A stretch of 64,000 nt of DNA, from the NCBI GenBank assembly GCA_945947575.1, contig CAMEYM010000004.1, forward strand, positions 1-64,000. The letters are read 5' to 3'. Source of the DNA: Rhizobium sp. Q54 (GTDB lineage: Bacteria > Pseudomonadota > Alphaproteobacteria > UBA2966 > CAIVPW01). Under the pieces are notes generated by a model, which was not told where the DNA came from, searched no databases, and saw only the letters and a list, made by a program, of their open reading frames with translations. A program made the position numbers and the translations under genes. Shown one piece after another: positions 1 to 64,000 of this stretch. Every line of letters starts with the position of its first letter. Position 1 is the first letter of the stretch.

Positions 1-480
1 CGGCTGTTCACGCCGCTCTTCACCGCGACGCTCATCGTGTTCCTCGGTGCGATGGTGTGGACCGGCGGCCTCGATCTCGATCGCGACGTCCTGATCGTGT
101 TCGACGGCTTGCTGGCGTTGGTGCTGGCGCTGTTCCTCTACACCATCTCGGCGCGCGATCCCGAAGCGCCGCGCGGTCCGTTCGACTTCGTGCTGGTGGT
201 GTTGCTGATTAGCGCGCTCCTCGCCGACGCCGTAGCCCTTGCCGCCATCGCCGCGCGCATCTCGGAGTTCGGTTTCACTCCGAACCGCGTCGGCGGCCTC
301 GGCTTCAACCTCGTCCTGCTCGTCAACCTCGCGTGGTCGGCGTGGCTCTATGTGGAGTTCGTGCGCGGCCGGCGCTCGTTCGCTGCCGTCGAGCGCTGGC
401 AGACCGCCTACCTGCCGGTCTACGCGGCCTGGGCCGCCGTCGTCGTCGTCGTGTTCCCGCCGGCGTTCGGGTTCGCGTGA
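1..480 (+). CDS. C-terminal part of a multi-spanning membrane protein (5' truncated)
   Basis: The reading frame is open from the first base, so the true start lies outside the window. The visible 159 residues hold about four hydrophobic segments separated by short charged loops, and a short loop reading EFGFTPNR before the third segment. Loops of this kind occur in large DUF4153/DUF4173-type bacterial membrane proteins, but this resemblance is from memory and weak. The gene runs convergently towards the SET-domain gene, with 42 bases between the stops. Role unknown. Confidence 0.6.
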   Translation, partial: RLFTPLFTATLIVFLGAMVWTGGLDLDRDVLIVFDGLLALVLALFLYTISARDPEAPRGPFDFVLVVLLISALLADAVALAAIAARISEFGFTPNRVGGLGFNLVLLVNLAWSAWLYVEFVRGRRSFAAVERWQTAYLPVYAAWAAVVVVVFPPAFGFA

Positions 481-522
481 TGCACGTCGGCAATCCCAAT
501 CGCTGGGTGCCGGTTTCGCGTT

Positions 523-969
523 CTAGCCGAACTTGCTGTGCAGGAACGGCGACAGCAAGGGGCCGATAGCCGCGCGCTGCGCCATATCCAGGTGACGGAA
601 GCCGCGCACGGTGCCCGGGCAGTGGGCGGCGCCGCAGTTGCACGCGAACGGCGACGCCATGTCCCATTCGGTGGTCAGGTAGTTGTAGGTGATCTCCTCG
701 CCAGCGCAGACCGTCCGGAGAGTCGTGAGTTCCCACGTCGCGAAGTCGATGGCGCTGTTTGGCGCGCAAGCATGGTTCAGGTAGGCCCAGGTGGCGCCGT
801 CCCCGCTGATGTGGTCGTTCGCGCCGCGCTGGATGGTATAGGTCCCGGGCGCCCGCAGCCGCGGCCCCTGGATGCGCAGGATGGGCTCGCCAGGCCCGAT
901 TTCGTCCACGCAGACGACGGAATTGCCGCGCGCGCCCGCAGCGGCGGTGATCTTGCCCGACAGTTGCAT
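523..969 (-). CDS. small SET-domain protein (putative protein-lysine methyltransferase)
   Basis: The 148-residue protein is essentially a bare SET domain. The NHxCxPN-type motif is at residues 65-71 (NHACAPN). The GEEITYNY motif that forms part of the SAM/lysine pocket is at 90-97. A post-SET cysteine cluster follows (C110, C112, C117), likely binding zinc with one more ligand. Family knowledge: such stand-alone bacterial SET proteins use SAM to methylate lysines, and their substrates are mostly unknown. ATG at 969 is preceded by a GGGGGA ribosome site at good spacing. No partner gene is adjacent, so the target cannot be inferred. Confidence 0.8.
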   Translation of the reverse strand: MQLSGKITAAAGARGNSVVCVDEIGPGEPILRIQGPRLRAPGTYTIQRGANDHISGDGATWAYLNHACAPNSAIDFATWELTTLRTVCAGEEITYNYLTTEWDMASPFACNCGAAHCPGTVRGFRHLDMAQRAAIGPLLSPFLHSKFG

Positions 970-1130
970 CTGATCCCCCGCCGCCCACTAGGCCAGTCGC
1001 CCGAGCCGCCAGCAAGGCCGGCCGTCACGTTTTCTGCTGGCCACCGGTCGCACCGCGAACGAAGTAGGGGACCTGCCCGATGGCATGGCGCCACCGATTG
1101 CGTGAGCGTGGCGGCGGAGAATGCAGAACA

Positions 1131-1928
1131 ATGACTGACGACATCGCCCTTCGCCGCGCGCCGATGGAGATCACCGGCGCCCAGAATCCTTCCCTTCGCA
1201 ATCGCCTCCGCAGCTACGTCCGTCGCAGTCCGCGCCTGCGCGCCGTCTGGGATGCGGTCAAGTACGCGCGCGCCGCCCAAGGTGGGCGCGCCGCCGAATG
1301 CCCGGTATGCGGGGCGACGTCCCGGTTCCTCGCCTTCGGCTTCCGCGCCAACGCGCTGTGCCCGAAGTGCTCGTCCCTTGAGCGGCACCGCGTCCTGACG
1401 CTGGCGATCGAGCGCCTGGGGCTGATTCCGCCCGGCTCGGAAGTGCTGCACTTCGCGCCCGAGGAGCCCGTCACCCATTGCATGCGGCGCCTGCACCTCA
1501 GCAGCTACGTCACCGCCGACATCACGCCGGGCCGCGCGGCGCGGGTCCTCAATATCGAGCAGATTGCGCTGCCCGATGCGTCGGTGGACGTGATCGTCTG
1601 CCTGCACGTGCTCGAACACGTCAACGACGCCCGCGCCCTCGCCGAAATGCACCGCGTGCTGCGCCCCCACGGCCGCGCCCTGTTGATGGTGCCGATCGTC
1701 GAAGGGTGGGGAACCACCTACGAGAATGCCGAGGCAGCCCGCACGGTCGCCGGCCGCATCCAGCACTTCGGCCAGCACGACCACATCCGCGTCTACGGCC
1801 GCGACCTGCGCGACCGTATCCGCGCGGCGGGGTTCGAACTCGCCACCTACACGGGCAGCGGCGCCGATACGGTGCGGTATTCGCTGCTGGGCGGCGAGAC
1901 GGTGTTCGTCGCTACCAAGCCTGCTTGA
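1131..1928 (+). CDS. class I SAM-dependent methyltransferase with N-terminal zinc ribbon
   Basis: 265 residues. A zinc-ribbon-like knuckle (CPVC at 57-60 and CPKC at 77-80) precedes a Rossmann methyltransferase domain. The domain contains a degenerate motif I (EVLHFAPEE) and the strand DVIVCLHVLEHV followed by MHRVLRPHGR, which is typical of UbiE/Methyltransf_11 enzymes. The ATG at 1131 is chosen over an upstream in-frame ATG (1080) because a GGAG lies before it and the extra 17 residues are unlike a domain. Substrate unknown; surface-sugar or lipid tailoring enzymes often look like this. Confidence 0.8.
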   Translation: MTDDIALRRAPMEITGAQNPSLRNRLRSYVRRSPRLRAVWDAVKYARAAQGGRAAECPVCGATSRFLAFGFRANALCPKCSSLERHRVLTLAIERLGLIPPGSEVLHFAPEEPVTHCMRRLHLSSYVTADITPGRAARVLNIEQIALPDASVDVIVCLHVLEHVNDARALAEMHRVLRPHGRALLMVPIVEGWGTTYENAEAARTVAGRIQHFGQHDHIRVYGRDLRDRIRAAGFELATYTGSGADTVRYSLLGGETVFVATKPA

Positions 1929-1970
1929 ACCTCGCGCGGTCGGCCGTAGAAGCTCGCGCCGAAGGCGCGG

Positions 1971-2072
1971 TCACCCGAAGAAAAACGAGGGGTCGAGCAG
2001 CAGTAGCAGCACCGCCGCGTACATCAGGCACAGCACCAGGGCGTACGCGAACTCTTTCAGGACCGGCGGCAT
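1971..2072 (-). CDS. 33-residue single-pass membrane protein
   Basis: A short frame of 33 codons starts at ATG 2072 behind a GGGGGA ribosome site (7 bases gap). It encodes a charged N-terminus (KE), a run of about 18 strongly hydrophobic residues (ALVLCLMYAAVLLLLL), then DPSFFFG and the stop. The hydrophobic pattern, the ribosome site and the position in an otherwise empty 370-base gap support it. There is no known family and no function can be given. It stands divergent from the next gene. Confidence 0.45.
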   Translation of the reverse strand: MPPVLKEFAYALVLCLMYAAVLLLLLDPSFFFG

Positions 2073-2295
2073 CGTTCAGTTCCCCCGCGTTGCCAAGCGA
2101 AAGGGTATCAACCCTGTGAAGGAATCATATGGCTCTGTAACCGGCGACCGCTCCGTGCATTCGTGAACGGCGCGCACAACCGCCCCAATCTGCGCAGACT
2201 GCCTGCGCTCACTACCGTGAGTAGAGTGATTGCCGGTCGCTGCACGCGCGGCGCGGCCTTGTCACTGCAGCGTAACCGTGGCTCTGATAACGCCA

Positions 2296-2853
2296 ATGTA
2301 CGTTGCCTGGGCCGCCTTCCTGTTCGTGCTCGCGTCAGCCGCCGTGCTGACGTACGCAGCATTCCGCTACAAGCAGATTCTCAGTGTCACCGGCTACTTC
2401 ATCAAAGCCGCGACGGTGTACATCCTCGTCGGTGAGGAAGACGCGCGCCTCGCCGCCGTCGCCGCCGGCAAGGGCGCCACGCTCAAGGATCGCCAGCGCA
2501 TGAAGGAATTCGTCGCGACGCTGTCCGGGTCCTTCCGCAATCAGAAGGGCAAGCGCTGGGACAAGCAGATCGAGCGCTCCAACCATCTGACCAAGGAGCT
2601 CGACAAGGGCGGCACGCTCTCGCAGGAAGCCTTCGAGGCGCGCGAAGCTCTGCGCCTGCGCAACGAGGTCTACCTGCGTGCGCTCAAGTCGGGCGACGCC
2701 GGCGTGTTCCTGCGCCGCTATCCGCAACTGTTCGGTCGCGAGGCCGAGAAGGCGATGTCCACGGGCGAGTATCCGGACGCGATCGCCGAAGACATCGTCG
2801 CGGACGCCCAGGCGGACGCCAAGCCCGCCCGCCGCCCCGCCGCCGGCGCCTAA
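2296..2853 (+). CDS. membrane-anchored protein of unknown function
   Basis: About 185 residues: one N-terminal transmembrane helix (YVAWAAFLFVLASAAVLTY), then a soluble, charged, mostly helical domain containing a basic stretch around RNQKGKRWDKQIER and a C-terminal alanine/proline tail. I do not recognise a family. The start is uncertain: GTG 2278 and TTG 2230 are in frame upstream, and ATG 2296 is chosen because the helix begins there. A strong terminator follows the gene. Confidence 0.6.
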   Translation: MYVAWAAFLFVLASAAVLTYAAFRYKQILSVTGYFIKAATVYILVGEEDARLAAVAAGKGATLKDRQRMKEFVATLSGSFRNQKGKRWDKQIERSNHLTKELDKGGTLSQEAFEAREALRLRNEVYLRALKSGDAGVFLRRYPQLFGREAEKAMSTGEYPDAIAEDIVADAQADAKPARRPAAGA

Positions 2854-2878
2854 GTCCCTGCTCCAGGCTGTTTTTTCG

Positions 2879-2918
2879 ATGGCCGCTGCCTTCCGGGGCG
2901 CGGCCATTTTGCTTTTTC
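2879..2918 (+). terminator. rho-independent terminator
   Basis: ATGGCCGC (2879-2886) pairs perfectly with GCGGCCAT (2900-2907), giving an 8-bp stem with a 13-base loop, followed by a T-rich tail to 2918. It ends the transcript of the membrane-anchored protein gene and separates it from pqqA. Confidence 0.75.
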
Positions 2919-3044
2919 CTATGGCTGGCTTCGGGCCCTCGCGCAATCGTCCCGATAGATTGGTTCTGTGCAGGGGCCGGTGCATGCTCCTCCCACGTTC
3001 GCGGCTCGCAGTGTGCGGCGCCGCCCCAACCAAGGGAGACGACC

Positions 3045-3122
3045 ATGGCCTGGAAGACCCCGAAGATCACCGTCATCAGCGTCGGCATGGAAATCAACTG
3101 CTACGCCTGCGCCGAGCTCTAA
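3045..3122 (+). CDS. pqqA: coenzyme PQQ precursor peptide PqqA
   Basis: A 25-residue peptide. Residues 16-20 read EINCY, which has the glutamate and tyrosine spaced E-x3-Y as in PqqA, preceded by the family-like VGM. PqqE crosslinks these two side chains with help from PqqD, and they become the carbon skeleton of pyrroloquinoline quinone. The ATG has a strong AAGGGAG ribosome site at 3031-3037. No pqqBCDE gene follows. Instead a 14-bp hairpin sits 34 bases downstream, so this is a lone pqqA with its own transcript. Extra copies of pqqA away from the operon are known in other bacteria. Confidence 0.85.
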   Translation: MAWKTPKITVISVGMEINCYACAEL

Positions 3123-3156
3123 GCTCTCTGGCAGAGCGGCGGGCAACCGCCGCGTA

Positions 3157-3191
3157 GTGCAAAGCCCCGGGCCACCCCCGGGGTTTTGCAC
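3157..3191 (+). terminator. strong hairpin after pqqA
   Basis: The 14-base arms 3157-3170 and 3178-3191 pair along their full length with one G-U pair, enclosing the 7-base loop GCCACCC. The arm itself carries TTTT but no long T tail follows, so it could act as terminator, transcript stabiliser or attenuator. It lies between pqqA and the unrelated Sel1 gene. Confidence 0.65.
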
Positions 3192-3242
3192 GTCTGGGGG
3201 GGCTGGCTTGCACGGCGCGGCGGCCCGGCTCATCCTCGGCGC

Positions 3243-3854
3243 ATGGCTCGGCCCATGCTGCGCGCCCTTCTTCGCCCCTTGGTTGCGGCCGCCGTCATGG
3301 CCGCAGCGCCGGCAGCCGCCGCCGACTTCGACGCCGGCATGAACGCGGCCCGCCAAGGCGACTTTGCCACTGCCTTCCGCGAATGGAAGCCGCTCGCCGA
3401 TGCCGGGCACGCCCGCGCCCAGGTCAATCTCGGCGAGATGTACGAGACCGGCATGCACGTCGACTTCGACCTGGTCGAGGCGGCCCGCCTGTTCCGCAGC
3501 GCGGCCGAAAGCGGCCTCGCCCTCGGCCAGCTGCGCTACGCGATGGCGCTGCAAAAAGGCGAGGGCGTGCCAAAGGACAAGGCCGCCGCGATGGACTGGC
3601 TCGTGAAGGCCGCCGAACAGCACAACCCCCAGGCCCTCTACGAAATTGGCTACGCCTACCACGAGGGCGAGGGCGTCGACGCCAACCCGGCCGAGGCGAT
3701 GAAGTGGTTCATCATCGCCGACGAGTACGGCTACGAAGAGGCCTACTACGCCGGCACCTACGTCGCCGATCGCATGACCAACGAGCAGGTCATCGCGGCG
3801 AGCCAGGCGGCCATGGATTGGATGGCCAAGCACCCGCGCCCGGAGACGCGCTAG
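3243..3854 (+). CDS. secreted Sel1-repeat protein
   Basis: 203 residues with an N-terminal signal peptide (LLRPLVAAAVMAAAPAAAA, cleavage near DF). At least three Sel1-like repeats follow, recognisable as A-x2-G-x-A-x2-L-G-x2-Y-x2-G-x-G-V blocks such as YEIGYAYHEGEGV. Sel1 repeats form alpha-solenoids that bind proteins, here probably in the periplasm. The ATG at 3243 is chosen because the signal peptide begins there; ATG 3255 is an alternative. Its stop codon overlaps the stop of the convergent gene by four bases. Confidence 0.8.
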   Translation: MARPMLRALLRPLVAAAVMAAAPAAAADFDAGMNAARQGDFATAFREWKPLADAGHARAQVNLGEMYETGMHVDFDLVEAARLFRSAAESGLALGQLRYAMALQKGEGVPKDKAAAMDWLVKAAEQHNPQALYEIGYAYHEGEGVDANPAEAMKWFIIADEYGYEEAYYAGTYVADRMTNEQVIAASQAAMDWMAKHPRPETR

Positions 3855-4414
3855 CGCGCCAGCTTCAGTTTCCCCGAGTCGACCAGGCCCTGCATGATCT
3901 TGGCGAAGCGGCCCTCCTGGCCGCGGCCAGGGTAGGGCACCGCGACCTCGTTCACGACCGGCAGCTTCGCCGCGCGCAGCGGCTCGTTGAGGCCATCGAA
4001 CACCGACTTCTTCACCAGCACGATCTGCTGCGGCTGGATCGCCTTCACTTCCTTGACGCGCTCCGGCGCCTGCCCGCGGATGATCTCGACGCGATCCTCG
4101 TGCTCGCCTTTCGAGATCGATTCGCGCACCGAGTCGATCGTCCAATATCCGTCGGCCTGGAAGCGCTTCAGCCAATGATCCTTGCGGGCCCGCTCGGCGG
4201 CCGTGTCGTCGGTGAAGCCGTCAACGCCGTACAGGAACCGCATGATGTGCAGCCAGAAGCCGTCGTGCGCCTTCACGTCCAGGAAATAGAAGTGGCGGTC
4301 GTCGGCGTAGGGCGGCGACTCCTGGATGAACAGGACGCGCACGTCCTTGGGTCGGTATTTCGCCGCCGCGGCAGCGTACGGCGCGTACGAGTCCTTGCTC
4401 ATGGGCGAAAGCAT
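3851..4414 (-). CDS. conserved protein of unknown function, possibly UDG-fold
   Basis: 187 residues, soluble, no signal peptide. An early strand and loop read VLFIQESPPY followed by FYF, which recalls the GESPP-FFY start of some uracil-DNA-glycosylase-superfamily proteins. The rest is a mix of charged helices and a late strand (QPQQIVLVKKSVFDGL). The UDG relationship is a guess from this motif; no active-site histidine motif is evident. The start could be ATG 4414 or ATG 4402 (MSKDSY). Confidence 0.55.
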   Translation of the reverse strand: MLSPMSKDSYAPYAAAAAKYRPKDVRVLFIQESPPYADDRHFYFLDVKAHDGFWLHIMRFLYGVDGFTDDTAAERARKDHWLKRFQADGYWTIDSVRESISKGEHEDRVEIIRGQAPERVKEVKAIQPQQIVLVKKSVFDGLNEPLRAAKLPVVNEVAVPYPGRGQEGRFAKIMQGLVDSGKLKLAR

Positions 4415-4507
4415 GGTAAATCGCTAGGTGCGGCGCAAGGCTCCTGGCGCCGCCGGGCGCCCGCCCCGCCGCCGGCTGTGCCGGCTCCCTTGCCTAGTGG
4501 GGACGCA

Positions 4508-5560
4508 ATGGAAACGCGTGTCGGCCTGAGCATTTCCCCGCGCGACGTCGGCATCCTCGACAGCATCCCCGAGCCTGTCGTCATCGTCGATCGTCTGCGC
4601 ATGGTGAGCGCCGCCAATGCCGCGGCGGTGCGCGACATCGGTGTCGCCTATGCGGGGCGCGCGCTGGCGCTGTCCTTGCGCCATCCCGCCGCCCTCGCCG
4701 CGGTCGAAGAGGTCCTCGCCAGCGGCCAGACGCACACCATCGAGGTGACGCTGCGCACCCCCACCGCGCACACGTATTCTCTTGTCGTCGCACCGCTGCA
4801 AGGGGCAGCCGGCGCCGTGCTCGTCTTCCACGACGTCACCGGCGAGCGGCGCGCCCAGCAAATGCGTGCCGACTTCATTGCCAACGCCAGCCACGAGCTG
4901 CGCTCGCCACTTGCCGCCCTGGTCGGCTTCATCGAGACCCTGCGCGGTCCGGCGCGCGACGACGCCGCGGCACGCGCGCGCTTTCTCGAGATCATGGCCA
5001 CCGAGGCTGGGCGCATGACCCGACTCATCGAGAACCTCCTGTCGCTGTCCTCGATCGAGGCCGACGAGCACGTCATCCCCCAGGACCGCGTCGACATCGG
5101 CAAGACGCTCGCCTCGGTCGTCGACGGGCTGATGCCCGCCGCGACTGCCAAGGGCATGCGCATTCGCACGGAGATCCTGGTGACGCTGCCGCCGGTGGCC
5201 GGCAACCCCGACCAGCTCGTGCAGGTGTTCCGCAACCTGATCGAGAACGCCATCGCCTACGGCCGCAGCGGCAGCGAGGTGCTGATCGTCGCGCGCCCCA
5301 TCGAGCGCATGCCGGAGGGCACCCGCCCGGGCGTCGCCATCTCGATCCAGGACGAAGGCGAGGGCATCCCGCGCGACCACATCCCGCGCCTCACCGAGCG
5401 CTTCTATCGCGTCGATGCCGCGCGCTCGCGCAAGCTCGGTGGCACTGGACTAGGCCTCGCCATCGTCAAGCACATCCTCAACCGCCACCGCGGCCGCCTG
5501 ACCATCGAGAGCGAACTGGGCCGCGGCAGCCGCTTCACCGTAACGCTCCCCGCGGCCTAG
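4508..5560 (+). CDS. phoR: phosphate regulon sensor histidine kinase PhoR
   Basis: 350 residues. A PAS-like domain (about 12-112) is followed by HisKA with the phospho-acceptor H129 in NASHELRSP, then HATPase with the N box, the DEGEGIP G1 box and GGTGLGLAI. It sits directly upstream of pstSCAB-phoU-phoB, which identifies it as the PhoR that phosphorylates PhoB when PstSCAB/PhoU signal phosphate limitation. Oddity: no transmembrane helix is visible, either before the PAS or in the bases upstream of ATG 4508, so this PhoR looks cytosolic or membrane-attached only through PhoU/Pst. Confidence 0.88.
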   Translation: METRVGLSISPRDVGILDSIPEPVVIVDRLRMVSAANAAAVRDIGVAYAGRALALSLRHPAALAAVEEVLASGQTHTIEVTLRTPTAHTYSLVVAPLQGAAGAVLVFHDVTGERRAQQMRADFIANASHELRSPLAALVGFIETLRGPARDDAAARARFLEIMATEAGRMTRLIENLLSLSSIEADEHVIPQDRVDIGKTLASVVDGLMPAATAKGMRIRTEILVTLPPVAGNPDQLVQVFRNLIENAIAYGRSGSEVLIVARPIERMPEGTRPGVAISIQDEGEGIPRDHIPRLTERFYRVDAARSRKLGGTGLGLAIVKHILNRHRGRLTIESELGRGSRFTVTLPAA

Positions 5561-5598
5561 CACCCCGCGGAAACTGGCTGAGTTCCGGGCGGTTCTCG

Positions 5599-5638
5599 CT
5601 GTCATGGAACCGTAACCGAACTGTCACATAACAGTCTC
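5599..5638 (+). promoter_or_regulatory. Pho box (PhoB binding repeats) upstream of pstS
   Basis: Four 7-base units occur at an exact 11-base period: CTGTCAT (5599-5605), CCGTAAC (5610-5616), CTGTCAC (5621-5627) and the weaker CAGTCTC (5632-5638), each separated by four A-rich bases. This matches the known PhoB direct-repeat design (CTGTCAT plus a 4-base spacer). It lies 67 bases before the pstS start and should make pstSCAB-phoUB phosphate-responsive. Confidence 0.88.
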
Positions 5639-5704
5639 CGGTCAACCATAGCTTCCGCCCGCAGTACCGAATTTCCCTCCCCCTTGGGCATGGAGACATC
5701 ACGA

Positions 5705-6751
5705 ATGCTTCGGAAGACTCTTGTTGCCGCCGCTTGCCTTGCGGTGGCTGCCACGATCGCCACCCCGGCGCTGGCCCGCGATCAGATCCGCGTCGTCGGT
5801 TCCTCGACGGTGTTCCCCTTTGCCACCTTGGTGGCGCAGGCCTTCGGCCGCACGTCCGGCATGAAGACCCCGGTTGTCGAGAGCACCGGCACCGGCGGCG
5901 GCATCCGCCTGTTCTGCGCCGGCATCGGCGACGCCCACCCGGACGTCGTCAACGCTTCGCGCAAGATCACTGCGGCTGAGTTGACCACGTGCAAGACGAA
6001 CGGGGTCACCGAGATCGTCGAGATGAAGATCGGCTTCGACGGCATCGTCGTCGCCAGCGCCCGCGCTGCGGCGCCGATGGCCATTACCGTCCCGCAGCTG
6101 TGGCTGGCGCTGGCCCGCGAGGTCCCGAACGCCCAGGGCGTGCTGGTTGCGAACCCCAACCGTATGTGGTCCGATATCGACCGCGCGTTGCCGAACAAGC
6201 GCATCGAAGTGATGGGCCCGCCGCCGACGTCCGGCACGCGGGATGCCTTCGTGGAGTTGGTCATGACTCCGGGCTGCAACGCTCACCCGGCCATCGTCGC
6301 CCTGCGCGCCGCAGACGCCGCCAAGGCGACCGCTGCTTGCGCTGGCGCCATGCGCGAAGACGGCGCCTGGGTCGATGCCGGCGAGAACGACATCCTGATT
6401 GTGCGTAAGCTCGAGGCCAATCCGGACGCCTTCGGCGTGTTCGGCTACAGCTTCCTCGAGGAGAACGCCGACAAGGTTCAGGGTGCCGCCGTCGCCGGCG
6501 TCAAGCCGACCTTCGAGGACATCGCCTCCGGCAAGTACCCGGTGTCGCGTCCGCTGTACGTCTACGTGAAGAAGCAGCACAACGGCGCCATCGCGCCGGG
6601 CCTCGACAAGTTCGTCACGGAATGGACCGAGGACAAGACGTGGGGCCCGGATGGCTACCTCGCCGACAAGGGCTTCATCCCGCTGCCGACCGCCGAGCGC
6701 ACCACGTCGCGCACCGACGCTCGCGCCATGAAGCTGGTCGCCATCCCGTAA
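5705..6751 (+). CDS. pstS: phosphate ABC transporter substrate-binding protein PstS
   Basis: 348 residues with a signal peptide (LVAAACLAVAATIATPALA). The mature protein begins with the PstS hallmark IRVVGSSTVFPFA, with STGTGGGI and PTSGTRDAF phosphate-contact loops. It binds phosphate in the periplasm and delivers it to PstCA. The ATG at 5705 is chosen over TTG 5684 and ATG 5690 because a GGAGAC ribosome site precedes it at 7 bases and the signal peptide starts there. It is first in the pstSCAB-phoU-phoB run and controlled by the Pho box. Confidence 0.93.
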   Translation: MLRKTLVAAACLAVAATIATPALARDQIRVVGSSTVFPFATLVAQAFGRTSGMKTPVVESTGTGGGIRLFCAGIGDAHPDVVNASRKITAAELTTCKTNGVTEIVEMKIGFDGIVVASARAAAPMAITVPQLWLALAREVPNAQGVLVANPNRMWSDIDRALPNKRIEVMGPPPTSGTRDAFVELVMTPGCNAHPAIVALRAADAAKATAACAGAMREDGAWVDAGENDILIVRKLEANPDAFGVFGYSFLEENADKVQGAAVAGVKPTFEDIASGKYPVSRPLYVYVKKQHNGAIAPGLDKFVTEWTEDKTWGPDGYLADKGFIPLPTAERTTSRTDARAMKLVAIP

Positions 6752-6827
6752 GCCTGCCAGTACGCCTGCCGCGGCGGAGGGGCCCTCGCTCCTCCGCCGC
6801 AACTTTCTCGGCCAAGGAAAGTCAGAG

Positions 6828-8069
6828 ATGAGCGCCACCTTCCTGCTTCTCGTCCTGGCCGCCCTGACCGCGGTCGCGTTCACCTACGGTCGCGCCCGCG
6901 CCATGGCCCTGGCGCCGGCCAAGGCGACCGGTGCCAACAAGCTGCACTCTCTGCCTTCCCAGCACGGCGCCCTCGTCGCGCTGTGGGCGGTCGTCCCCGC
7001 CGGCCTCGCGCTAGTCGCGTGGACCTTGCTCGCGCCTAGCTTCGGCGCCGATTCGGAAGCGTCCCTCGGCTCCTGGCTGCGCGCCGCGCTGATTGTGGCG
7101 GTCGGCGTCGCCGGCATCACCTACGCCACGTCGCGCATCACGCCGGCGTTGCGGGCCCGCAATCACGTAGAGGTCGTGGTCCGCGGCCTGCTCTTCATCG
7201 CTTCCGCGGTGGCGGTGCTCACCACGCTGGGCATCGTGCTGTCGCTCTTGTTCGAATCGCTGCGCTTCTTCGCGCTGGTGCCGCCGCAGGATTTCCTGTT
7301 TGGGCTCACTTGGTCGCCGCAGACCGCCATTCGTGCCGACCAAGTCGGCTCATCGGGTCAGTTCGGCGCCGTGCCGGTGTTCACCGGAACCCTGCTCATC
7401 TCCGCGATCGCCATGGTCGTGGCCGCGCCCATCGGGCTGATGGCCGCCATCTGGATGGCCGAGTACGCCGACGAGCGCGTCCGCACCACCGTCAAGCCGA
7501 TCCTGGAGATTCTCGCCGGCGTTCCGACCGTCGTGTACGGCTTCTTCGCCGCCCTCACCGTGGCGCCGATCATCAAGTCCATCGGTCAATCCATCGGCCT
7601 CGACGTCGCCTCGGAAAGCGCGCTCGCGGCCGGTTCGGTGATCGGCATCATGATCCTGCCCTTCGTCGCGTCGATTTCCGACGACGTCATCCGCGCCGTT
7701 CCGATTGCGCTGCGTCACGGCTCGATGGCGCTCGGCGCCACGAAGTCCGAGACCATCCGCAGGGTGGTCTTCCCGGCGGCACTGCCCGGCATTGTCGGCG
7801 GCCTCCTCCTCGCGGTGTCGCGCGCCATCGGTGAAACCATGATTGTCGTCATGGCCGCCGGCCTCACCGCGCGCCTGTCGGCCAACCCGCTCGACGCGGT
7901 GACGACGGTCACGGTGCAGATCGTCGGCCTGCTCACCGGCGACCAGGAATTCGACTCGGCCAAGACCCTGTCGGCGTTCGCCCTCGGCTTGGTGCTGTTC
8001 TTCGTCACCTTGATCTTGAACGTCATCGCCCTGCAGGTGGTGCGTCGGTACCGGGAGGCATACGACTGA
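6828..8069 (+). CDS. pstC: phosphate ABC transporter permease PstC
   Basis: 413 residues, longer than the roughly 320 of E. coli PstC because of an N-terminal region with two or three extra helices before the MetI-type core. The core contains FTGTLLISAIAMVVAAPIGL and the cytoplasmic coupling loop ALGATKSETIRRVVFPAALPGI. It forms the channel with PstA in the inner membrane. A GGAAAG site precedes ATG 6828. Its stop overlaps the pstA start by one base. Confidence 0.92.
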   Translation: MSATFLLLVLAALTAVAFTYGRARAMALAPAKATGANKLHSLPSQHGALVALWAVVPAGLALVAWTLLAPSFGADSEASLGSWLRAALIVAVGVAGITYATSRITPALRARNHVEVVVRGLLFIASAVAVLTTLGIVLSLLFESLRFFALVPPQDFLFGLTWSPQTAIRADQVGSSGQFGAVPVFTGTLLISAIAMVVAAPIGLMAAIWMAEYADERVRTTVKPILEILAGVPTVVYGFFAALTVAPIIKSIGQSIGLDVASESALAAGSVIGIMILPFVASISDDVIRAVPIALRHGSMALGATKSETIRRVVFPAALPGIVGGLLLAVSRAIGETMIVVMAAGLTARLSANPLDAVTTVTVQIVGLLTGDQEFDSAKTLSAFALGLVLFFVTLILNVIALQVVRRYREAYD

Positions 8070-9358
8070 TGACCGACACCTCTGCGACCACCCGCGCGCG
8101 CGTTGCCGCGACCCTGTCGCGCCGCTACCGCACCGAGCGCATCTTCCGCGGCCTCGGCCTCGCCGCCATCGTGCTCAGCCTGCTCGCGCTGGCGACGCTG
8201 CTCACCGACGTCGTCGGCAAGGGGTACTCGGCCTTCCGCCAAACCTACATCACCCTCGAAATCACCCTCGACCCCGCGACGCTCGATCCCACGGGCGCGC
8301 GCGATCCGGCCGAGCTGTTGCGCGCCGACACCCAGACGCCTCTGCGCGAGGCGCTGCGCAATCGCCTCCCTGACGTCACCAGCGCCGCCGACCGCCGGTC
8401 GCTCTATCAGCTGCTCAGCCCCAGCGCGCCGTTCATCTTGGCAGAGGCCGTTGCCGGCGATCCGTCGCTGCTCGGCCGCACATTCCGCTTCAGGGCGTTG
8501 GCGAACGACGAGGTCGATACCCTGATCAAGGGCTCCATCTCGCGCGACGTGCCCGAGGACCAGCGCCGCATCACGGACAAGCAAATCGCCTGGATCGACG
8601 AGATGGTCGAGGCGGGCGACATCACCCTGCGCTTCAACTGGGCATTCTTCACCGGCGGCGACTCGCGCGATCCAGAGTCGGCCGGCATCCTCGGAGCCGC
8701 GGTCGGTTCGGCGCTGACGCTCGCCGTCGCGCTCGTCCTGTCGTTTCCCCTCGCGGTCGCCGCCGCGATCTACTTGGAAGAGTTCGCGCCCGACAATCGC
8801 TGGACCTACCTGATCGAGGTCAACATCAACAACCTCGCAGCGGTGCCGTCGATCATCTTCGGACTTTTGGGCCTCGCCGTTTTCCTCAACTTCTTCGGCT
8901 TGCCGCGCTCGGCGCCCCTGGTCGGCGGCTTGGTGCTGGCGCTGATGACCCTGCCCGTCATCATCATCGCTGCGCGGGGCGCCATCAATGCGGTGCCGCC
9001 GTCCATTCGTGAAGCGGCGATGGGCATCGGCGCATCGCCCATCCAGGTTGTGTTCCATCACGTCGCCCCGCTGGCGCTGCCCGGCATTATGACCGGCACC
9101 ATCATCGGGATGGCGCGCGCCCTCGGCGAGACGGCGCCGCTTTTGATGATCGGCATGGTCGCCTTCATCGTCGACGTCCCGCGCTCTGTCACGGACGCCG
9201 CTACCGTGCTGCCGGTGCAGATCTTCCTGTGGGCCGATTCGTCCGAACGTGCATTCGTAGAGCGCACTGCCGCTGCAACGCTGGTGTTGCTGGGCTTCCT
9301 CCTGCTCATGAACGCCACGGCCGTGTACCTGCGCCGCCGCTTCGAAGTACGGTATTGA
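8069..9358 (+). CDS. pstA: phosphate ABC transporter permease PstA
   Basis: 429 residues. An N-terminal helix is followed by a periplasmic insert of roughly 160 residues ([14 protein letters not shown] and on), then the MetI-like core with coupling loop [25 protein letters not shown]. The long insert is typical of alphaproteobacterial PstA. It pairs with PstC. It is translationally coupled, with its ATG overlapping the pstC stop. Confidence 0.92.
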
Positions 9359-9380
9359 GGCCAAAGGACCCAAACGCCCG

Positions 9381-10229
9381 ATGAGGAACATGAGCGTGGT
9401 CGATCGCACCCGTACCGGCGTCAGCGCCACGAGTCCCGAGCCGGACTCCGGCGCCACGGCGGCGCCACCCAAGCCGAACGCCTTCGAGTGCAAGAGGGTC
9501 GAGGTCTACTACGGCCAAAAGCGCGGCCTCAACGGCGTCAGCCTCGATATCGGCAAGGGCGAGGTGACCGCGTTGATCGGTCCGTCGGGCTGCGGCAAGT
9601 CCACGTTCATCCGTTGCCTCAATCGCATGAACGATCCGATTCCGGGCTGCCGCGTCGTGGGCTCGATCCTGCTCGACGGCATGGATGTGAACGCGCCGGA
9701 CGTCGATCCGGTCGAGTTGCGCGCCCGCGTCGGCATGGTGTTCCAGAAGCCGAATCCCTTCCCGAAGTCGGTGTGGGAGAACGTTGCCTACGGCCCCCGC
9801 ATTCATGGCCTTGCCAATTCCAAGGCTGAACTCGACGAAGTCGTCGAGCGCAGCTTGCGCCGCGCCGCCCTCTTCGACGAAGTCAAAGACCGCCTGCACG
9901 AGCCGGGCACCAGTCTGTCGGGCGGCCAGCAGCAGCGCCTGTGCATCGCCCGCGCCCTCGCCGTCGATCCCGAAGTCATCTTGATGGACGAGCCGTGCTC
10001 GGCCCTCGACCCGATCGCCACCGCGAAGATCGAAGAGCTGATCGACGAGCTGTCCGGCAACTACACCATCGTCATCGTCACGCACTCGATGCAGCAGGCG
10101 GCGCGCGTGTCCGACATGACGGCGTTCTTCCATCTCGGCGACCTGGTGGAAACCGGGCCGACCGACACCATCTTCACCACCCCGCGCGATGAGCGCACCG
10201 AAGGCTACATCACCGGCCGGTTCGGTTGA
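9381..10229 (+). CDS. pstB: phosphate ABC transporter ATP-binding protein PstB
   Basis: 282 residues with all ABC motifs: Walker [10 protein letters not shown], the signature [16 protein letters not shown], Walker [14 protein letters not shown] and the switch histidine in [13 protein letters not shown]. The first 35 residues are an unstructured extension before the KRVEVYYG strand. It hydrolyses ATP to drive PstCA. An AAAGGA site precedes ATG 9381; ATG 9390 is possible. It is followed by phoU. Confidence 0.94.
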
Positions 10230-10240
10230 GGAGACCCGCG

Positions 10241-10960
10241 ATGGCCCAGCACATCGTCAAAGCGTTCGACGAACAACTCAATTCCCTCGACGCCAAGATC
10301 GCCGAGATGGGCGGCCTGGCCGAATCGATGCTGGCCGACGCCTGCGACGCGCTGTCCAAGCGTGATGCCGAGCTCGCCGCCGAGGTGGTCACCGGCGATC
10401 GCAAGCTCGACCAGCTTGAAGAGGAAGTGAACGATATCGCCATGCGCCTCTTGGCCTTGCGCCAGCCCACCGCCGGCGACCTGCGCGCCGTACTCGCTGC
10501 CCTCAAGATCTCGTCCGACCTGGAACGTGCCGGCGATCTCGCCAAGAATGTAGCTAAGCGCGCCATCACCATCGCCAAGGCGCCGCCGGTTACGCCGCTT
10601 ATTGGGATCGTCAACATGGGCGCTCTCGTCCAGGGCCGCATCAAGACAGCGATCGACGCGTTCGTCGCGCGCGATGCCAAGCTTGCCATGGACGTGTGGA
10701 GTTCCGACGAAGAGGTCGATCAGCTCCACACCAGCCTGTTCCGCGAGCTGCTCACGTACATGATGGAGGACCCGCGCAACATCACGCCATGCGCCCACTT
10801 GCTGTTCGTGGCGAAGAACATCGAGCGCATCGGTGACCACATCACCAACGTCGCCGAACGCATCGTCTTCTTGGTGCGGGGGAAGCTGCCGGAACGCGAA
10901 CGGCACAAGGAAGACGACTCCAGCTACACGGAGGTACGGCCGTTCAAGAAGGAAAATTGA
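10241..10960 (+). CDS. phoU: phosphate signalling protein PhoU
   Basis: 239 residues, all helical, with the two PhoU repeats, each carrying an E/D-x3-D metal-binding helix (EEEVNDIAMRLLALRQP and ICLNIER-like FVAKNIERIGDHITNVAE). PhoU links PstB to PhoR and keeps the kinase off when phosphate is plentiful. ATG 10241 follows a GAGGAG site. The stop overlaps phoB as TGATG. Confidence 0.94.
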   Translation: MAQHIVKAFDEQLNSLDAKIAEMGGLAESMLADACDALSKRDAELAAEVVTGDRKLDQLEEEVNDIAMRLLALRQPTAGDLRAVLAALKISSDLERAGDLAKNVAKRAITIAKAPPVTPLIGIVNMGALVQGRIKTAIDAFVARDAKLAMDVWSSDEEVDQLHTSLFRELLTYMMEDPRNITPCAHLLFVAKNIERIGDHITNVAERIVFLVRGKLPERERHKEDDSSYTEVRPFKKEN

Positions 10961-11643
10961 TGATTCTCGTCGTCGAAGACGAAGCCGCCCTCGCTGAGGT
11001 CCTGCGTTACAACCTCGAGGGGGAGGGCTTCCGCGTCACCGTCGCCCCCGACGGCCGCACCGCGATGGAGAAGCTCGAGGAGAGCCCGCCCGACTTGGTC
11101 GTGCTCGACTGGATGCTGCCCGAAGTCACCGGGCTCGAAATCTGCCGCACCATGCGCCGCCGCCCCGAGCTGCGCGACTTGCCCGTCATCATGCTCACCG
11201 CCAAGGGCGAAGAGCACGACCGCGTGCGCGGCTTGGACGCCGGCGCCGACGACTACGTCGTCAAGCCGTTCTCGCCCAAGGAGCTGGTCGCCCGCGTCCG
11301 CGCCGTCCTGCGCCGCACCAAGGCGGGCGCCGGTGGCGAGCCCTTGCGTGCCGGCCCGCTGGAGATGGACTTGGAGACCCACCGCGTGCGCCGCGACGGA
11401 GCCGAAGTGGCGCTTGCTCCAACCGAGTTCCGGCTGCTGCGCGTACTCTTGGAGCGCCCCAGCCGCGTCTACTCGCGCGAGCAGTTGCTCGACTTGGTGT
11501 GGGGCCGCGACATCTACGTCGAAGCCCGCACGGTGGACGTTCACATCCGCCGCTTGCGCGTCGCGCTGAACCAGAACGGCGCCAAGGACCTCATCCGCAC
11601 CGTCCGTTCGGAAGGCTACGCCCTGGAGCCCGAGGGCGCCTAA
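10960..11643 (+). CDS. phoB: phosphate regulon response regulator PhoB
   Basis: 227 residues. A receiver domain with acidic pocket E7/D8, phospho-acceptor D50 (VVLDWMLP) and the KPF lysine is joined to an OmpR-type winged helix (LAPTEFRLLRVLLERPSRVYSREQLLDLVWG). It binds the Pho box upstream of pstS. Start ATG 10960 overlaps the phoU stop, behind AAGGAAAA. It is the last gene of the operon and its stop overlaps the convergent binding-protein gene by four bases. Confidence 0.94.
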   Translation: MILVVEDEAALAEVLRYNLEGEGFRVTVAPDGRTAMEKLEESPPDLVVLDWMLPEVTGLEICRTMRRRPELRDLPVIMLTAKGEEHDRVRGLDAGADDYVVKPFSPKELVARVRAVLRRTKAGAGGEPLRAGPLEMDLETHRVRRDGAEVALAPTEFRLLRVLLERPSRVYSREQLLDLVWGRDIYVEARTVDVHIRRLRVALNQNGAKDLIRTVRSEGYALEPEGA

Positions 11644-12500
11644 CGCACCTGGTCCCGCGCTGCGGCCATGATCTCCACCGCTTGTGCGTTCATCGGACCG
11701 GGGCAATTCCACAGGTTGCTCGGCACTTCAACCACGCGCTGGCTGGCGCCCGCCTTGCGTAGCGCCGGGTGCGCCAGCACCTGCTCGCCGATCGATGGCC
11801 GTCCCGGCACGTAGCCCGGTGAGACGATCAGGTCCGGCCGCAGCAGCAGCAGCTCTTCCAGCGACAGATAGCCGTAGAAATCGATGCCGCGTTCGCTCGC
11901 CACGTTGGCGAGCCCGGCGGCGCGCAACAGCTCGTGCTCGAAGCTGCCACGGCCTGCGGTGAACCCCCCTGGCTGGAACACCGCCGCGCGCGGCGCCACC
12001 GCACCGGGTGCGGGCGCCGCGGCAGCAAGTCGCGCATCGAGCTCGGCGACGACCGCCTCGGCGCGCTCGCGTTCGTGCACGAGGTCACCGACCCGGCGGA
12101 CCTGCGCGCGCAGGTCGTCCAGTGTCACGGGCGCGCGCAGCACTTCGACGTTGAAGCCGACGCGGCGCAGCATCTGCACCGTGAACGGCGTCGTGAATTG
12201 TCCCGCCAGCACCAGGTCGGGCTGCACCGGCAGGATCTCCTCGGCGTAGCCGCGATTGATCAGGCCCACGGCTGCCGCGCGTGCCGCCATCACCGAACTG
12301 GCCGGGTCGGTGGCCAGCCACGTCACCGACGCGATGTTGGCGGGGTCCGCCACCATCAGCACCAGCTGGTCGATGCACAGGTTGAGGGAAACGATCCGGC
12401 TCGGCTTGCCGCGCGCACCGCCCGGCGACGGCTGCGCCAGCGCCGTCGCGATCAGCGCGAGGCCGATCGCTGCCGTCGCAAGGGTTGCGCGAAAACGCAT
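11640..12500 (-). CDS. periplasmic metal-chelate/cobalamin binding protein (BtuF/FepB type)
   Basis: 286 residues: a signal peptide (LATAAIGLALIATALAQ), then a two-lobe type III periplasmic-binding fold starting RIVSLNLCIDQLVLMVADP, with the DLVLAGQFTTP strand and the long inter-lobe helix. The C-terminal lobe includes DLIVSPGYVPGRPS. This family (COG0614) delivers iron-siderophores, heme or vitamin B12. No permease or ATPase is adjacent, so the ligand cannot be told. No riboswitch was recognised upstream. Confidence 0.8.
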   Translation of the reverse strand: MRFRATLATAAIGLALIATALAQPSPGGARGKPSRIVSLNLCIDQLVLMVADPANIASVTWLATDPASSVMAARAAAVGLINRGYAEEILPVQPDLVLAGQFTTPFTVQMLRRVGFNVEVLRAPVTLDDLRAQVRRVGDLVHERERAEAVVAELDARLAAAAPAPGAVAPRAAVFQPGGFTAGRGSFEHELLRAAGLANVASERGIDFYGYLSLEELLLLRPDLIVSPGYVPGRPSIGEQVLAHPALRKAGASQRVVEVPSNLWNCPGPMNAQAVEIMAAARDQVR

Positions 12501-12573
12501 GACGGCACCATACCAGCGCCGCCGCAGTGCTCTAGCTTGCCGTTATCAGGGGGAGGGGAGGGCCGGAGATGGT

Positions 12574-12640
12574 TCGGCTCGGCCCAGCGCCCCCGGGGGA
12601 TGGAAAGGAGCCAGGACCGAGCCGAGTTGGAGGCCCAACG
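12574..12640 (+). other. structured intergenic segment upstream of an O-methyltransferase gene
   Basis: A 9-bp perfect inverted repeat, TCGGCTCGG (12574-12582) with CCGAGCCGA (12617-12625), encloses the palindrome CCCCCGGGGG. A second small stem, GTTGG/CCAAC, follows at once. An A-rich single-stranded stretch leads to the gene at 12789. It could be a leader RNA or a pair of ordinary hairpins; I match it to no known riboswitch class. Confidence 0.35.
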
Positions 12641-12788
12641 CTGAGAAATATGGCTCGTTAATGCGCCTGAACAAGGGCTGAAAGTAGGCATTTATGGGGC
12701 AGGAAAAGCCAAAAAGTGTAAGGCTTCCAAAGTACAAGTTGCTCTGCCGTCGGCGGGAACCGGACACACGCGATGTCGCCCCAGCACC

Positions 12789-13454
12789 ATGCCTAAGACC
12801 GTCACCGTCACCGATGCCGTGCACGACTATCTGTTGCGCGTCGGCGTGCGCGAGCATCCGGTGCTGCAGCGCTTGCGCTTGGCGACGCACGCAGAGGCCG
12901 CCGACTCCGCTGGCATGCAGATATCGCCCGATCAAGGCGCGCTCATGGCGCTCCTCGTCCAGCTCACCGGCGCGCGCCGCGCCATCGAGGCCGGCACCTT
13001 TACCGGCTACAGCGCCCTCGCGGTCGCGCTGGCGCTACCGGACGACGGCCGCCTGATTGCCTGCGACGTCAGCGAGCAATGGACCGCCATCGCGCGGCGC
13101 TTCTGGGCCGAGGCCGGCGTTGCCCACAAGATCGATCTGCGTCTCGCGCCCGCGCTGCAGACCATGGATGCGCTGCTCGCCGCGGGTGAGGACTCGAGCT
13201 TCGACTTCGCCTTCCTCGACGCCGAGAAGAGCGAGTACGAGGAATACTACGAGCGCGTGCTGAAGCTCTTGCGCCCGGCCGGCCTCGTCGCGGTGGACAA
13301 CGTGTTGTGGAGCGGCCGGGTCGCCGATCCGAAGAACCAGGAACCCAACACCCGCGCCATCCGCGCCTTCAACGAAAAGCTGCGCAAAGATGTGCGCGTC
13401 GACATCGCCATGGTCACCGTCGCCGACGGCATCTTCCTGGCGCGTAAGAAGTAA
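12789..13454 (+). CDS. caffeoyl-CoA-type O-methyltransferase
   Basis: 221 residues, a full-length class I O-methyltransferase of the Methyltransf_3 (COMT/CCoAOMT) family. The SAM motif is at 65-73 (IEAGTFTGYS) and RLIACDVSEQW is the ribose-binding strand. FDFAFLDAEKSEYEEYYE supplies the metal-binding aspartate, and AVDNVLWSGRV the second metal ligand pair (DN). It methylates a catechol-like hydroxyl using a divalent metal; substrate unknown. It is followed at zero spacing by a peptide-type ABC permease, which may be co-transcribed. Confidence 0.88.
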   Translation: MPKTVTVTDAVHDYLLRVGVREHPVLQRLRLATHAEAADSAGMQISPDQGALMALLVQLTGARRAIEAGTFTGYSALAVALALPDDGRLIACDVSEQWTAIARRFWAEAGVAHKIDLRLAPALQTMDALLAAGEDSSFDFAFLDAEKSEYEEYYERVLKLLRPAGLVAVDNVLWSGRVADPKNQEPNTRAIRAFNEKLRKDVRVDIAMVTVADGIFLARKK

Positions 13455-14402
13455 GTGATTGCGTTCCTGTTGCAGAGGCTCCTCGGCCTCGTCGCTGCCC
13501 TCGTTGCCGCGAGCCTCGTCGTGTTCGTCGCGGTCGAGGTGCTGCCCGGCGATCCCGCGCGCGCCATCCTCGGCATTAGCGCCGACCCGAGCGCGGTCGC
13601 TGCCCTGCAGCGCGAGCTCGGTCTCGATCAGCCCGCTGCCGTGCGCTACGTCCGTTGGATCGGCGGACTGCTCACCGGCGATCTCGGCCAGAGCTGGGCG
13701 TACCGCGTCCCCGTGGCCGAGCTGCTCGGCCCGCGCCTGGCGGTCACCGTGCCGCTCGCGCTGCTCGCCCTTCTGCTCACGGTCGCCGTCGGCCTCGGCC
13801 TTGGCGTGGTGGCGGCACTGCATCCGCGGCGCTGGCCGGACATCGCTGCGATGACCTTCGCCCAGGCCGGCATGGCGGTGCCGAACTTCTGGCTCGGCCT
13901 GCTGCTCATCCTGCTGTTCGCCGTCCATCTGCAATGGCTGCCCGCGGGTGGCTTCGCCGGCTGGCAGGCAGGTATCGGCCCCGCCTTCGCGTCCCTGCTG
14001 CTGCCGGCGCTCGCACTCGCGGCGGTGCAGGCCGCCATCCTTGCCCGCGTCAGCCGCGCCGCGATCCTCGACGTCGCCCGCGACGACTTTGTCCGGACGG
14101 CGCGCGCCAAGGGGTTGGCGCCGTCCGGGGTCATCGTGCGCCACGCGCTGCGCAACGCGCTGGTGCCGATCACTGCCCTCATGGGCCTGCAGTTCGCCTA
14201 CCTCATCGCCGGCGCGGTGGTGGTCGAGAACGTCTTCTTCCTGCCGGGACTCGGCCGCTTCGTGTTCCAGGCCATCGCCAACCGCGACCTCATCGTCGTG
14301 GAGTCGGTGGTGCTGCTGCTCGCCGCCTTCGTCATCGTCGTGACCTTCGCCGCCGACGTCGCGGCCCGCGCCATCGACCCGCGCCTCACCGGCCGGCAAT
14401 GA
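13455..14402 (+). CDS. dipeptide/oligopeptide-type ABC permease (DppB family)
   Basis: 315 residues with six predicted helices. The N-terminal FLLQRLLGLVAALVAASLVVF helix and VLPGDPARAILG segment are typical of DppB/OppB, and the coupling loop reads RTARAKGLAPSGVIVRHALRNALVP. It starts with GTG 13455 immediately after the upstream stop. It forms a heterodimer with the next gene product. No binding protein or ATPase genes are in the window, so the substrate (peptide, nickel or other) is undetermined. Confidence 0.87.
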   Translation: MIAFLLQRLLGLVAALVAASLVVFVAVEVLPGDPARAILGISADPSAVAALQRELGLDQPAAVRYVRWIGGLLTGDLGQSWAYRVPVAELLGPRLAVTVPLALLALLLTVAVGLGLGVVAALHPRRWPDIAAMTFAQAGMAVPNFWLGLLLILLFAVHLQWLPAGGFAGWQAGIGPAFASLLLPALALAAVQAAILARVSRAAILDVARDDFVRTARAKGLAPSGVIVRHALRNALVPITALMGLQFAYLIAGAVVVENVFFLPGLGRFVFQAIANRDLIVVESVVLLLAAFVIVVTFAADVAARAIDPRLTGRQ

Positions 14403-15268
14403 CCGCCCGACTCGCCACGTCCGACTTGGTGCTCCGAGCCACGCCGGGCCCCACGGTCCTGCGCTTCTCACGCGGGCTTTGGGCTGGCGCGATGTGCCTC
14501 GGCATCGTGCTCGTCGCGGCGCTGCTCTCGCTGGTGTGGACGCCCTATCCGCCCGATGCCCTCGACCTGCCCAACCGCCTGTCCGGCCCCAGCGCCGAAC
14601 ATTGGCTCGGCACCGACGCCTTCGGCCGCGACGTTGCCGCCCGGCTGCTCGAGGGCGCCCGCAACGCCCTGTGGGTCGGCGTGCTCGCCGTCGCCCTTGG
14701 TGTTGTCCTCGGAGGCGCCTTGGGCCTGCTCGCCGCTGCCGGCTTCCGCTGGCTCGACGAAAGCATCGCGCGCGCCGCCGACTTGTTGTTCGCGTTCCCG
14801 GCGGTGCTCACCGCCATTCTACTCACCATTGTGCTTGGGCCCGGACTGTTCACCGCGACCCTTGCCATCGGCATCTTCAATGTTGCCGTGTTCGCGCGCC
14901 TCGTGCGCAGCGCCGCTGGCGTCGTGTGGGCCCAGGAGTTCGTGCGCGCCGCCGAAGCCCTCGGCCGGACGCGCGCGCGCATCACCCTCGCGCACGTCGT
15001 GCCGAACGTGCTCGGCCTCGTGCTGGTGCAGGCCTCCGCCAGCTTCGCCATCGCCATCCTGGCCGAAGCGGCGCTGTCGTACCTCGGCCTTGGCATCCAG
15101 GCGCCCGCCGCCAGCTGGGGCCGCATGCTGTTCGAGGCGCGCACCTACCTCGACCAGGCGCCCCTCCTGGCGATCTTCCCAGGCCTCGCCATCGCCCTTG
15201 CGGTGTTCGGCGCCAATCTCCTCGGCGACGCCCTGCGCGACGGCCTCGATCCGCGCGGAAATCCATAG
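14399..15268 (+). CDS. dipeptide/oligopeptide-type ABC permease (DppC family)
   Basis: 289 residues. The N-terminal helix is followed by the DppC-typical motif HWLGTDAFGRDVAARLLEGAR, five more helices and the coupling loop EALGRTRARITLAHVVPNVLG. The start ATG overlaps the stop of the DppB-like gene (ATGA), so the two are translationally coupled. Together they make the membrane channel of a peptide-family importer whose other subunits must be encoded elsewhere. Confidence 0.88.
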   Translation: MTARLATSDLVLRATPGPTVLRFSRGLWAGAMCLGIVLVAALLSLVWTPYPPDALDLPNRLSGPSAEHWLGTDAFGRDVAARLLEGARNALWVGVLAVALGVVLGGALGLLAAAGFRWLDESIARAADLLFAFPAVLTAILLTIVLGPGLFTATLAIGIFNVAVFARLVRSAAGVVWAQEFVRAAEALGRTRARITLAHVVPNVLGLVLVQASASFAIAILAEAALSYLGLGIQAPAASWGRMLFEARTYLDQAPLLAIFPGLAIALAVFGANLLGDALRDGLDPRGNP

Positions 15269-15319
15269 AGCCGCGCGCAGCTTTCCAGGGGCGGGGCCCG
15301 GTGGCATCATCGCCGGTGC

Positions 15320-15354
15320 GTCATGCCGAAGGCGTGCTCCGCACGACGCGACGG
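15320..15354 (+). repeat. interspersed palindromic element, copy 1
   Basis: Contains the core TGCCGAAGGCGTGCTCCGCA found in near-identical form at three other places in the window (16601, 19474, 31464). It lies in the leader of the DUF2794 gene, ending 10 bases before its start codon. The two internal short palindromes could form hairpins. Confidence 0.6.
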
Positions 15355-15363
15355 GGAGGTGTC

Positions 15364-15723
15364 ATGTCGGAGGTTGTCAGTATCGAAGAGTTTCGCCCCG
15401 CTCGGGCGGTCCCAGGGACCCGAGTGGGGAAGAAGGTGACGGTGTTCAACCGCCACGAGCTGGACATGATCCTGCAGGTCTATGGCCGCAACGTTGTCGC
15501 CGGCCGCTGGCGCGATTACGCGCTCGACTTCGCTCCCGCCTACGCCGCCTTCGCGGTGGTGCGTGGCGGCGCCCACGAAGGCCCCACCTATCGCATCCTC
15601 AAGATGAGCGGCAAGCCCGGCGCGCCCTATGCGGTGCTCGGTGGCGACGGCCGCATCCTCCGCCGCGGCGCCGACCTGCGATCGGTGCTGCGCTTCTTCG
15701 ACCCGAAGCCGCGCGCGATCTAG
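15364..15723 (+). CDS. DUF2794 family protein
   Basis: 119 residues. The family core is clear: VTVFNRHELDMILQVYGR, then WRDYALDFAPAYAAFAVVR, YRILK and the C-terminal ADLRSVLRFFDPK. DUF2794 is essentially restricted to Alphaproteobacteria and has no known function. The start is set by a GGGGAGGT ribosome site just before ATG 15364. A 12-bp hairpin ends the transcript. Confidence 0.88.
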   Translation: MSEVVSIEEFRPARAVPGTRVGKKVTVFNRHELDMILQVYGRNVVAGRWRDYALDFAPAYAAFAVVRGGAHEGPTYRILKMSGKPGAPYAVLGGDGRILRRGADLRSVLRFFDPKPRAI

Positions 15724-15741
15724 GCGCGTTGCACAAACGCA

Positions 15742-15769
15742 AGAGCCCGGCGATCTCTCGCCGGGCTCT
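15742..15769. terminator. bidirectional terminator hairpin
   Basis: Twelve-base perfect stem AGAGCCCGGCGA (15742-15753) and TCGCCGGGCTCT (15758-15769) with loop TCTC, between the convergent DUF2794 and Bax-inhibitor genes. It likely serves both directions, although T runs are short. Confidence 0.75.
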
Positions 15770-15787
15770 CGCTGTTTGGACTGTGTC

Positions 15788-16501
15788 CTAGCGGCGTTCG
15801 CCGAACAGGCGGAGCAGCATCAGGAACAGGTTCAGGAAGTCGAGGTACAGGCTGAGTGCGCCGTACACGGCCTTCTTGGTCGCCTGGCCGCTCTCTTCGC
15901 CTTCCACGTACCAGCCGCGGATCATCTGCGTGTCGTGCGCGGTCAGGCCGACAAACACCAGCACGCCGACCACCGAGATGACGAAGCTCAGGCCGGACGA
16001 CTGCAGGAAGAAGTTCACCAGGCTGGCGATCACCACGCCGATCAGGCCCATGAACAGGAACGAGCTGAACTGCGCGAGGTTGCGCTTGGTGGTGTAGCCG
16101 TACAGGCTCATCGCGCCGAACGTCGCCGCCGAGATGAAGAACACGCGCGCGATCGAGGTGCCCGTGTACATCAGTGCGATCGGGGCGAGCGAGACGCCCA
16201 TCGTTACCGCGAACGCCCAGAACAGCATCTGCGCCGTCGATGCGCTGATGCGGTTGATGCCGAAGCTCAGCACCATCACGAACGCGAACGGCACGAGCGC
16301 GACGACCAAGCCAAGGCCGCTGCCGAAGAGAGTCTGCAGCAACGCCTCGTTGGTCGAGACCAGGTAGCCAACGACGCCGGACAAGGCCAAGCCAGCGCCC
16401 ATGTAGTTGTAGACGCGCAGCATGTACGCGCGCAGACCCTCGTCGATCGCGACGGGGGACGCGGCGCCAAGTCTGCCGTACTCGAGCCGGGTGTCGGCCA
16501 T
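15788..16501 (-). CDS. Bax inhibitor-1/YccA family membrane protein
   Basis: 237 residues with seven hydrophobic helices after a roughly 25-residue cytoplasmic tail. The C-terminal signature AHDTQMIRGWYVEG and the final helices ALSLYLDFLNLFLMLLRLFG are typical of the BI-1/YccA/YbhL group, including the acidic residues that form the pH-sensitive di-aspartyl centre. Relatives act as calcium-leak channels or modulate FtsH. The ATG at 16501 is set by an AGGGAG site 10 bases upstream. Confidence 0.9.
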   Translation of the reverse strand: MADTRLEYGRLGAASPVAIDEGLRAYMLRVYNYMGAGLALSGVVGYLVSTNEALLQTLFGSGLGLVVALVPFAFVMVLSFGINRISASTAQMLFWAFAVTMGVSLAPIALMYTGTSIARVFFISAATFGAMSLYGYTTKRNLAQFSSFLFMGLIGVVIASLVNFFLQSSGLSFVISVVGVLVFVGLTAHDTQMIRGWYVEGEESGQATKKAVYGALSLYLDFLNLFLMLLRLFGERR

Positions 16502-16944
16502 GGATCGGAAACTCCCTGCGAAGCCCCGGAAAACCGCCGGGACGCGTGCACCCGATATGGCCCGAAACCCTTGTGGTTTCAAGACTAGTTGGAGCCGCAC
16601 GTCGCGCCCGAGGCACGCCGCGCGTGCGGAGCACGCGTTCCGCATGAAGGGGGCAAAGCCTGGGAAAACGTGGCGGAGCCGGTTCGTGGAAAGTCCACGA
16701 ACACCGGCCGCGCCACGCACCTATGGGAGGTAGGTGCTCCCGGCGCGGCGCAAAGGGAGTTCCGCCGGCGGCCGGAGCACGATGACTGTGCAGTCACCGC
16801 ACAGAGCACTGTACTCCGATGAGTCCCCGGCGCAAGCGGCAGAGAGGCCACATGTTGCTAGTGCGTCACAGGCGTGACGGGTTTCTGCGCCGATAAGGCT
16901 GCGCGCCTGTTGCTAGACTGCCGCAGTCCAGTGCGCGGCCGCCA
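16502..16944. other. 443-base gene-free stretch with hairpins and a repeat copy
   Basis: No convincing gene is seen. It holds repeat copy 2 (16601-16647), a long hairpin at 16678-16708 (13 paired bases, two-base bulge, loop AAG), and several shorter dyads near 16780-16815 (GACTGTGCAGTC region). It separates the starts/ends of two minus-strand transcription units. Confidence 0.5.
16601..16647. repeat. interspersed palindromic element, copy 2
   Basis: Two inverted copies of the roughly 22-base unit overlap around the perfect stem CGCGTGC-GGA-GCACGCG. The reverse unit matches copy 1 almost base for base over GTGCGGAGCACGC and GCATGA. Non-coding position downstream of the ABC permease gene and upstream of the Bax-inhibitor gene. 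Confidence 0.6.
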
Positions 16945-19455
16945 CTACGCGGATCGCAGCACCGGCGCCGGCCGCTGGCTCAGCACCGTCCACGTGCCGG
17001 CGAGACCCAACACCACCACCAGCACCAGCCCGCCCGCCGCCGCCTGGGCGACTGGCAGGAGGGCGAAGCCGAAGTCCATCTCCATCAGGAAGGTGACCGT
17101 GCCCCACGCCGCCAGCGTGCCTGCGGCGGCCGCCAGCACGGCCGTCAGCACGCCGAGGATGGCGTACTCGAGCAGGGTGGCGCGCAGCACGTCGGCGCGC
17201 GTCGCGCCCAGCACCTTGAGGATCACCGAGTCGTAGAGGCGCTGTCGCCGCCCCGCCGCGACCGCCCCGGCCAGCACCAATACCCCGGCCGCGATGGTGA
17301 GGATCGAAACCCCGCGCACCGCGGTGCCGATCTGCTCGATCAACCCGGTGACGCGCTCGATCAGGTCGCGCACGCGGATGATGGTGACGCTCGGCATGGC
17401 GTTGCTCACAGCGGTGAAGACCGCCGTCTCCGCCGCGGGCGCCACCACCGCGCTGCCGACGTGGGTCTGTGGCGCGCGCTCCAGCGTGCCGGGCGCAAAC
17501 ATGACGCTGAAGTTCAACCCCATGCCTTCCCAATCGACACGGCGCAGGTTGGCGACGGTCGCTGGAATCTCGCGTCCCAGAATCGAGAACGACACGGCGT
17601 CGCCGACCTTGATCCCGAGTTCGCGCGCGACTTCCGAGTCGAGAGAGATGAGCGCCGGTCCGCTGTAGTCGGCTGGCCACCATTGTCCCGCTACCACCGG
17701 ATCCACCGGCGGCGCGGCGGCGTACGTGAACGTGAGTTCCATGCGCAGCCACCAGTGTCCGCCGCTGCGCTGGCGCATCGTCTCGGCGTCCACGCCGCCG
17801 ACGCTGGCAACACGGCCGCGCAGGGTCGGTACGCGCTCGCTCGACTCGACGCCGGGCGTGGCGCGCAGCAGCGCGTCGAACTGCTCGGCCTGGTCGGCCT
17901 GGATGTCGATGAAGAAGAACGCCGGCACGCGGTCCGGCACCTCGCTCGCCACCTCGCGGGTGATGTTGGCATCAAGCAGTGCGACCGACACCAGCACGCT
18001 CAGTCCCGCGCCGAGCGACAGCATGACGTTGGCCGTCGGCGCGCCGGGCCGCGTCAGCGCCGCGACGGCCAGGCGCGTCATCGGCTGGCGCGGCCGCGGC
18101 AGCGCGCGCAGGACGCGCACGACGCCGATCGCCGCCAGCCGGAATCCGAGCAGCACGCCGAGCGCGCCGCCGATGAACCACGCCGCGAACCACGGATTGC
18201 CGGCGCCGAAGATCGCCATGACGACCAGGATCGCCGCCGCGACGAACATCAGCGCGAGGTCCGGCGCGCGTGGCAAGCGCCGCGCCGGCGCGACGATGGC
18301 GCGGAACAACCCCGCCGCCGGGATCTCGCGCGCCCGGCTGAGCGGCCACAAAGCGAACACGGCTGTAGTCAGCGCGCCGTATGCGGCGGCCATCGCCAGC
18401 GCGCCCGGATGAATGCCGAACGTGAGTGGCACCGGCACCGCGTCGCCGATCAAGGGCGGCGCCAGCAGCGGCGCCAGAGCGCCGACCGCCAGTCCGAACA
18501 CAATGCCGAGCGCCGCCAGCGCGCCGACCTGCCAGAAGTAGACGCGGAAGATCAGGCCGCCCTCGGCACCCAGGCACTTGAGCGTGGCGATCGTCTCGGT
18601 GCGGCTCTGGATGTAGTTCTGCACGGCGTTCGCCACGCCGACGCCGCCCAGCACCAGCACGGTCAGCCCGACCAGGATCAGGAACGCGCCGAAGCGATCG
18701 ACGAAGCGCTGCACCTGCGGCTGCGCCGCGGTGTAGTCGCGCAGCCGCCAGCCGCCGTCCGGAAACGCCACGTTGAGTGCCGTGCGCCACGCCGCCACGT
18801 CGGCGTCCGGCGCAAGACGCATCCGGTACTCATGGTCGATCAGGCTGCCGACCTGCACCAGCCCCGTCGCCTGCATCTCGCGGTCCGCGATCATCAGGCG
18901 CGGCCCGAGCGAGAACGGGCCCGCCGTGCGGTCCGGTTCTTCGATGATGCGCGCCCGCAGCACGAACGTCGCGTCGCCGACGTGGACGCGATCGCCGACG
19001 CTAAGACCCAGGCGATCGAACAGCTCCCGCTCCGCCACCGCGCCGCCGTCCGCCAGCGCCTCCTGCAGCGCCTGGGGCGGATCGAGCTTGACCTCGCCGT
19101 ACAGCGGGTAGGCTGCGTCCACCGCCTTCATCTCGACCAGGGCCGGCAGCGTGGCGCTCGCGGCGGGCCGCACCATGGCGCGCAGGTCGCGGATTGCGCT
19201 CACTTCGATGGCTTGGGCACGGAAGTAGGCGAGCTGCTCCGGCGTCGCCGCGCCGGTGGAGAGGTCCACCTCGACGTCGCCGCCGAGCAGCGCGCGCGCA
19301 TTCTCGCGCAAGCCGCCGACCAACGATGCCGACAGCGATCCGACCGCCGCGATGATGCTGACGCCCAGCACCAGCACCGCAACGAACACGCGAAATCCGC
19401 GCACGCCGCCGCGCAGTTCGCGCGCCGCGAGACGCAGCGACAGCGGCGCGTTCAC
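16945..19455 (-). CDS. FtsX-like ABC transporter permease (YbbP type)
   Basis: 836 residues. An N-terminal helix is followed by a large periplasmic MacB-PCD-like domain, three helices, a central stretch of extra helices, a second periplasmic domain and a final FtsX block (ILTIAAGVLVLAGAVAAGRRQRLYDSVILKVLGATRADVLRATLLEYA). This is the layout of YbbP-like permeases, which work with a LolD/YbbA ATPase, often near TesA. GTG 19455 is chosen since it overlaps the ATPase stop (GTGA); an upstream in-frame ATG would read through the repeat element. Likely role: outward transport or extraction of a lipid or amphipathic molecule. Confidence 0.88.
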   Translation of the reverse strand: MNAPLSLRLAARELRGGVRGFRVFVAVLVLGVSIIAAVGSLSASLVGGLRENARALLGGDVEVDLSTGAATPEQLAYFRAQAIEVSAIRDLRAMVRPAASATLPALVEMKAVDAAYPLYGEVKLDPPQALQEALADGGAVAERELFDRLGLSVGDRVHVGDATFVLRARIIEEPDRTAGPFSLGPRLMIADREMQATGLVQVGSLIDHEYRMRLAPDADVAAWRTALNVAFPDGGWRLRDYTAAQPQVQRFVDRFGAFLILVGLTVLVLGGVGVANAVQNYIQSRTETIATLKCLGAEGGLIFRVYFWQVGALAALGIVFGLAVGALAPLLAPPLIGDAVPVPLTFGIHPGALAMAAAYGALTTAVFALWPLSRAREIPAAGLFRAIVAPARRLPRAPDLALMFVAAAILVVMAIFGAGNPWFAAWFIGGALGVLLGFRLAAIGVVRVLRALPRPRQPMTRLAVAALTRPGAPTANVMLSLGAGLSVLVSVALLDANITREVASEVPDRVPAFFFIDIQADQAEQFDALLRATPGVESSERVPTLRGRVASVGGVDAETMRQRSGGHWWLRMELTFTYAAAPPVDPVVAGQWWPADYSGPALISLDSEVARELGIKVGDAVSFSILGREIPATVANLRRVDWEGMGLNFSVMFAPGTLERAPQTHVGSAVVAPAAETAVFTAVSNAMPSVTIIRVRDLIERVTGLIEQIGTAVRGVSILTIAAGVLVLAGAVAAGRRQRLYDSVILKVLGATRADVLRATLLEYAILGVLTAVLAAAAGTLAAWGTVTFLMEMDFGFALLPVAQAAAGGLVLVVVLGLAGTWTVLSQRPAPVLRSA

Positions 19456-20216
19456 GAGTTCGCCTGGCGCGCGGTCGTGCCGGAGGCACGTTCCGCGTGC
19501 GGAGCACGCGTTTCGTGGGACGCGGGTGCGCTCACCAGCCGCCCGTCCTCCATGCGCAGATGGCGGCGGCACTTGCGCGCCACGCTGTTGTCGTGGGTGA
19601 TGAGAACGAGTGTGCAGCCGATGCGCGCCTGGGTCGCGAACATCAGATCGACGATCGACGCGCCGGTGGTGGAGTCCAGATTTCCGGTCGGCTCATCCGC
19701 CAGTACCAGCGCGGGCTCGTTGGCGAAGGCGCGCGCCACCGCGACGCGCTGCTGCTCGCCGCCCGACAACTGCGCCGGATAGTGCGTGACGCGATGCCCG
19801 AGTCCCGCCGCCTTGAGCGCATCGGCCGCGCGCGCGAACGCATCCGTGCGGCCGGCGAGCTCCAGGGGCACCGCGACATTCTCCAGCGCCGTCATGGTCG
19901 GGATCAGGTGGAACGACTGGAACACGATGCCGACGTTGCGGCGACGGAATAACGCCAGCGCGTCCTCGTTCATGGTGCCGAGATCGTGTCCCGCGACGAC
20001 GATGCGCCCGCGGCTGGGTCGTTCCAGGCCGGCGATCACCGCCATCAGCGTCGATTTGCCCGAGCCCGAGGCGCCGGTCACGGCGACCGTGTCGCCCGCC
20101 GTGATGTCGAGGTCGATGCCGCGCAGGATGTTGACCGCCCCGGCACCGCTCTCCAGAGTGAGCTCGACGCCCGTCAGGCGCACGAGCGGGGCGGCGGCAG
20201 CGGCAGGGTCAGGCAT
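19452..20216 (-). CDS. ABC transporter ATP-binding protein (YbbA/LolD type)
   Basis: 254 residues. Walker A GASGSGKST, FQSFHLIPTMTALENV Q loop, signature LSGGEQQRVAVARAF, Walker B ALVLADEPTGNLDS and H loop ITHDNSVARKC are all present; the MacB/LolD subgroup is clear. The last 22 or so residues after MEDGRLVSAP are encoded by the palindromic repeat at 19474-19521, so the C-terminal tail was built or replaced by that element without breaking the frame. ATG 20216 lies 15 bases from the divergent esterase start. It pairs with the FtsX-like permease. Confidence 0.9.
   Translation of the reverse strand: MPDPAAAAAPLVRLTGVELTLESGAGAVNILRGIDLDITAGDTVAVTGASGSGKSTLMAVIAGLERPSRGRIVVAGHDLGTMNEDALALFRRRNVGIVFQSFHLIPTMTALENVAVPLELAGRTDAFARAADALKAAGLGHRVTHYPAQLSGGEQQRVAVARAFANEPALVLADEPTGNLDSTTGASIVDLMFATQARIGCTLVLITHDNSVARKCRRHLRMEDGRLVSAPASHETRAPHAERASGTTARQANS
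19474..19521. repeat. interspersed palindromic element, copy 3 (inside a coding end)
   Basis: GTGCCGGAGGCACGTTCCGC followed by the inverted unit around CGCGTGC-GGA-GCACGCG, homologous to copies at 15320, 16601 and 31464. It lies inside the 3' end of the ABC ATPase gene and ends up translated as its tail. Confidence 0.65.
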
Positions 20217-20230
20217 GCAGGAAAAGCTCC

Positions 20231-20890
20231 ATGAGTATCCTGGCATATAAGAAGCAAATCGGAACGATCAATCGCATCCTCGCGATGAGTTTGGTACTGG
20301 CCCTCGCCGTCACATTCCCGTGGCGTGCCGCGCACGCGGCCGTCACTATCCTCGCGTTCGGCGACAGCCTCACCGCCGGCCTCGGCGTCGCCGCCGACCA
20401 GTCCTTTCCGGTGCGTCTCGAGGCGGCGTTGCGCGCCCGCGGGCTCGATGCCCGCGTCGTCAACGCCGGCGTCTCCGGCGACACGACGTCGGCCGGGCTT
20501 GCCCGCCTCGATTGGTCGCTGGTCGGCAATCTCGACCTCGTCGTCCTCGAACTCGGCGCCAACGATGCATTGCGCGGCATCGCTCCGGCCGTGACCGAAG
20601 CGAACCTCGATCGCATGCTGGCCCAGCTCGCCGCTCGCAAGGTGCGCGTCCTCCTCGCCGGCATGCTGGCGCCGCCCAACCTCGGGGCGGAATATGGCGC
20701 CGCGTTCAACGCCATCTTCCCGCGCCTGGCGCAGAAATATTCCGTGCCGCTCTATCCGTTCTTTCTGGATGGCGTCGCCGCCCAGGCGCCGCTCCTGCAG
20801 AACGACGGCATGCACCCGAACCCGCGCGGGGTCGAGGTGATCGTCGCCGGCATCCTGCCCCACGTCCTCAAGGCCCTCGAAACTCCCTAG
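20231..20890 (+). CDS. TesA-type arylesterase / thioesterase I (SGNH hydrolase)
   Basis: 219 residues. N-terminal signal sequence, then block I FGDSLTAG with nucleophile S46, the block III GANDALRG, and block V DGMHPNPRGVEVI supplying the Asp-His pair. Family: periplasmic multifunctional esterase/thioesterase (TesA). The start ATG 20231 has a GGAAAAG site; ATG 20285 would still leave a signal peptide. It is divergent from the ABC ATPase/permease pair, the same partnership as tesA-ybbA-ybbP in E. coli, which suggests a shared lipid-related substrate. Confidence 0.9.
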   Translation: MSILAYKKQIGTINRILAMSLVLALAVTFPWRAAHAAVTILAFGDSLTAGLGVAADQSFPVRLEAALRARGLDARVVNAGVSGDTTSAGLARLDWSLVGNLDLVVLELGANDALRGIAPAVTEANLDRMLAQLAARKVRVLLAGMLAPPNLGAEYGAAFNAIFPRLAQKYSVPLYPFFLDGVAAQAPLLQNDGMHPNPRGVEVIVAGILPHVLKALETP

Positions 20891-20947
20891 CGTTCCGCGC
20901 CTTTGCCGCGCTTGATTCGCAGCCGCCGCCCGCCGCATCATTCGTCC

Positions 20948-21427
20948 ATGCTGCGTTCTGCCGCCGTCCTGGTCGCCGTCCTGCTCGCGTTGCCCGCCGC
21001 CGCGCAACAGGCCGCCGTTCCCGCCGTCAAAGCGCCCCTGCACGCCTGCGACACGCTGGCCGGCAATCCCATCGATCCGGGCCGCGTCGGGCCGGGTGTC
21101 GCCACGGCCGCCGTGCGCGCCGAGGTGGCGATCCTCGCCTGCCAGGAGGCCGTGCGCCTGTACCCGAACGAGCTGCGCTTCCAGTTCCAGCTCGGCCGGG
21201 CCTTCCGCCAAGCCAACAAGGTGGACGACGCGCTGCGCTGGTACACCGCCGCCGCCGACAAGGGCTACGCCGGTGCGCTCAACAGCCTCGGCGTGATGTA
21301 CTCGGCGGGCGAAGGCGTGCGCGCCGACTGCACCCGCGCCGCGCATTTCTTCACCCTCGCCGCCAACCAGGGCTACCCCGCCGCGAACGACAATCTGCGC
21401 ACGCTCGCCTGCGTCCGCGTCGTGTAG
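20948..21427 (+). CDS. secreted Sel1/TPR-like repeat protein
   Basis: 159 residues with a signal peptide (SAAVLVAVLLALPAAAQ). It contains two cysteines likely forming a disulphide (C47-type HACDTLAG and C of ILACQEAV), then two Sel1 repeats (ALRWYTAAADKGYAGALNSLGVMYSAGEGV and the next). ATG 20948 is chosen over upstream ATG 20903 because the signal peptide begins there. Probably periplasmic scaffold; role unknown. Confidence 0.75.
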   Translation: MLRSAAVLVAVLLALPAAAQQAAVPAVKAPLHACDTLAGNPIDPGRVGPGVATAAVRAEVAILACQEAVRLYPNELRFQFQLGRAFRQANKVDDALRWYTAAADKGYAGALNSLGVMYSAGEGVRADCTRAAHFFTLAANQGYPAANDNLRTLACVRVV

Positions 21428-21476
21428 GTGCGCGACTCGGAATAGAAATCCGGGCGCGCCGCGCCAAATACATTCC

Positions 21477-22037
21477 ATGCGCCTGTTCGTTGCAGTCGAG
21501 CTGCCGGACGAGATCAAGGATCGCCTCGTTGCGCTGTCGTCCGGCCTGCACGGCGCGCGCTGGGTCGATCCCGCCCAGATGCACCTGACGTTGCGGTTCA
21601 TCGGTGAGGTCGATCGCCCGCAGGCCGATGACGTCGCCGGCGCTCTCGGACAGGTCTACGCCCCCCGCTTCGACGTCGAGCTCGCCGGCCTCGGCGAGTT
21701 CTCGGCGCGCGGCCGCCCCAGCGTGCTGTGGGCCGGCGTCCGCCCGAACGCCGCCCTGACGGCGCTGCAGTCCAGGATCGAATCCGCCGTGCGCCGCGCC
21801 GGCGTCGCGCCCGAGACGCGCAAGTTCCACCCGCACGTGACGCTCGCGCGCTTCGAGCGCGGCGGCGGCACCCCGCAGCTCGGCCGCTATTTCGCCGACC
21901 ACGAGCCGTTCACCGCCGGTCCCTTCGCCGCCGACGAGTTCGTCCTGTTTTCCAGCCTGCTCGGCTCCGAGGGCGCGACTCACATCGCCGAGGCGACGTA
22001 CCCGCTCCACTACGCACGGGAAGCGGCCGCGGAGTAG
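21477..22037 (+). CDS. thpR: RNA 2',3'-cyclic phosphodiesterase ThpR
   Basis: 186 residues, usual length for LigT/ThpR. The two HxT[LV] motifs of the 2H phosphoesterase superfamily are HLTLRF (H36) and HVTLARF (H120). It opens 2',3'-cyclic phosphates on RNA ends. It starts MRLFVAVELPDEIK as the family normally does. Single gene, followed by a palindromic repeat. Confidence 0.92.
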   Translation: MRLFVAVELPDEIKDRLVALSSGLHGARWVDPAQMHLTLRFIGEVDRPQADDVAGALGQVYAPRFDVELAGLGEFSARGRPSVLWAGVRPNAALTALQSRIESAVRRAGVAPETRKFHPHVTLARFERGGGTPQLGRYFADHEPFTAGPFAADEFVLFSSLLGSEGATHIAEATYPLHYAREAAAE

Positions 22038-22042
22038 CCCCT

Positions 22043-22092
22043 CTGGATTGCTTCGTTCTTATTGTGATTGCGAGCGAAGCGAAGCAATCCAG
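22043..22092. repeat. alphaproteobacterial-type palindromic repeat
   Basis: Perfect 13-base arms CTGGATTGCTTCG (22043-22055) and CGAAGCAATCCAG (22080-22092) around a 24-base centre. Repeats of this sequence type recur between genes in many alphaproteobacterial genomes (from memory). It sits between the convergent thpR and kinase genes and may also terminate transcription. Confidence 0.7.
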
Positions 22093-22105
22093 GTTGGGTG
22101 TCTTG

Positions 22106-22963
22106 TCAGCAGCCGAACTTGCGCAGGATGGCCTCGACCTGCCCGACGTAGCCGCCGCCGAACAGGCGCACGTGCACCAGCAGCGGGTACAGGTTGTAGA
22201 GGTCGCGTCGCTCCTCGAAGAACCCGGCGCGGAGCGGCCGCAATTCACCGTAGCGGCGAAAGAACGCGTCGCCGAACGTTCCGAACAGGGTGGTGAAGGC
22301 GAGCTCGATCTCCGGGTCGGCGTAGTAGATCGCCGGATCGATGAAGCCGGAGATGCGCCCGTCCGCCGCGAGCACGTTGCCGCCCCATAGGTCGCCGTGA
22401 ATCAGCGACGGCCGCTCCGGTTCCTCGATCCACTCATCGAGCCGCGCGCACAACGCTTCGACGCGCTTGCGGACGTTCGCCGGCAGCCGCTCGGCGCGTT
22501 CGGCGTCGCCCGCCATGAACAGCAGCCGCTGGTCGCGAAAGAACGGCAACCACGTCTTGCTGTGCGGATTCGGTTGGTGCAACCCGCCGATCAGCGTGTC
22601 GCGCTCCAGTCCGAACGTCGGCGCGGTCACTCGGTGCAGCGCCGCGATCAACTCCGCAGCATGGCCCTCGACGCTGCGATCGACGCTGCCGCCGGACGGC
22701 AGCATCTCCATCACCAGGAGATCATCCGCGCTGTGCACCACCGCCGGCACCGGCAGCGCGCTGCTCTCCTTGAGCGTGCGCAGCATCCAGCCTTCCAACG
22801 AAAGCTTGGCGCCGGGCGCGCCTACCTTGGCGACAAGGAGAGACTTGTCGCGCAGCGTCACGCCGTAGACTTCGGCGACAGAACCGCCGGACAGCGGCCG
22901 GATGTCCGTGGGACGTTGTCCGAGCGCCGACTCCAGGCGATCGAGCACGCCGGATCGAGTCAC
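22106..22963 (-). CDS. fructosamine kinase family protein
   Basis: 285 residues of the fructosamine-3-kinase/APH-like fold. It has the N-lobe GGSVAEVYGV loop and VAKVG lysine, the catalytic loop LIHGDLWGGNVL, and metal-binding GFIDPAIYYADPEIELAF, the family signature. The family phosphorylates ketosamines on glycated amines, leading to deglycation. The start is GTG 22963, overlapping the upstream stop as GTGA. Third gene of a tightly coupled operon after a zincin and an LMW phosphatase; family relatives are often next to LMW-PTP genes. Confidence 0.9.
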   Translation of the reverse strand: MTRSGVLDRLESALGQRPTDIRPLSGGSVAEVYGVTLRDKSLLVAKVGAPGAKLSLEGWMLRTLKESSALPVPAVVHSADDLLVMEMLPSGGSVDRSVEGHAAELIAALHRVTAPTFGLERDTLIGGLHQPNPHSKTWLPFFRDQRLLFMAGDAERAERLPANVRKRVEALCARLDEWIEEPERPSLIHGDLWGGNVLAADGRISGFIDPAIYYADPEIELAFTTLFGTFGDAFFRRYGELRPLRAGFFEERRDLYNLYPLLVHVRLFGGGYVGQVEAILRKFGC

Positions 22964-23460
22964 TCGATCAGCCCGCGCTTGCGCAATTCGCGCAACAGCC
23001 CGCGCCCCGCCGTCTCGACCAGGTCGAGCACCGTCTCGAACCCGTCGGCGCCGCCGAAGTACGGATCGGGCACCTCGCGGTGCTTCGCCTCCGGCGCGAA
23101 ATCCAGGAACAGGTGCAGCTTGCCGTCCGCCTTCGGCCCGGCCACTGCCACCAGGTCGCGATGGTTCTCGCGATCCATCGCCAGTACCAGGTCGAACGCA
23201 TCGAAGTCGCGCCGCGCCACCTGGCGGCCGCGCCGCCAGCTGATGTCGATGCCGCGCTTCATCGCCGCAGCGATGGTGCGCGTATCTGGCTGCTCGCCGA
23301 CGTGGTAGGCGTGCGTGCCGGCCGAGTCGACCTCGATCGCGTCGCCCAGACCCTCGTCGTCCAGCAGCTTGCGGAATACGCCCTCAGCCGTCGGCGAGCG
23401 GCAGATGTTTCCCATGCACACGAACAGCACGCGGGGCTTCTTGTCCTTGCGCTTGCTCAC
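22960..23460 (-). CDS. low-molecular-weight protein-tyrosine phosphatase
   Basis: 166 residues. The P-loop C(X)5R is C15-MGNIC-R21 followed by SPTAEG, and the general acid loop is DPYFGG near residue 132. It hydrolyses phosphotyrosine or small phosphate esters. The start is GTG 23460, overlapping the preceding stop (GTGA). It sits between a metallopeptidase and a fructosamine-kinase gene; the last pairing suggests it may dephosphorylate a sugar or glycated compound rather than a protein. Confidence 0.92.
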   Translation of the reverse strand: MSKRKDKKPRVLFVCMGNICRSPTAEGVFRKLLDDEGLGDAIEVDSAGTHAYHVGEQPDTRTIAAAMKRGIDISWRRGRQVARRDFDAFDLVLAMDRENHRDLVAVAGPKADGKLHLFLDFAPEAKHREVPDPYFGGADGFETVLDLVETAGRGLLRELRKRGLIE

Positions 23461-23873
23461 ATCGGGCCGCCGATCTCGTCCATGTCGTCGTCCGAATAGC
23501 CGAAGTGGTGTCCGATCTCGTGGATCATGACGTGGCGGATGACGGCGCCCAGCTCCTCGCCCGACTCGACCCAGTAGTCGAGCAGCGGCCGCCGATAAAG
23601 GAAGATCATGTCCACGTCCTGCGGTACGTCGCTCACGCTCTTGCGCGTGAGATCCACGCCCTTATAGAGGCCGAGCAAGTCGAACGGCGTCTCGCAGCCC
23701 ATCTCTTCCAGCGTCGCGTCGTCGGGGAAATCGAGCACCCGCACCACCACCGGATCGATGCGCGCGCGCAACTCGGCGGGGATCGAGCGATAGGCCGCAT
23801 CGGCCAGCACCTCGACATCGGCGAGGCTCGGCGCCAGGGCGTCGCTCCAGTCAGTCTTGTCAGTCTTGGTCAT
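23457..23873 (-). CDS. zincin-like metallopeptidase family protein
   Basis: 138 residues. The HExxH motif is at 118-122 (HEIGHHFGYSDDDMDEI), with the downstream GYSDDDM typical of the small zincin-like/DUF1025 family. These proteins look like minimal metallopeptidases, though activity is unproven. ATG 23873 is chosen; an upstream in-frame ATG would add 20 residues without domain character. First gene of the three-gene operon. Confidence 0.85.
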   Translation of the reverse strand: MTKTDKTDWSDALAPSLADVEVLADAAYRSIPAELRARIDPVVVRVLDFPDDATLEEMGCETPFDLLGLYKGVDLTRKSVSDVPQDVDMIFLYRRPLLDYWVESGEELGAVIRHVMIHEIGHHFGYSDDDMDEIGGPM

Positions 23874-23971
23874 TGGCCGCGACCATACAGCGCCCGGGGG
23901 TAGGGGCGGCAAGGCCGACCAGTCCGTTCGCACCCCTTGAGGGCGGCGCCCGCCGCGCCTACGTTCTACCG

Positions 23972-24325
23972 ATGGACCGCACCAGCGCCGAGATCGATCC
24001 GATTCCGCCGCCCGGCTTCTGGGACAAGGTGCGCGCCAACCTGCACCGCGTCCCGTTCATCGAGGACGCCATCGCGGCCTACTACTGCGCCATCGACCCC
24101 GTCACTCCCATCGCGGTCAAGGCCGCCCTGGTTGGCGCGCTCGCCTACTTCGTGATGCCGTTCGACTTGGTGCCGGACATGATGCTCGCCATCGGCTTCA
24201 CCGACGACGCCGCGGTCATCGCCGGCGTGGTCGCGACCATGCGCAAATACATGACCATCGAGCACTACACGCGCGCCAAGGAATGGCTGCGCGCCGCCCA
24301 ACGCGGGCCCGCCGTGCGCCGCTAG
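23972..24325 (+). CDS. YkvA family (DUF1232) small membrane protein
   Basis: 117 residues. The DUF1232 core is KAALVGALAYFVMPFDLVPDMMLAIGFTDDAAVIAGV, a hydrophobic hairpin with the conserved P-x-D-x-x-P-D and GxxDD. Family function unknown; probably inner-membrane. ATG 23972 fits the family N-terminus. It is divergent from the zincin operon. Confidence 0.85.
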   Translation: MDRTSAEIDPIPPPGFWDKVRANLHRVPFIEDAIAAYYCAIDPVTPIAVKAALVGALAYFVMPFDLVPDMMLAIGFTDDAAVIAGVVATMRKYMTIEHYTRAKEWLRAAQRGPAVRR

Positions 24326-24338
24326 GCGCCGTCGCGCT

Positions 24339-24533
24339 CTATCTCCGTATCGGAATGATCTGGGCGGTGTGGCGCAGCGCGCGTGCCGCCAGCTGTTCCC
24401 ACGTTGCCGCCAGTTCGTTGAGCTGATGGCGGACGAAGTCGTCCTGGGTCTGCACGGCGAGGTCGCGCAGGTGTTCGGCGCGCGCCCGCCAGGCGTGCGG
24501 GGAATGTCGGTCGCTGGGGGCAAACGCGGTCAT
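24339..24533 (-). CDS. small helical protein (64 residues)
   Basis: 64 residues with no signal peptide, predicted as a two-helix hairpin: AWRARAEHLRDLAVQTQ and FVRHQLNELAATWEQLAARA. Such short WRxRAEexRxlA proteins are common orphans in Alphaproteobacteria, with no known role. ATG at 24533. It shares the WRARAxHxR motif with the gene at 24991, so the two may be paralogues. It is probably in one transcript with the small membrane protein at 24554. Confidence 0.55.
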   Translation of the reverse strand: MTAFAPSDRHSPHAWRARAEHLRDLAVQTQDDFVRHQLNELAATWEQLAARALRHTAQIIPIRR

Positions 24534-24553
24534 GGTGCGCGCATCACGGCGGG

Positions 24554-24727
24554 CTAGGCGGTGTTCCGCGTGCGGCGTGCCGCAGCGCGTGTCTCGCTCA
24601 GGATGCGCGCACGCGTCTGGGCCTTGGTCCCATGCGGGCGATGGCTGCCGATCACGAACGACAGGACGATCGTCACGGCGACGATCCCCAGGAACAGCAA
24701 GCCGGTCGCCAACAGAAGGTTCGACAC
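24554..24727 (-). CDS. 57-residue single-pass membrane protein
   Basis: GTG 24727 behind a CCGGAG site opens a frame of 57 residues. Residues 4-26 are hydrophobic (LLLATGLLFLGIVAVTIVLS), then a basic cytoplasmic tail with TRARILSETRAAARR. The helix, positive-inside tail, ribosome site and continuity with the next minus gene (20 bases) support it. No family known. Confidence 0.5.
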   Translation of the reverse strand: MSNLLLATGLLFLGIVAVTIVLSFVIGSHRPHGTKAQTRARILSETRAAARRTRNTA

Positions 24728-24869
24728 CTGCAATTACTCCGGTGGGGTCACGTACTCCTTGTGCCAGGGCCGTTCCCGGCCGAGCATCGGGACTACACCT
24801 GAGAAACCACGCGGCGAACGCCGACTCTGCCGCCACCGTCGGCGCTGCGGCCACTTACCTCAAGTCGGT

Positions 24870-24892
24870 GGTACCGCCGCGTTTGCGGTACC
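24870..24892. repeat. short perfect hairpin
   Basis: GGTACCGC (24870-24877) and GCGGTACC (24885-24892) around a 7-base loop, in the 263-base gap between two small genes. It could be a terminator or operator; nothing else was recognised in the gap. Confidence 0.35.
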
Positions 24893-24990
24893 GCCACCGG
24901 CGTTGGGTTCGGCGCACCTGCGCCGCGCCGCCTACGCCGGGTCGGCGCGACAATCGAGGAAGTTCCGGGTGTGCAACTTGGTGCCGCGCC

Positions 24991-25230
24991 GTGGCGTACG
25001 ATCTTCATCGCGTCCTGATCTGGCGGGCCCGCGCCGCCCACATGCGCGAGCGTGTCGCGCGCGCGGCCACCGCCTCCGATATCGAGGACTTCGAGATGCT
25101 GGCCCGCTATTGGGACGGGCGTGCCGACGAACTGGAGCGCACGGGCGCCATCGCCCCGACGGAAATTCCTGCGGCGGCCAAGGAGGATCCTCCCGGCGCG
25201 CCGGCGGAGCAGGGGCACGACGGCCATTAG
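24991..25230 (+). CDS. small helical protein (79 residues)
   Basis: GTG start at 24991. The N-terminal half forms two helices, VLIWRARAAHMRERVARAAT and IEDFEMLARYWDGRADELE, and the C-terminal 25 residues are a disordered P/A/E tail. It shares WRARAxHxR with the 24339 gene. No transmembrane segment. Function unknown. Confidence 0.5.
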   Translation: MAYDLHRVLIWRARAAHMRERVARAATASDIEDFEMLARYWDGRADELERTGAIAPTEIPAAAKEDPPGAPAEQGHDGH

Positions 25231-25572
25231 CGCTCTCGAGCAACAACCCGTGCCGGCTGGGTGCCGCCATCCCCGAGAGCGCCCGCCGCGAAGGCGCTGG
25301 CGGCTGAAGCTGTGCGTGCGCTGCGCCAGCCTCGCCTAAGGCAACTCGCCGCGCCGATCCGACTAGCCCGGCCGCCCCTTGACATGCAGGCGCACGTACG
25401 ATACATTACGTATCAACAAGTGCGCCTGGGAATTCGGCAGGTTTCTGCCTCGACAACACAAGACGTAGGAGACGTCCCCGTAACTCACCGTTAGGTTCGG
25501 CGGGCCCACCAGGGATTGAGCGCTGCCGTCGCACGCAAATCTGACGTATTTACGCGCCACAAGGGCGCGGCG
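25231..25572. other. 342-base gene-free stretch carrying the ialB promoter and leader
   Basis: No gene is seen. The first 140 bases are plain GC-rich sequence; from 25379 there is a promoter, an AT-rich imperfect palindrome around GATACATTACGTATC and a leader of about 160 bases before the first IalB-like gene. Confidence 0.5.
25379..25407 (+). promoter_or_regulatory. sigma-70 type promoter for the IalB-like pair
   Basis: TTGACA at 25379-25384, a 17-base spacer, and TACATT at 25402-25407. This is the best housekeeping promoter match in the window and is the only AT-rich point in a GC-rich gap. Confidence 0.65.
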
Positions 25573-26121
25573 ATGCCAAGGGCGATGAACTTCTGGGGTC
25601 GAATTCCGGGCATGGCGCTGGCGGCGCTGCTGGGGCTCGGGGCGGGGTCGGCCGCCGCCCAGGAATGGATCGGCACCTTCGGCGACTGGAACGCGTTCCG
25701 CGCCACCGTCGACGGCAAGCAGGTGTGTTACATGTCCTCCACACCCCTCGACATGGAGCCGAAGACGTTGCGGCGCGGCGCCGCGTACGTACGCGTCACG
25801 CGCGAAGGCGAGGCGGGCGTCACGCCGGAGGCGCGCCAATGGCGAGACGCAGTGAGCGTCGTCCCGGGATATCTGGTCGAGGCGGAAGGCAATGCAGTGG
25901 TGATCGTCGATAACGCCGAGTTTCGCATGCGCCCGGCTGGTGGCGCCGCCGGAGCGGTCAGCCCGGCGCCGGCCCAGGACCAGACCATGGTGCGCGCCAT
26001 GATCGCCGGCACGCGCATGGTCGTGCGGGCGGCATCGGGCCGCGGCACCCAAAGCACCGACACCTATTCGCTGACCGGCTTCACCGCCGCGCACAACGCC
26101 ATGGGCCTCTCGTGCAGATAG
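25573..26121 (+). CDS. IalB-like secreted protein, copy 1
   Basis: 182 residues: signal peptide (MALAALLGLGAGSAAAQ), then an invasion-associated-locus-B-type domain: IGTFGDWNAF, VCYMSSTPLD, a middle beta region and the C-terminal GTQSTDTYSLTGFTAA. IalB proteins are periplasmic or surface beta proteins of Alphaproteobacteria; one is known from Bartonella red-cell invasion, but most relatives are in free-living species. Start ATG 25573 is most likely; ATG 25585 would also keep the signal peptide. Followed by a paralogue 16 bases downstream. Confidence 0.8.
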   Translation: MPRAMNFWGRIPGMALAALLGLGAGSAAAQEWIGTFGDWNAFRATVDGKQVCYMSSTPLDMEPKTLRRGAAYVRVTREGEAGVTPEARQWRDAVSVVPGYLVEAEGNAVVIVDNAEFRMRPAGGAAGAVSPAPAQDQTMVRAMIAGTRMVVRAASGRGTQSTDTYSLTGFTAAHNAMGLSCR

Positions 26122-26137
26122 TGAGTCTTCCGTGCCG

Positions 26138-26641
26138 ATGATCTCGAAGAACGTTCTGCTGGGTGCGCCCATCTTTTTTGCGCTCGCCGGTCCCGCGCTC
26201 GGACAGGAGCCGACCCTTGTCGGCACCTTCAACGACTGGACGGCGTGGCAGTACATGGATGGCCGCAATCGCGTCTGCTACATCGCCTCGACGCCCCTCG
26301 ACCGCCAACCGCGCAACGTCAATCGCGGCGACGTCTACGTCAACGTCGCGCACAAGCCCGGCAGCCGCGACGAGGTCAGCATCACCAACGGCTACGTCTT
26401 CGACGCGAACAACATCGTCGTTGTCACGGTCGACAACACCGAGTTCAAGCTGTTCACCAAGGACGACACCGCCTGGACCTACACCAAGGACGACGACGCC
26501 AAGATGGCGCGCGCCATGGCGGCCGGCACGCGCATGTCGGTGAAGGGCAAGTCGAACCGCGGCACCGAGACGACGGACACCTATTCGCTCTCCGGCTTCA
26601 CCGCCGCCCACGGCGCGATGGATCGCGCCTGTCCCCGTTGA
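26138..26641 (+). CDS. IalB-like secreted protein, copy 2
   Basis: 167 residues with a signal peptide ending ALGQ. It is a clear paralogue of the preceding gene: [31 protein letters not shown] and [17 protein letters not shown] align throughout. Two cysteines (in VCY and ACPR) are conserved between copies and may form a disulphide. GTG 26132 is an alternative start. Tandem duplication, probably co-transcribed from the 25379 promoter. Confidence 0.82.
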
Positions 26642-26669
26642 CCCCGCTGATGCTCCGTTTCCACCGTTC

Positions 26670-27815
26670 ATGAACCACGAAAGCACCATCATCCCCGAGG
26701 CCCTGCGCATTCCGCAGAAGCCGCGTCTCGTCGGCATGGACCGCGCCGGACTGGCCGCGGCCGCCATCGCCGCCGGCGAGCAGCCCGGCAAGGCCAAGAT
26801 GCGCGCCAGCCAGCTGTTCCACTGGCTGTACTTCCGCGGCGCCCGCTCGTTCGACGACATGACGACGATCGGCAAGGAGACGCGCGCGCGTCTCGCCGAG
26901 ATCTACGACATCGGCCGCGAGGACATTGCCCGCGCGCAGCTGTCGGAAGATGGCACGCGCAAGTGGCTGGTGCGTCTCGCCGACGGCGCGCTGATCGAGA
27001 CCGTCTACATCCCGGACGACGACCGCGCGACGCTGTGCGTCTCGTCCCAGGTCGGCTGCACGCTCACCTGCCGCTTCTGCCACACCGGCACACAGCCGTG
27101 GGTGCGCAACCTGACGCCGGCCGAGATCATCGGCCAGGTCATGCTGGCGCGCGACGAGCTCGGCGAATGGCCGAGCCTGCCCGACGACCGCATGATCACC
27201 AACATCGTCATGATGGGCATGGGCGAGCCCCTCTACAATTACGACAACGTCGTCGCCGCCCTGCACCTGATGATGGACAACGAGGGCATCGCCATCTCGC
27301 GCCGGCGCATCACGGTGTCCACCGCCGGCGTCGTGCCGATGATCGGCAAGCTCGGCGACGAGACGGGTGCGGCGCTCGCCGTGTCGCTGCATGCGACGCG
27401 CGACGACGTGCGCAACGAGATCGTGCCGTTGAACAAGAAGTACCCGATCGCCGAGCTGATGGACGCCTGCCGCAACTATCCGGGCAGCGCCAACTCGCGC
27501 CGCATCACCTTCGAGTACGTCATGCTCAAGGGCGTCAACGACTCCGTCCAGGACGCCAAGGAACTGGTGAAGCTCATCTCGGGCATTCCCGCCAAGGTGA
27601 ACCTCATCCCGTTCAACCCGTGGCCCGGCAGCCCCTACGAGTGCTCCGACGAGGCGTCGATCGCCAAGTTCGTCGAGGTGGTCAACCGCGCCGGCTACTC
27701 GTCCCCGATCCGCACCCCGCGCGGCCGCGACATCCTCGCCGCCTGCGGCCAGTTGAAGTCCGACTCTCTGCGCGCACGCAAATCGCGCACCAACGAAACC
27801 GCTCCTCCTGCCTAG
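26670..27815 (+). CDS. rlmN: 23S rRNA (A2503-C2)/tRNA (A37-C2) methyltransferase RlmN
   Basis: 381 residues. The radical-SAM cluster motif CxxxCxxC is C130-TLT-C134-RF-C137. Around it are [46 protein letters not shown] and the C-terminal catalytic cysteine in ILAACGQL. It methylates the C2 carbon of A2503 in 23S rRNA and A37 in some tRNAs. Length and motifs are complete. Confidence 0.95.
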
Positions 27816-27816
27816 C

Positions 27817-27856
27817 TCCCTCCCCCCCTTGCGGGGGAGGGCTGGGGTGGGGGGTC
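27817..27856. repeat. CCCTCCCCC/GGGGGAGGG palindromic repeat
   Basis: CCCTCCCCC (27819-27827) pairs with GGGGGAGGG (27834-27842), followed by a G-rich tail. This is the widespread intergenic repeat type with GGGGGAGGGctggggtggg seen in many proteobacteria (from memory). It lies between rlmN and argG and may terminate rlmN. Confidence 0.6.
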
Positions 27857-27893
27857 GCCCCGCTGCATCCACTGAGCATTCTCGGAGCCATTC

Positions 27894-29104
<1,211 letters not shown>

Positions 29105-29108
<4 letters not shown>

Positions 29109-29983
29109 GCCGGAAGGTCGTGCACCCTGCGGCAGAGCATCAAGGTGTTCTGCAGCAGGCACGCGATGGTCATCGGGCCGACGCCGCCCGGCACCGGTGT
29201 GATGGCGCCCGCGACTTTGACCGCTTCGGCGAAGGCGACGTCGCCAACCAGCCGGCCATCCGCGACGCGGTTGATGCCGACGTCGATGACGATGGCGCCG
29301 GGCTTGATCCAGCTGCCGCGCACCATCTCGGCTCTGCCGACCGCGGCGACGACGATGTCGGCGCGGCGCACGATGGCGGCGAGGTCCTTGGAGCGCGAGT
29401 GCGCGACGGTGACGGTGCAGTTCTCGCGCAGCAGAAGTTGTGCGGTCGGCTTGCCAACGGTGTTGGAGCGGCCGATGACGACTGCTTCCAATCCGGCGAT
29501 GTCCTTGCGCGCGAGCTTGATCAGTTCCATGCAGCCGAGTGGCGTCGCCGGCACCACGCCGCCGCGGCCCATGGCGACGAGGCCGGTGTTGACCACGTGG
29601 AAGCCGTCCGCGTCCTTCGATGGCTCGACCGAATCGATGACGCGCTGCGGATCGACCTGGGTGGGGAGCGGCAACTGCACGAGGAAGCCGTGGATGGCGG
29701 GCTCGTTGTTGAACTCGTCGACCACCGCGAGCACTTCGTCTTCGCTGGCGGTGGCGGGCAGCTTCACCTCGCGCGGATAGAAGCCGACTTCGGCCGCGGC
29801 CTTCGCCTTGTTACGCACGTAGACCTGGCTCGCCGGGTCTTCGCCGACGAGAAGGACTCCGATGCCGGGCGTGATGCCGTGCTTGGACTTGAGATCGGCG
29901 ACCTGTTTGGCGAGGTCGGCGCGAATGAGCGCCGCCAGCGCCTTGCCGTCGAGAATGCGTGCCAAAGGAAGATCAGGTGGCAT
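29105..29983 (-). CDS. folD: bifunctional methylenetetrahydrofolate dehydrogenase/cyclohydrolase
   Basis: 292 residues. Signature regions: [14 protein letters not shown] with the catalytic lysine, [49 protein letters not shown] and [15 protein letters not shown]. It interconverts 5,10-methylene- and 10-formyl-THF. ATG 29983 is the family N-terminus; the frame stays open far upstream without coding character. Downstream of yggT and DUF167, a familiar alphaproteobacterial gene order. Confidence 0.95.
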
Positions 29984-30010
29984 GGGCGACTCCCTTGTCA
30001 GAGTGTCCGT

Positions 30011-30027
30011 CCGGGACTTCGTCCCGG
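30011..30027. repeat. short palindrome between DUF167 and folD
   Basis: CCGGGAC (30011-30017), loop TTC, GTCCCGG (30021-30027). Located in the roughly 140-base gap upstream of folD; may be a REP-like hairpin rather than a terminator because there is no T tail. Confidence 0.4.
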
Positions 30028-30126
30028 CGCCCAGGCGATCGGCGGGTCGCTGCCTGCGCTCCCCGATGGTCATTCCATCCAGTCTCGCCAGTCGCGCAGG
30101 CACGGTTTGTATAGGCGCTCCCGCCC

Positions 30127-30438
30127 TCAGCCGGCAAGCGCGGCAAGCTTGGCCAAGAGCTCGTCCGGAGTGCCGCTGACGTGAACCTGTTTGTGGCGCG
30201 ACGTCTCGCCGCGCTCGATGCGCACGCGCGACTTGGGTACGCCAAGGGCCTCGGCGATCAACGCGCACAGCGCGGCATTGGCCTGGCCATCCGTGGGCGC
30301 CGCGCCGACCCGTGCTTTGAGGACCGCGCTGCCGCTCGCGCCGGCAACCACCGGTCCGAGCCCGGGCTTGCTGGCGCGCGGCTGCACGTGCACCGCGACC
30401 AGTACGCCGTCCTTGGTAGGAGAGAAGGGGCCGGTCAC
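30127..30438 (-). CDS. DUF167 (YggU) family protein
   Basis: 103 residues with the DUF167 core: [59 protein letters not shown]. Function unknown; widely linked to yggT. It starts with GTG 30438. It lies between yggT and folD, probably co-transcribed with both. Confidence 0.9.
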
Positions 30439-30456
30439 TGCGGCGGCCCCGCGCGC

Positions 30457-30741
30457 CTACATGGAGATGAAGAGTTCGCCCAAGAGCCGGCGCGCGAAGA
30501 CGAGCAGCAGGATCAGCACCACCGGCGAGATATCGACGCCGCCGAGGTTCGGCAGGATGCGCCGGATCGGCGCCAGCGCCGGCTCGGTGATGCGGTGGAA
30601 GAAGTCGCCGATCATGTAGACGACCTTGTTGTGCATGTTGAGCACACCGAAGGCCACCAGCCAACTCATGATGGCGCTGATGATCAACGCCCAGATGAAG
30701 AGCGTCAGCACCGTGTCGATCAACCAGAAGACCGCACCCAT
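30457..30741 (-). CDS. YggT family integral membrane protein
   Basis: 94 residues, two hydrophobic blocks separated by the family motif [27 protein letters not shown]. YggT proteins are linked to membrane/osmotic or division functions without a firm role. ATG 30741 ([15 protein letters not shown]) is the family start. First gene of yggT-DUF167-folD. Confidence 0.9.
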
Positions 30742-30950
30742 GGACGCCTCCCCCCGCGCGCCCAGGCGCGGACGCTCGCCACTTATGTAAAGGCCTGGGC
30801 CGTACCGCACAAGGATGGGAGGCCGGCCAAATGCAACGAGCCGACCCGCTCTGCTGAACGTGGCGCGAGCGATCGCAAGATGGGAGACGTCGCCCTTGCG
30901 CGCATCGCGCAGGACCTCGGCAATCCAGCAAGAGGCCGTGGCGGGTTGGG

Positions 30951-30979
30951 TTGACAGGGCAGGGGCCCCTACCCATTAT
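30951..30979 (+). promoter_or_regulatory. promoter of the tRNA-Ala gene
   Basis: TTGACA at 30951-30956, 17-base spacer, CATTAT at 30974-30979; the tRNA begins 24 bases after the -10. The GC-rich stretch GGGGCCCC lies in the spacer. Confidence 0.7.
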
Positions 30980-31002
30980 CCGCCCCATTCCGCGACAGGA
31001 CT

Positions 31003-31078
31003 GGGGCCGTAGCTCAGCTGGGAGAGCGCGACGTTCGCAATGTCGAGGTCAGGGGTTCGATCCCCCTCGGCTCCACCA
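31003..31078 (+). tRNA. tRNA-Ala (anticodon CGC)
   Basis: A 76-base cloverleaf with encoded CCA. The acceptor arms GGGGCCG and CGGCTCC pair with a G-U at position 3:70, the alanine identity element. D arm GCTC/GAGC, anticodon stem CGACG/TGTCG with loop TTCGCAA (anticodon CGC reads GCG), T arm AGGGG-TTCGATC-CCCCT. All stems are complete. It reads the abundant GCG codon of this GC-rich genome. Confidence 0.97.
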
Positions 31079-31094
31079 GTCTCGGAAATCCCGC

Positions 31095-31564
31095 CTAGCG
31101 CCTCGTCTCGACGTCGCCCTTCACCACGGCGTCGCGGATGTCCTTGAGGTAGCCCTCCCAAGGCGGCGGCGCCGGAGCCACGTCCGGTTCGATGCCGCGC
31201 TCCATGCGCCGGCGCAGGGTGTTGATGCCCTTCACCAGCATGAACACGGCGGTCGCGACGATCACGAAGCTGATGACGTTGTTGAGGAACACGCCAATGT
31301 TGATGGCGACCGGTTCGGCGTCGGCCACGCCTTCGCGCAGGACGATGCGGATGCTGGAGAAGTCGATGCCGCCCACCAGCACTCCGATGGGCGGCATGAT
31401 GACGTCCTTGACGAGCGATTGGACGATCGTGCCGAACGCGCCGCCGATGATGATTCCGACGGCGTCGCGCGTGTCGCGCGCAGGCGCGCGGAGCGTGCCT
31501 TCGGCACGATGTCGATGACGTTGCCGCGGAGCGCGAACTCCTTGAACTCCTGCACCACCTTCAT
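31095..31564 (-). pseudogene. mscL: mscL (large-conductance mechanosensitive channel) disrupted by a repeat insertion
   Basis: The first 19 codons read like MscL (MKVVQEFKEFALRGNVIDI) in one frame. The rest (AVGIIIGGAFGTIVQSLV, then MPPIGVLVGGIDF to the C-terminal WEGYLKDIRDAVV) is in another. Between them is a 44-base copy of the palindromic repeat (31464-31507). Removing exactly these 44 bases restores an intact 142-codon MscL with the canonical GNVIDIAVGIIIG pore helix. MscL opens under membrane tension as an osmotic valve. As it stands the product would stop early and no restart codon is well placed. A single-base error alone cannot explain it, since the extra sequence belongs to the repeat family. 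Confidence 0.88.
31464..31507 (-). repeat. interspersed palindromic element, copy 4 (inside mscL)
   Basis: Read in the mscL direction it begins GTGCCGAAGGCACGCTCCGC, the same core as copies 1-3, followed by an alternating GC stretch. It is 44 bases long (not a multiple of 3), so the insertion shifts the frame. Confidence 0.75.
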
Positions 31565-31595
31565 GGGCGGCAGCAAGGTATGAGCGATGCCTGCA

Positions 31596-32006
31596 TCAGC
31601 GCGGCTTCGCCACCAGCTCCGAGGTGACCTGCCGCAGTCCGCGCACCAGCACGAACAGCAAGTCGCGCACGAACGGGTCGGCCGCCGCCAGATGCTGGCG
31701 CAGGTTCTGCTCCGGCATCACGACGCACACCGTCTCCTTGATTGCAGTGGCCGAAGCCATGCGCGGCTCCCCGTCGAGCGGGGCAAGCTCGCCGAACACT
31801 TCGCCGCCACCGACGTAGCCGATGACGCGTTCGCCGCGCGGGCCGACCTTGGAGATCTCGACGAGTCCGGATTGGACGATGAAGGCGCGATAACCGGGGC
31901 TGCCTTCGCAGAAGATGACGCTGCCGGGTGCGTAGTGCACGACCTCAAGATCCGGCCCGTCACTCGGCAGCTCAACCCTGCGGCTCTGCAACGAACTACT
32001 ACTCAT
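31596..32006 (-). CDS. cyclic-nucleotide-binding-domain protein
   Basis: 136 residues consisting almost only of a cNMP-binding beta-barrel: YAPGSVIFCEGSPGYRAFIVQSGLVEISK, GGGEVFGELAPLDGEPRMASATA (phosphate-binding cassette, FGE and R present), then a helix. There is no DNA-binding domain, so it is not a Crp/Fnr regulator by itself. It may sense cAMP or act as a subunit for a partner. ATG 32006; a perfect 16-base palindrome lies 45 bases upstream. Confidence 0.83.
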   Translation of the reverse strand: MSSSSLQSRRVELPSDGPDLEVVHYAPGSVIFCEGSPGYRAFIVQSGLVEISKVGPRGERVIGYVGGGEVFGELAPLDGEPRMASATAIKETVCVVMPEQNLRQHLAAADPFVRDLLFVLVRGLRQVTSELVAKPR

Positions 32007-32050
32007 GGGCTTCTCTCCAGCACCGACGTTGTGCTCCTGGAGGAATCACG

Positions 32051-32066
32051 CGAGACAACTGTCTCG
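32051..32066. promoter_or_regulatory. 16-base palindrome upstream of the cNMP-binding gene
   Basis: CGAGACA (32051-32057), AC, TGTCTCG (32060-32066): perfect 7-base arms with a 2-base centre, more like a protein operator than an RNA hairpin. Located 45 bases before the minus-strand gene start. Confidence 0.4.
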
Positions 32067-32230
32067 TGCGCGACTGTACATGGATATCCGGCCGACGCTG
32101 TAGCAAGACCGGGCGCCGTCACAAAAATGACTCCGCTATGGTTAGCGAACGCTGATCACGATCACACGCGCGTCGCCGGCGTCACACACGGTCTCGTTGT
32201 GTGCAACGGCGGACACACGCAGTGCGCGTA

Positions 32231-33469
32231 CTAGCCGCGGTAGGAAATCCGCCAAATCGCCTGGCCGACGTCGTCGGCGACGAGCAGGCTGCCATCGCGC
32301 GCCACCACGATTCCGACCGGGCGGCCCCACACTTCGGCGCGCGTCGTGCCCGAAGCCCAGAAGCCGGTGGCGAAGTTGATGTACTCGCCGGTCGGGCGTC
32401 CGTTCGCGAACGGCGCGTAGACGACCTTGTAGCCGGTGGGTTTGCCGGAGTTCCACGAGCCGTGCAGGGCGACGAACGCACCGGTGCGGTACTCGGCCGG
32501 GAACTGGGTGCCTTCGTAGAAGGCGAGGCCCAACGGCGCCGAGTGTGCCTCGAACAGCACGTCCGGCACCTTGGTCTGGGCGACGAGCTGCGGCCGGATT
32601 GTGCCCAACTGTCCGGGCGAGCGGTTCGGTCCCAGGTAGGCGTACGGCCAGCCGTAGAAGTCGCCCTGCTGCACGCGCGTCAGGTAGTCGGGGACGAGGC
32701 CGTCGCCATAGCCGTCGCGCTCGTTGACGACGACGTACAGGTCGTTGCTGCCCGGCCGGAAGGTGATGCCGACCGGATTGCGCAGCCCGCTGCCGAACGT
32801 GGTCGGGTTGCCGCCGTTGAGGTCGAAGCGCGTCACGGTGGCGCGCGGCGCCGGCTCCTCGCCGAGGTTGCCGCGGCTGCCGACCGCGACGTAGATGCCC
32901 TGGCCGTCCGGCGAGATGGCGATGTTGCGCGTGAAGTGGCCGCTGCCGTCGCCGAGCGAATTGCGCGCGCCGACCAATACGGGCGCGCCGATGGCCTTGG
33001 TGTCGCCCGGCGTGTAGGCGACGCGGAAGATGTCCGAGGGCGTCGTGAAGTAGAGGTTGCCGCCTTGGAACGCCAGACCGTGCACGCGGTCGGCATTGGC
33101 CAGGAAGGTGCTGCGCATCTCGGCGACGCCGTCGTCGTTGGCGTCCCGCAGCACGGTGATCTTGTCGGCGTTGGGCTCGGCAAGGAATACGTCGCCGTTG
33201 GGCGCCACCGTCATCCAGCGCGCGTTGTCGAGACGCTCGGCGAACAGGTTCACCTGGAACCCGGCGGGCACCTTCAGTGTCGCGCCAGCCGGACGCGGAA
33301 TGCTGCGCGAGGGGTTCGACGCCGACTGCGTCGCATTGGGCGCCGGCAGGTCGGCGAAGGTGAGCTTGAAGCGCTGACCAGGCTCGTCCGCTGCGAGGGC
33401 CGTCGTGGACAGGGATGCGGCGGTCATGGCGAGCAGCGACGCGAGGGCCGCGCGTTGGATGGCGTGCAT
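32231..33469 (-). CDS. secreted PQQ/sorbosone dehydrogenase-type beta-propeller
   Basis: 412 residues with a signal peptide (ASLLAMTAASLSTTALAA). A six-bladed propeller of the GSDH/sorbosone dehydrogenase type follows: VPAGFQVNLFAERLDNARWMTVAPNGDVFLAEP, VHGLAFQGGNLYFTTP, RNIAISPDGQGIYVAVGS, GLRNPVGITFRP, GDFYGWPYAYLG, and RAEVWGRPVGIVVARDGSLLVADDVGQAIWRI. Relatives include PQQ-dependent soluble glucose and sorbosone dehydrogenases; many lack proof of PQQ binding. ATG 33469 is set by a GGGAGG site. It may use PQQ made from the lone pqqA, but its substrate is unknown. Confidence 0.82.
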   Translation of the reverse strand: MHAIQRAALASLLAMTAASLSTTALAADEPGQRFKLTFADLPAPNATQSASNPSRSIPRPAGATLKVPAGFQVNLFAERLDNARWMTVAPNGDVFLAEPNADKITVLRDANDDGVAEMRSTFLANADRVHGLAFQGGNLYFTTPSDIFRVAYTPGDTKAIGAPVLVGARNSLGDGSGHFTRNIAISPDGQGIYVAVGSRGNLGEEPAPRATVTRFDLNGGNPTTFGSGLRNPVGITFRPGSNDLYVVVNERDGYGDGLVPDYLTRVQQGDFYGWPYAYLGPNRSPGQLGTIRPQLVAQTKVPDVLFEAHSAPLGLAFYEGTQFPAEYRTGAFVALHGSWNSGKPTGYKVVYAPFANGRPTGEYINFATGFWASGTTRAEVWGRPVGIVVARDGSLLVADDVGQAIWRISYRG

Positions 33470-33612
33470 AGCGTTCCTCCCAGGAGAAGGCGGTGGCCGA
33501 GGAGTCCTGTGGCCTCTCAGAGGCAATCTGTTGCGCAATTCGGGCGCGACGATGTCCGTCGTTGGTATCCCACCCGGGAACCGCGCGCTATCCGGTCGTC
33601 GCTCCCGCGTCT

Positions 33613-35610
33613 CTAGGACGGCGGCTTGCGCGGATCGGCGTCCGCCAGGGCGGCGATGGTCAGCTCGGCTGCCGGCCCGACCGCGGCGGCCGTGGCGAAG
33701 GCCAGCTTCTCATTGCCGTCCTGGGTCGCTCCCTGGATGTCCTCGCCCAGGGCGAACAGGCGGGTAAGCCCAAGGCTGCCGGAGGTGCCTTTGAGGTCGT
33801 GGGCTTCCCGGTGCAGGGCGTTCATGTCGCGCGCCTCGAGGGCGACGCGCATGCGCTCCGTGCGCTCCTTCAGGTCGGTCATATACAGGTCGACCAACTC
33901 GCCGGTCTTCTGGATGCCGATCCGCGCCGCCAGTGCGCTCAGCACCGCGCGGTCGATGATCTCGTCGGCCGGCGCGCTGGGCGCGTCGGCGCGCGGCGCG
34001 CCGCGGCCAACCCAGGTCCCGGCCCAGCGCTTCACCACATTGGTGAACTCGTTGGTGTCGATGGGCTTCAGCACGAAGTCGTTGATGGCGGAGTGGCGAT
34101 AGCGCTCGCGGTCGCCTTCGGTCGCGTCGGCCGTCACCGCGACGATGGGAACCTCGCCGCGCTTGCCCGGCAGCGCGCGAATGGCGGCGGCGGCTTCGTA
34201 CCCGTCGAGCCCCGGCAACTGCACGTCCATCATCACCAGGCCATAGCTGCCTTGGCGCGCCGCCTCGACCGCCTTCCAGCCGGTATCGACGACGTCGGAC
34301 GAGTGCCCCATGCGCGTCAGCAGCGCCACCAGCAGGCGGCTGTTGACCTGGTTGTCATCGACGACCAGCACCGGCACGCCGGCGCGCGGCGCGCCCGTCG
34401 GCTGCGGGCGGTCGAGCTTGGCGCCGCCTTCCGGCAACGCGATCTCGAACCAGAACGTGCTGCCCTGGCCGACGGTCGACTCGACGCCGATGTCGCCGGC
34501 CATGAGGTCGACCAGGCTCTTGCAAACGGCAAGGCCGAGGCCAGTGCCGCCATAGCGGCGCGCGATGGACGAATCCACTTGGCTGAACTTCTGGAACAGC
34601 TTCGGCAGCGCCGACTCGCCGATGCCGATGCCGGTGTCCTCGATCTCGAAGCGCAGGCGGGCCACGCGGTTCTTGCGCTGCAGCACGCGGCCGCGCACGA
34701 CGACGCGGCCCTTGTCCGTGAACTTGATGGCGTTGCTGATCAGGTTGAGCAGCACCTGGCGCAGGCGGCCGGGGTCGCCTTGGACCTCGCGCGGCAGCTT
34801 GGCATCCGGTTGCCACAGGAGATCGAGGCCCTTGGCGCGCGCCCGCGCCTCGGTCATGCGCACCGCGCTGGCGACTACTTCCGGAAGCTCGAAAGCGATC
34901 TGTTCGAGCTCGAGCTTGCCGGACTCGACCTTGGCGAAGTCGAGGATATCGGTGACGATGTCGAGCAGCGCCTGTCCCGACTCCTGCACGGTGCGCGCGA
35001 AATCGCGTTGCTCGTCGCCGAGCTTGGTGTCGAGCAGCAGTCCCGTCATGCCGAGGATGCCGTTGACGGGAGTGCGAATCTCGTGGCTGATGGTGGCGAT
35101 GAACTCGGACTTGGCGCGGTTGGCGCCCTCGGCGAGGTTCCGGGCCTCGACCAGATCGCGGCGCAGGCGCCGCGCTTCCGTCGCATCGCTGACGATGCCG
35201 ACGACGATGCGGTCGCTAGCGGTGCGGACGCCGGGACGCGACAGCGCGACGGTGAACTCGCGCACGTCGCTTTGCGGCGTCACAATGCGCACCGAGGTCG
35301 AGACGTCGGCGGCGGAGTCGCCCTCGTATGCTGCGCAACCGCGCAGCATCTCGCCGAGATCGACGCGATCGTCGGCGGCGACCAGTCCGAGGAAGTCGGC
35401 AAGCGGCAGCGACGGTCCGAACTCGGGCCGGCCGATCTGCGCCCAGAACGCGGGACCGACGGTGACGCGGTCGGCGCCGGGACGCCACTCGAGGATGGAT
35501 TGCTGAGCGGCGGCGAGGGCGCGCTCGTAGAGGGGAGCGTCCGATAGCGTGGCCGAGGGGGCTGCGGCATCCGCCGGCCCCGCACCGCGGCCGCGGCTGC
35601 GCTCGCTCAT
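33613..35610 (-). CDS. hybrid sensor histidine kinase (PAS-HisKA-HATPase-REC-HPt)
   Basis: 665 residues. An N-terminal PAS-like sensor (25-150) has no membrane helix. Then come HisKA with H176 (ISHEIRTP), HATPase ([17 protein letters not shown]), a receiver with [12 protein letters not shown] aspartate near 463, and a C-terminal HPt with HDLKGTSGS near 616. The order is that of BarA-like phosphorelay kinases, but cytosolic. It would pass phosphate on to a response regulator encoded elsewhere. No regulator is adjacent; divergent upstream gene is an amidotransferase. Confidence 0.9.
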
Positions 35611-35721
35611 GCGCGATCAAACTCCGGAATCGGCGTGCCCCGCAAGCAGTCCAGCGATTGCCGAATTTCGAGGCAGGCCGAAGGGTTGCGCGCCAAGTCC
35701 CTACGCCGTATAGGGGTGCGC

Positions 35722-36423
35722 ATGAACGGCCGCATCCTGTTCATCACCCACGAGAAGACGGCGTGCGCCGGTCGGGTCGGCGAGGTGCTGCGTGCCCGCG
35801 GCTATGCCACGACCGTCTGCCGCCCGTTTCTCGGCGAACCGCTGCCCGCGGCGCACGATCTCGCCGGGGTCGTGGTGTTCGGCGGCCGCATGAGCGCCAA
35901 CGACGAGCACTTGGATTTCATTCGCGCCGAGCTCGCGTGGATCCCGACGGTGCTGGCGCAAGGCACGCCGTATCTCGGCATTTGCTTGGGCGGACAGCTG
36001 CTGGCGCGGGCGTTGGGCGCACGGGTGGCGCGTCATCCGGGCGGCCTGCACGAGATCGGCTACGTGCCGGTTAGGCCCGTGGTTGCCGGGCACGAGATAC
36101 TTCCGGCTGCGATGCACGTCTACCAGTGGCACGGCGAGGGCTTCGACGTTGCGCCCGGCGCCGAGTTGCTGGCGGCCGGCGACGTCTTTGCCCATCAGGC
36201 ATTCCGCTACGGCCGCGCCGTCGGCGTTCAGTTCCATCCCGAGGTCACGCCGGCGATCGTCGCGCGCTGGACGGAGAGCGATTCCGACTTGTTGCGGCCC
36301 GAGGCGCAGCCGCGCGCGCACCAGGTTGCCGCCGCGCCGACCCACGACCCAGTCGTCGGGCGCTGGCTCGACGGCTTCTTCGATCGCTGGCTGAAATCCG
36401 AGCCGCAGACCGCGGCGGCGTAA
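35722..36423 (+). CDS. class I glutamine amidotransferase (GMP-synthase-like)
   Basis: 233 residues. Nucleophile elbow YLGICLGGQLLA with C88, and the Cys-His-Glu triad completed by VQFHPEVTP (H near 174, E two residues on). The MHVYQWHGEGFD segment is typical of stand-alone GATase-1 proteins of the GuaA-like group, including some gamma-glutamyl-hydrolases and glutamine amidotransferases of unknown acceptor. ATG 35722 marks the family N-terminus. Confidence 0.85.
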   Translation: MNGRILFITHEKTACAGRVGEVLRARGYATTVCRPFLGEPLPAAHDLAGVVVFGGRMSANDEHLDFIRAELAWIPTVLAQGTPYLGICLGGQLLARALGARVARHPGGLHEIGYVPVRPVVAGHEILPAAMHVYQWHGEGFDVAPGAELLAAGDVFAHQAFRYGRAVGVQFHPEVTPAIVARWTESDSDLLRPEAQPRAHQVAAAPTHDPVVGRWLDGFFDRWLKSEPQTAAA

Positions 36424-36430
36424 GTTCGCG

Positions 36431-36843
36431 CTAGAGCGTGCGGACGGCCGTGTGGAACAGCACCTTGGCGACACCGGCCCCGACCGCTTCGTCGGTGATG
36501 GCCTGGAAGCGTTCGAGCAGGTAGTCGAGGTCGGGCGCGCGATCGACGGCCGTGCGCGAGTTGGAGTACTCGGTGACGGCGGCCAGGTAGCCGTCATAAA
36601 GACGCGGCAGACGCGACTGAATGTTGGCGGCGCGCGTCTTCTGCACCACGTCGAGCTGCAACTCGATGGTCAGCTTACCGCGCGTCAGCCCGCGGTCGAA
36701 CACCGAGACGTGGAGCGCCTGCAGCTTGATGAACATCGGCGCGTTGGGATCGACTTTGCCTTTTTCGGCGGCAAACGTCGTGGAGGCGCCCAGCAGCAGG
36801 GGGCGGCGACCAGTAGACCCAATAGGGCGCGACGCGTGTTCAT
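36431..36843 (-). CDS. frameshifted small secreted protein (FliL-like)
   Basis: ATG 36843 begins a good signal peptide (MNTRRALLGLLVAAP), but the run GGGGG on the plus strand near 36800 (five, where six would keep the frame) shifts it out of frame. The remaining 101 residues (from ATG 36736) continue in the other frame: MFIKLQALHVSVFDRG, GKLTIELQLDVVQ, LPRLYDGYLAAV and GVAKVLFHTAV. With one added base, the protein is 137 residues with a signal ending LGASTTFAA. The body resembles FliL-like periplasmic domains (weak). It is either a pseudogene, a homopolymer error or slippage. I list the full span. Confidence 0.55.
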
Positions 36844-36918
36844 CCGCGCAACCCTAGCACCCCGGCCGCGGCGCGGCGAATCCTTGACCCCGATGCGGGC
36901 CGCCCGTATGTGGCGGGC

Positions 36919-37548
36919 ATGACCGCCAACAACAGCGTCCCGAGCCGCATCGCCGAGGACATCATCGCCGCCGGGGCCTTCGTATCCGCCAAGGGCTGGA
37001 CGCCGGCAACCGCCGGCAACCTATCCGCCCGCGTCGACCAGTCCGCCATGGCCATCACTGCCTCGGGCGTCGACAAGGGGTCGCTCCGCTCGCCCGACGT
37101 GCTCCTCTATGACATCACCGCCAAGAAGGTACAGGGCGGCCGCGCCGCGTCCGCAGAGACCGCCCTTCATGTCGAGCGCTACACGGCCGACCCCGGCGTC
37201 GGCGCCGTCGTGCATGTGCACGCCCGTAACTCGACCGTGCTCTCGATGGTGAGCGGGACGTCCCGCGAGATTCGTCTCGACGGGTACGAGCTGCTCAAGG
37301 CGCTCGACGGCATCCGCACCCATGAGACCGGCATCGGCGTGCCGGTGTTTGCCAACACCCAGGACATGGACTTGCTCGCCGTCAACGTGCGCGCGCGCCT
37401 GTCCGACAACGTGCCGCGCTTCGGCTATCTTCTGGCGGGTCATGGACTATATGCGTGGGGACGCACCATGGCCGACGCGTTGCGCCACACCGAGGCGCTG
37501 GAATTCCTCTTGGGGTGCGAGCTGGAGAGACGGAAGGTCAGCCGATGA
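36919..37548 (+). CDS. mtnB: methylthioribulose-1-phosphate dehydratase
   Basis: 209 residues of the class II aldolase family. It has the N-terminal GWTPATAGNLSARVD phosphate loop, zinc histidines in VVHVHARNS and in LAGHGLYAWG, and the ETALH segment with the catalytic acid. Next to mtnD and mtnC it is clearly MtnB, which dehydrates 5-methylthioribulose-1-phosphate in the methionine salvage pathway. ATG 36919 is chosen (GTG 36910 possible). Its stop overlaps the mtnD start (ATGA). Confidence 0.93.
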   Translation: MTANNSVPSRIAEDIIAAGAFVSAKGWTPATAGNLSARVDQSAMAITASGVDKGSLRSPDVLLYDITAKKVQGGRAASAETALHVERYTADPGVGAVVHVHARNSTVLSMVSGTSREIRLDGYELLKALDGIRTHETGIGVPVFANTQDMDLLAVNVRARLSDNVPRFGYLLAGHGLYAWGRTMADALRHTEALEFLLGCELERRKVSR

Positions 37549-38105
37549 GCGAACTCAGAATCTTTCGTGACGACAAGCCTGCCGCCGCCGAGCGCGTCAT
37601 CACCGACGGCGCCGGCATCGCCAAGGCGCTGGAGAAGGAAGGCATCCTGTTCGAGCGCTGGAAGGCGGATGTTGAGCTCGCGCCCGCGGACGGCCAGGAC
37701 AAGGTGCTCGCCGCCTACGCCAAGCCGATCGATCAGCTGAAGCGCGCCAAGGGCTACGTCACCGCGGACGTGGTCCGCATGGTGCCGGACGCGGCCAACC
37801 GCGTCGAGGCGCGCAAGAAGTTCTTGAACGAGCATCAGCACGCGGAAGACGAGGTGCGCTTCTTCGTCGAAGGGATCGGCTCGTTCTACCTCCACCTCGG
37901 CCCGCGCGTGTACCAGGTGATCTGCGAGCGCAACGACCTGATCTCGGTGCCCGACAACACCAAGCACTGGTTCGACATGGGGCCGGCGCCGCGCTTCACC
38001 GCCATCCGCCTGTTCACCAATCCGGACGGCTGGGTCGCGAAGTTCACCGGCGCGCCCATTGCGGAGACGTTCCCGCCGTTCGGCGAGCAAGTGCGCAGTG
38101 TCTAA
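37545..38105 (+). CDS. mtnD: acireductone dioxygenase
   Basis: 186 residues, a cupin. The metal-binding motif is HQHAEDEVRFFVEG with H97, H99 and E103; the fourth ligand is the histidine in NTKHWFDMG. It cleaves acireductone to ketomethylthiobutyrate and formate (Fe2+ form). ATG overlaps mtnB's stop, and mtnC's start GTG overlaps this gene's end by 8 bases. Confidence 0.94.
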   Translation: MSELRIFRDDKPAAAERVITDGAGIAKALEKEGILFERWKADVELAPADGQDKVLAAYAKPIDQLKRAKGYVTADVVRMVPDAANRVEARKKFLNEHQHAEDEVRFFVEGIGSFYLHLGPRVYQVICERNDLISVPDNTKHWFDMGPAPRFTAIRLFTNPDGWVAKFTGAPIAETFPPFGEQVRSV

Positions 38106-38832
38106 GCTCGCACCGGTCGCGCCTGCGGCGCGCCAACCAGGACCCTTGGCGTCCGGAGACGTCGCGCTGCTGGACGTCGAGGGCACGACGACGCCCATCG
38201 CGTTCGTCAAAGAGACGCTATTCCCCTACGCGCGTCAGCGCATCGCCGACTTCGTCATGCGCCACGCGAGCGAGCCGCGGGTCGCAGAGCAGATCGCGGC
38301 GGTGGCGAAGGAGCTCGGCGCCGCGCGGCCCGATCCCGCCGCTGCGGTCCACGCCCTCCTGCAGTGGACCGACGAGGACCGCAAGGTGACGCCGCTCAAG
38401 CAGCTGCAGGGCATGATCTGGCGCGAGGGTTACGAGTCCGGAGCGCTCAAGGGACCGGTGTTCGACGACGCCGAGGCGGCGCTGCGCGCCTGGAAGAAGC
38501 GCGGCGTGCGCGTCTTCATCTACTCGTCCGGCTCGGTGGAGGCGCAGAGGCTTCTGTTCCGCTACTCGGATCGCGGCGATCTGCTGGCCCTGATCGAGGG
38601 GCATTTCGACACCACGATCGGCGGCAAGCTCGAGGGGAAGTCCTACGCAACGATCGCCGGGCGCATCGGCATCGCGCCGGGCCGGGTGACGTTCCTGTCG
38701 GATCATGTCGGCGAGGTGCGCGCCGCCGATGCGGCCGGCATGCAAGCCGTCCGCGTGCTACGCCCTGGCGAAGTCCCGCCGGTGAACGATCCGTGGACCG
38801 GAGCCACGGTCGCAACCTTCACCGGCCTTTGA
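38098..38832 (+). CDS. mtnC: enolase-phosphatase E1
   Basis: 244 residues of the HAD superfamily. Motif I DVEGTTTP with nucleophile D26, VFIYSSGS (motif II serine) and the C-terminal FLSDHVGEVRAADAAGMQAV. It turns 2,3-diketo-5-methylthiopentyl-1-phosphate into acireductone, the substrate of MtnD. GTG 38098 is chosen because mtnD overlap shows coupling and residues after it fit the family. mtnA and mtnK are not in the window. Confidence 0.93.
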   Translation: MSKLAPVAPAARQPGPLASGDVALLDVEGTTTPIAFVKETLFPYARQRIADFVMRHASEPRVAEQIAAVAKELGAARPDPAAAVHALLQWTDEDRKVTPLKQLQGMIWREGYESGALKGPVFDDAEAALRAWKKRGVRVFIYSSGSVEAQRLLFRYSDRGDLLALIEGHFDTTIGGKLEGKSYATIAGRIGIAPGRVTFLSDHVGEVRAADAAGMQAVRVLRPGEVPPVNDPWTGATVATFTGL

Positions 38833-38887
38833 ATCGCCCAGTCGAGGTTTTGCGTCGCTGCGCGGCGCTCCCTACAATACCTGTCTC

Positions 38888-39427
38888 ATGGAACGGATCT
38901 GCCTTGTCATGTGGAGTTGGTGCACCACGGCACTGATGCTGTGTTTGGGTGCGACGAGCGCGTCGGCGCAAGGTGCCGCGCCTGCGCCCGACGCCGACGC
39001 GAAGAACGTCGTCGGCAACGCGCAGATCATCGACACGGACATCCTCTACGTGAACGGACAGCGCTTTCACCTTTTCGGCATCGACGCGCTCGAACAGGAC
39101 CAAAGCTGCTTCCTGAACGGCCGGCCGTGGTCGTGCGGCGCCGTCGCTTACCGTGAGATGGAAAAGATCCTGTTCGAAGAGGGCGGGCCGGTCGCCTGCA
39201 CGCCGCGCGAGGACCCGGACCCGCGCCGGCGCGGGACGTCCTGGGGCACGTGCATCATCAACGGCAAGGACATCGCCGATTTGATGGTGCGGCGCGGCAT
39301 GGCGCTGGCGGTACGTGAGCAGACGATGGATTACGTGGCCGCCGAAAAGGTCGCCGACGTCGCCGGAGTGGGTGCCTGGCAGGGCCCGTTCATCTTGCCG
39401 TGGGAGTACCGGCAACGCTTGCGCTGA
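38888..39427 (+). CDS. secreted staphylococcal-nuclease-like protein
   Basis: 179 residues: signal peptide (TTALMLCLGATSASAQ), then an SNase/TNase fold: VVGNAQIIDTDILYVNGQRFHLFGIDALE, VACTPRE, GTCIINGKDIADLMVRRGMALA. The usual RLxGIDAPE is changed to HLFGIDALE, so the first catalytic arginine is absent, and the catalytic loop has an unusual proline/arginine insertion. It may be non-catalytic, or act as a binding protein. Four cysteines suggest disulphides. Located just before the MotA-like cassette. Confidence 0.78.
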   Translation: MERICLVMWSWCTTALMLCLGATSASAQGAAPAPDADAKNVVGNAQIIDTDILYVNGQRFHLFGIDALEQDQSCFLNGRPWSCGAVAYREMEKILFEEGGPVACTPREDPDPRRRGTSWGTCIINGKDIADLMVRRGMALAVREQTMDYVAAEKVADVAGVGAWQGPFILPWEYRQRLR

Positions 39428-39577
39428 GAACACGGAAATCCGCGGATTACAAGGGTTCCAGCGCGGTAAGGGCCGCTTGATTCAGCTAGAGCTTCCACAC
39501 TATGGTGTCCGTTAGTTTTGGGCGGGGTACGGGCGCGGGCCTTCGTCACCGCGCAGCACTTGGGTGGGCAAAATTCC

Positions 39578-40372
39578 ATGAGCACTTCTGAACTTACGGG
39601 CGGTACGGGGCCGCGAGTAATCGTCACGCCCTTCGAACTGCGGGACTACATGCTGCTGCTGCGTTGGCTGATCGTCGCGTCGCTCATCGTCGTGGCGCTG
39701 TTCGCGATCTTCCAGGTCGGCCTCTTCCACGACATGGTCGCCGCCGACCGCACGTACTTGTCCACCTTGGTGACGCTGGTCTTCATCGGCGCCACGATCC
39801 ACTGCGGCTTCTCGACGGTCGCCGTGTCGCGGGAGCTGAACGTCGCCCGCCGCGTGGCGCGCACGATCCGCAAGAACCCCACCAGCTTCCGCATCAACGA
39901 GAACGGCGACGTCACCGTCGGCGACGGCGGCGTGTTGCCGGCCTGCGTGCTGACCGACCACGTCCGCAACGTCATCGTGAAGGCGCGTAACCCGAGCGGC
40001 GAGCCGCTCGACCACTCGATGCTGATGCACGCGCTCGCCGACACGCTGCGCGCGCGCTTGCAGGTCGGCGTGTTCATCGTCGACGCGCTGCCCAAGATCG
40101 GCCTGGTTGGCACCGTCATCGGCTTCATGCTGATGCTCGGGCCCATCCGCGGCATCGACAGCTTCGACCCGCTGACCCTCCGCGCCGCGATGTCCGACAT
40201 GTCGGTCGGTATGGCCACGGCGTTGTCGGTGACGCTCACCGCGCTGATCGGCTCGATCGTGCTGAAGCTGCAGTACTACTTCCTCGAGATCGGCACGATC
40301 GAACTGCACTCCCTCATCGCCGAGACCACCGACATGTACGTGGTGCCGGCGCTGCAGAGCGAAGCCGCGTAG
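39578..40372 (+). CDS. MotA/TolQ/ExbB-like proton-channel protein
   Basis: 264 residues. Hydrophobic helices lie near residues 13-35 and 45-65, then a cytoplasmic domain of about 80 residues, then the paired pore helices. These have the family motif KIGLVGTVIGFMLML and VGMATALSVTLTALIGSIVLKLQYY. The arrangement is that of 5:2 proton-driven stator units (MotA, TolQ, ExbB, ZorA). The next gene encodes the MotB/ExbD-like partner with its pore aspartate, so the pair is likely an inner-membrane PMF-driven motor. ATG 39578 chosen; upstream frame is not signal-like. Confidence 0.85.
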   Translation: MSTSELTGGTGPRVIVTPFELRDYMLLLRWLIVASLIVVALFAIFQVGLFHDMVAADRTYLSTLVTLVFIGATIHCGFSTVAVSRELNVARRVARTIRKNPTSFRINENGDVTVGDGGVLPACVLTDHVRNVIVKARNPSGEPLDHSMLMHALADTLRARLQVGVFIVDALPKIGLVGTVIGFMLMLGPIRGIDSFDPLTLRAAMSDMSVGMATALSVTLTALIGSIVLKLQYYFLEIGTIELHSLIAETTDMYVVPALQSEAA

Positions 40373-40405
40373 CAACGACCATCGTCTAGGCACGCGGGGC
40401 GCGTC

Positions 40406-41023
40406 ATGAAGTCATCCGACGGCTTCTTCTACGAGGGTGAAGTCTTCTATCCGTTCCAGGACATGCTCTTTAATGCCCTGTTGAGCTTCACCTTCATGTT
40501 CCTGATCGCCTTCATGTTGATCAACCCGACCGCACAGTCGGGCAAGATCGACCCGAAGGCGGAGGTGCTCATCACCATGAAGTGGCCGGACAACCACGCC
40601 GACGACGTCGACCTCTACGTCGAGGATCCGAACGGCGGCGTCGTCTGGTACCACGTCAAGGAAGCGGGGTTGATGCACCTGGATCGCGACGATCGCGGCA
40701 ACTACCGCGACACCATCGCGCTCGGGAACAACAAGATTCAGAACCCGCTAAACCAGGAGACGGTGACGATCCGCGGCATCGTGCCGGGCGAGTACGTCAT
40801 CAATGTCCACCACTTTCTCGCCAACGGCACCGAGGACGTGCCGGTCGAGCTGAAGGTGGAAAAGCTGAATCCAGAGGTGTCGCTCGTGTTCTATACGACG
40901 CTGCACCTCGACCATAAGGGTCAGGAGCTCACCGCCGTCCGCTTCACGATGGACGAAAAGGGAGCCATCTCCGACGTCAACCGTCGGCCCAAGACCCTTG
41001 TGCGCTCCAGGAAGGGAGCCTGA
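40406..41023 (+). CDS. MotB/ExbD-like protein with periplasmic beta-sandwich domain
   Basis: 205 residues. A short cytoplasmic N-terminus is followed by one transmembrane helix with D19 at its start (FQDMLFNALLSFTFMFLIAF), placed like the proton-carrying aspartate of MotB. The rest is a beta-rich periplasmic domain (DDVDLYVEDPNGGVVWY, GLMHLDRDDRGNYRDT, TIRGIVPGEYVINVHHF) that resembles YfaP/DUF2135 or pre-peptidase C-terminal domains, not the peptidoglycan-binding OmpA domain. So it likely uses stator motion to act on something else. A paralogue with the same N-terminus is at 61986. Confidence 0.82.
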   Translation: MKSSDGFFYEGEVFYPFQDMLFNALLSFTFMFLIAFMLINPTAQSGKIDPKAEVLITMKWPDNHADDVDLYVEDPNGGVVWYHVKEAGLMHLDRDDRGNYRDTIALGNNKIQNPLNQETVTIRGIVPGEYVINVHHFLANGTEDVPVELKVEKLNPEVSLVFYTTLHLDHKGQELTAVRFTMDEKGAISDVNRRPKTLVRSRKGA

Positions 41024-41028
41024 GCGCC

Positions 41029-41628
41029 ATGACCCTCGGTTTCGTCGGAGTTCTCGCGGCCTACGTCATCATGGCCGTTCTGCTGCTCAGCCTGAACATC
41101 GCGCCGCGCTGGGCGTGGTGGGTCAAGGCGACGGCGATCATCGTCACCTCCGCCTTCTTCGTCATCTCGTACTACTCGATGATCGACCTGATGGGCTGGC
41201 CTGTGAAGGATCGCTTGCCCGCGAAGTTCCAGCTGTTGTGGGCCAAGGTCAACGAGCCCGACAAGCTGATGAACCAGCCGGGCGCCGTCTACATGTGGGT
41301 CGAAGCGCTCGACAAGAATAACGTGCCGAACGGCGTGCCGCGCGCATATCGCCTGCCGTACACGCAGCCGCTCGAAACCGGCATCCAGAACGCCCTCGAC
41401 ATGATCACTAACGGCCAAGAGGTCGGTGGCACTGCCGAGATGTATGACCAGGAAGAGCAGGATCGCGGCACCGACGACCAGCAGCTGGCGCAGCTGCAGC
41501 AGATGGATCGCACCGACACCGGCTACACCGATCCGACCGAGCTGCGCGTCGAGGACCAGGTCCTGAGACTCGGCGCTCTGCAGAACGTCACGCTGCCCGA
41601 CAAGGATTTCACTGCGGGCGCCAACTAG
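41029..41628 (+). CDS. membrane protein of the MotA/MotB-like cassette
   Basis: 199 residues. Two helices at 2-24 and 28-52, then a soluble domain with the strand VYMWVEALDKNNVPNGVPRAYRLPYTQPLETGIQNALD, a Q/D/E-rich linker (EEQDRGTDDQQLAQLQQMD), and a final short segment. No family recognised. A GGGAGC site precedes ATG 41029 and only 5 bases separate it from the upstream stop, so it belongs to the cassette, perhaps as an effector or anchor. Confidence 0.7.
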   Translation: MTLGFVGVLAAYVIMAVLLLSLNIAPRWAWWVKATAIIVTSAFFVISYYSMIDLMGWPVKDRLPAKFQLLWAKVNEPDKLMNQPGAVYMWVEALDKNNVPNGVPRAYRLPYTQPLETGIQNALDMITNGQEVGGTAEMYDQEEQDRGTDDQQLAQLQQMDRTDTGYTDPTELRVEDQVLRLGALQNVTLPDKDFTAGAN

Positions 41629-41656
41629 GCATCGACGCGACATTCTTCGCAAACCA

Positions 41657-41695
41657 GAAGGCCGCCCCGCCGACAGGGGTGGCCTTCTTCGTTTT
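41657..41695 (+). terminator. rho-independent terminator of the MotA/MotB-like cassette
   Basis: GAAGGCC (41657-41663) pairs with GGCCTTC (41681-41687), extended by CCCC/GGGG inside, followed by TTCGTTTTC. It ends the three-gene unit. Confidence 0.75.
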
Positions 41696-41711
41696 CAGGG
41701 CGCGGCCTTCT

Positions 41712-42131
41712 TCATTTCAGACCCTGAATCGCGCGCATGTAGCCAGCCGGGTCGGCGTTGCGCATGTACTCGAGCACCAGCTCGCGCTGCTCTTCGTTCG
41801 GCACCTGAAAGTCCATCTTGGTCCCGGGTACGAGGGCGCCCGGATTGCGCAGCCACTTCTCCATGGTTGTCTCGGTCCACACGATGCCGGATGCGCGCAG
41901 TTCGGGCGTGTAGTCCCATCCCGGTGCGGTGGCGGCTGTGCGGCCGTAGACGCCCCACAGGTTCGGCGCCTTGCGTCCCGGCCCCGCGCCCTCCGCAAAG
42001 TTGTGGCAGTCGCGGCATTCGCCGAACAGGACTTCGCCCGGATCCATGCCGAAGTACTGCGCCTCGGGCGCCGTCGCGTGCACGAACGACGCGGTCGCGG
42101 CAGCAATGAGGGCGATAGCCAGCCGTGGCAT
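41712..42131 (-). CDS. secreted class I c-type cytochrome, copy 1
   Basis: 139 residues with a signal peptide (LAIALIAAATASFVHA). The heme motif is CRDCH, and the likely Met ligand is in GALVPGTKMDF. The layout (KAPNLWGVYGR, then W-x6-T-x3-W-L-R-NP) matches the cytochrome at 48574, so they are paralogues. It probably carries electrons in the periplasm for the nearby redox proteins. The gene is divergent from the NosR-like gene (35 bases between starts), so both may share a control region. Confidence 0.87.
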   Translation of the reverse strand: MPRLAIALIAAATASFVHATAPEAQYFGMDPGEVLFGECRDCHNFAEGAGPGRKAPNLWGVYGRTAATAPGWDYTPELRASGIVWTETTMEKWLRNPGALVPGTKMDFQVPNEEQRELVLEYMRNADPAGYMRAIQGLK

Positions 42132-42166
42132 GGCGGCTACGCTACTCTGCAGCCCTGACAGACGCC

Positions 42167-44218
42167 ATGTTTCGCGCACTCGTCCTCTTGCTTGTAGTGC
42201 TAACTCCCGTCGCTCCCCACGCGGCGGAGTTGACGGGTCTGCGCGCACGCCTTTCGCCGGAGCTGATCCAGCAAGTCTTTCCCGGCGCGGAGGAGGTCGG
42301 TGACGCCGAAGGGATGCCGCCCGCCCTGCCGGTCCGCATCGGCGGCGCGGTCGCGGGCTACATCTTCTCGACGCGCGATACCGTCAACGCCACCGGTTAC
42401 TCCGGAACGGCCTTCGATCTCATTGGCGGTATCGCGCTGGATGGGCGCATCACCGGCGCGGCGCTGCTCGCCGAGAGCGAGTCGATCCTGGGCCGCGGAG
42501 TCAGCCGCGGCGTGATGGATACGTTCATCGCCGGGTTCGCGGCGGCGACTCTCAACGACTGGCGCGCCGTGCGTCCCGACCAGGTCAAGGGCGCCACCAC
42601 CAGCGCGCGCATGATGAAGAGCGGCATGCAGTCTGCGGCGCGGGTCGTCTCCACCGGCCGCCTGCCGCAAGGCGAGGTGCTCGTGCCGACGCTCGACCGT
42701 GCGCGTGTCGCACCCGCAACGACCGAGGCGATGCGCCGCAGTGGCGCTCTCGTGTCGCTGCGTGCGTCGTACGCCGATGTTGCGCGCGCGTTCACCGCGG
42801 CCGGCGGCGCGCCGATGCACCAACCTCGCGACCCGGCGGCGCCGTTCCTCGACGTCTCGGTTGCCTTGCTCACGCCGCCCGCCATCGGCGCCAACATCGT
42901 CGGGCTGCAGCGCTTCAACGAGGCGATGGATCGCCAAGGCGAGGGCGGCCTCACGGTTTGGATCGCCAGCGTCGGACAATATCCCTACGCCAGCACCGAG
43001 CGTGCGCGACTGCCGACCGGCTTCTTCGAGGAAGTCGTATCGATCGTCCAAGGCAGCATGACGGTGCGCATCGTGCCATCGATGCTGCGCGCCTTGCGCG
43101 CCGTCGGCGGAGGAGCGGAACTCGACGAGCTCGACGCTGCCCTCGTGTTCCTGCCGCCGTCCGCGGGCATCGATCCCTTGGCGCCGTGGCAGCTGGTGGT
43201 AAGCGTCGCCGGCCGCGCGGCGAGCGGTGCCGCATCGGCGGTGCCGTTCACCGTTCCCTACGTTCTCCCCACGGAACACATTCTCCAGCCGCCGCCCGAG
43301 CCGCTGCCCGCCTGGATCGAAGCGTGGCAGCACAAGCGCGTCGACATCGTCGTGCTTCTGGCGCTGCTCGCCACTGTCTCGGCGGTGTTCGTCTTCCAGG
43401 ACGCGCTGGTGCGCCGGCCGGTGGTCTATAGCGGGACGCGAGTTGCAGTCCTTGCCGCGACACTCGTCTGGCTGGGGTGGTGGGCCGGCGGGCAGCTGTC
43501 CATCGTCAACGTTCTCGCCTTCCTGCAGGCGCCGTTCACCGGCACGCCACTCTCGACCTTCCTGCTCGATCCGATCGTGTTGATGCTGTCCGCGTACGTT
43601 GCCCTCACGCTGCTGCTGGTCGGGCGCGGCGTCTACTGCGGCTGGCTGTGTCCGTTCGGTGCGTTGCAGGAGTTGTCCAATCGCGTCGCCACCCTGTTGC
43701 GCGTGCCACAGCTGGGTGTCCCGCGCGCGGTGCAGGAGCGCCTGTGGACGGTGAAGTACATCGTCGCCATCGTCACCATCGTGCTCGTTTTCGTCGCGCC
43801 GGCGCTGTCGCAGAGCGCCGCCGAGGTCGAACCGTTCAAGACCGCCATCAGCGTCAAGTTCGCCCGCGAGGCGCCCTACGTGCTCTACGCCGCCGCCCTG
43901 CTGCTGGTCGGCCTGTTCGTTGAACGCTTCTATTGCCGCTTCTTGTGTCCGCTCGGCGCGTTCCTGGCCGTGATGGGACGGCTGCGCATGGTGCGCTGGC
44001 TGCAACGGCGGCCGCAGTGCGGGTCGGAGTGCCGGATCTGTGAGACGCAGTGCCCCGTGGGCGCCATCGCGCCGACGGGGGCCATCGACATGAACGAGTG
44101 CCTGCAGTGCCTCGATTGCCAGGTCGCTTACCACGACGAGAAGGTCTGTCCGCCCCTGATCGCGCGCGCCAAGCGCCGCGCCGTCCGTGCCGGCGTAATC
44201 AACGCAGAAGTCGCGTGA
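42167..44218 (+). CDS. NosR/NirI-like flavin and iron-sulfur membrane protein
   Basis: 683 residues. Signal peptide, then a periplasmic FMN-binding domain. Its flavinylation-type site is DQVKGATTSA with the acceptor Thr at 144 (the usual S/T before GAT is K here). Then a long periplasmic region, five or six helices, and two YCxWLCP-type motifs (GVYCGWLCPFGALQ, FYCRFLCPLGAFL). At the C-terminus are two 4Fe-4S cores (CGSECRICETQCPVGAI and CLQCLDC). It would move electrons across the membrane. There is no NosZ or NirS here, so the role differs from denitrification; FMN would be attached by ApbE (60925). Confidence 0.88.
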   Translation: MFRALVLLLVVLTPVAPHAAELTGLRARLSPELIQQVFPGAEEVGDAEGMPPALPVRIGGAVAGYIFSTRDTVNATGYSGTAFDLIGGIALDGRITGAALLAESESILGRGVSRGVMDTFIAGFAAATLNDWRAVRPDQVKGATTSARMMKSGMQSAARVVSTGRLPQGEVLVPTLDRARVAPATTEAMRRSGALVSLRASYADVARAFTAAGGAPMHQPRDPAAPFLDVSVALLTPPAIGANIVGLQRFNEAMDRQGEGGLTVWIASVGQYPYASTERARLPTGFFEEVVSIVQGSMTVRIVPSMLRALRAVGGGAELDELDAALVFLPPSAGIDPLAPWQLVVSVAGRAASGAASAVPFTVPYVLPTEHILQPPPEPLPAWIEAWQHKRVDIVVLLALLATVSAVFVFQDALVRRPVVYSGTRVAVLAATLVWLGWWAGGQLSIVNVLAFLQAPFTGTPLSTFLLDPIVLMLSAYVALTLLLVGRGVYCGWLCPFGALQELSNRVATLLRVPQLGVPRAVQERLWTVKYIVAIVTIVLVFVAPALSQSAAEVEPFKTAISVKFAREAPYVLYAAALLLVGLFVERFYCRFLCPLGAFLAVMGRLRMVRWLQRRPQCGSECRICETQCPVGAIAPTGAIDMNECLQCLDCQVAYHDEKVCPPLIARAKRRAVRAGVINAEVA

Positions 44219-44381
44219 AACAGGCGTCATTTCAACCGAAACCGCCCGCCGGCGGCCCCGCCGCAATGGCCAGGAGTTCGGCCGTGTCCGCGGCTTTCCA
44301 GCCCTATGCTTCGTATAGGCGGAACCCCACCCGCCCTCCAAAGCACTGTCCGGCCACTGGCTTTTTGGGAGGAACCTAACG

Positions 44382-46235
44382 ATGACGATTCGCAAGCGCG
44401 GCATTGCCGCCCTCGCGGGGGTGGCCATGGCTGTTGCCGTTACCGGCGCTGCGATGTCCGCCGGTCCGGCGGGACTGGGCGTGTTCAGCCCCGGTCCGGC
44501 GAACTGGAAGGGCGACATGTCGCCCATCACCGCGGCCGACTGGAACTACGACCGTGCAGCGCATCTGCTGTCGCGCGCCGGCTTCGGCGGCACTCCGGAA
44601 GAGATCGCGCGCCTGGCGGCGATGACCCCGGACCGCGCGGTTCGCTCACTGGTCTACTACGAGACCATTCCGAACCCGAAGCTCAAGCCCTTCGAAGAGT
44701 CGGGCTTCTGGGATCCTTCGCTCACGTACTTCCCGGACAGCCGCCCGGCGGCGACCGACAAGGCGCTCAAGGACGGCGGCAACATCGGCGTGATGAACAA
44801 GCCGGAAGGCAACCGCGCCGTTCAGCCGACTTCCGACCGCTTCTTCTATTGGCTGCGCGCGACCGAGCTCGAGACGCGTCGCGTCGGCTACTGGTGGGCC
44901 GAGCGCATGCTCGACACCACCCACCCGCTCGAAGAGAAGATGGCGCTGTTCTGGCACGGCCACTTCGCCACTGCCGAGGGCAAGGTCCGCGACTATCGCA
45001 AGATGGTCCAGCAGGTCGACATGTTCGAGAGGTACGCCACCGGCAACTTCTCGCAGCTGGCCGTCGCCGTCGCCCAGAACCCGGCGATGCTCTACTATCT
45101 CGATGCTGGCGTGAACGTTAAGGGCGCCGCCAACGAGAACTTCGCGCGTGAGGTGATGGAGCTCTTCACCATGGGCGTGGGCAACTACACCGAGCGCGAC
45201 GTGCGCGAGGCCGCTCGTGCCTTCACCGGCTGGAACTTCGACAACCTCGACTTCGTCGTCGACAAGGACAAGCACGACGACGGCGTGAAGAACTTCCTCG
45301 GCCGCACCGGCAACTTCAACGGCGTCGACGTCCTCAAGATCATCATGGAGCAGCCGGTCACCGCGAATTACATCGCGGGCAAGACCTATCGGTTCTTCGT
45401 GCGCGATGAGCTGTCGCCGGAGTACCAGGCCCAGCTCGGCAAGATCCTGCGCGACAGCAACTACGAGATGAAGCCGCTGCTGCAGGCGATGTTCCTGTCG
45501 AAGGACTTCTACAGCGCGGCCTCGTACGGCTCGCACATCAAGGGCCCGGTCGAGCACGTCGTCACTCTGCTGAAGCAGCTGGGCGCCGAAGACGTGCCCG
45601 GCATCCCGGACTTCAACAACATTACCGTCGCTCTCGGCCAGTACCTGCTCAACCCGCCGTCCGTGGCCGGCTGGGCCCAAGGCAAGTCGTGGGTGACCCC
45701 GGCGCTGATCCTGGAGCGCGGCAACGTCGCCCGCGACTTCCTGTTCCCGGACATCGTCAGCTTCCGCGACCCGAACTTCCTGAACGCCGCCGGTGGCGAC
45801 GGTCAGATCGGTGCGCGCCTGCGTCAGGGCCAGGACTTCACTCAGGCCACTGCGCTCGCCGACCAGGGCATGATGGGTGCGTTCGACATGGTGGCGAAAG
45901 AGCGCGATGAGCTCTTCAACACCCGCGTCTCCGGCTACTACGCGTGGGAGCTTGCGTATCGCAAGCTGATCCCGACGCCGCGTGGCGCGGTTCGCGTCGA
46001 TCTCAGCAAGATGGTCGTCGATGCCGGCGTGAAGACCACCGATGAGGCGGTCGACTACATGCTGGGCCGCTTCCTCCGCATCCCCATATCGAAGACGACG
46101 CGCGGATCGATGGTGGCGTTCCTGAATACGGAGCTCGGCACGACCAGCATCGATCGCGCCAAGACCTACATGGAAAGCCCGCTGCGCATGCTCACGCACA
46201 TGATCATGAGCACGCCGGAATACCAGATTAACTAG
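44382..46235 (+). CDS. DUF1800 family secreted protein
   Basis: 617 residues with a signal peptide (AALAGVAMAVAVTGAAMSA). The family core starts AAHLLSRAGFGGTPEEIARLAAM. Characteristic parts include KMALFWHGHFATA, LLYYLDAGVNVKGAANENFAREVMELFTMGVGNYTERDVREAARAFTGW and PPSVAGWAQGKSW. DUF1800 proteins are exported and nearly always paired with DUF1501, as here; function unknown. GGAGG site before ATG 44382. Confidence 0.93.
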   Translation: MTIRKRGIAALAGVAMAVAVTGAAMSAGPAGLGVFSPGPANWKGDMSPITAADWNYDRAAHLLSRAGFGGTPEEIARLAAMTPDRAVRSLVYYETIPNPKLKPFEESGFWDPSLTYFPDSRPAATDKALKDGGNIGVMNKPEGNRAVQPTSDRFFYWLRATELETRRVGYWWAERMLDTTHPLEEKMALFWHGHFATAEGKVRDYRKMVQQVDMFERYATGNFSQLAVAVAQNPAMLYYLDAGVNVKGAANENFAREVMELFTMGVGNYTERDVREAARAFTGWNFDNLDFVVDKDKHDDGVKNFLGRTGNFNGVDVLKIIMEQPVTANYIAGKTYRFFVRDELSPEYQAQLGKILRDSNYEMKPLLQAMFLSKDFYSAASYGSHIKGPVEHVVTLLKQLGAEDVPGIPDFNNITVALGQYLLNPPSVAGWAQGKSWVTPALILERGNVARDFLFPDIVSFRDPNFLNAAGGDGQIGARLRQGQDFTQATALADQGMMGAFDMVAKERDELFNTRVSGYYAWELAYRKLIPTPRGAVRVDLSKMVVDAGVKTTDEAVDYMLGRFLRIPISKTTRGSMVAFLNTELGTTSIDRAKTYMESPLRMLTHMIMSTPEYQIN

Positions 46236-46262
46236 CGACCCAGCCCAGAAGGGGATTCACCA

Positions 46263-47513
46263 ATGCGTATGAACAAGCTTTGCTGTGATGCTGGCGTTTC
46301 TCGCCGGCAGGCACTGGCGATCGGGGCTGGTGGCGTCGGCTTTAGCCTCGGCGCCGGTCTCGCTCCGCTTCCCCCCGTATTCGGTGGCATGGCCGAGGCC
46401 GTTGCCGCCACGCCGGGCAAGATCCTGGTCGTGTTCGAGTGGTTCGGCGGCTACGACGGTCTCTCGACGGTCGTGCCGTACGGCGACGACGCTCTGTACC
46501 GTCAGCGCCCGAACCTCGCCTACAAGGAGAAGGACACTCTCCCCCTCGGCGACGGCATGCACGGCCTGCAGAAGTCGATGGTTGGCTTCAAGCGCCTGTG
46601 GGACGAGGGCAAGCTCGGCATCGTGCAGGGCGTCGGCTACGAGCAGCCGTCGTTCTCGCACTTCTCGTCGATCAGCTACTGGCACACCGGCGCGCCGAAC
46701 TCGGGCGAGCCGTTCGGTTGGGTCGGCCGCACGGCCGACGCCATCGAGCCGACGGGCAAGGCGAACTTCCTCGTCAACGTGTCGACCAGCCAGACGCTGG
46801 CGGTGCGCGCCGACAAGCACGTGCCGGTGGTGTTCATGGATCCGAACACCTTCGCGCGCGACTTCTACTATCAGCAGCGCGGCGTGCTGCAGAACCTCGA
46901 CAAGGACCAGGTCGCCGTGGGCGACACCCACAAGTACCTCTTGGACGTCACCAAGAGCGCTCGTGACGCCTCGGCCCTGGTCGGTGAGGCGTGGGCCAAG
47001 TACGGCCGCACCCGCAACCCGGACCTCAACCTGCGCGACCTCGACCGCGTTGCCGCTCTCATCGAGGGCGACTTCCCGGCTCGCATCTACTACGTGCCGC
47101 TGCGCGGCTCGCTGTTCGACACCCACGTCAACCAGCAGAGCCCGCACGATCGCCAGGTGCAGTACAACTCCGACGCCGTGTGGGGCTTCTACCAAGAGAT
47201 GAAGCGCATGGGTAAGGAGAACGACGTCGCCATGCTCATCCACTCGGAGTTCGGCCGGCGCGTGCCGGAGAACACGAGCCTCGGCACCGACCACGGCGCG
47301 GGCAACGTCGCCTTCATCGTCGGCGGCGGCGTCAAGGGCGGGATCTACGGCCAGAAGATGTCGCTCACCAACCTCGTGCTGGACGACAACCTCCAGTACA
47401 CCACCGACTTCCGCCGCGTGTACGCGACCCTCATCGAGGAGTTCCTTGGCTACAAGGAGTCCGAGAAGGTCCTGAGCGGCACGAAGTTCAACACCCTGAA
47501 GATGTGGGCCTAA
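46263..47513 (+). CDS. DUF1501 family protein (Tat-exported)
   Basis: 416 residues. N-terminal Tat motif SRRQALAIGAGG, then the alkaline-phosphatase-like DUF1501 domain: VVFEWFGGYDGLSTVVPYGD, GIVQGVGYEQPSFSHFSSISYWHTG, SEFGRRVPEN and GTDHGAGNVAFIVGGGVKGGIYG. The metal-binding Asp/His residues of the sulfatase-like fold appear kept. Partner of the DUF1800 gene 27 bases upstream. Confidence 0.93.
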   Translation: MRMNKLCCDAGVSRRQALAIGAGGVGFSLGAGLAPLPPVFGGMAEAVAATPGKILVVFEWFGGYDGLSTVVPYGDDALYRQRPNLAYKEKDTLPLGDGMHGLQKSMVGFKRLWDEGKLGIVQGVGYEQPSFSHFSSISYWHTGAPNSGEPFGWVGRTADAIEPTGKANFLVNVSTSQTLAVRADKHVPVVFMDPNTFARDFYYQQRGVLQNLDKDQVAVGDTHKYLLDVTKSARDASALVGEAWAKYGRTRNPDLNLRDLDRVAALIEGDFPARIYYVPLRGSLFDTHVNQQSPHDRQVQYNSDAVWGFYQEMKRMGKENDVAMLIHSEFGRRVPENTSLGTDHGAGNVAFIVGGGVKGGIYGQKMSLTNLVLDDNLQYTTDFRRVYATLIEEFLGYKESEKVLSGTKFNTLKMWA

Positions 47514-47546
47514 GCAGCTAGCCCCGCACTTCGCTCAGCAGCAAAC

Positions 47547-47577
47547 AAGAAGCCGCCGGGATTACCGGCGGCTTCTT
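47547..47577 (+). terminator. rho-independent terminator of the DUF1800-DUF1501 operon
   Basis: AAGAAGCCGCCGG (47547-47559) and CCGGCGGCTTCTT (47565-47577) form a 13-bp stem with a 5-base loop. The sequence CGGCTTCTTCGTTCGA is repeated directly after the hairpin to 47601, a 17-base tandem duplication of the terminator edge. Confidence 0.85.
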
Positions 47578-47645
47578 CGTTCGAGCGGCTTCTTCGTTCG
47601 AAACCTCTGCCAGCTTACAAGGTCTTGCCGCCAAACAAGTCGCGG

Positions 47646-48224
47646 TTAGCGCCACTGATTGGCACGAATCCCTTGGGCTGCCTTGGCCGCTGTTTCGCTC
47701 ACCCTCTTCCCTCTTGTTTCCGGCTTTCTTGCCGCTGCAATCCACTCCAGGATGCCTCTGCGTACCGAGCGGGGAAACCCTTTCCATTCTCGCGCGGCGC
47801 CTGGATGTGCACGGAACGCCGCGGACAAGTCGCGCGGAACGACGAGCGCCTCGACCTCGTCGAGGTGAACCCACTTGCCGTTGCGCTTCGCCTCCTCGAC
47901 GCGGGCGATGCCCCAACGGGTCATCTGCTTTGCGGCGACAAGGCGCTCCACGCGTTCCTTGTTCTTCTTCGACCACGCGCTGGTCGCGCGGCGTGGTGAA
48001 AGGCGGAGCATCGAGCGGCTTGCGTCCAGGCTACGCGGTTGGCTATCGATCCAGCCGAAGCAGAGACATTCCTCTACGATGTCGTCGTAGGCCACGTGCC
48101 CCAAGTGCCCCTTCTTCCAGATGACCACCCACACGCTTTCTTGCTGCGCATGGTGCTTGGCGAACCAGCGCCGCAACTGCGGCCCGCTTGCGATCTCGAC
48201 CCGCTCGTGATCCGCATTCATCAT
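47646..48224 (-). CDS. YdeI/OmpD-associated family protein
   Basis: 192 residues. Family features: LRRWFAKHHAQQESVWVVIWKKG, VAYDDIVEECLCFGWIDSQ, RATSAWSKKNKERVERL, and the C-terminal helical block AFRAHPGAAREWKGFPRSVRRGILEWIAAARKPETRGKRV. Relatives are called bacteriocin-protection or YdeI-like proteins; function unclear. Two ATGs (48224, 48221) start the family N-terminus. Confidence 0.82.
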   Translation of the reverse strand: MMNADHERVEIASGPQLRRWFAKHHAQQESVWVVIWKKGHLGHVAYDDIVEECLCFGWIDSQPRSLDASRSMLRLSPRRATSAWSKKNKERVERLVAAKQMTRWGIARVEEAKRNGKWVHLDEVEALVVPRDLSAAFRAHPGAAREWKGFPRSVRRGILEWIAAARKPETRGKRVSETAAKAAQGIRANQWR

Positions 48225-48573
48225 CGCAAAGGAACCTCGTCTCGGAAGAAAGCCGCCGGTGGTCCGCCGTCGGGGAGGAGGGCCGACCGCGTACGAAGCA
48301 CCCACTGCGTTGTCGGTCCGCAGCCGGAAGACCGGGTCCGCAAGCGAGCCGGCACCGCTTGACACGTTGACCACGGTGGGTGGGCGCCCCTCTTCAGAAG
48401 CGGCAAGCAGGCCTGCGGCCCCGCAAGGTGCCTAGCACGGTCGTATCGTCACATCGAGAGCCGCGGCGATGTCGGTGGCTGCGGCAGTCTCGAGGGCAAT
48501 CAAGCCATGCGTTGCATCCCAGGCCACGGTCAACCTCTAGCGCTCCGCACGGTTCGCTCGCTCGCCGCAGCCC
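48225..48573. other. 349-base gap with a possible gene remnant
   Basis: No firm gene. On the minus strand, a GTG at 48529 with an AGAGGT site opens 31 codons ending at 48434 (reading VAWDATHGLIALETAAATDI then AAALDVTIRPC). This may be a short peptide or the end of a lost gene. The remainder is featureless. Confidence 0.35.
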
Positions 48574-48957
48574 CTACCGCTGGGTGCGCAGGAAGCCGAT
48601 CACGGCGGCGCGGTCGGCGGCGGCGTCGAGGCTGAACCCCATCTCGTTGCCGGGAACCATTGCCTGCGGGTTCTGCAGCCAGCGATCGAGCAGCTCCTCG
48701 GTCCACACCGTGCCGCGCCCAGCGGCCTCTTTCATCGCCGTCGAGTAGGTCGCGAAGCGCGGGATGGCCCCCAACGTCTTGCCGACCATGCCCCACAGGT
48801 TGGGCCCCTTGGAGTGGCCGCCGCTCGAATCGAGGGTGTGGCAGGCGCCGCAGGTGGTCCAGAACTTGAGCATGCCCGGGTCCTGGGCCCAGGCCGGCCC
48901 CGCCGCCATCATCAGGGCGACCGCCACGCCGGCCGCTCGCAAACCCTTGAACGCCAT
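48574..48957 (-). CDS. secreted class I c-type cytochrome, copy 2
   Basis: 127 residues with a signal peptide (AAGVAVALMMAAGPAWAQ). Heme motif CGACH, SKGPNLWGMVGK, WTEELLDRWLQNPQAMVPGNEMGF with the probable Met ligand, and a final helix. Paralogue of the cytochrome at 41712. Together they bracket the NosR-like/DUF1800/DUF1501 segment, and this one lies just upstream of the importer and PQQ-associated genes. Confidence 0.88.
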   Translation of the reverse strand: MAFKGLRAAGVAVALMMAAGPAWAQDPGMLKFWTTCGACHTLDSSGGHSKGPNLWGMVGKTLGAIPRFATYSTAMKEAAGRGTVWTEELLDRWLQNPQAMVPGNEMGFSLDAAADRAAVIGFLRTQR

Positions 48958-49293
48958 GTGCTCTCTCCCCTGCGCGCGGGCACCTTACGGCCAGCACGGC
49001 AGGCGGCGGAACAGCGGAAAACCCAATACCGCGCATAGGTTGATTCGGCACGGCCAATGAGGCGAGTGACAGGTATCAGAAATGGGCCAAACCCTTGATT
49101 CTGGACCAAGAGCGGGCCGCGCCGGTGGGGCGGCCGGGGGCGCCACGATCAGGGCGCCTGCGTGGCCGGGAGTCGGGGGGGATGCTATGGTAGCGACGGG
49201 ATTTTCGCGCAGGGGTCGCAGGCGCGCGGGACTGGCCACCGGCCAAGCCGACACCCGGGGTTCGGCCCTATTTCGAACGTGAGGAGAGGACAA
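48958..49293. other. 336-base divergent intergenic region
   Basis: Between the divergent cytochrome and importer genes. It holds no gene that I can support. Short dyads exist (GGCGCC pair near 49139-49158; CTTGATTCTGGACCAAG around 49094). A candidate -10 TATGGT is at 49185-49190 for the binding-protein gene, with a weak -35. Confidence 0.4.
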
Positions 49294-50313
49294 ATGGCAC
49301 TGGTTCAACGGAGAGCCTTCTTGAAGAAGGCGGCGGTGGGTGCGAGCGGTCTGGCAGCCGCGAGCGTGCTCGGCACCGGACGCGCGTGGGCGCAAGGCGC
49401 CCTACCGACGGTGAAGGCGGGCGTGCTCGCCACCGGCACGGTCAATTGGGAACTCGTGACGATGCAGGCCCGCGGCCTCGACAAGGCCAACGGGTTCCAG
49501 CTCGAGATTCAGGGCTACGCCGACAATCCGGCAACCGACATCGCGCTCGCCGGCGACGCGGTCAACCTGATCGTCAGCGACTACATAATCGTGTCGATCG
49601 CGCGCTCGCGCGGCCTCGACTACACCTGGGTTCCGCATTCGCTCACCGTCGGCGGCGTCATCGTCAAGAAGGACGGCCCGGTGAAGAGCGTGCGAGACCT
49701 TGCCGGCAAGACCATCGCCGTCTCGGGCGGCGCCAACGACAAGAGCTACCTGCTCCTCCGCACCTGGACCAAGGCGAACATCGGCCAGGACGTCGCGCAG
49801 GCCGCGAAGGAAGTGAAGTTCGCCGCGCCGCAGCTGGTCAACGACGCCCTCGAAAAGGGCGAGGCCGAAGCGACGATGAACATGTGGAACTGGAACGCGC
49901 GCTTGTTGGCGAAGCCGAACTTCGTCGAGCTGATCGGCACCGACAAGATCCTGGTCGAGCTCGGCGTCGCGCGTCCGATGCCGCTGATCGGCTGGGTCTT
50001 CAAGGACGCCTGGGCGCGCCAGAACACGGCGCTGGTCCAGAACTTCCTCAAGGCTTCGCTCGCCACCAAGCAGATCCTGCGCACCGACAACGCCGCGTGG
50101 GACGCGCTCAAGGACCGCATGGGCGCCGCCACCGATCCGGCGCTCTTCACCGCGCTGCGGGATCAGTACCGCCGCGGCATCGTCACCTCGTACACGGCCG
50201 AGGATCGCGCCGCCGCCGAGAAGGCGTTCGCCATCCTGGCCGAGATTGCGCCGGAAGTTACGGGAGCGAAGGCCGTAGCGCCCGGCACGTTCTATAGCGG
50301 CTTTACGTTCTAG
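49294..50313 (+). CDS. NitT/TauT-type ABC substrate-binding protein (Tat-exported)
   Basis: 339 residues. Tat-type signal QRRAFLKKAAVGASGL with cleavage after AWAQ, then a type II periplasmic-binding fold (VKAGVLATGTVNWELVTM, GDAVNLIVSDYIIVS, VRDLAGKTIAVSGGANDKSYLLLRTW). It is the SsuA/NrtA/TauA class. Binding-site motifs do not tell the ligand. GAGGAGAGGA precedes ATG 49294. It heads a run with a permease, its ATPase and the PQQ-type ATPase, with ATGA overlaps later. Confidence 0.88.
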   Translation: MALVQRRAFLKKAAVGASGLAAASVLGTGRAWAQGALPTVKAGVLATGTVNWELVTMQARGLDKANGFQLEIQGYADNPATDIALAGDAVNLIVSDYIIVSIARSRGLDYTWVPHSLTVGGVIVKKDGPVKSVRDLAGKTIAVSGGANDKSYLLLRTWTKANIGQDVAQAAKEVKFAAPQLVNDALEKGEAEATMNMWNWNARLLAKPNFVELIGTDKILVELGVARPMPLIGWVFKDAWARQNTALVQNFLKASLATKQILRTDNAAWDALKDRMGAATDPALFTALRDQYRRGIVTSYTAEDRAAAEKAFAILAEIAPEVTGAKAVAPGTFYSGFTF

Positions 50314-50351
50314 AACGGCCCAGCGCTTCAGTCTTGTAGTAGTAGCCGCAC

Positions 50352-51248
50352 ATGACAGCCGATGTTGGAGTCAGGAGCCGCAGTCCGCGGCTCCTGACTA
50401 CCTCCGCCTTTGCCTCGCCGCCCTGGGTGCGCCTCGCATCCTTCCTCGCGCTCATTGCGGTGTGGCAGGTGGCCTCGTGGGTGCTGACGTCGGAAGCGTT
50501 CATCGACGACCCGTATCAACGCGTTCGCACCGAGATCTATTTCCCCTCGCCCGTGGTCGTGGCCGAGGCGATCTGGCACTCCGCGACCCACACTTCGGGA
50601 CTGACGCGCAACGAGATCAAGCTGCTAGGGCTCTCGTTCACCACCAGCGACCTGATCTTCAACATCTACCAGACGCTCTACCGCGCCTCCGTCGCCTTCG
50701 TCATCTCGATGCTGTTGGGCGGCACCATCGGCATCGCGCTCGGTCGCATCAAGGCGCTCAATCGCTTCTTCGACGGCTGGGTATTGCTGGGCCTCAACAT
50801 GCCGGCGCTGGTGGTCGGCATCCTTTGCTACATCTGGCTCGGCCTCAACGACCTCGCGCTCATCACTGCCGTCATCATCAACAAGGTGCCTCTGGTCGCC
50901 GTGACGACGCGCGAAGGCGCTTCCGCGGTGCAACCCGATCTTCTGCATGTGGCGCGCGCCTTCCGGCTGTCGCGCTGGCAGACGATGCGGCGCGTATTCC
51001 TGCCCCAGCTCTATCCCTATTTCATGGTGGCGGCGCGCAACGGCATCGCCCTGATCTGGAAGATCGTCCTCGTCTACGAGTTGCTGGGCCGCTCGAACGG
51101 CGTGGGATTCATGCTGGCGAACAGTTTCTCGATGCTCGACGTGGACATGTTGCTTGCCTACGCGTTCTCGTTCATCGGCGTCGTCATGCTGATCGAGGGC
51201 TTCATTGTGCGTCCGCTGGAGCGGCGCGCCACGGCGTGGCGGATGTAG
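50352..51248 (+). CDS. NitT/TauT-type ABC permease
   Basis: 298 residues, six helices, with the coupling loop AFRLSRWQTMRRVFLPQLYPYFMVAARNGI typical of SsuC/TauC/NrtB. The N-terminal 25 residues are cytoplasmic. It works with the binding protein before it and ATPase after it. ATG 50352 fits the first helix; no strong ribosome site. Confidence 0.87.
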   Translation: MTADVGVRSRSPRLLTTSAFASPPWVRLASFLALIAVWQVASWVLTSEAFIDDPYQRVRTEIYFPSPVVVAEAIWHSATHTSGLTRNEIKLLGLSFTTSDLIFNIYQTLYRASVAFVISMLLGGTIGIALGRIKALNRFFDGWVLLGLNMPALVVGILCYIWLGLNDLALITAVIINKVPLVAVTTREGASAVQPDLLHVARAFRLSRWQTMRRVFLPQLYPYFMVAARNGIALIWKIVLVYELLGRSNGVGFMLANSFSMLDVDMLLAYAFSFIGVVMLIEGFIVRPLERRATAWRM

Positions 51249-51264
51249 CATCCATGCCCCGTCC

Positions 51265-52068
51265 ATGAACGCCCTCGAGGTCGACATCCAGCGCAAGGTC
51301 TTCGCTTCTCCGACGGGCGGCGAGTTCCTCGCGCTGTCAAAGCTGCAGTTCTCGGTGCCGCGCGGACAGTTCTGCTGCATCATCGGCCCGTCCGGTTCCG
51401 GCAAGACGACCTTCCTGAACATCGTCAGCGGCCTGGACACGGGCTTTGAGGGTGATGTGCGCATTGCGGGACAGCCGCCCGGTGCCGGGCCGCGCCTCGG
51501 CTACATGTTCCAGTCGCCGCGCCTGATGCCGTGGCTGACGGTCGAGAAGAACGTCGAGCTGGTAGCCACTCACCGCGCCATTGCCCAAGGCATGCCGCGC
51601 AAGCTGCTGGAGCAGGTCGGCCTAGGCGCGTCCGTCGATGCCTACCCGAACCGCCTCTCGGGTGGCATGCAGCGCCGCGTGGCGCTCGCCCGAGCCTTCG
51701 TCAACGAGCCGCCACTGCTGCTGCTCGACGAGCCGTTCGTTTCTCTCGATGCGCCGGTTGCCAACCGCCTGCGCGACCTTCTGCTCGACCAGTGGCGCGC
51801 GCGCGGTGCGACGATCGTGTTCGTCACCCACGACCTGCGCGAAGCCATCCAACTCGGCGACCGCGTTGTGTTCATGTCGGCCACGCCTGGTCGCGTCGTG
51901 CTCGACGTCCCGGTGCCGCTCGACCGTCCGCGTCTCGCTGAGGGGGCCGAGGTCGAGAAGTTCCGCGAGCAGCTGCTGCGCGAGCATCCGGCGCTGCTGG
52001 CCGGACTCGAGGCCTCGCGCCTGGCCGAAGGCGAGTCGGTGAAACGCGTTGCTGTGGGAGGAGCCTGA
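51265..52068 (+). CDS. NitT/TauT-type ABC ATP-binding protein
   Basis: 267 residues: Walker A GPSGSGKTT, Q loop FQSPRLMPWLTVEKNV, signature LSGGMQRRVALARAF, Walker B LLLLDEPFVSLD and VTHDLREAIQLGD. SsuB/TauB subfamily. ATG 51265 chosen. The stop TGA overlaps the ATG of the next ATPase gene, so the importer and the PQQ-type exporter ATPase are translationally coupled. Confidence 0.9.
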   Translation: MNALEVDIQRKVFASPTGGEFLALSKLQFSVPRGQFCCIIGPSGSGKTTFLNIVSGLDTGFEGDVRIAGQPPGAGPRLGYMFQSPRLMPWLTVEKNVELVATHRAIAQGMPRKLLEQVGLGASVDAYPNRLSGGMQRRVALARAFVNEPPLLLLDEPFVSLDAPVANRLRDLLLDQWRARGATIVFVTHDLREAIQLGDRVVFMSATPGRVVLDVPVPLDRPRLAEGAEVEKFREQLLREHPALLAGLEASRLAEGESVKRVAVGGA

Positions 52069-52877
52069 TGGACCAGCCGTCGCGCGGAACGCGCGCAGAG
52101 GGCGCGGAGCGCCCCTCCGGGCCGACGCGCGGCGCCGACGTCGCCCTGTCGGTAGCCGATGTCGTCAAGGCCTATGGCCCGAACAGGGCCCTCGACGGCG
52201 TCACCATCACCGTGCGGCGCGGCGAGTTCGTTGCGCTCCTCGGACCGAACGGCGCCGGCAAGTCCACCCTGTTCCAGCTGTTGTCCGGCCTGTTCACACC
52301 CGACGGCGGCGCCATCGAGGTGGCGGGCCACGACATCCGCAAGAATGCGGTGCCGGCGCTCTCCAGCCTCGGCATCGTGTTCCAGTCGCCGACGCTCGAT
52401 CAGGAGCTTTCGGTCCTCGCCAACCTCAAGTTCCATACCGACCTGCATGGCATGCCGCCGCGACTCGCGCGCGAGCGCATCGCCGCAGAGCTCGCTGCCG
52501 TTGGCCTGACCGAGCGCCAGCACGACCACGTGCGCACCCTTTCGGGCGGCAATAAGCGGCGCGTCGAGTTGGCGCGCGCCTTGTTGCATGAGCCGACTAT
52601 TCTCTTGATGGATGAGCCGACCGTCGGCCTGGATCCGCGCAGCCGGCGCGAGATCCTCAGCCACGTGCTGAAGCTCAAGCGCGAGCGGCAGATTGCCGTG
52701 CTGTGGGCTACTCACTTGGTCGACGAGGCGGACGAGTCCGATCGCGTCGTGGTGATGGCGCGCGGCAAGGTCCTGAAGGCAGGCCCCTCGGCCGAGTTGC
52801 GGCGGGATATGGGCACGCAGACCTTGTCGGAGGCGTTCCTCAAGCTTACCGGCGGCGAGTCCAGCGAGGCGGCCTGA
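52068..52877 (+). CDS. ABC ATP-binding protein of the PQQ-alcohol-dehydrogenase-associated system (PedB-like)
   Basis: 269 residues. Walker A GPNGAGKST, signature LSGGNKRRVELARALL, Walker B ILLMDEPTVGLDPRSRREIL and WATHLVDEADESD place it in the ABC-2/CcmA-like group that drives type-2 permeases. The N-terminal 25 residues are disordered. The matching type-2 permease is at 59915, with the binding protein and propeller before it. In Pseudomonas putida the corresponding PedA1A2BC set supports growth with PQQ alcohol dehydrogenases and lanthanides. The split location here is unusual. Confidence 0.82.
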   Translation: MDQPSRGTRAEGAERPSGPTRGADVALSVADVVKAYGPNRALDGVTITVRRGEFVALLGPNGAGKSTLFQLLSGLFTPDGGAIEVAGHDIRKNAVPALSSLGIVFQSPTLDQELSVLANLKFHTDLHGMPPRLARERIAAELAAVGLTERQHDHVRTLSGGNKRRVELARALLHEPTILLMDEPTVGLDPRSRREILSHVLKLKRERQIAVLWATHLVDEADESDRVVVMARGKVLKAGPSAELRRDMGTQTLSEAFLKLTGGESSEAA

Positions 52878-52988
52878 GGGCTGCGCCGGCAGCACGTCTC
52901 GGGCGCCCCGCGCTAAGGAGCGTGGCGCTATGATCGTGCTGGTACACCAATCTCGGACGGGCCGGAGCGCTGAGCCCGGAGGATTGTC

Positions 52989-54473
52989 GTGATCCGCATT
53001 TATTCCCTGCGTGGCCTGCTGCTGGGCCACAACCTTGCGTTCTTGCTGCTCATCGTCGTCACCGGCGCCATGGGCTGGGTGGGAGTCGAGCTGCGCCAGC
53101 GTGCGGCCGAGGAATCCTTGCGCCTCAATACCTTGATGAGTTTGGTCCAGGAGACGCGCGGCGACGTCTACCGGCAAATGACCGAGGTGTTCGACCACCA
53201 CTTCCTCGGCGAGGCCAATGCCGTCACCGACTATCGCCGCACCAGCGCCCGCATCCTGGCGACCTTCGCCCACATGGAGGACGTCGCCCGCTTGGCCGCG
53301 GAGCGCACCGCAATCGATGGTCTAAAGGAGGCCTACCAAAACGTGCGACGCCGCACCGACCAGATCATGTCGACGCCGTCCATGGCCGTGCGCCAGGCGG
53401 ATCAGTTGGCGGTGTTCTTCACCGCCGACCTGCGTATGGTTTGGCTCGACGACTACGAGCTGCTCTTTGCCCTCAACGACGAGCTCCTGACGGTGGCGCA
53501 GGAGGCCGAGAAGGAGCGCGTCGATACCCTCAGCCGCAACGCCGGGCTGGTACTCCTCATCCCCATTGGCTTGGCGGCGATCCTCCTGTTGTTCTCGCGC
53601 TCGTTCGTGCAGCGTGCATTCGTGCGGCCGATCGGTGACCTGCTGGATGGGTTCGACGCCTTCGCCAAGGGCCAGCTCGACCACAAGGTGCCGGAGCACG
53701 GCGTCACCGAGCTCGTCACCCTGGAGCGAGCGGTCAATCGCATGGCGCAGGAACTCGCGCAAAGCCGCGAGGCGCTGGTCAGCGCCGAGCGTCAGGCGGC
53801 GCTGGGCGCACTGGTGCCGGTCGTTGCGCACAACATCCGCAATCCGCTCGCCGCCATCCGCGCCACCGCGCAGGTGCACGAAGGCCCCGGCACGCCGCGC
53901 GAAGTCGTGCAGGGGCTGAAGGACATCCGCGGCACCGTTGATCGCCTGGAGCGCTGGCTGAGCGCGCTGCTGTCTTACCTCAATCCGCTGCGCCTGGCGC
54001 GCGTCGAGGTGCGCCTGTCGGAGATCTTCGACCAAGCCGTCATGTTCCTGGCGCCGCGCCTCGAGGCCAAGCAGATTCGCCTGCGCCGCGTCGGCTGGGA
54101 CGTTGCGGCGGTCGCCTCCCTCGACGTGCATCTCATGGAGCAGGCGGTGTACGGCTTGCTCTCCAACGCGGTCGAGGCATCGCCGGAGAACGCACCCATC
54201 ACGCTCACCGTGCGCCTGGCAGGACCGAACGTGCAGATGGTGATTGCCGACCGCGGTCCCGGCATGCCGTTCCGTCCGATGCCGGGCGACCTCCACCCGG
54301 GACCGACCACCAAGAGCTACGGCAGCGGCCTGGGCATTCCGTTCGCATTCAAGATTTGCGGCCTGCATCAAGGCATGCTTGAGTTCTCCGCCCGCGAAGG
54401 CGGGGGTACCGAAGTCATCGTGACGTTGCCGGCCGCGCAGTCCGCGCAATCGACCGTCGCCTGGAGCGCATGA
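52989..54473 (+). CDS. membrane sensor histidine kinase
   Basis: 494 residues. TM helix 1 (12-33), a periplasmic four-helix-type sensor of about 150 residues, TM helix 2 (185-203), then HAMP. HisKA has the acceptor H281 in VVAHNIRNPLAAI; HATPase contains DRGPGMPF and SYGSGLGIPFAFKI. GTG 52989 follows a GGAGGA site. Its stop overlaps the start of the sigma-54 regulator, so they form a two-component pair. Confidence 0.9.
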   Translation: MIRIYSLRGLLLGHNLAFLLLIVVTGAMGWVGVELRQRAAEESLRLNTLMSLVQETRGDVYRQMTEVFDHHFLGEANAVTDYRRTSARILATFAHMEDVARLAAERTAIDGLKEAYQNVRRRTDQIMSTPSMAVRQADQLAVFFTADLRMVWLDDYELLFALNDELLTVAQEAEKERVDTLSRNAGLVLLIPIGLAAILLLFSRSFVQRAFVRPIGDLLDGFDAFAKGQLDHKVPEHGVTELVTLERAVNRMAQELAQSREALVSAERQAALGALVPVVAHNIRNPLAAIRATAQVHEGPGTPREVVQGLKDIRGTVDRLERWLSALLSYLNPLRLARVEVRLSEIFDQAVMFLAPRLEAKQIRLRRVGWDVAAVASLDVHLMEQAVYGLLSNAVEASPENAPITLTVRLAGPNVQMVIADRGPGMPFRPMPGDLHPGPTTKSYGSGLGIPFAFKICGLHQGMLEFSAREGGGTEVIVTLPAAQSAQSTVAWSA

Positions 54474-55936
54474 GCGAACCCGCACGCAAGCTCGAAGACG
54501 CCGGCCCGAACGCACGTTCGGGGCAGTCGTGTCGCATCCTCGTGGTCGAGGACGAGACGATGTTCGCGCGCGCGGTGGCGACCTGCCTGCAGCGCGCCGG
54601 GCACATAGTTTCCGTCGCCGGCACGCTCGCCGAGGCCAACAAGCAATTGGCTGCGGCGGCGGCCCAGCCGCCCGACCTGATCATCCTCGACATGCGCCTT
54701 CCCGATGGAGAGGGCTTCGACTTCCTGTCGACGCTCGCCGAGATGGGCGACGCGGCGCCGGCCGTCATCGTCGTCACGGCCTACGGCGATGTCAGTCAAG
54801 CGGTGCGCGCCATGAAACTCGGCGCCTCCGACTATCTCAAGAAGCCCGTCGATCTCGACGAGCTCCTGGTCACCTTGGACAAGGTGATGCGTTCCGCCCG
54901 CCTGCGTTCGCGCCTCAACTACTCGCGTGCCCGCGAGAGCCGCTCCGCCGACACGGTAGCGCTGCTCGGCAATAGTGTCGCGCTGCGTGAGGCGCGCAAG
55001 CAGATCGGGACGATCGCCGCCATCGCCGGCGATGCGTCGCCCACCGTCTTGCTGCTCGGCGAGACCGGCACCGGCAAGGACGTCACGGCGCGGCTCCTGC
55101 ACCGCCTTTCGCCGCGCGCCGAGCGGCCATTTGTGCATGTCGACTGCGCGTCGCTGCCCAAGGACATCATGGAGGCCGAGCTGTTCGGCCATGTGCGCGG
55201 CGCCTTCACGAGCGCACATGTCTCCCGTGCCGGCCTGATCGAGGCGGCCGAGGACGGCACCGTATTCCTGGACGAGATCGGCGAGTTGCCGCCCGAGCTG
55301 CAGGCCAAGCTCCTCAATGTCCTGGAGCGCCGCCTGGTGCGCCGCGTCGGCAGCACCCGCGAGGTGCCGGTGGCGGCGCGCTTCATCGCCGCTACCAACC
55401 GCGATCTCGCGCAGATGGTGGCGCGCGGAGAGTTCCGCGACGACCTCTTCTACCGGCTCAACGTGTTGACCGTCTCGCTGCCGCCCCTGCGCGCCTGCCG
55501 CGAGGACATCCCGCTGCTGGCGCGGCATTTCCTCGAGGCGACGGCGCGCTCCTATGGGCGTCCGACTCCGGCCTTGCGCGATGACGCCGTCGACCTCCTC
55601 AAGGGGTACCCCTGGCCGGGGAACGTCCGCGAGCTCAAGAACGTTATCGAGCGCAGCGCGCTGCTGTCGGGCGATGGCGGCATCACTGCCGACTCGCTGA
55701 ACCTGGCGCCCATCGCGCCGGCGCGGATAGTGCAGCCGTCGCGGGCTCCCGCACCGGCGGCGTCCGAGGACGGAGTCAGTACGCTCGCCAGCGCCGAGCG
55801 CACCATGATCGTTGCCGCACTCCGGGAGACCGCCGGCAACACCTCTGAAGCGGCGCGCCGGCTCGGGGTAACGCGCATGGCGCTGCGCTATCGCATGGAG
55901 AAGTACGGCATCCGCGCCGCGGACTTCGCCGCCTAG
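54470..55936 (+). CDS. sigma-54-dependent response regulator (NtrC family)
   Basis: 488 residues. A receiver with D74 (LIILDMRLPDG) is joined to an AAA+ domain: Walker A GETGTGKD (198-205), the sigma-54 contact loop at 244-249 reading GAFTSA in place of the common GAFTGA, Walker B VFLDEIGEL, and sensor I/II regions. The C-terminal Fis-type helix-turn-helix is NTSEAARRLGVTRMALRYRM. It is coupled to the kinase before it. Two -24/-12 promoters lie just downstream, making the small secreted-protein genes its likely targets. Confidence 0.92.
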   Translation: MSEPARKLEDAGPNARSGQSCRILVVEDETMFARAVATCLQRAGHIVSVAGTLAEANKQLAAAAAQPPDLIILDMRLPDGEGFDFLSTLAEMGDAAPAVIVVTAYGDVSQAVRAMKLGASDYLKKPVDLDELLVTLDKVMRSARLRSRLNYSRARESRSADTVALLGNSVALREARKQIGTIAAIAGDASPTVLLLGETGTGKDVTARLLHRLSPRAERPFVHVDCASLPKDIMEAELFGHVRGAFTSAHVSRAGLIEAAEDGTVFLDEIGELPPELQAKLLNVLERRLVRRVGSTREVPVAARFIAATNRDLAQMVARGEFRDDLFYRLNVLTVSLPPLRACREDIPLLARHFLEATARSYGRPTPALRDDAVDLLKGYPWPGNVRELKNVIERSALLSGDGGITADSLNLAPIAPARIVQPSRAPAPAASEDGVSTLASAERTMIVAALRETAGNTSEAARRLGVTRMALRYRMEKYGIRAADFAA

Positions 55937-55939
55937 CCG

Positions 55940-56209
55940 GTGGCTTCGCGCGGGCCGGGCCTTTGCGTGGCCGCGTGTCTGACCCTTGCCGCATGTGCGG
56001 GCCTGGGCGAGCGGGCCGAGGAGCGCACCTGCCGGACCGGCATCGATCGGCTCGAGGCCGCTATCGCCGGATGGCAGGGCGGCGTCAACGCAAAGACCGA
56101 GGCGGAAAACCAGATCGACTTCGCCGATGGCGCCGCCGATTTCGGCCTTTGGGAGGGTTGCCGCTCCTCGCTCCGACGCGGCTTCCGAGCGCTCGGCCAG
56201 ACCCTCTGA
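55940..56209 (+). CDS. small putative lipoprotein
   Basis: 89 residues starting at GTG 55940, just three bases after the regulator's stop. The N-terminus carries a lipobox-like LAAC (LTLAACAGLGER) at about residue 19, followed by helical sequence with two more cysteines (RTCRTG and EGCRSS). It is likely anchored in the outer or inner membrane. No family recognised. Confidence 0.55.
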   Translation: MASRGPGLCVAACLTLAACAGLGERAEERTCRTGIDRLEAAIAGWQGGVNAKTEAENQIDFADGAADFGLWEGCRSSLRRGFRALGQTL

Positions 56210-56232
56210 CAGCGCCGGGAGCGGTCGCGAAA

Positions 56233-56254
56233 TGGTGGTTGTTATCAACCACCA
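56233..56254 (+). promoter_or_regulatory. palindrome likely to be the enhancer site (UAS) of the sigma-54 regulator
   Basis: TGGTGGTTG (56233-56241), TTAT, CAACCACCA (56246-56254): perfect 9-base arms. It lies 82 bases before the -24 element of the next promoter, the usual place for an NtrC-type enhancer, and just after the regulator operon. Half-site copies TGGTTG also occur near 56991 and 57006 before the second promoter. Confidence 0.65.
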
Positions 56255-56335
56255 ATGGCGATTCCGTGCCCCACGGATCCGGCGCTGCTACCGTCTTAGC
56301 CGCACAAAACCGCCACTTCCTGTGCCTTCCAGGTC

Positions 56336-56350
56336 TGGCATAGGCCTTGC
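56336..56350 (+). promoter_or_regulatory. sigma-54 promoter (-24/-12) for the first secreted beta protein
   Basis: TGGCATAGGCCTTGC: the GG and GC dinucleotides are separated by exactly 10 bases, as in the TGGCAC-N5-TTGC consensus. The gene starts 95 bases downstream. Confidence 0.75.
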
Positions 56351-56444
56351 CAATGGCCGCCATAGGAATCACCGAGCGGGACGCGGGGTCCCGCGGTTTC
56401 TTTCCGCGGCGCGGTGCGCCAATTCACGACCAGGGAGGCTCCCA

Positions 56445-56861
56445 ATGAAGCTCGCTCGTACTCTCGCCCTCGCCAGCATGGTGGCGGTCGGCGTGGCCGG
56501 TTCGGCTGGCGCCGCCGGCAACCTGACCACCGGCGCCGTGGTTATCAAGATCGACATGACGCCGGACAAGAAGTTCTCCACCACCGCGATCGAGATGGAG
56601 ACCGGCAAGGCCTACAACCTCGACATCACCCAACGCGGCACCACCGAGATGCAGTTCCACGCCCCGGACCTGTTCGGCAACTCGTACATCTACCAGGTCG
56701 TCGTCGACGGCAAGGAGATCAAGACCAACGGGGTCCGCTTCTTGGAGTTCGACGAGGCAGGCACCATCCGCCTCAACATGGTTCCGATCCGCGTCGGCTC
56801 GTTCAAGTATTACGTTCTGGGCCAGGAAGGCACGATGACGGGGACCGTCACCGTCAAGTAG
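56445..56861 (+). CDS. secreted beta-rich protein A (sigma-54 controlled)
   Basis: 138 residues with a signal peptide (ALASMVAVGVAGSAGA). The mature 115 residues alternate strands (TTAIEMETGKAYNLDITQRGTTEMQFHAPDLFGNSYIYQVVVDG, RFLEFDEAGTIRLNMVPIRVGSFKYYVLGQEG), a cupredoxin-like order. No cysteine is present, so no classical copper site. A paralogue follows at 57115. GGGAGG site before ATG 56445. It has its own promoter and terminator, so it is probably made in large amounts. Confidence 0.75.
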   Translation: MKLARTLALASMVAVGVAGSAGAAGNLTTGAVVIKIDMTPDKKFSTTAIEMETGKAYNLDITQRGTTEMQFHAPDLFGNSYIYQVVVDGKEIKTNGVRFLEFDEAGTIRLNMVPIRVGSFKYYVLGQEGTMTGTVTVK

Positions 56862-56883
56862 CGCCACCGTCTGGACACGTTCG

Positions 56884-56933
56884 AAAAGGCCGGCTGGTGG
56901 TTGTGGGTAGCCACCAAGCCGGCCTTTCTTTTG
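56884..56933 (+). terminator. strong terminator after secreted protein A
   Basis: About 18 paired bases with one bulge between AAAGGCCGGC-TGGTGG and CCACCA-AGCCGGCCTTT, followed by CTTTTG. It isolates the first secreted-protein transcript. Confidence 0.8.
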
Positions 56934-57019
56934 CGACGGGAAATGCTCGCCGGCCGACATCGGGTCCGCGAGCCACGGAATCCGCCCTAGTGGTTGTTGG
57001 AGTTGGTGGTTGCGACCGA

Positions 57020-57034
57020 TGGCATGAGGCTTGC
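57020..57034 (+). promoter_or_regulatory. sigma-54 promoter (-24/-12) for the second secreted beta protein
   Basis: TGGCATGAGGCTTGC, again with GG and GC separated by 10 bases and close in sequence to the first promoter (TGGCATAGGCCTTGC). The downstream start is GTG 57115, 81 bases away. Two direct TGGTTG half-sites lie just upstream. Confidence 0.72.
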
Positions 57035-57114
57035 CTATCTGAGGTATTGGTAAACGCGATCGGCCCGACGGACTGCTCGGTCCTGCGGCCGCCACGGGCA
57101 CTGGGAGGTACACC

Positions 57115-57540
57115 GTGAAGAAACCACGTTTGTCCGCGGCCGCGCTTGCGCTTGGCCTGGCTTTCACGCCGCCGGCCCTCGCGGCCGGCAATCTCGCGTC
57201 CCGCCCCACGGCCCTCGAGCTGACCCTCCGGTCGGACCTGACCATGTCCAACTACGAGTACACGCTCGAAACCGGGAAGTACTACCGCTGGGACATCACC
57301 ATGGCCGCCGACGGCGAGGAGTTCGCGGTCGCTGCGCCCGAACTGTGGCGCAACTCGTGGATCAACGAGTTCAAGGTCGGCGACCTCGAGATCCACATGT
57401 TCGGCGCACCCTATCAGGTCGAGTTCGACGGCCCCGGCCTGCTGCAGGTCTGGTTCGTGCCCATCCGCCCCGGTGACTACGACTTCTATGTGCCGGGTCA
57501 CGAATCGCGCGGCATGAAGGGCAAGTTCATCGTTCGGTAG
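57115..57540 (+). CDS. secreted beta-rich protein B (sigma-54 controlled)
   Basis: 141 residues, GTG start behind a GGGAGGT site. Signal peptide ends PPALA. It is a paralogue of protein A: ETGKYYRWDITMAADGEEFAVAAPELWRNSWINEFKVGD matches A's ETGKAYNLDITQRGTTEMQFHAPDLFGNSYIYQVVVDG. PFVPIRPGDYDFYV matches MVPIRVGSFKYYV. No cysteine. The role may be to carry a ligand or cofactor in the periplasm for the PQQ-linked genes that follow. Confidence 0.75.
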   Translation: MKKPRLSAAALALGLAFTPPALAAGNLASRPTALELTLRSDLTMSNYEYTLETGKYYRWDITMAADGEEFAVAAPELWRNSWINEFKVGDLEIHMFGAPYQVEFDGPGLLQVWFVPIRPGDYDFYVPGHESRGMKGKFIVR

Positions 57541-57606
57541 CGCTCTTTCGCGCGCCCACATACTCGTCTGTGCCCACCGGCCGCAGACCCTCGACAGGAG
57601 GTCGCC

Positions 57607-58650
57607 ATGGCAACTTCACTCTGGACCCCGAACCGGCGCAGCCTTCTGAAGGCTGGCGCCGCGGGCGCCGCCCTCGCTGGCGCCCCGCTGGCAATGCATA
57701 CGGCGCAGGCGGTGGGCACCGGCCGCATCTACATCAGCCACGAGAAGTCGCATGAACTGACGGTCCTCGACGGCACCAGCTTCCAGGTGGTGAAACGCAT
57801 CAAGACCTCGCGCCGTCCGCGCGGGATGGTGTTCAACCCGGCGCACACGCTGCTGTACGTCGCGTGCGGTGACGAGGACGTCGTCGATGTCATCGATGTC
57901 GCTAAGGAGGCGGTCGTCGATGCAATTCCGACCGGTCCAAGCCCCGAGGTGCTGACCATCAGTCCTGACGAAAAGACGATGTTCATCGCCAACGAGGAAG
58001 ACTCCTCGATGTGGATCATCAGCATCGAGGACAAGGTGTTGCTGCACGAGGTCCCCTCGGGCGCGGAGCCGGAAGGCGTGCTGGTCGTGCCCGACGGCAA
58101 GCTCGTCTACTTGACCTCGGAAGTGGCCGACATGATCCACAAGGTGGACGTTGCGCGCGGCATCATCCTCGACAACGTCGTCGTCGGTACGCGTCCCCGC
58201 AGAATGCGTATTACGCCCGACCAAAAGGAGTTGTGGATCACCTGCGAGCTGTCGGGCGAGGTCTACATTGTCGATGTCGCCAGCTACAAGGTGACCGACG
58301 TCATCAATTTCCTGCCGCCCGGCTTCCGACAGGTGGACGTGACGCCCGTAGGCCTGGAGATGACTGCCGACGGCAAGAAGGTGTGGGTCACGCTCGGCCG
58401 CGCCAATCATGTCGCCGTCGTCGATGTGGCAACCCGAAAGATCGAACAGTACATCCTGGTCGGCTCGCGCCCCTGGGGCATCACCTTCACGTCCGACGAG
58501 AAGACGGCGCTGGTCGCCAATTGCCTCTCGGACGATCTGTCGATCGTCGATATCGCCTCGAAGCGCGTGCAGAAGTCTGTCCCGACCGGCCGCGTGCCGT
58601 ACACGCCGCTGGTCAACGATCGTATCGGTTGGGCGCCCGTCGGTAACTGA
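57607..58650 (+). CDS. PQQ-catabolism-associated YVTN beta-propeller protein (Tat-exported, PedA2-like)
   Basis: 347 residues. A Tat motif (NRRSLLKAGAAGAALAG) precedes a seven-bladed propeller of YVTN repeats: RIYISHEKSHELTVLDG, LYVACGDEDVVDVIDV, MFIANEEDSSMWIISI and so on to LVANCLSDDLSIVDIASKRV. It is the beta-propeller regularly encoded with PQQ-dependent alcohol dehydrogenase ABC systems. It probably binds a substrate, metal or protein in the periplasm for the transporter. AGGAGG precedes ATG 57607. Confidence 0.87.
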   Translation: MATSLWTPNRRSLLKAGAAGAALAGAPLAMHTAQAVGTGRIYISHEKSHELTVLDGTSFQVVKRIKTSRRPRGMVFNPAHTLLYVACGDEDVVDVIDVAKEAVVDAIPTGPSPEVLTISPDEKTMFIANEEDSSMWIISIEDKVLLHEVPSGAEPEGVLVVPDGKLVYLTSEVADMIHKVDVARGIILDNVVVGTRPRRMRITPDQKELWITCELSGEVYIVDVASYKVTDVINFLPPGFRQVDVTPVGLEMTADGKKVWVTLGRANHVAVVDVATRKIEQYILVGSRPWGITFTSDEKTALVANCLSDDLSIVDIASKRVQKSVPTGRVPYTPLVNDRIGWAPVGN

Positions 58651-58673
58651 TTCGCGCCTGGGAGGGCAGGAGC

Positions 58674-59909
58674 ATGAACCGACTGATAGCGATCCTCGGT
58701 GCGGCGTTGCTGGCAGTGCTCGGCACCGGCGCTGTGTGGGCGCAAGGCGTTGCCCCCGCAGCCCCGCCGACGTTGTTCAAGATCGGCTATGTCGATATCG
58801 AGGATGACCCGCGCTACGACCGCGAGTTCGTCTACGCTCTTACTCAACCGGGCCGGGAGCGCGTGCGCATCCCGTCCGTCGCGCGCTATCAGCCGTTTCC
58901 GGGCGCGCAACTCGCCATTGATGAGTCGAACCAGACCGGGCGCTTCTCGGGCAACTCATTCGAGCTGATCCGTCACAGCGGCGCCGATGCAGCCGGCCTG
59001 GTTGCCTGGATCGAAAAGGCTCGCGCCGAGCAGGGCATCAACTTCTTCCTGATCGACGCCGACACAAATACGACGCGAGCCGTCAGCCAGGCGGTGCGCG
59101 GCCAAGAGGTGATGCTATTCAACGTCACCAACCCGGACGATCGTCTGCGCGGGGCGTTCTGCGCGCAGAACCTCCTGCACACGGCGCCGAGCTACAACAT
59201 GCTCACCGACGCGGTGACGCAGTACCTGGTGTTCCAGGGCTGGGTGAACATCTTGCTGCTCACCGGTCCGCTTGAGGAAGACGTCAAGGTGGCGGAGGCA
59301 CTCAAGCGCTCGATCCGGCGCAACGGTGCGCGCCTGGTCGAGGAGCGCAAGTTCCTCCCCTCCAACGATCCGCGCCAGCGCGAGCTCAACAACACGCGTC
59401 TGCTCACCGGCGGCAACCGCGACTACGACGTCGTGTTCATCGCCGACACGGATGGCGAGTTCGCGCGCACCTTCCCCTATCAGACCGTACGCGCGCGCCC
59501 CGTGGTCGGCGCGGCGGGCCTCACGCCCGAAGCGTGGCATTGGACCTGGGAGCGGCAAGGCGCGCCGCAGCTGTCCAGCCGCTTCCACACCGCCAATAAC
59601 CGGTTCATGTACGGACCGGACTGGTCGGCATGGGCGGCAGTACGGGCGCTCACGCTCGCGCAGAGCCGCGTCAAGTCGCTCGACTATCGCCAAGTTCGTG
59701 AGTACGTGCTCAGCGACCAGCTGCGCTTCGACGGATACATGGGCAGTCAGCTCGATTTCCGCGCATGGGACCACCAGTTGCGCATGAACGTCTTCCTGAC
59801 GCTGCCCAATGCGGTCATCGCGCGTGCGCCGATGGAGAAGTTCGAGCACGCCACCAACGATCTTGATACTCTTGGTGTAGATCGGCCGGAAACGACCTGC
59901 AGGTTCTAG
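58674..59909 (+). CDS. PQQ-associated ABC substrate-binding protein (PedA1-like)
   Basis: 411 residues: a signal peptide (AILGAALLAVLGTGAVWAQ), then a type I periplasmic-binding fold starting FKIGYVDIEDDPRYDREFVYALTQPGRERVRIPS. The N-terminal part and GQEVMLFNVTNPDDRLRGAFCAQNLLHTAPSYNMLTDAVTQYLV are characteristic of the binding proteins found in PQQ-alcohol-dehydrogenase ABC systems. It ends 5 bases before the permease start. GGGAGGGCAGGAG site upstream. Confidence 0.88.
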   Translation: MNRLIAILGAALLAVLGTGAVWAQGVAPAAPPTLFKIGYVDIEDDPRYDREFVYALTQPGRERVRIPSVARYQPFPGAQLAIDESNQTGRFSGNSFELIRHSGADAAGLVAWIEKARAEQGINFFLIDADTNTTRAVSQAVRGQEVMLFNVTNPDDRLRGAFCAQNLLHTAPSYNMLTDAVTQYLVFQGWVNILLLTGPLEEDVKVAEALKRSIRRNGARLVEERKFLPSNDPRQRELNNTRLLTGGNRDYDVVFIADTDGEFARTFPYQTVRARPVVGAAGLTPEAWHWTWERQGAPQLSSRFHTANNRFMYGPDWSAWAAVRALTLAQSRVKSLDYRQVREYVLSDQLRFDGYMGSQLDFRAWDHQLRMNVFLTLPNAVIARAPMEKFEHATNDLDTLGVDRPETTCRF

Positions 59910-59914
59910 GCGCC

Positions 59915-60805
59915 GTGACCGCACAGCTCACAACGGAAACCACTTTCACGGGGGCCGACAACCGCCGTCGCGCGTCGCCGTTTGTGCACTGGAGCCTGGC
60001 GCTCTACGCCATCGCCAATCGCGAGATCGGCAAGTTCATTCGCCAACGCGGCCGCTGGGCATCGGCGCTGATCCGGCCGATTCTGTGGCTGGTCGTGTTC
60101 GCCGCCGGCATCGGCAGCCTGCTCGGCATCTCGATCGTGCCGCCGTACCAGACGTATGTGACGTACCAGGAGTACATCATGCCGGGCCTGCTCGGCATCG
60201 TGCTGCTGTTCTACGGCATGCAGTCCTCGCTCTCGATGGTCTACGACCGCGAGATGGGCATGATGCGCCTGCTGCTGACTGCGCCGCTGCCGCGCTGGGC
60301 GATCCTGCTTTTCAAGCTGCTCGGTGCGACGTTCCTGGCGGTGATCCAGGCGTACATCTTTCTGCTCATCACCTACGGCTTCAGCTTCATCTTCCCGCGC
60401 CTCACCGCGGCGCTGCCGTGGTCGGGCTGGCTGTACGTGCTCGGACCGCTGTTCCTCGGTGGCATGATGTTGTCGTCGGTCGGCCTCTTGCTCTCGGTGT
60501 ACATCCGCCAGCTCGAGAACTTCGCCGGTGCGATGAACTTCGTGATCTTCCCGATGTTCTTCATCTCGCCCGCGCTCTATCCCCTGTGGAAGCTGCGCGA
60601 GGTCGGCGCCGATGTCGTCTACTGGGGCGCCCAGATCAACCCGTTCACCCACGTCATCGAACTGATCCGCTACTCGATCTACGGCCAGTTCAACGGCATC
60701 GCCTTAGCGGTGGTGGTGGGCGTCACGCTGGCGTGCTTCGTCCTCGCCGCCATCGGCTACGACCCGCAGCGCGGCATGATCCAGCGCATTGGCCGAGCTA
60801 ACTAG
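59915..60805 (+). CDS. PQQ-associated ABC-2 type permease (PedC-like)
   Basis: 296 residues, GTG start at 59915. Six helices of the ABC-2/NodJ type: WASALIRPILWLVVFAAGIGS, YIMPGLLGIVLLFYGMQSSLSMVYDREMGMMRLLLTAPLPRW, and later FPMFFISPALYPLWKLREVG. ABC-2 permeases usually export; the partner ATPase is at 52068. With the binding protein and propeller it makes the PedA1A2BC-like set. Confidence 0.88.
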   Translation: MTAQLTTETTFTGADNRRRASPFVHWSLALYAIANREIGKFIRQRGRWASALIRPILWLVVFAAGIGSLLGISIVPPYQTYVTYQEYIMPGLLGIVLLFYGMQSSLSMVYDREMGMMRLLLTAPLPRWAILLFKLLGATFLAVIQAYIFLLITYGFSFIFPRLTAALPWSGWLYVLGPLFLGGMMLSSVGLLLSVYIRQLENFAGAMNFVIFPMFFISPALYPLWKLREVGADVVYWGAQINPFTHVIELIRYSIYGQFNGIALAVVVGVTLACFVLAAIGYDPQRGMIQRIGRAN

Positions 60806-60924
60806 CAGAAAACATTAGATTTTTTGCGCTCTTCCCGGCCCGCCATGTCCACCGGAAGGTGTGCTAAAAGGGAGCGCCGCGCGGACGGGTGTTTCTGGGC
60901 GGCATGGGAGGAGTTCACACCGCC

Positions 60925-61923
60925 ATGGCCGCCGCTCCAAGCCGTCGTCGTGTTCTAGCGATCTTCGGCGCCGCCGCAGGAATGTCTCTCGCCGGCGCCA
61001 TGCGCCCGGCCCGCGCGGACGCTCAGTTCTTCACGTGGCAGGGCACGGCGCTCGGCGCTGACGCCTCTCTCACGCTGGCTCACACCTCTGCGGTGGCCGC
61101 CCAGCGCATCATCGACAGGGCGGTGGCGGAGGTGCGAAGGCTTGAAGCGATCTTCAGCCTGCACCAACCGGACAGCGAGATTGCGCGGCTGAACCGCGAC
61201 GGGCGCATCACGCGGCCCTCCCAGGACATGCTGGTCCTGTTGACCGAGGCCAAGCGCTTCGGCGAATTGAGCAACGGCGCGTTCGACGTGACCGTGCAGC
61301 CGCTCTGGAACCTGTATTCCGCGCACTTCAAGCGCTCGCCCGATGCGACCGAAGGACCAACTGCCGCCGACATTCGTGCCGCGGTCGCCCTGGTCGATTA
61401 CCGTCGCATCGACATCAACCCGCTCTTCGTCGCTCTCGATCGCAAGGGCATGGGCGTGACCCTCGACGGCATCGCCCAGGGCTACATCACCGACAAGGTC
61501 GCTGATCTGTTGCGCGAGCAGGGCATCGCCCACGTTCTCGTCGATCTCGGCGAGGCCCGCGCTCTGGGCAACCATCCCGAGGGCCGGCCCTGGGTCATCG
61601 GCCTCAAGGATCCGCAGCAGCCGGCACGCGTTGCGCGCTCGATCGACCTCGCCAACATGTCGCTGGCGACGTCCGGCGGCTACGGCACCGTGTTCGACGC
61701 CCGCGGGCGCTTCCACCACCTGTTCGATCCGCGCACCGGCACCAGCGCCGCGCACCACATCGGGGTGTCGATCGTCACCCCGCGCGCGACCCACGCCGAC
61801 GCGCTCTCCACCTCGGTGTACGTATCGCCGGCGTCCGAGACCGAGCGCATCCTGCGCCGCCACGGCAACGCGACTGCCTACGTCACCTATCCGGACGGCA
61901 CCACCCGTACCTTCTCGGCGTAG
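60925..61923 (+). CDS. apbE: FAD:protein FMN transferase (ApbE), Tat-exported
   Basis: 332 residues. A Tat motif SRRRVLAIFGAAAG precedes the ApbE domain. LGADASLTLAHTS, FSLHQPDSEIARLN, FDVTVQPLWNLY, GMGVTLDGIAQGYITDKVADLL, VDLGEARALG, SLATSGGYGTVFDARGRFHHLFDPRTG and THADALSTSVYV are all family motifs. It links FMN to a threonine in target proteins; the NosR-like protein at 42167 has such a site. ATG 60925 is preceded by GGAGGAG; GTG 60889 and ATG 60904 are alternatives. Confidence 0.9.
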   Translation: MAAAPSRRRVLAIFGAAAGMSLAGAMRPARADAQFFTWQGTALGADASLTLAHTSAVAAQRIIDRAVAEVRRLEAIFSLHQPDSEIARLNRDGRITRPSQDMLVLLTEAKRFGELSNGAFDVTVQPLWNLYSAHFKRSPDATEGPTAADIRAAVALVDYRRIDINPLFVALDRKGMGVTLDGIAQGYITDKVADLLREQGIAHVLVDLGEARALGNHPEGRPWVIGLKDPQQPARVARSIDLANMSLATSGGYGTVFDARGRFHHLFDPRTGTSAAHHIGVSIVTPRATHADALSTSVYVSPASETERILRRHGNATAYVTYPDGTTRTFSA

Positions 61924-61935
61924 CAGCCGGGCACA

Positions 61936-61966
61936 AAAAAGGGCCGCGGATTCCGCGGCCCTTTTT
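61936..61966. terminator. bidirectional terminator
   Basis: AAAAAGGGCCGCGG (61936-61949), loop ATT, CCGCGGCCCTTTTT (61953-61966). A/T runs on both flanks make it work for both convergent genes. Confidence 0.9.
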
Positions 61967-61985
61967 CGTTGGAAGCGGGCGGTGG

Positions 61986-62591
61986 CTAGCGGCGCGCCAG
62001 CGGCTTCGGGTCGAACTTCATGTCGACCACGGCGCCGTTGTCGTCAAGGGTGAAGCGCGTGACGGTCTGTTCCATCTGGTCGTGCATCTCGATGGTCGCG
62101 TAGTAGACCAGCGTCACCACCGGATTGAGCTTCTCGACCTTCACCGACACGGGCACCTTGTCGGTAGCGTTCTGCGCCAGGTACTGGTGAATGTTCACCG
62201 TGTACTCGCCCTTCATGTAGCCGCGCATCGACACGGTTTCTTGGTTCAGCGGATTCTGGATGCGCACGCCATCTACGGTGATGACGTCGCGGAAGTTGCC
62301 GCGGTCGTCCCGGTCAAGGTGCATCAGGCCGGCTTCGCGGCCCTTGTACCAAACCATGCCGCCCTGCGGATCCTGCACGTAAAGATCCATGTCGTCGGGA
62401 TGGTTGTCGGGCCAATTCACCGTGATGAGGAACTCGGCCTTCGGGTCGATCTTGGCGTCCTGGGCGACCGGGTTGATCAGCATGAAGGCGACCAGGAACA
62501 TGAACGTGAAGCTGAGCAACGCGTTGAACAGCATGTCCTGGAAGGGATAGAACACTTCGCCTTCGTAAAAGAACCCGTCGGACGACTTCAT
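61986..62591 (-). CDS. second MotB/ExbD-like protein with periplasmic beta-sandwich
   Basis: 201 residues, starting at ATG 62591. The first 50 residues are almost identical to the protein at 40406 (MKSSDGFFYEGEVFYPFQDM and on), including D19 before the helix. The beta domain is more divergent (DDMDLYVQDPQGGMVWYKG, SMRGYMKGEYTVNIHQYL). No MotA/TolQ-like gene is next to it, so it may share the channel subunit encoded at 39578. Confidence 0.82.
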   Translation of the reverse strand: MKSSDGFFYEGEVFYPFQDMLFNALLSFTFMFLVAFMLINPVAQDAKIDPKAEFLITVNWPDNHPDDMDLYVQDPQGGMVWYKGREAGLMHLDRDDRGNFRDVITVDGVRIQNPLNQETVSMRGYMKGEYTVNIHQYLAQNATDKVPVSVKVEKLNPVVTLVYYATIEMHDQMEQTVTRFTLDDNGAVVDMKFDPKPLARR

Positions 62592-62714
62592 GACACCTGT
62601 TGCTCCTGCCCCAGCCGGGCGATCAAACAGGCATCGGCGCACGGACGCAAGGGGCGGCCCCATGGGCGTCCCTCGGCGCCCCTAACATCGCAGAAATCCT
62701 AGGGAATATCCGAG

Positions 62715-63917
62715 CTAGACTCGGCAGCCCGATTGGGGCGCGATGGCCCCGAGCTTCTCGACCAGGCGTAGCTGACCGCCCTCGGTACGGGCGATGTACA
62801 TCTGCATCGCCATGTGGTGGTCGGGAGTGATGGTCATGTTGCCGGTCGCGGTGGCCAGAGTGAGACCGGTCATGCCGTTGACCGCGCCTTCGCGGCTCAC
62901 GTCGCCCGACTTCTCGATGCCGCCCTTGAGCGCCATCAGCGCGTTGTAGTGGGCGAACACATAATGAGAGACGCCGGTGTTGGCGCCGTGCATGGCGCGC
63001 ACGCGCGTGACGAAATCGCGTACGCCGGCGTCCGGATCGGAGGCCACGAAGGGCACGCCCGCCACCATGTTCTCGCCTTTGCCTTCGCCGAACGCGCCCA
63101 GGTACGTCTCGCTGAATCCGAGGAACGCGATGGTGACGCGGCGCAAGAGGCCGAATTCTTCGGCCTGCTTGATGAAGGTGATGCCGGGTGCGCCCGGCAA
63201 CGCGAACAGCAGTATTTGCGCGCCTGAGTCGGCGATCTTGCGGATCACCGGGACGAAGTCCTTCTCGTCGCCGGCGGTGTACTCCTCGGCGACGACGGAG
63301 CCGCCGACCTGGGTGATCATCGGCTTGGCTGCCTTGAACATGTTGCGCGGCCACACGTAGTTCTGGCCGAACATGTAGTAGCGGTTGCCTTTGCCCTGGG
63401 TGTTGAGCCACGGGATGAGGGGTGCGGTGTCCTGGTTCGGCACCGTGTTGAAGAAGAACAGGTATCGGCCGCAGCCGCCGCCCTGGTCGTTGGCGCCCTC
63501 GTAGTTGGTGGCGTAGAGCAGCGGCGTCTTGAGGCCGTCCATGATCGGCGCCATCGCCTCGCGCGACGACGACAGGATCTCGCCGGCAATGGCGATCGCC
63601 TCGTCGCGCTGGATCAGCTCGCGCGCGCGCTCGGCAGCCGTCTTCGGATCGGTGCGGCTATCGCGATAGAGGATCTCGACCGGCCGGCCCAGGATGCCGC
63701 CCCGCGCGTTGATCTCGGCGCGGGCGAGGTCGAGGCCGATGCGCGCCTGCTCGCCGAACAGCTCGAGGCCGCCCGAGAACGGCAGCACCGCGCCCACAGG
63801 AATGGGCCGCGCCTGAGCGATGGCGGGAAAGCCGAAGGTGCCTGCGAGTGTCGCGGCGCCTGCCCCGGCCAGGAATGCCCTACGGCCAGCCAACTTCCGA
63901 GCGGAGGTTGATATCAC
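62715..63917 (-). CDS. branched-chain amino acid/urea-type ABC substrate-binding protein (Tat-exported)
   Basis: 400 residues, GTG start at 63917. Tat motif GRRAFLAGAGAATLAG, signal end AIAQA, then a Peripla_BP_6 fold: IPVGAVLPFSGGLELFGEQARIGLDLARAEINARGGILGRPVEILYRDSRTD, the first-lobe signature of LivJ/UrtA/AmiC-type proteins. FFFNTVPNQDT and MFGQNYVWPRNM are in the ligand cleft region. No transporter genes follow. It lies 123 bases upstream of the MotB/ExbD-like gene on the same strand. Confidence 0.88.
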   Translation of the reverse strand: MISTSARKLAGRRAFLAGAGAATLAGTFGFPAIAQARPIPVGAVLPFSGGLELFGEQARIGLDLARAEINARGGILGRPVEILYRDSRTDPKTAAERARELIQRDEAIAIAGEILSSSREAMAPIMDGLKTPLLYATNYEGANDQGGGCGRYLFFFNTVPNQDTAPLIPWLNTQGKGNRYYMFGQNYVWPRNMFKAAKPMITQVGGSVVAEEYTAGDEKDFVPVIRKIADSGAQILLFALPGAPGITFIKQAEEFGLLRRVTIAFLGFSETYLGAFGEGKGENMVAGVPFVASDPDAGVRDFVTRVRAMHGANTGVSHYVFAHYNALMALKGGIEKSGDVSREGAVNGMTGLTLATATGNMTITPDHHMAMQMYIARTEGGQLRLVEKLGAIAPQSGCRV

Positions 63918-64000
63918 TGCTTTTCCTCGTCTTTTCGTGAAGGACCGGAGCTAAGCTCCTGGCCTGCGAGCGCGCCTGCGACGGCGCGGAATATAGCCTA

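Follow-up and report, generated by a model that had tools for sequence, protein, structure and literature searches.

A stand-alone pqqA gene and its operon counterpart

The window, meaning the whole 64,000-nucleotide stretch analyzed here, covers positions 1-64000 of contig C4 in a draft genome (G000) of 2.49 Mb that is 95.7% complete. It carries a stand-alone pqqA gene preceded by a promoter element and followed by two hairpins (Table 1). The translation of the open reading frame, MAWKTPKITVISVGMEINCYACAEL, scores 24.4 bits against the Pfam PqqA profile (PF08042; curated cut-off 21.1) and 34.2 bits against the NCBIfam pqqA equivalog TIGR02107 (cut-off 20). The residues of PqqA that are converted to PQQ form a Glu-x3-Tyr motif, and the peptide has it as E16-INC-Y20. 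A GGGAG ribosome site lies upstream, the ribosome-binding region reads GGGAGACGACC, and the next gene on the same strand encodes Sel1 repeats. The first-pass annotation had described a PqqA gene with its own ribosome site and no pqqB-E in place, and our analysis bears out both points. By every sequence criterion tested, the gene is intact. A search of solved structures with the peptide returned no match, and none of 19 plasmid records for PqqA exceeded 80% identity.

Table 1. Features of the stand-alone pqqA locus, in window coordinates.
Feature	Position	Strand	Basis or remark
Upstream neighbour gene, no Pfam family; locus marker, outside the system	2296..2853	+	Found before lone pqqA in G002, G003, G005 and G006
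Promoter element CCTATGG-N4-C-N-T-N-G-N21-ATAGAT	2918..2960	+	Common to operon pqqA; dyads resemble LysR-type T-N11-A
Ribosome-binding region upstream of ATG	3034..3044	+	Sequence; aligned to operon copy
Orphan pqqA, 25-residue PQQ precursor peptide, E16-x3-Y20	3045..3122	+	PF08042 and TIGR02107 above cut-off
First 3' hairpin, 7 pairs, GNRA-type GCAA loop	3136..3153 (arms 3136-3142/3147-3153)	+	Fold; covariation
Second 3' hairpin, 15 pairs including one G-U, terminator-like	3157..3191 (arms 3157-3171/3177-3191)	+	Fold

Profile searches of the genome for further pqqA copies and for pqqBCDE, both proposed in the first-pass annotation, found one more pqqA, at C3:49076, heading a complete pqqABCDE operon. 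Its pqqB (404 bits, cut-off 245), pqqC (361, cut-off 240), pqqD (60.2, cut-off 46) and pqqE (583, cut-off 381) all score above cut-off. An absence of pqqC and pqqE is thereby ruled out, and the idea that the window's gene supplies precursor survived this check. The operon's own pqqA also rules out that the gene in the window is the only one in the genome; the description "lone pqqA" is right for the locus, where pqqB-E are missing, but the gene is a duplicate.

The two pqqA genes are identical at 77 of 78 bases, differ by a single silent change and encode an identical peptide. Upstream of the ATG they have GGAGACGACC in common, and their flanks are otherwise unlike. Likeness is limited to the gene, the ribosome site and the promoter element, which rules out recent transposition of a whole segment. 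Judged from its sequence, the lone gene is an orphan extra pqqA of the published kind, outside the operon. On the operon contig, several genes belonging to a single small Cys-rich family (CGTCTLCCKVL-like motif; L003:443-4719, minus strand) stand in tandem ahead of a LysR-type gene and the operon, an arrangement also present in relatives.

A promoter element shared by both pqqA genes

We aligned 11 upstream regions (five lone, six operon) from six genomes, and all 15 invariant columns fell within one element, CCTATsG...C.T...ATAGAT, which is 43 bp long (42 in two of the 11). Of the 12 same-family pqqA loci, 11 have CCTAT between 119 and 143 bases upstream of the ATG, the sole miss being the third copy of G005 (L024, on G005:C98). 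That pqqA-like frame lacks the promoter element as well as an in-frame ATG in the expected position, and it is followed by two 3' hairpins of the lone type; it is perhaps a decaying pqqA copy.

When up to two mismatches were allowed, the 43-bp element had exactly two sites in the 2.49-Mb genome, both before pqqA. The same search of eight genomes gave 12 rows, eight of them with zero mismatches and all eight before pqqA; the four rows with two mismatches were the lone pqqA of G005, the G006 site read on the other strand, and two places elsewhere, G004:C79 and G002:C15. A reversed control pattern at the same tolerance matched once in G002, twice in G005 and nowhere in G000. Since the pattern was derived from these same promoters, its hits before pqqA are partly circular, and the informative part is its absence elsewhere. 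A wider regulon was not upheld, as zero-mismatch sites stood before pqqA only. A shorter element pattern had no match in the 64-kb window. A looser half-site pattern had a single match in the genome, immediately upstream of pqqB, against four for its reversed control, and so carries no significance. A half-element, CTATGTCTCGCATAGATT, shortly upstream of pqqB (L003:6271-6292) also occurs in G002 and is altered in G003; a promoter of its own may serve pqqB downstream of the pqqA hairpins.

LysR-type regulators use T-N11-A dyads near the promoter. The operon element contains such a dyad, TATGGCCGACATA, and a LysR-type gene (PF00126, PF03466) lies directly before the operon, ending 30 bases ahead of the element. 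The element may be a LysR-type operator, and the LysR protein would bind both promoters. The window's lone copy keeps only the left half of the first dyad, and its degenerate right half counts against the reading that we favor below. The LysR gene is also present in single copy in two relatives without pqq genes, G004 and G007, so that it is not a PQQ-only regulator; this, too, counts against that reading.

Two hairpins downstream of the lone gene

The region 3123-3200 folds at -52.4 kcal/mol (z -4.76), and 0 of 200 shuffles folded as well, in keeping with the very stable hairpin reported in the first-pass annotation. The stem length given there, 14 bp, was close to the actual 15 pairs, and the smaller hairpin just upstream had gone unmentioned. 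Intrinsic terminators consist of a GC-rich stem and a T-run after it. A consensus terminator scan found no intrinsic terminator at lone pqqA, which weighs against our preferred reading; the scan was negative because a four-T run sits inside the second stem, with no further T after it. The G005 orthologue has a longer T-run. A default-seed repeat search of the window did not list the second hairpin, and an Rfam scan placed no family over either one.

In all five lone orthologues the sequence 3' of the gene folds much more stably than shuffled sequence (z -4.7 to -5.7), each time with a hairpin like the second one. Downstream of the operon's pqqA, z is -3.0 to -4.3 in four members of this genus; between pqqA and pqqB of G005 and G006 there is no such structure (z about -0.8). 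In the first hairpin, four of the seven pairs are changed on both sides among five sequences, two of them from one genome and the G006 lone copy left out, and 33 of 34 cells remain paired. The lone pqqA of G006 has the second hairpin and no first hairpin. These folds suggest that the hairpins may terminate and protect a short message.

Conservation of the lone locus

Lone pqqA stands beside the same upstream neighbour in four more genomes, making three genera of the family in all. G002 and G003 belong to the same genus as G000, and their lone loci align to it by blastn at 86% and 76% over more than 2 kb; G005 and G006 represent other genera of the family and have both the upstream neighbour and lone pqqA. 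G001 has pqqC and one pqqA, and neither neighbour gene of the lone locus was found there. Scanning named genomes with the upstream-neighbour protein identified six loci, all in metagenome-assembled Alphaproteobacteria/Proteobacteria, and four of these have a PqqA-like stretch.

Lone and operon peptides are identical within each of G000, G002 and G003, and in G005 and G006 the lone peptides differ from their operon counterparts at 2 of 25 residues each. We also compared degenerate codons that specify the same residue. Between G000 and G003, lone pqqA is identical at 22 of 22, against 103/140, 101/140, 178/273 and 111/142 (65-78%) for four neighbour genes. Against G002 the count is 21 of 22 (neighbours 126/147 and 121/153), and here the synonymous conservation of lone pqqA is less special than against G003, a point that tells against the reading we prefer. 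Against G006 it is 15 of 20, with neighbours at 53/94, 40/69 and 102/209. On these comparisons, lone pqqA is old and kept. More broadly, PqqA was found in 16 of 78 genomes (G000 and relatives out to the class). Ten of the 16 gave between two and four matches, so that a genome of this class that bears pqqA commonly has extra copies.

Absence together with the pathway

Profile searches found no PqqA, no PqqC, and no PqqE above cut-off in G004, a member of the same genus that is 91% complete, or in G007, which belongs to another genus and is 98% complete. In both, the operon site is closed: immediately after the LysR gene comes the maf-like gene that in G000 is situated behind pqqE. The lone site is closed as well, the next gene after the upstream neighbour being one that, by eye, resembles the Sel1 gene. 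The loci examined for these closed junctions were L090 (G007:C6:30000-46000), L091 (G004:C20:1-12000), L036 and L037. The LysR protein tree requires two changes to account for the absence of pqq from the two genomes, and two independent losses are the simplest reading because the same two positions are occupied in three genera.

Many bacteria with PQQ enzymes import PQQ (PMC12124388). G004 and G007 are likely PQQ scavengers of this sort, as judged from their lack of pqqA, pqqC and pqqE and their retention of PQQ-dehydrogenase-like genes.

PQQ-dehydrogenase-like genes

Matches to the PQQ-dependent alcohol dehydrogenase (PQQ-ADH) family number 13 near-full-length rows and one weak row in G000, 20 rows in G007 and six in G004, some of the G007 and G004 rows being fragments or propeller cross-matches. 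None reaches the curated cut-off of 480 bits (the best scores 473), which counts against our preferred reading. For seven such proteins scanned (four from G000, two from G007, one from G004), the best family was TIGR03075, in every case under cut-off. For one of the PQQ-ADH-like proteins, a type II quinohemoprotein alcohol dehydrogenase was the best solved relative, and the vicinal cysteine pair aligns between them.

The first-pass annotation had suspected PQQ enzymes at 32 kb and at 52-61 kb of the window, and was right about the latter. Positions 52068-60805 hold ABC transporter and beta-propeller genes of a PQQ-dependent alcohol dehydrogenase system, with TIGR03864, TIGR03861 and TIGR03866 above cut-off and TIGR03863 just under it (403.6 vs 413.6); at 32 kb, a glucose/sorbosone dehydrogenase domain scores above the Pfam cut-off.

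What the extra copy may do

With the same peptide as the operon's and a shared promoter element, the lone gene most likely just adds precursor, and we consider it probable that this orphan pqqA, probably regulated together with the operon, increases the PQQ precursor dose. The first-pass proposal of excess precursor thus stands as the best reading, on the grounds of the identical peptide, the shared element, the conserved locus and the absence together with the pathway; its functional steps we infer. A second pqqA, maintained at one position across three genera and specifying the operon's 25-residue precursor, would be switched on from a promoter with the operon's two-part element, probably by the LysR-type protein encoded directly before the operon. 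Its short mRNA would end at the two 3' hairpins and probably be protected by them. The peptide would then enter the common PqqD/PqqE/PqqB/PqqC pathway, which consumes one PqqA peptide per PQQ, and so raise precursor supply in a cell that may make about 13 PQQ-dehydrogenase-like proteins.

The lone copy might instead be a differently regulated isoform, its degenerate operator serving other conditions such as carbon source or lanthanide state. The operon copies of G000-G003 have a nearly perfect first dyad, which is degenerate in the lone copies of G000 and G002, and published orphan pqqA genes respond unlike the operon (PMC11317620). Yet the element and its spacing are shared by lone and operon promoters, a perfect dyad is present in the lone copy of G006, and the separate pqqA3 of Hyphomicrobium follows the operon's pqqA1 (PMC9851590), and we regard this explanation as unlikely.

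A peptide role unrelated to making PQQ, such as one in lanthanide uptake, has been speculated for the orphan pqqA of Methylorubrum (PMC11317620); it is very improbable here, given a peptide identical to the operon's in three genomes and a lone copy missing from both genomes without pqqC/E. Equally hard to credit is the view that the duplicate is redundant and of no selective value, retained by chance or through gene conversion. Conversion is suggested by ITVISV, which occurs in both copies of G000, G002 and G003 and differs in the copies of G001, G005 and G006, but the locus is conserved in three genera, its promoter is conserved and its 3' hairpin covaries.

Extending the precursor-dose reading, we tentatively raise the possibility that in this family the PQQ level is set by peptide dosage. 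A pqqA-only operator would drive two short, hairpin-protected messages from unlinked loci, and these loci would have been deleted, precisely and together, in lineages that went over to scavenging PQQ and still keep many PQQ-dependent dehydrogenases.

Relation to known orphan pqqA genes

The Methylophilaceae and Methylovorus are Betaproteobacteria. Ge et al. 2015 reportedly held PqqA supply to be rate-determining in Methylovorus sp. MP688, and Toyama and Lidstrom 1998 is cited in the literature on orphan and multiple pqqA genes. G000 resembles the Methylophilaceae and Methylovorus sp. MP688 in that pqqA outnumbers the other pqq genes; unlike them, it has two copies only. The Methylophilaceae have 3 to 12 pqqA copies with the other pqq genes single-copy (PMC4109929), and strain RH AL1 has three (PMC10848612).

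Methylorubrum (Methylobacterium) extorquens AM1 has the orphan genes pqqA2/pqqA3 (PMC11317620, PMC6520949); as in G000, extra pqqA stands alone in addition to the one that the pqq operon contains. It is of another lineage, and the available portions of these two papers describe neither a shared element nor a paired loss. Hyphomicrobium denitrificans FJNU-6 also has pqqA separate from the operon; it has five copies, three of them separate, and measured expression of its separate pqqA3 parallels that of pqqA1 in the operon (PMC9851590). In the open-access literature searched, no title or abstract on pqqA with LysR, promoter, transcript or downstream structure describes the element. Orphan pqqA is already known from other bacteria, and only the promoter element and the paired loss were not found in print.

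An extra pqqA, mainly known from cultured methylotrophs, thus appears as an old trait, maintained in a family of uncultured Alphaproteobacteria with many PQQ-dehydrogenase-like genes. The concrete candidate operator and the two natural cases of absence offer a means to test precursor supply as a limit on PQQ.

Other features of the window

A ZMP/ZTP riboswitch (Rfam RF01750, 66.3 bits) lies at 30022-30105 on the minus strand. The frames at 40406-41023 (plus strand) and 61986-62663 (minus strand) share the stretch MKSSDGFFYEGEVFYP and represent a repeated gene.

Follow-up and report, generated by a model that had tools for sequence, protein, structure and literature searches.

The closest described relatives of this locus are the PedA1A2BC/Lut lanthanide ABC importers of Pseudomonas putida and Methylorubrum extorquens, which share with it the same set of NCBIfam subunits: a PQQ-associated beta-propeller, a substrate-binding protein, an ATPase and a permease. 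As in the source genome studied here, these systems come with small exported proteins and with PQQ-alcohol dehydrogenases in the genome. PedA1A2BC is required for the growth of P. putida at low lanthanide (PMC6839425), and the lut genes, two exported proteins among them, act in lanthanide uptake by M. extorquens (PMC7391723). Regulation of ped has been described in terms of the LuxR-type AgmR and PedS2-PedR2 (PMC12997753, PMC6115532). The control of bacterial rare-earth metal uptake is a young field.

Bacterial enhancer-binding proteins work by a route in which the phosphorylated regulator binds a palindrome, loops the DNA and remodels the sigma54-polymerase. In this study, a window of 64 kb (the whole stretch of DNA analysed) from a 2.49-Mb genome (G000) was compared with seven relatives in the same bacterial family (G001-G007). 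The initial annotation had proposed two sigma-54 promoters with an exact 10-base gap between GG and GC, a secreted-protein gene after each, a palindrome 82 bases ahead of the first, and an NtrC-type activator in the operon just upstream; each of these elements was recovered. The first promoter, P1 (-24/-12; TGGCATAGGCCTTGC; 56336..56350, + strand), lies 82 bp past the 20-bp core of the enhancer-like palindrome UAS1 (56233..56254) and precedes secA (56445..56861, +). The second, P2 (TGGCATGAGGCTTGC; 57020..57034, +), was assigned by exact motif match and conservation and precedes secB (57115..57540, +); two additional GTGGTTG half-sites, at 56990 and 57006, lie directly 5' of it (56990..57012, +). 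We consider it quite likely that a sigma-54 regulon has its core at the P1/P2 locus, is centred on the kinase at 52989 and the NtrC-type regulator at 54470, and has outputs that include lanthanide import.

The two regulatory genes are coupled by a 4-base overlap. The first (52989..54473, +) encodes a sensor histidine kinase with HAMP, HisKA and HATPase_c domains in Pfam; its orthologues in five relatives show 67-93% identity, and no recognised metal-binding domain was found in it. The second (54470..55936, +) encodes a response regulator with a receiver, a sigma-54 AAA+ domain with Walker A and B motifs, and a Fis-type HTH, which places it in the NtrC family. It is followed by orf89 (55940..56209, +), a small lipoprotein-like ORF that tblastn found to be kept in part of the genus. 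Regulator orthologues occur in all seven other family genomes at 67-88% identity and near full length, with a truncated copy in G006, and identity falls to 44% for the best match outside the family. Every family orthologue checked carries GAFTSA in place of GAFTGA in the activator loop, and nearly all outgroup homologues checked carry GAFTGA; a literature search on GAFTSA found nothing relevant.

Which protein acts at the palindromes is the point at which another explanation fares best. The promoters may be real and yet be served by another NtrC-family protein, with the adjacent two-component pair controlling something else. A paralogue could bind the palindromes because the source genome encodes other NtrC-type proteins (24 matches to the regulator query), and GGTGG...CCACC palindromes are found near sigma-54 motifs in unrelated bacteria too. 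Against this, in most genomes of the family the regulator gene has UAS1/P1 directly 3' of it, the regulator HTH is nearly invariant in the alignment of orthologues, and a regulator paralogue in G002 itself sits behind an enhancer-linked sigma-54 promoter. Control by another activator is, on this evidence, rather improbable, and the adjacent regulator is the predicted ligand of the sites.

UAS1 reads TGGTGGTTG-N4-CAACCACCA, with ttat at its centre, and is identified by genome search and family conservation. The 20-bp core recurs exactly at only one further place in the genome, on contig C5, where it stands 81 bp ahead of a third promoter (TGGCAT-N4-CTTGC), as against 82 bp at UAS1/P1. The family sites yield the operator consensus GGTGGYT-N6-ARCCACC, and the source genome has just three matches to its relaxed form, GGTGGNTN6ANCCACC: at UAS1, at the C5 site and at a second site in the window, UAS2 (GGTGGTTGTGGGTAGCCACC; 56896..56915). 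The three regulon promoters each have one of these sites 81-104 bp upstream, UAS2 being 104 bp ahead of P2. The initial annotation named a single palindrome and missed UAS2; P2 does not share UAS1 but has its own enhancer-like site inside the terminator of secA.

This position of UAS2 bears on a second alternative, namely that the palindromes act purely as RNA hairpins, terminating or attenuating transcription of the genes upstream, and have no enhancer role. In G000, G002 and G003, UAS2 makes up the upper part of the stem in a strong terminator-like hairpin accompanied by a T-tract (in the window at 56885..56933, +, 3' of secA, -35.1 kcal/mol). However, UAS1, the C5 site and the sites at the cold-shock genes described below have no T-tract, and the exact sequence of the 7-bp arms is conserved, beyond mere complementarity. 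The spacing between palindrome and promoter is also helically phased, as looping by an enhancer-binding protein predicts: distances group at about 50, 61, 72, 82, 93 and 103 bp (Rayleigh p ~3e-6 over all 21 sites, which are non-independent, and p=0.006 once these are collapsed to ten classes). Sites found later agree with the phasing (84 bp for P1 of G003, 63 bp for P2 of G004, 93 bp in G005 and 93 bp for P1 of G006), and one cold-shock site, at 86 bp, is out of phase. A purely RNA role for the palindromes is thus very unlikely. Read as an enhancer to which the regulator is predicted to bind, UAS2 would represent an unusual economy, being kept within a transcription terminator.

P1 and P2 both fit GG-N10-GC and the consensus TGGCAY-N4-YTTGC. 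The pattern TGGCAYNNNNYTTGC has exactly two exact matches on both strands of the window, which are P1 and P2, whereas shuffled controls gave a mean of 0.16 matches and two matches in none of 100 shuffles. With two mismatches allowed, 55 sites were found in the window against 52.5 by chance, so the sigma-54 pattern is informative only in its exact form. That chance count is what speaks for regarding the motifs as accidents of a GC-rich sequence, with the genes using sigma-70 promoters instead, a reading already contradicted and practically to be discarded, since exact matches exceed chance, a search of 55900-57700 gave no sigma-70-like site, and conservation of the module spans genera. RpoN, on which the promoters are predicted to depend, is encoded in the source genome (PF04552, 228 bits).

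The arrangement is a family trait. In G001-G007 the gene order is kinase, regulator, palindrome, P1, secA, (palindrome, P2), secB, beta-propeller, binding protein, permease and ApbE, with some genes lost or replaced; in G001 the sigma-54 motif of P2 has been lost. A search for the promoter together with the initial-transcribed motif found 17 sites, spread over seven of the eight genomes of the family, whereas the reversed control gave one; 16 of the 17 stand at regulon operons or at a regulator paralogue. In G002 (L082:8604-13277), such a paralogue is followed by a TonB-dependent receptor gene with its own TGGCAC-N5-TTGC motif; no orthologue of this receptor was found in the source genome. A scan of about 85,000 genomes, one per species, for the combined module matched 13 stretches, 8 of them in MAGs of the source's family; matches in Nitrospirae (L099), Massilia (L107) and Oligoflexia (L105) were also obtained and were inspected for their gene context. 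Two loci, L101:2820-3080 and L103:5590-5750 (Methylotenera), carry clean GGTGG...CCACC palindromes before sigma-54 motifs but adjoin unrelated genes; they are probably independent sigma-54 systems.

The genes around the promoters suggest what the regulon may deliver. Both secA and secB have predicted signal-peptide-like N-termini, and the two are paralogues (34-36% identity). The AlphaFold2 model of secB (pLDDT 84.3) is a beta-sandwich whose PDB fold matches are cupredoxins; the mature protein contains no Cys and has FYVPGHE where the copper-ligand Cys of a type-1 copper cupredoxin is expected. Directly 5' of the kinase lies a gene for a PedB-like ABC ATPase (52068..52877, +; TIGR03864), and secB is followed by genes for a PedA2-like, Tat-exported YVTN beta-propeller (57607..58650, +; TIGR03866), a PedA1-like substrate-binding protein (58674..59909, +; TIGR03863), a PedC-like ABC permease (59915..60805, +; TIGR03861) and, kept downstream of the importer genes, an ApbE-family FMN transferase assigned by Pfam (60889..61923, +). 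The four Ped/Lut models thus occur together; three score above cut-off and TIGR03863 just under it (403.6 bits against 413.6). The C5 operon encodes subunits homologous to these ABC proteins, at a greater distance. In the window, 42125-44218 encodes a NosR-like FMN/ferredoxin membrane protein, which scores 481 bits on NF046105 and so stays below the cut-off; a gene beside the C5 operon encodes a protein with a similar Fer4_5 domain, possibly a substrate of the ApbE protein at 60889.

The source genome also encodes 13 PQQ-alcohol-dehydrogenase homologues (on C12, C31, C40, C5:47-56 kb, C6, C2 and C27), four of which are grouped on C5, close to the second regulated ABC operon. All eight that were aligned have Asp-x-Asp at the catalytic site, a lanthanide-associated signature in these enzymes. 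By homology with the Ped/Lut systems, the regulon most likely serves to import lanthanides for these Asp-x-Asp enzymes. In other Alphaproteobacteria, secB homologues lie inside Ped/Lut clusters at most loci inspected; sigma-54 promoters were absent from such loci outside the family, suggesting that the family stands out by its wiring and not by its gene set.

The transcribed leaders have conserved features of their own. The initial transcribed region of P1 (ATAGGAAT; 56362..56395, +) is conserved, as is a leader hairpin with a T-rich tail, and the hairpin GGGACGCGGGGTCCC is common to P1 leaders. The ABC-operon promoters (the same interval in the window; L010, L092 and L095) have a conserved ATTGG-A4-N-CCAAT-like element that begins at about +1 and is absent from the cold-shock promoters. 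Although its pairing beats slid registers, 1488 of 2000 shuffles of the 3' letters pair equally well, so there is no support for an RNA structure in this element; no covariation was found in it either. Rfam gave no matches in the eight family loci searched; its only matches in the window, a ZMP/ZTP riboswitch (30022-30105, - strand, 66 bits) and a tRNA, are both distant.

The predicted circuit also extends beyond this locus. Another three exact modules, spread over three genomes, each stand ahead of a cold-shock-domain gene, which in the source genome lies at C29:8750-8947 (L143, - strand; orthologues L142 and L144-L148). TGGCAC-N5-TTGC precedes the start of the orthologues in seven of seven genomes, and the palindrome, degraded in two of them, lies a further 50-92 bp upstream in all seven; five other csp genes examined had neither element. 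The initial annotation had predicted a complete local circuit: family conservation supports a sigma-54/NtrC-type circuit, but one that is not local only, as it takes in the C5 operon and adds the cold-shock gene as a candidate target.

In G001-G004, a short non-coding stretch behind a sigma-54 motif carries a CCTCCC (CCUCCC) anti-Shine-Dalgarno motif and a strong terminator-like stem; it is an apparent small RNA that we regard as a lead (G001, L084:9233-9405, +; G002, L082:10562-10700, +; G003, L083, position 8765 of the reverse complement, - strand; G004, L209:1501). This candidate adjoins the regulator locus in three of the four genomes, and no enhancer was found for its promoter. The pattern has one match per genome of the genus and none in the reversed control; in the source genome, the sole match is the csp leader. 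It is conceivable, though doubtful, that NtrC-type/sigma-54 lanthanide control has a post-transcriptional arm, made up of a dedicated RNA-binding Csp within the regulon and, in several relatives, the CCUCCC small RNA with its sigma-54 promoter, in which Csp may act on the leader hairpins and the UAS2 terminator.

In the mechanism favoured here, the kinase, when stimulated by the signal it presumably senses, would phosphorylate the regulator, which would oligomerise on the GGTGGYT-N6-ARCCACC operator. From this position, which usually lies 80-105 bp ahead of the promoter on one constant helical face, the bound regulator would remodel RNA polymerase-sigma54 at TGGCAY-N4-YTTGC. P1 would then drive secA; P2, with UAS2 in the secA terminator, would drive secB and the Ped/Lut-type ABC genes; the third site, on C5, would serve a second ABC operon homologous to the first, and the cold-shock gene would be driven from sites of a fourth class.

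The literature searched, which covered few subscription papers, yielded no description of an NtrC-type sigma-54 circuit for Ped/Lut-type genes. The exaA gene of Azospirillum brasilense is reported to be under sigma-54/LuxR-type control (Singh et al. 2017, cited in PMC6115532). By that account it is a case of alphaproteobacterial sigma-54 use for a PQQ alcohol dehydrogenase, but its activator is LuxR-type and its target an enzyme, whereas here the regulator is NtrC-type and the predicted targets are importer operons. NtrC, AtoC and ZraR resemble the present regulator in domain order, in a palindromic enhancer about 100 bp upstream and in the sigma-54 promoter. However, the regulator falls below the cut-off of every named NCBIfam equivalog (NtrC, AtoC, ZraR and PrsR; 386 of 714 bits for AtoC), has the GAFTSA loop, and has a different putative operator. 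The PrsK-PrsR PEP-CTERM system likewise pairs a kinase with a Fis-type sigma-54 regulator and sigma-54-dependent exported proteins, but the present regulator scores 353.7 of 502.6 on TIGR02915 and its predicted targets are Ped/Lut genes. For lake bacteria with an abundance of lanthanide-type alcohol dehydrogenases, this compact NtrC/sigma-54 regulon, whose operator is defined, provides another wiring that is open to direct test. Because the known Ped regulators are LuxR-type and that of the source genome is NtrC-type with sigma-54 promoters, the locus appears to represent a new wiring of a known system rather than a new kind of machine.
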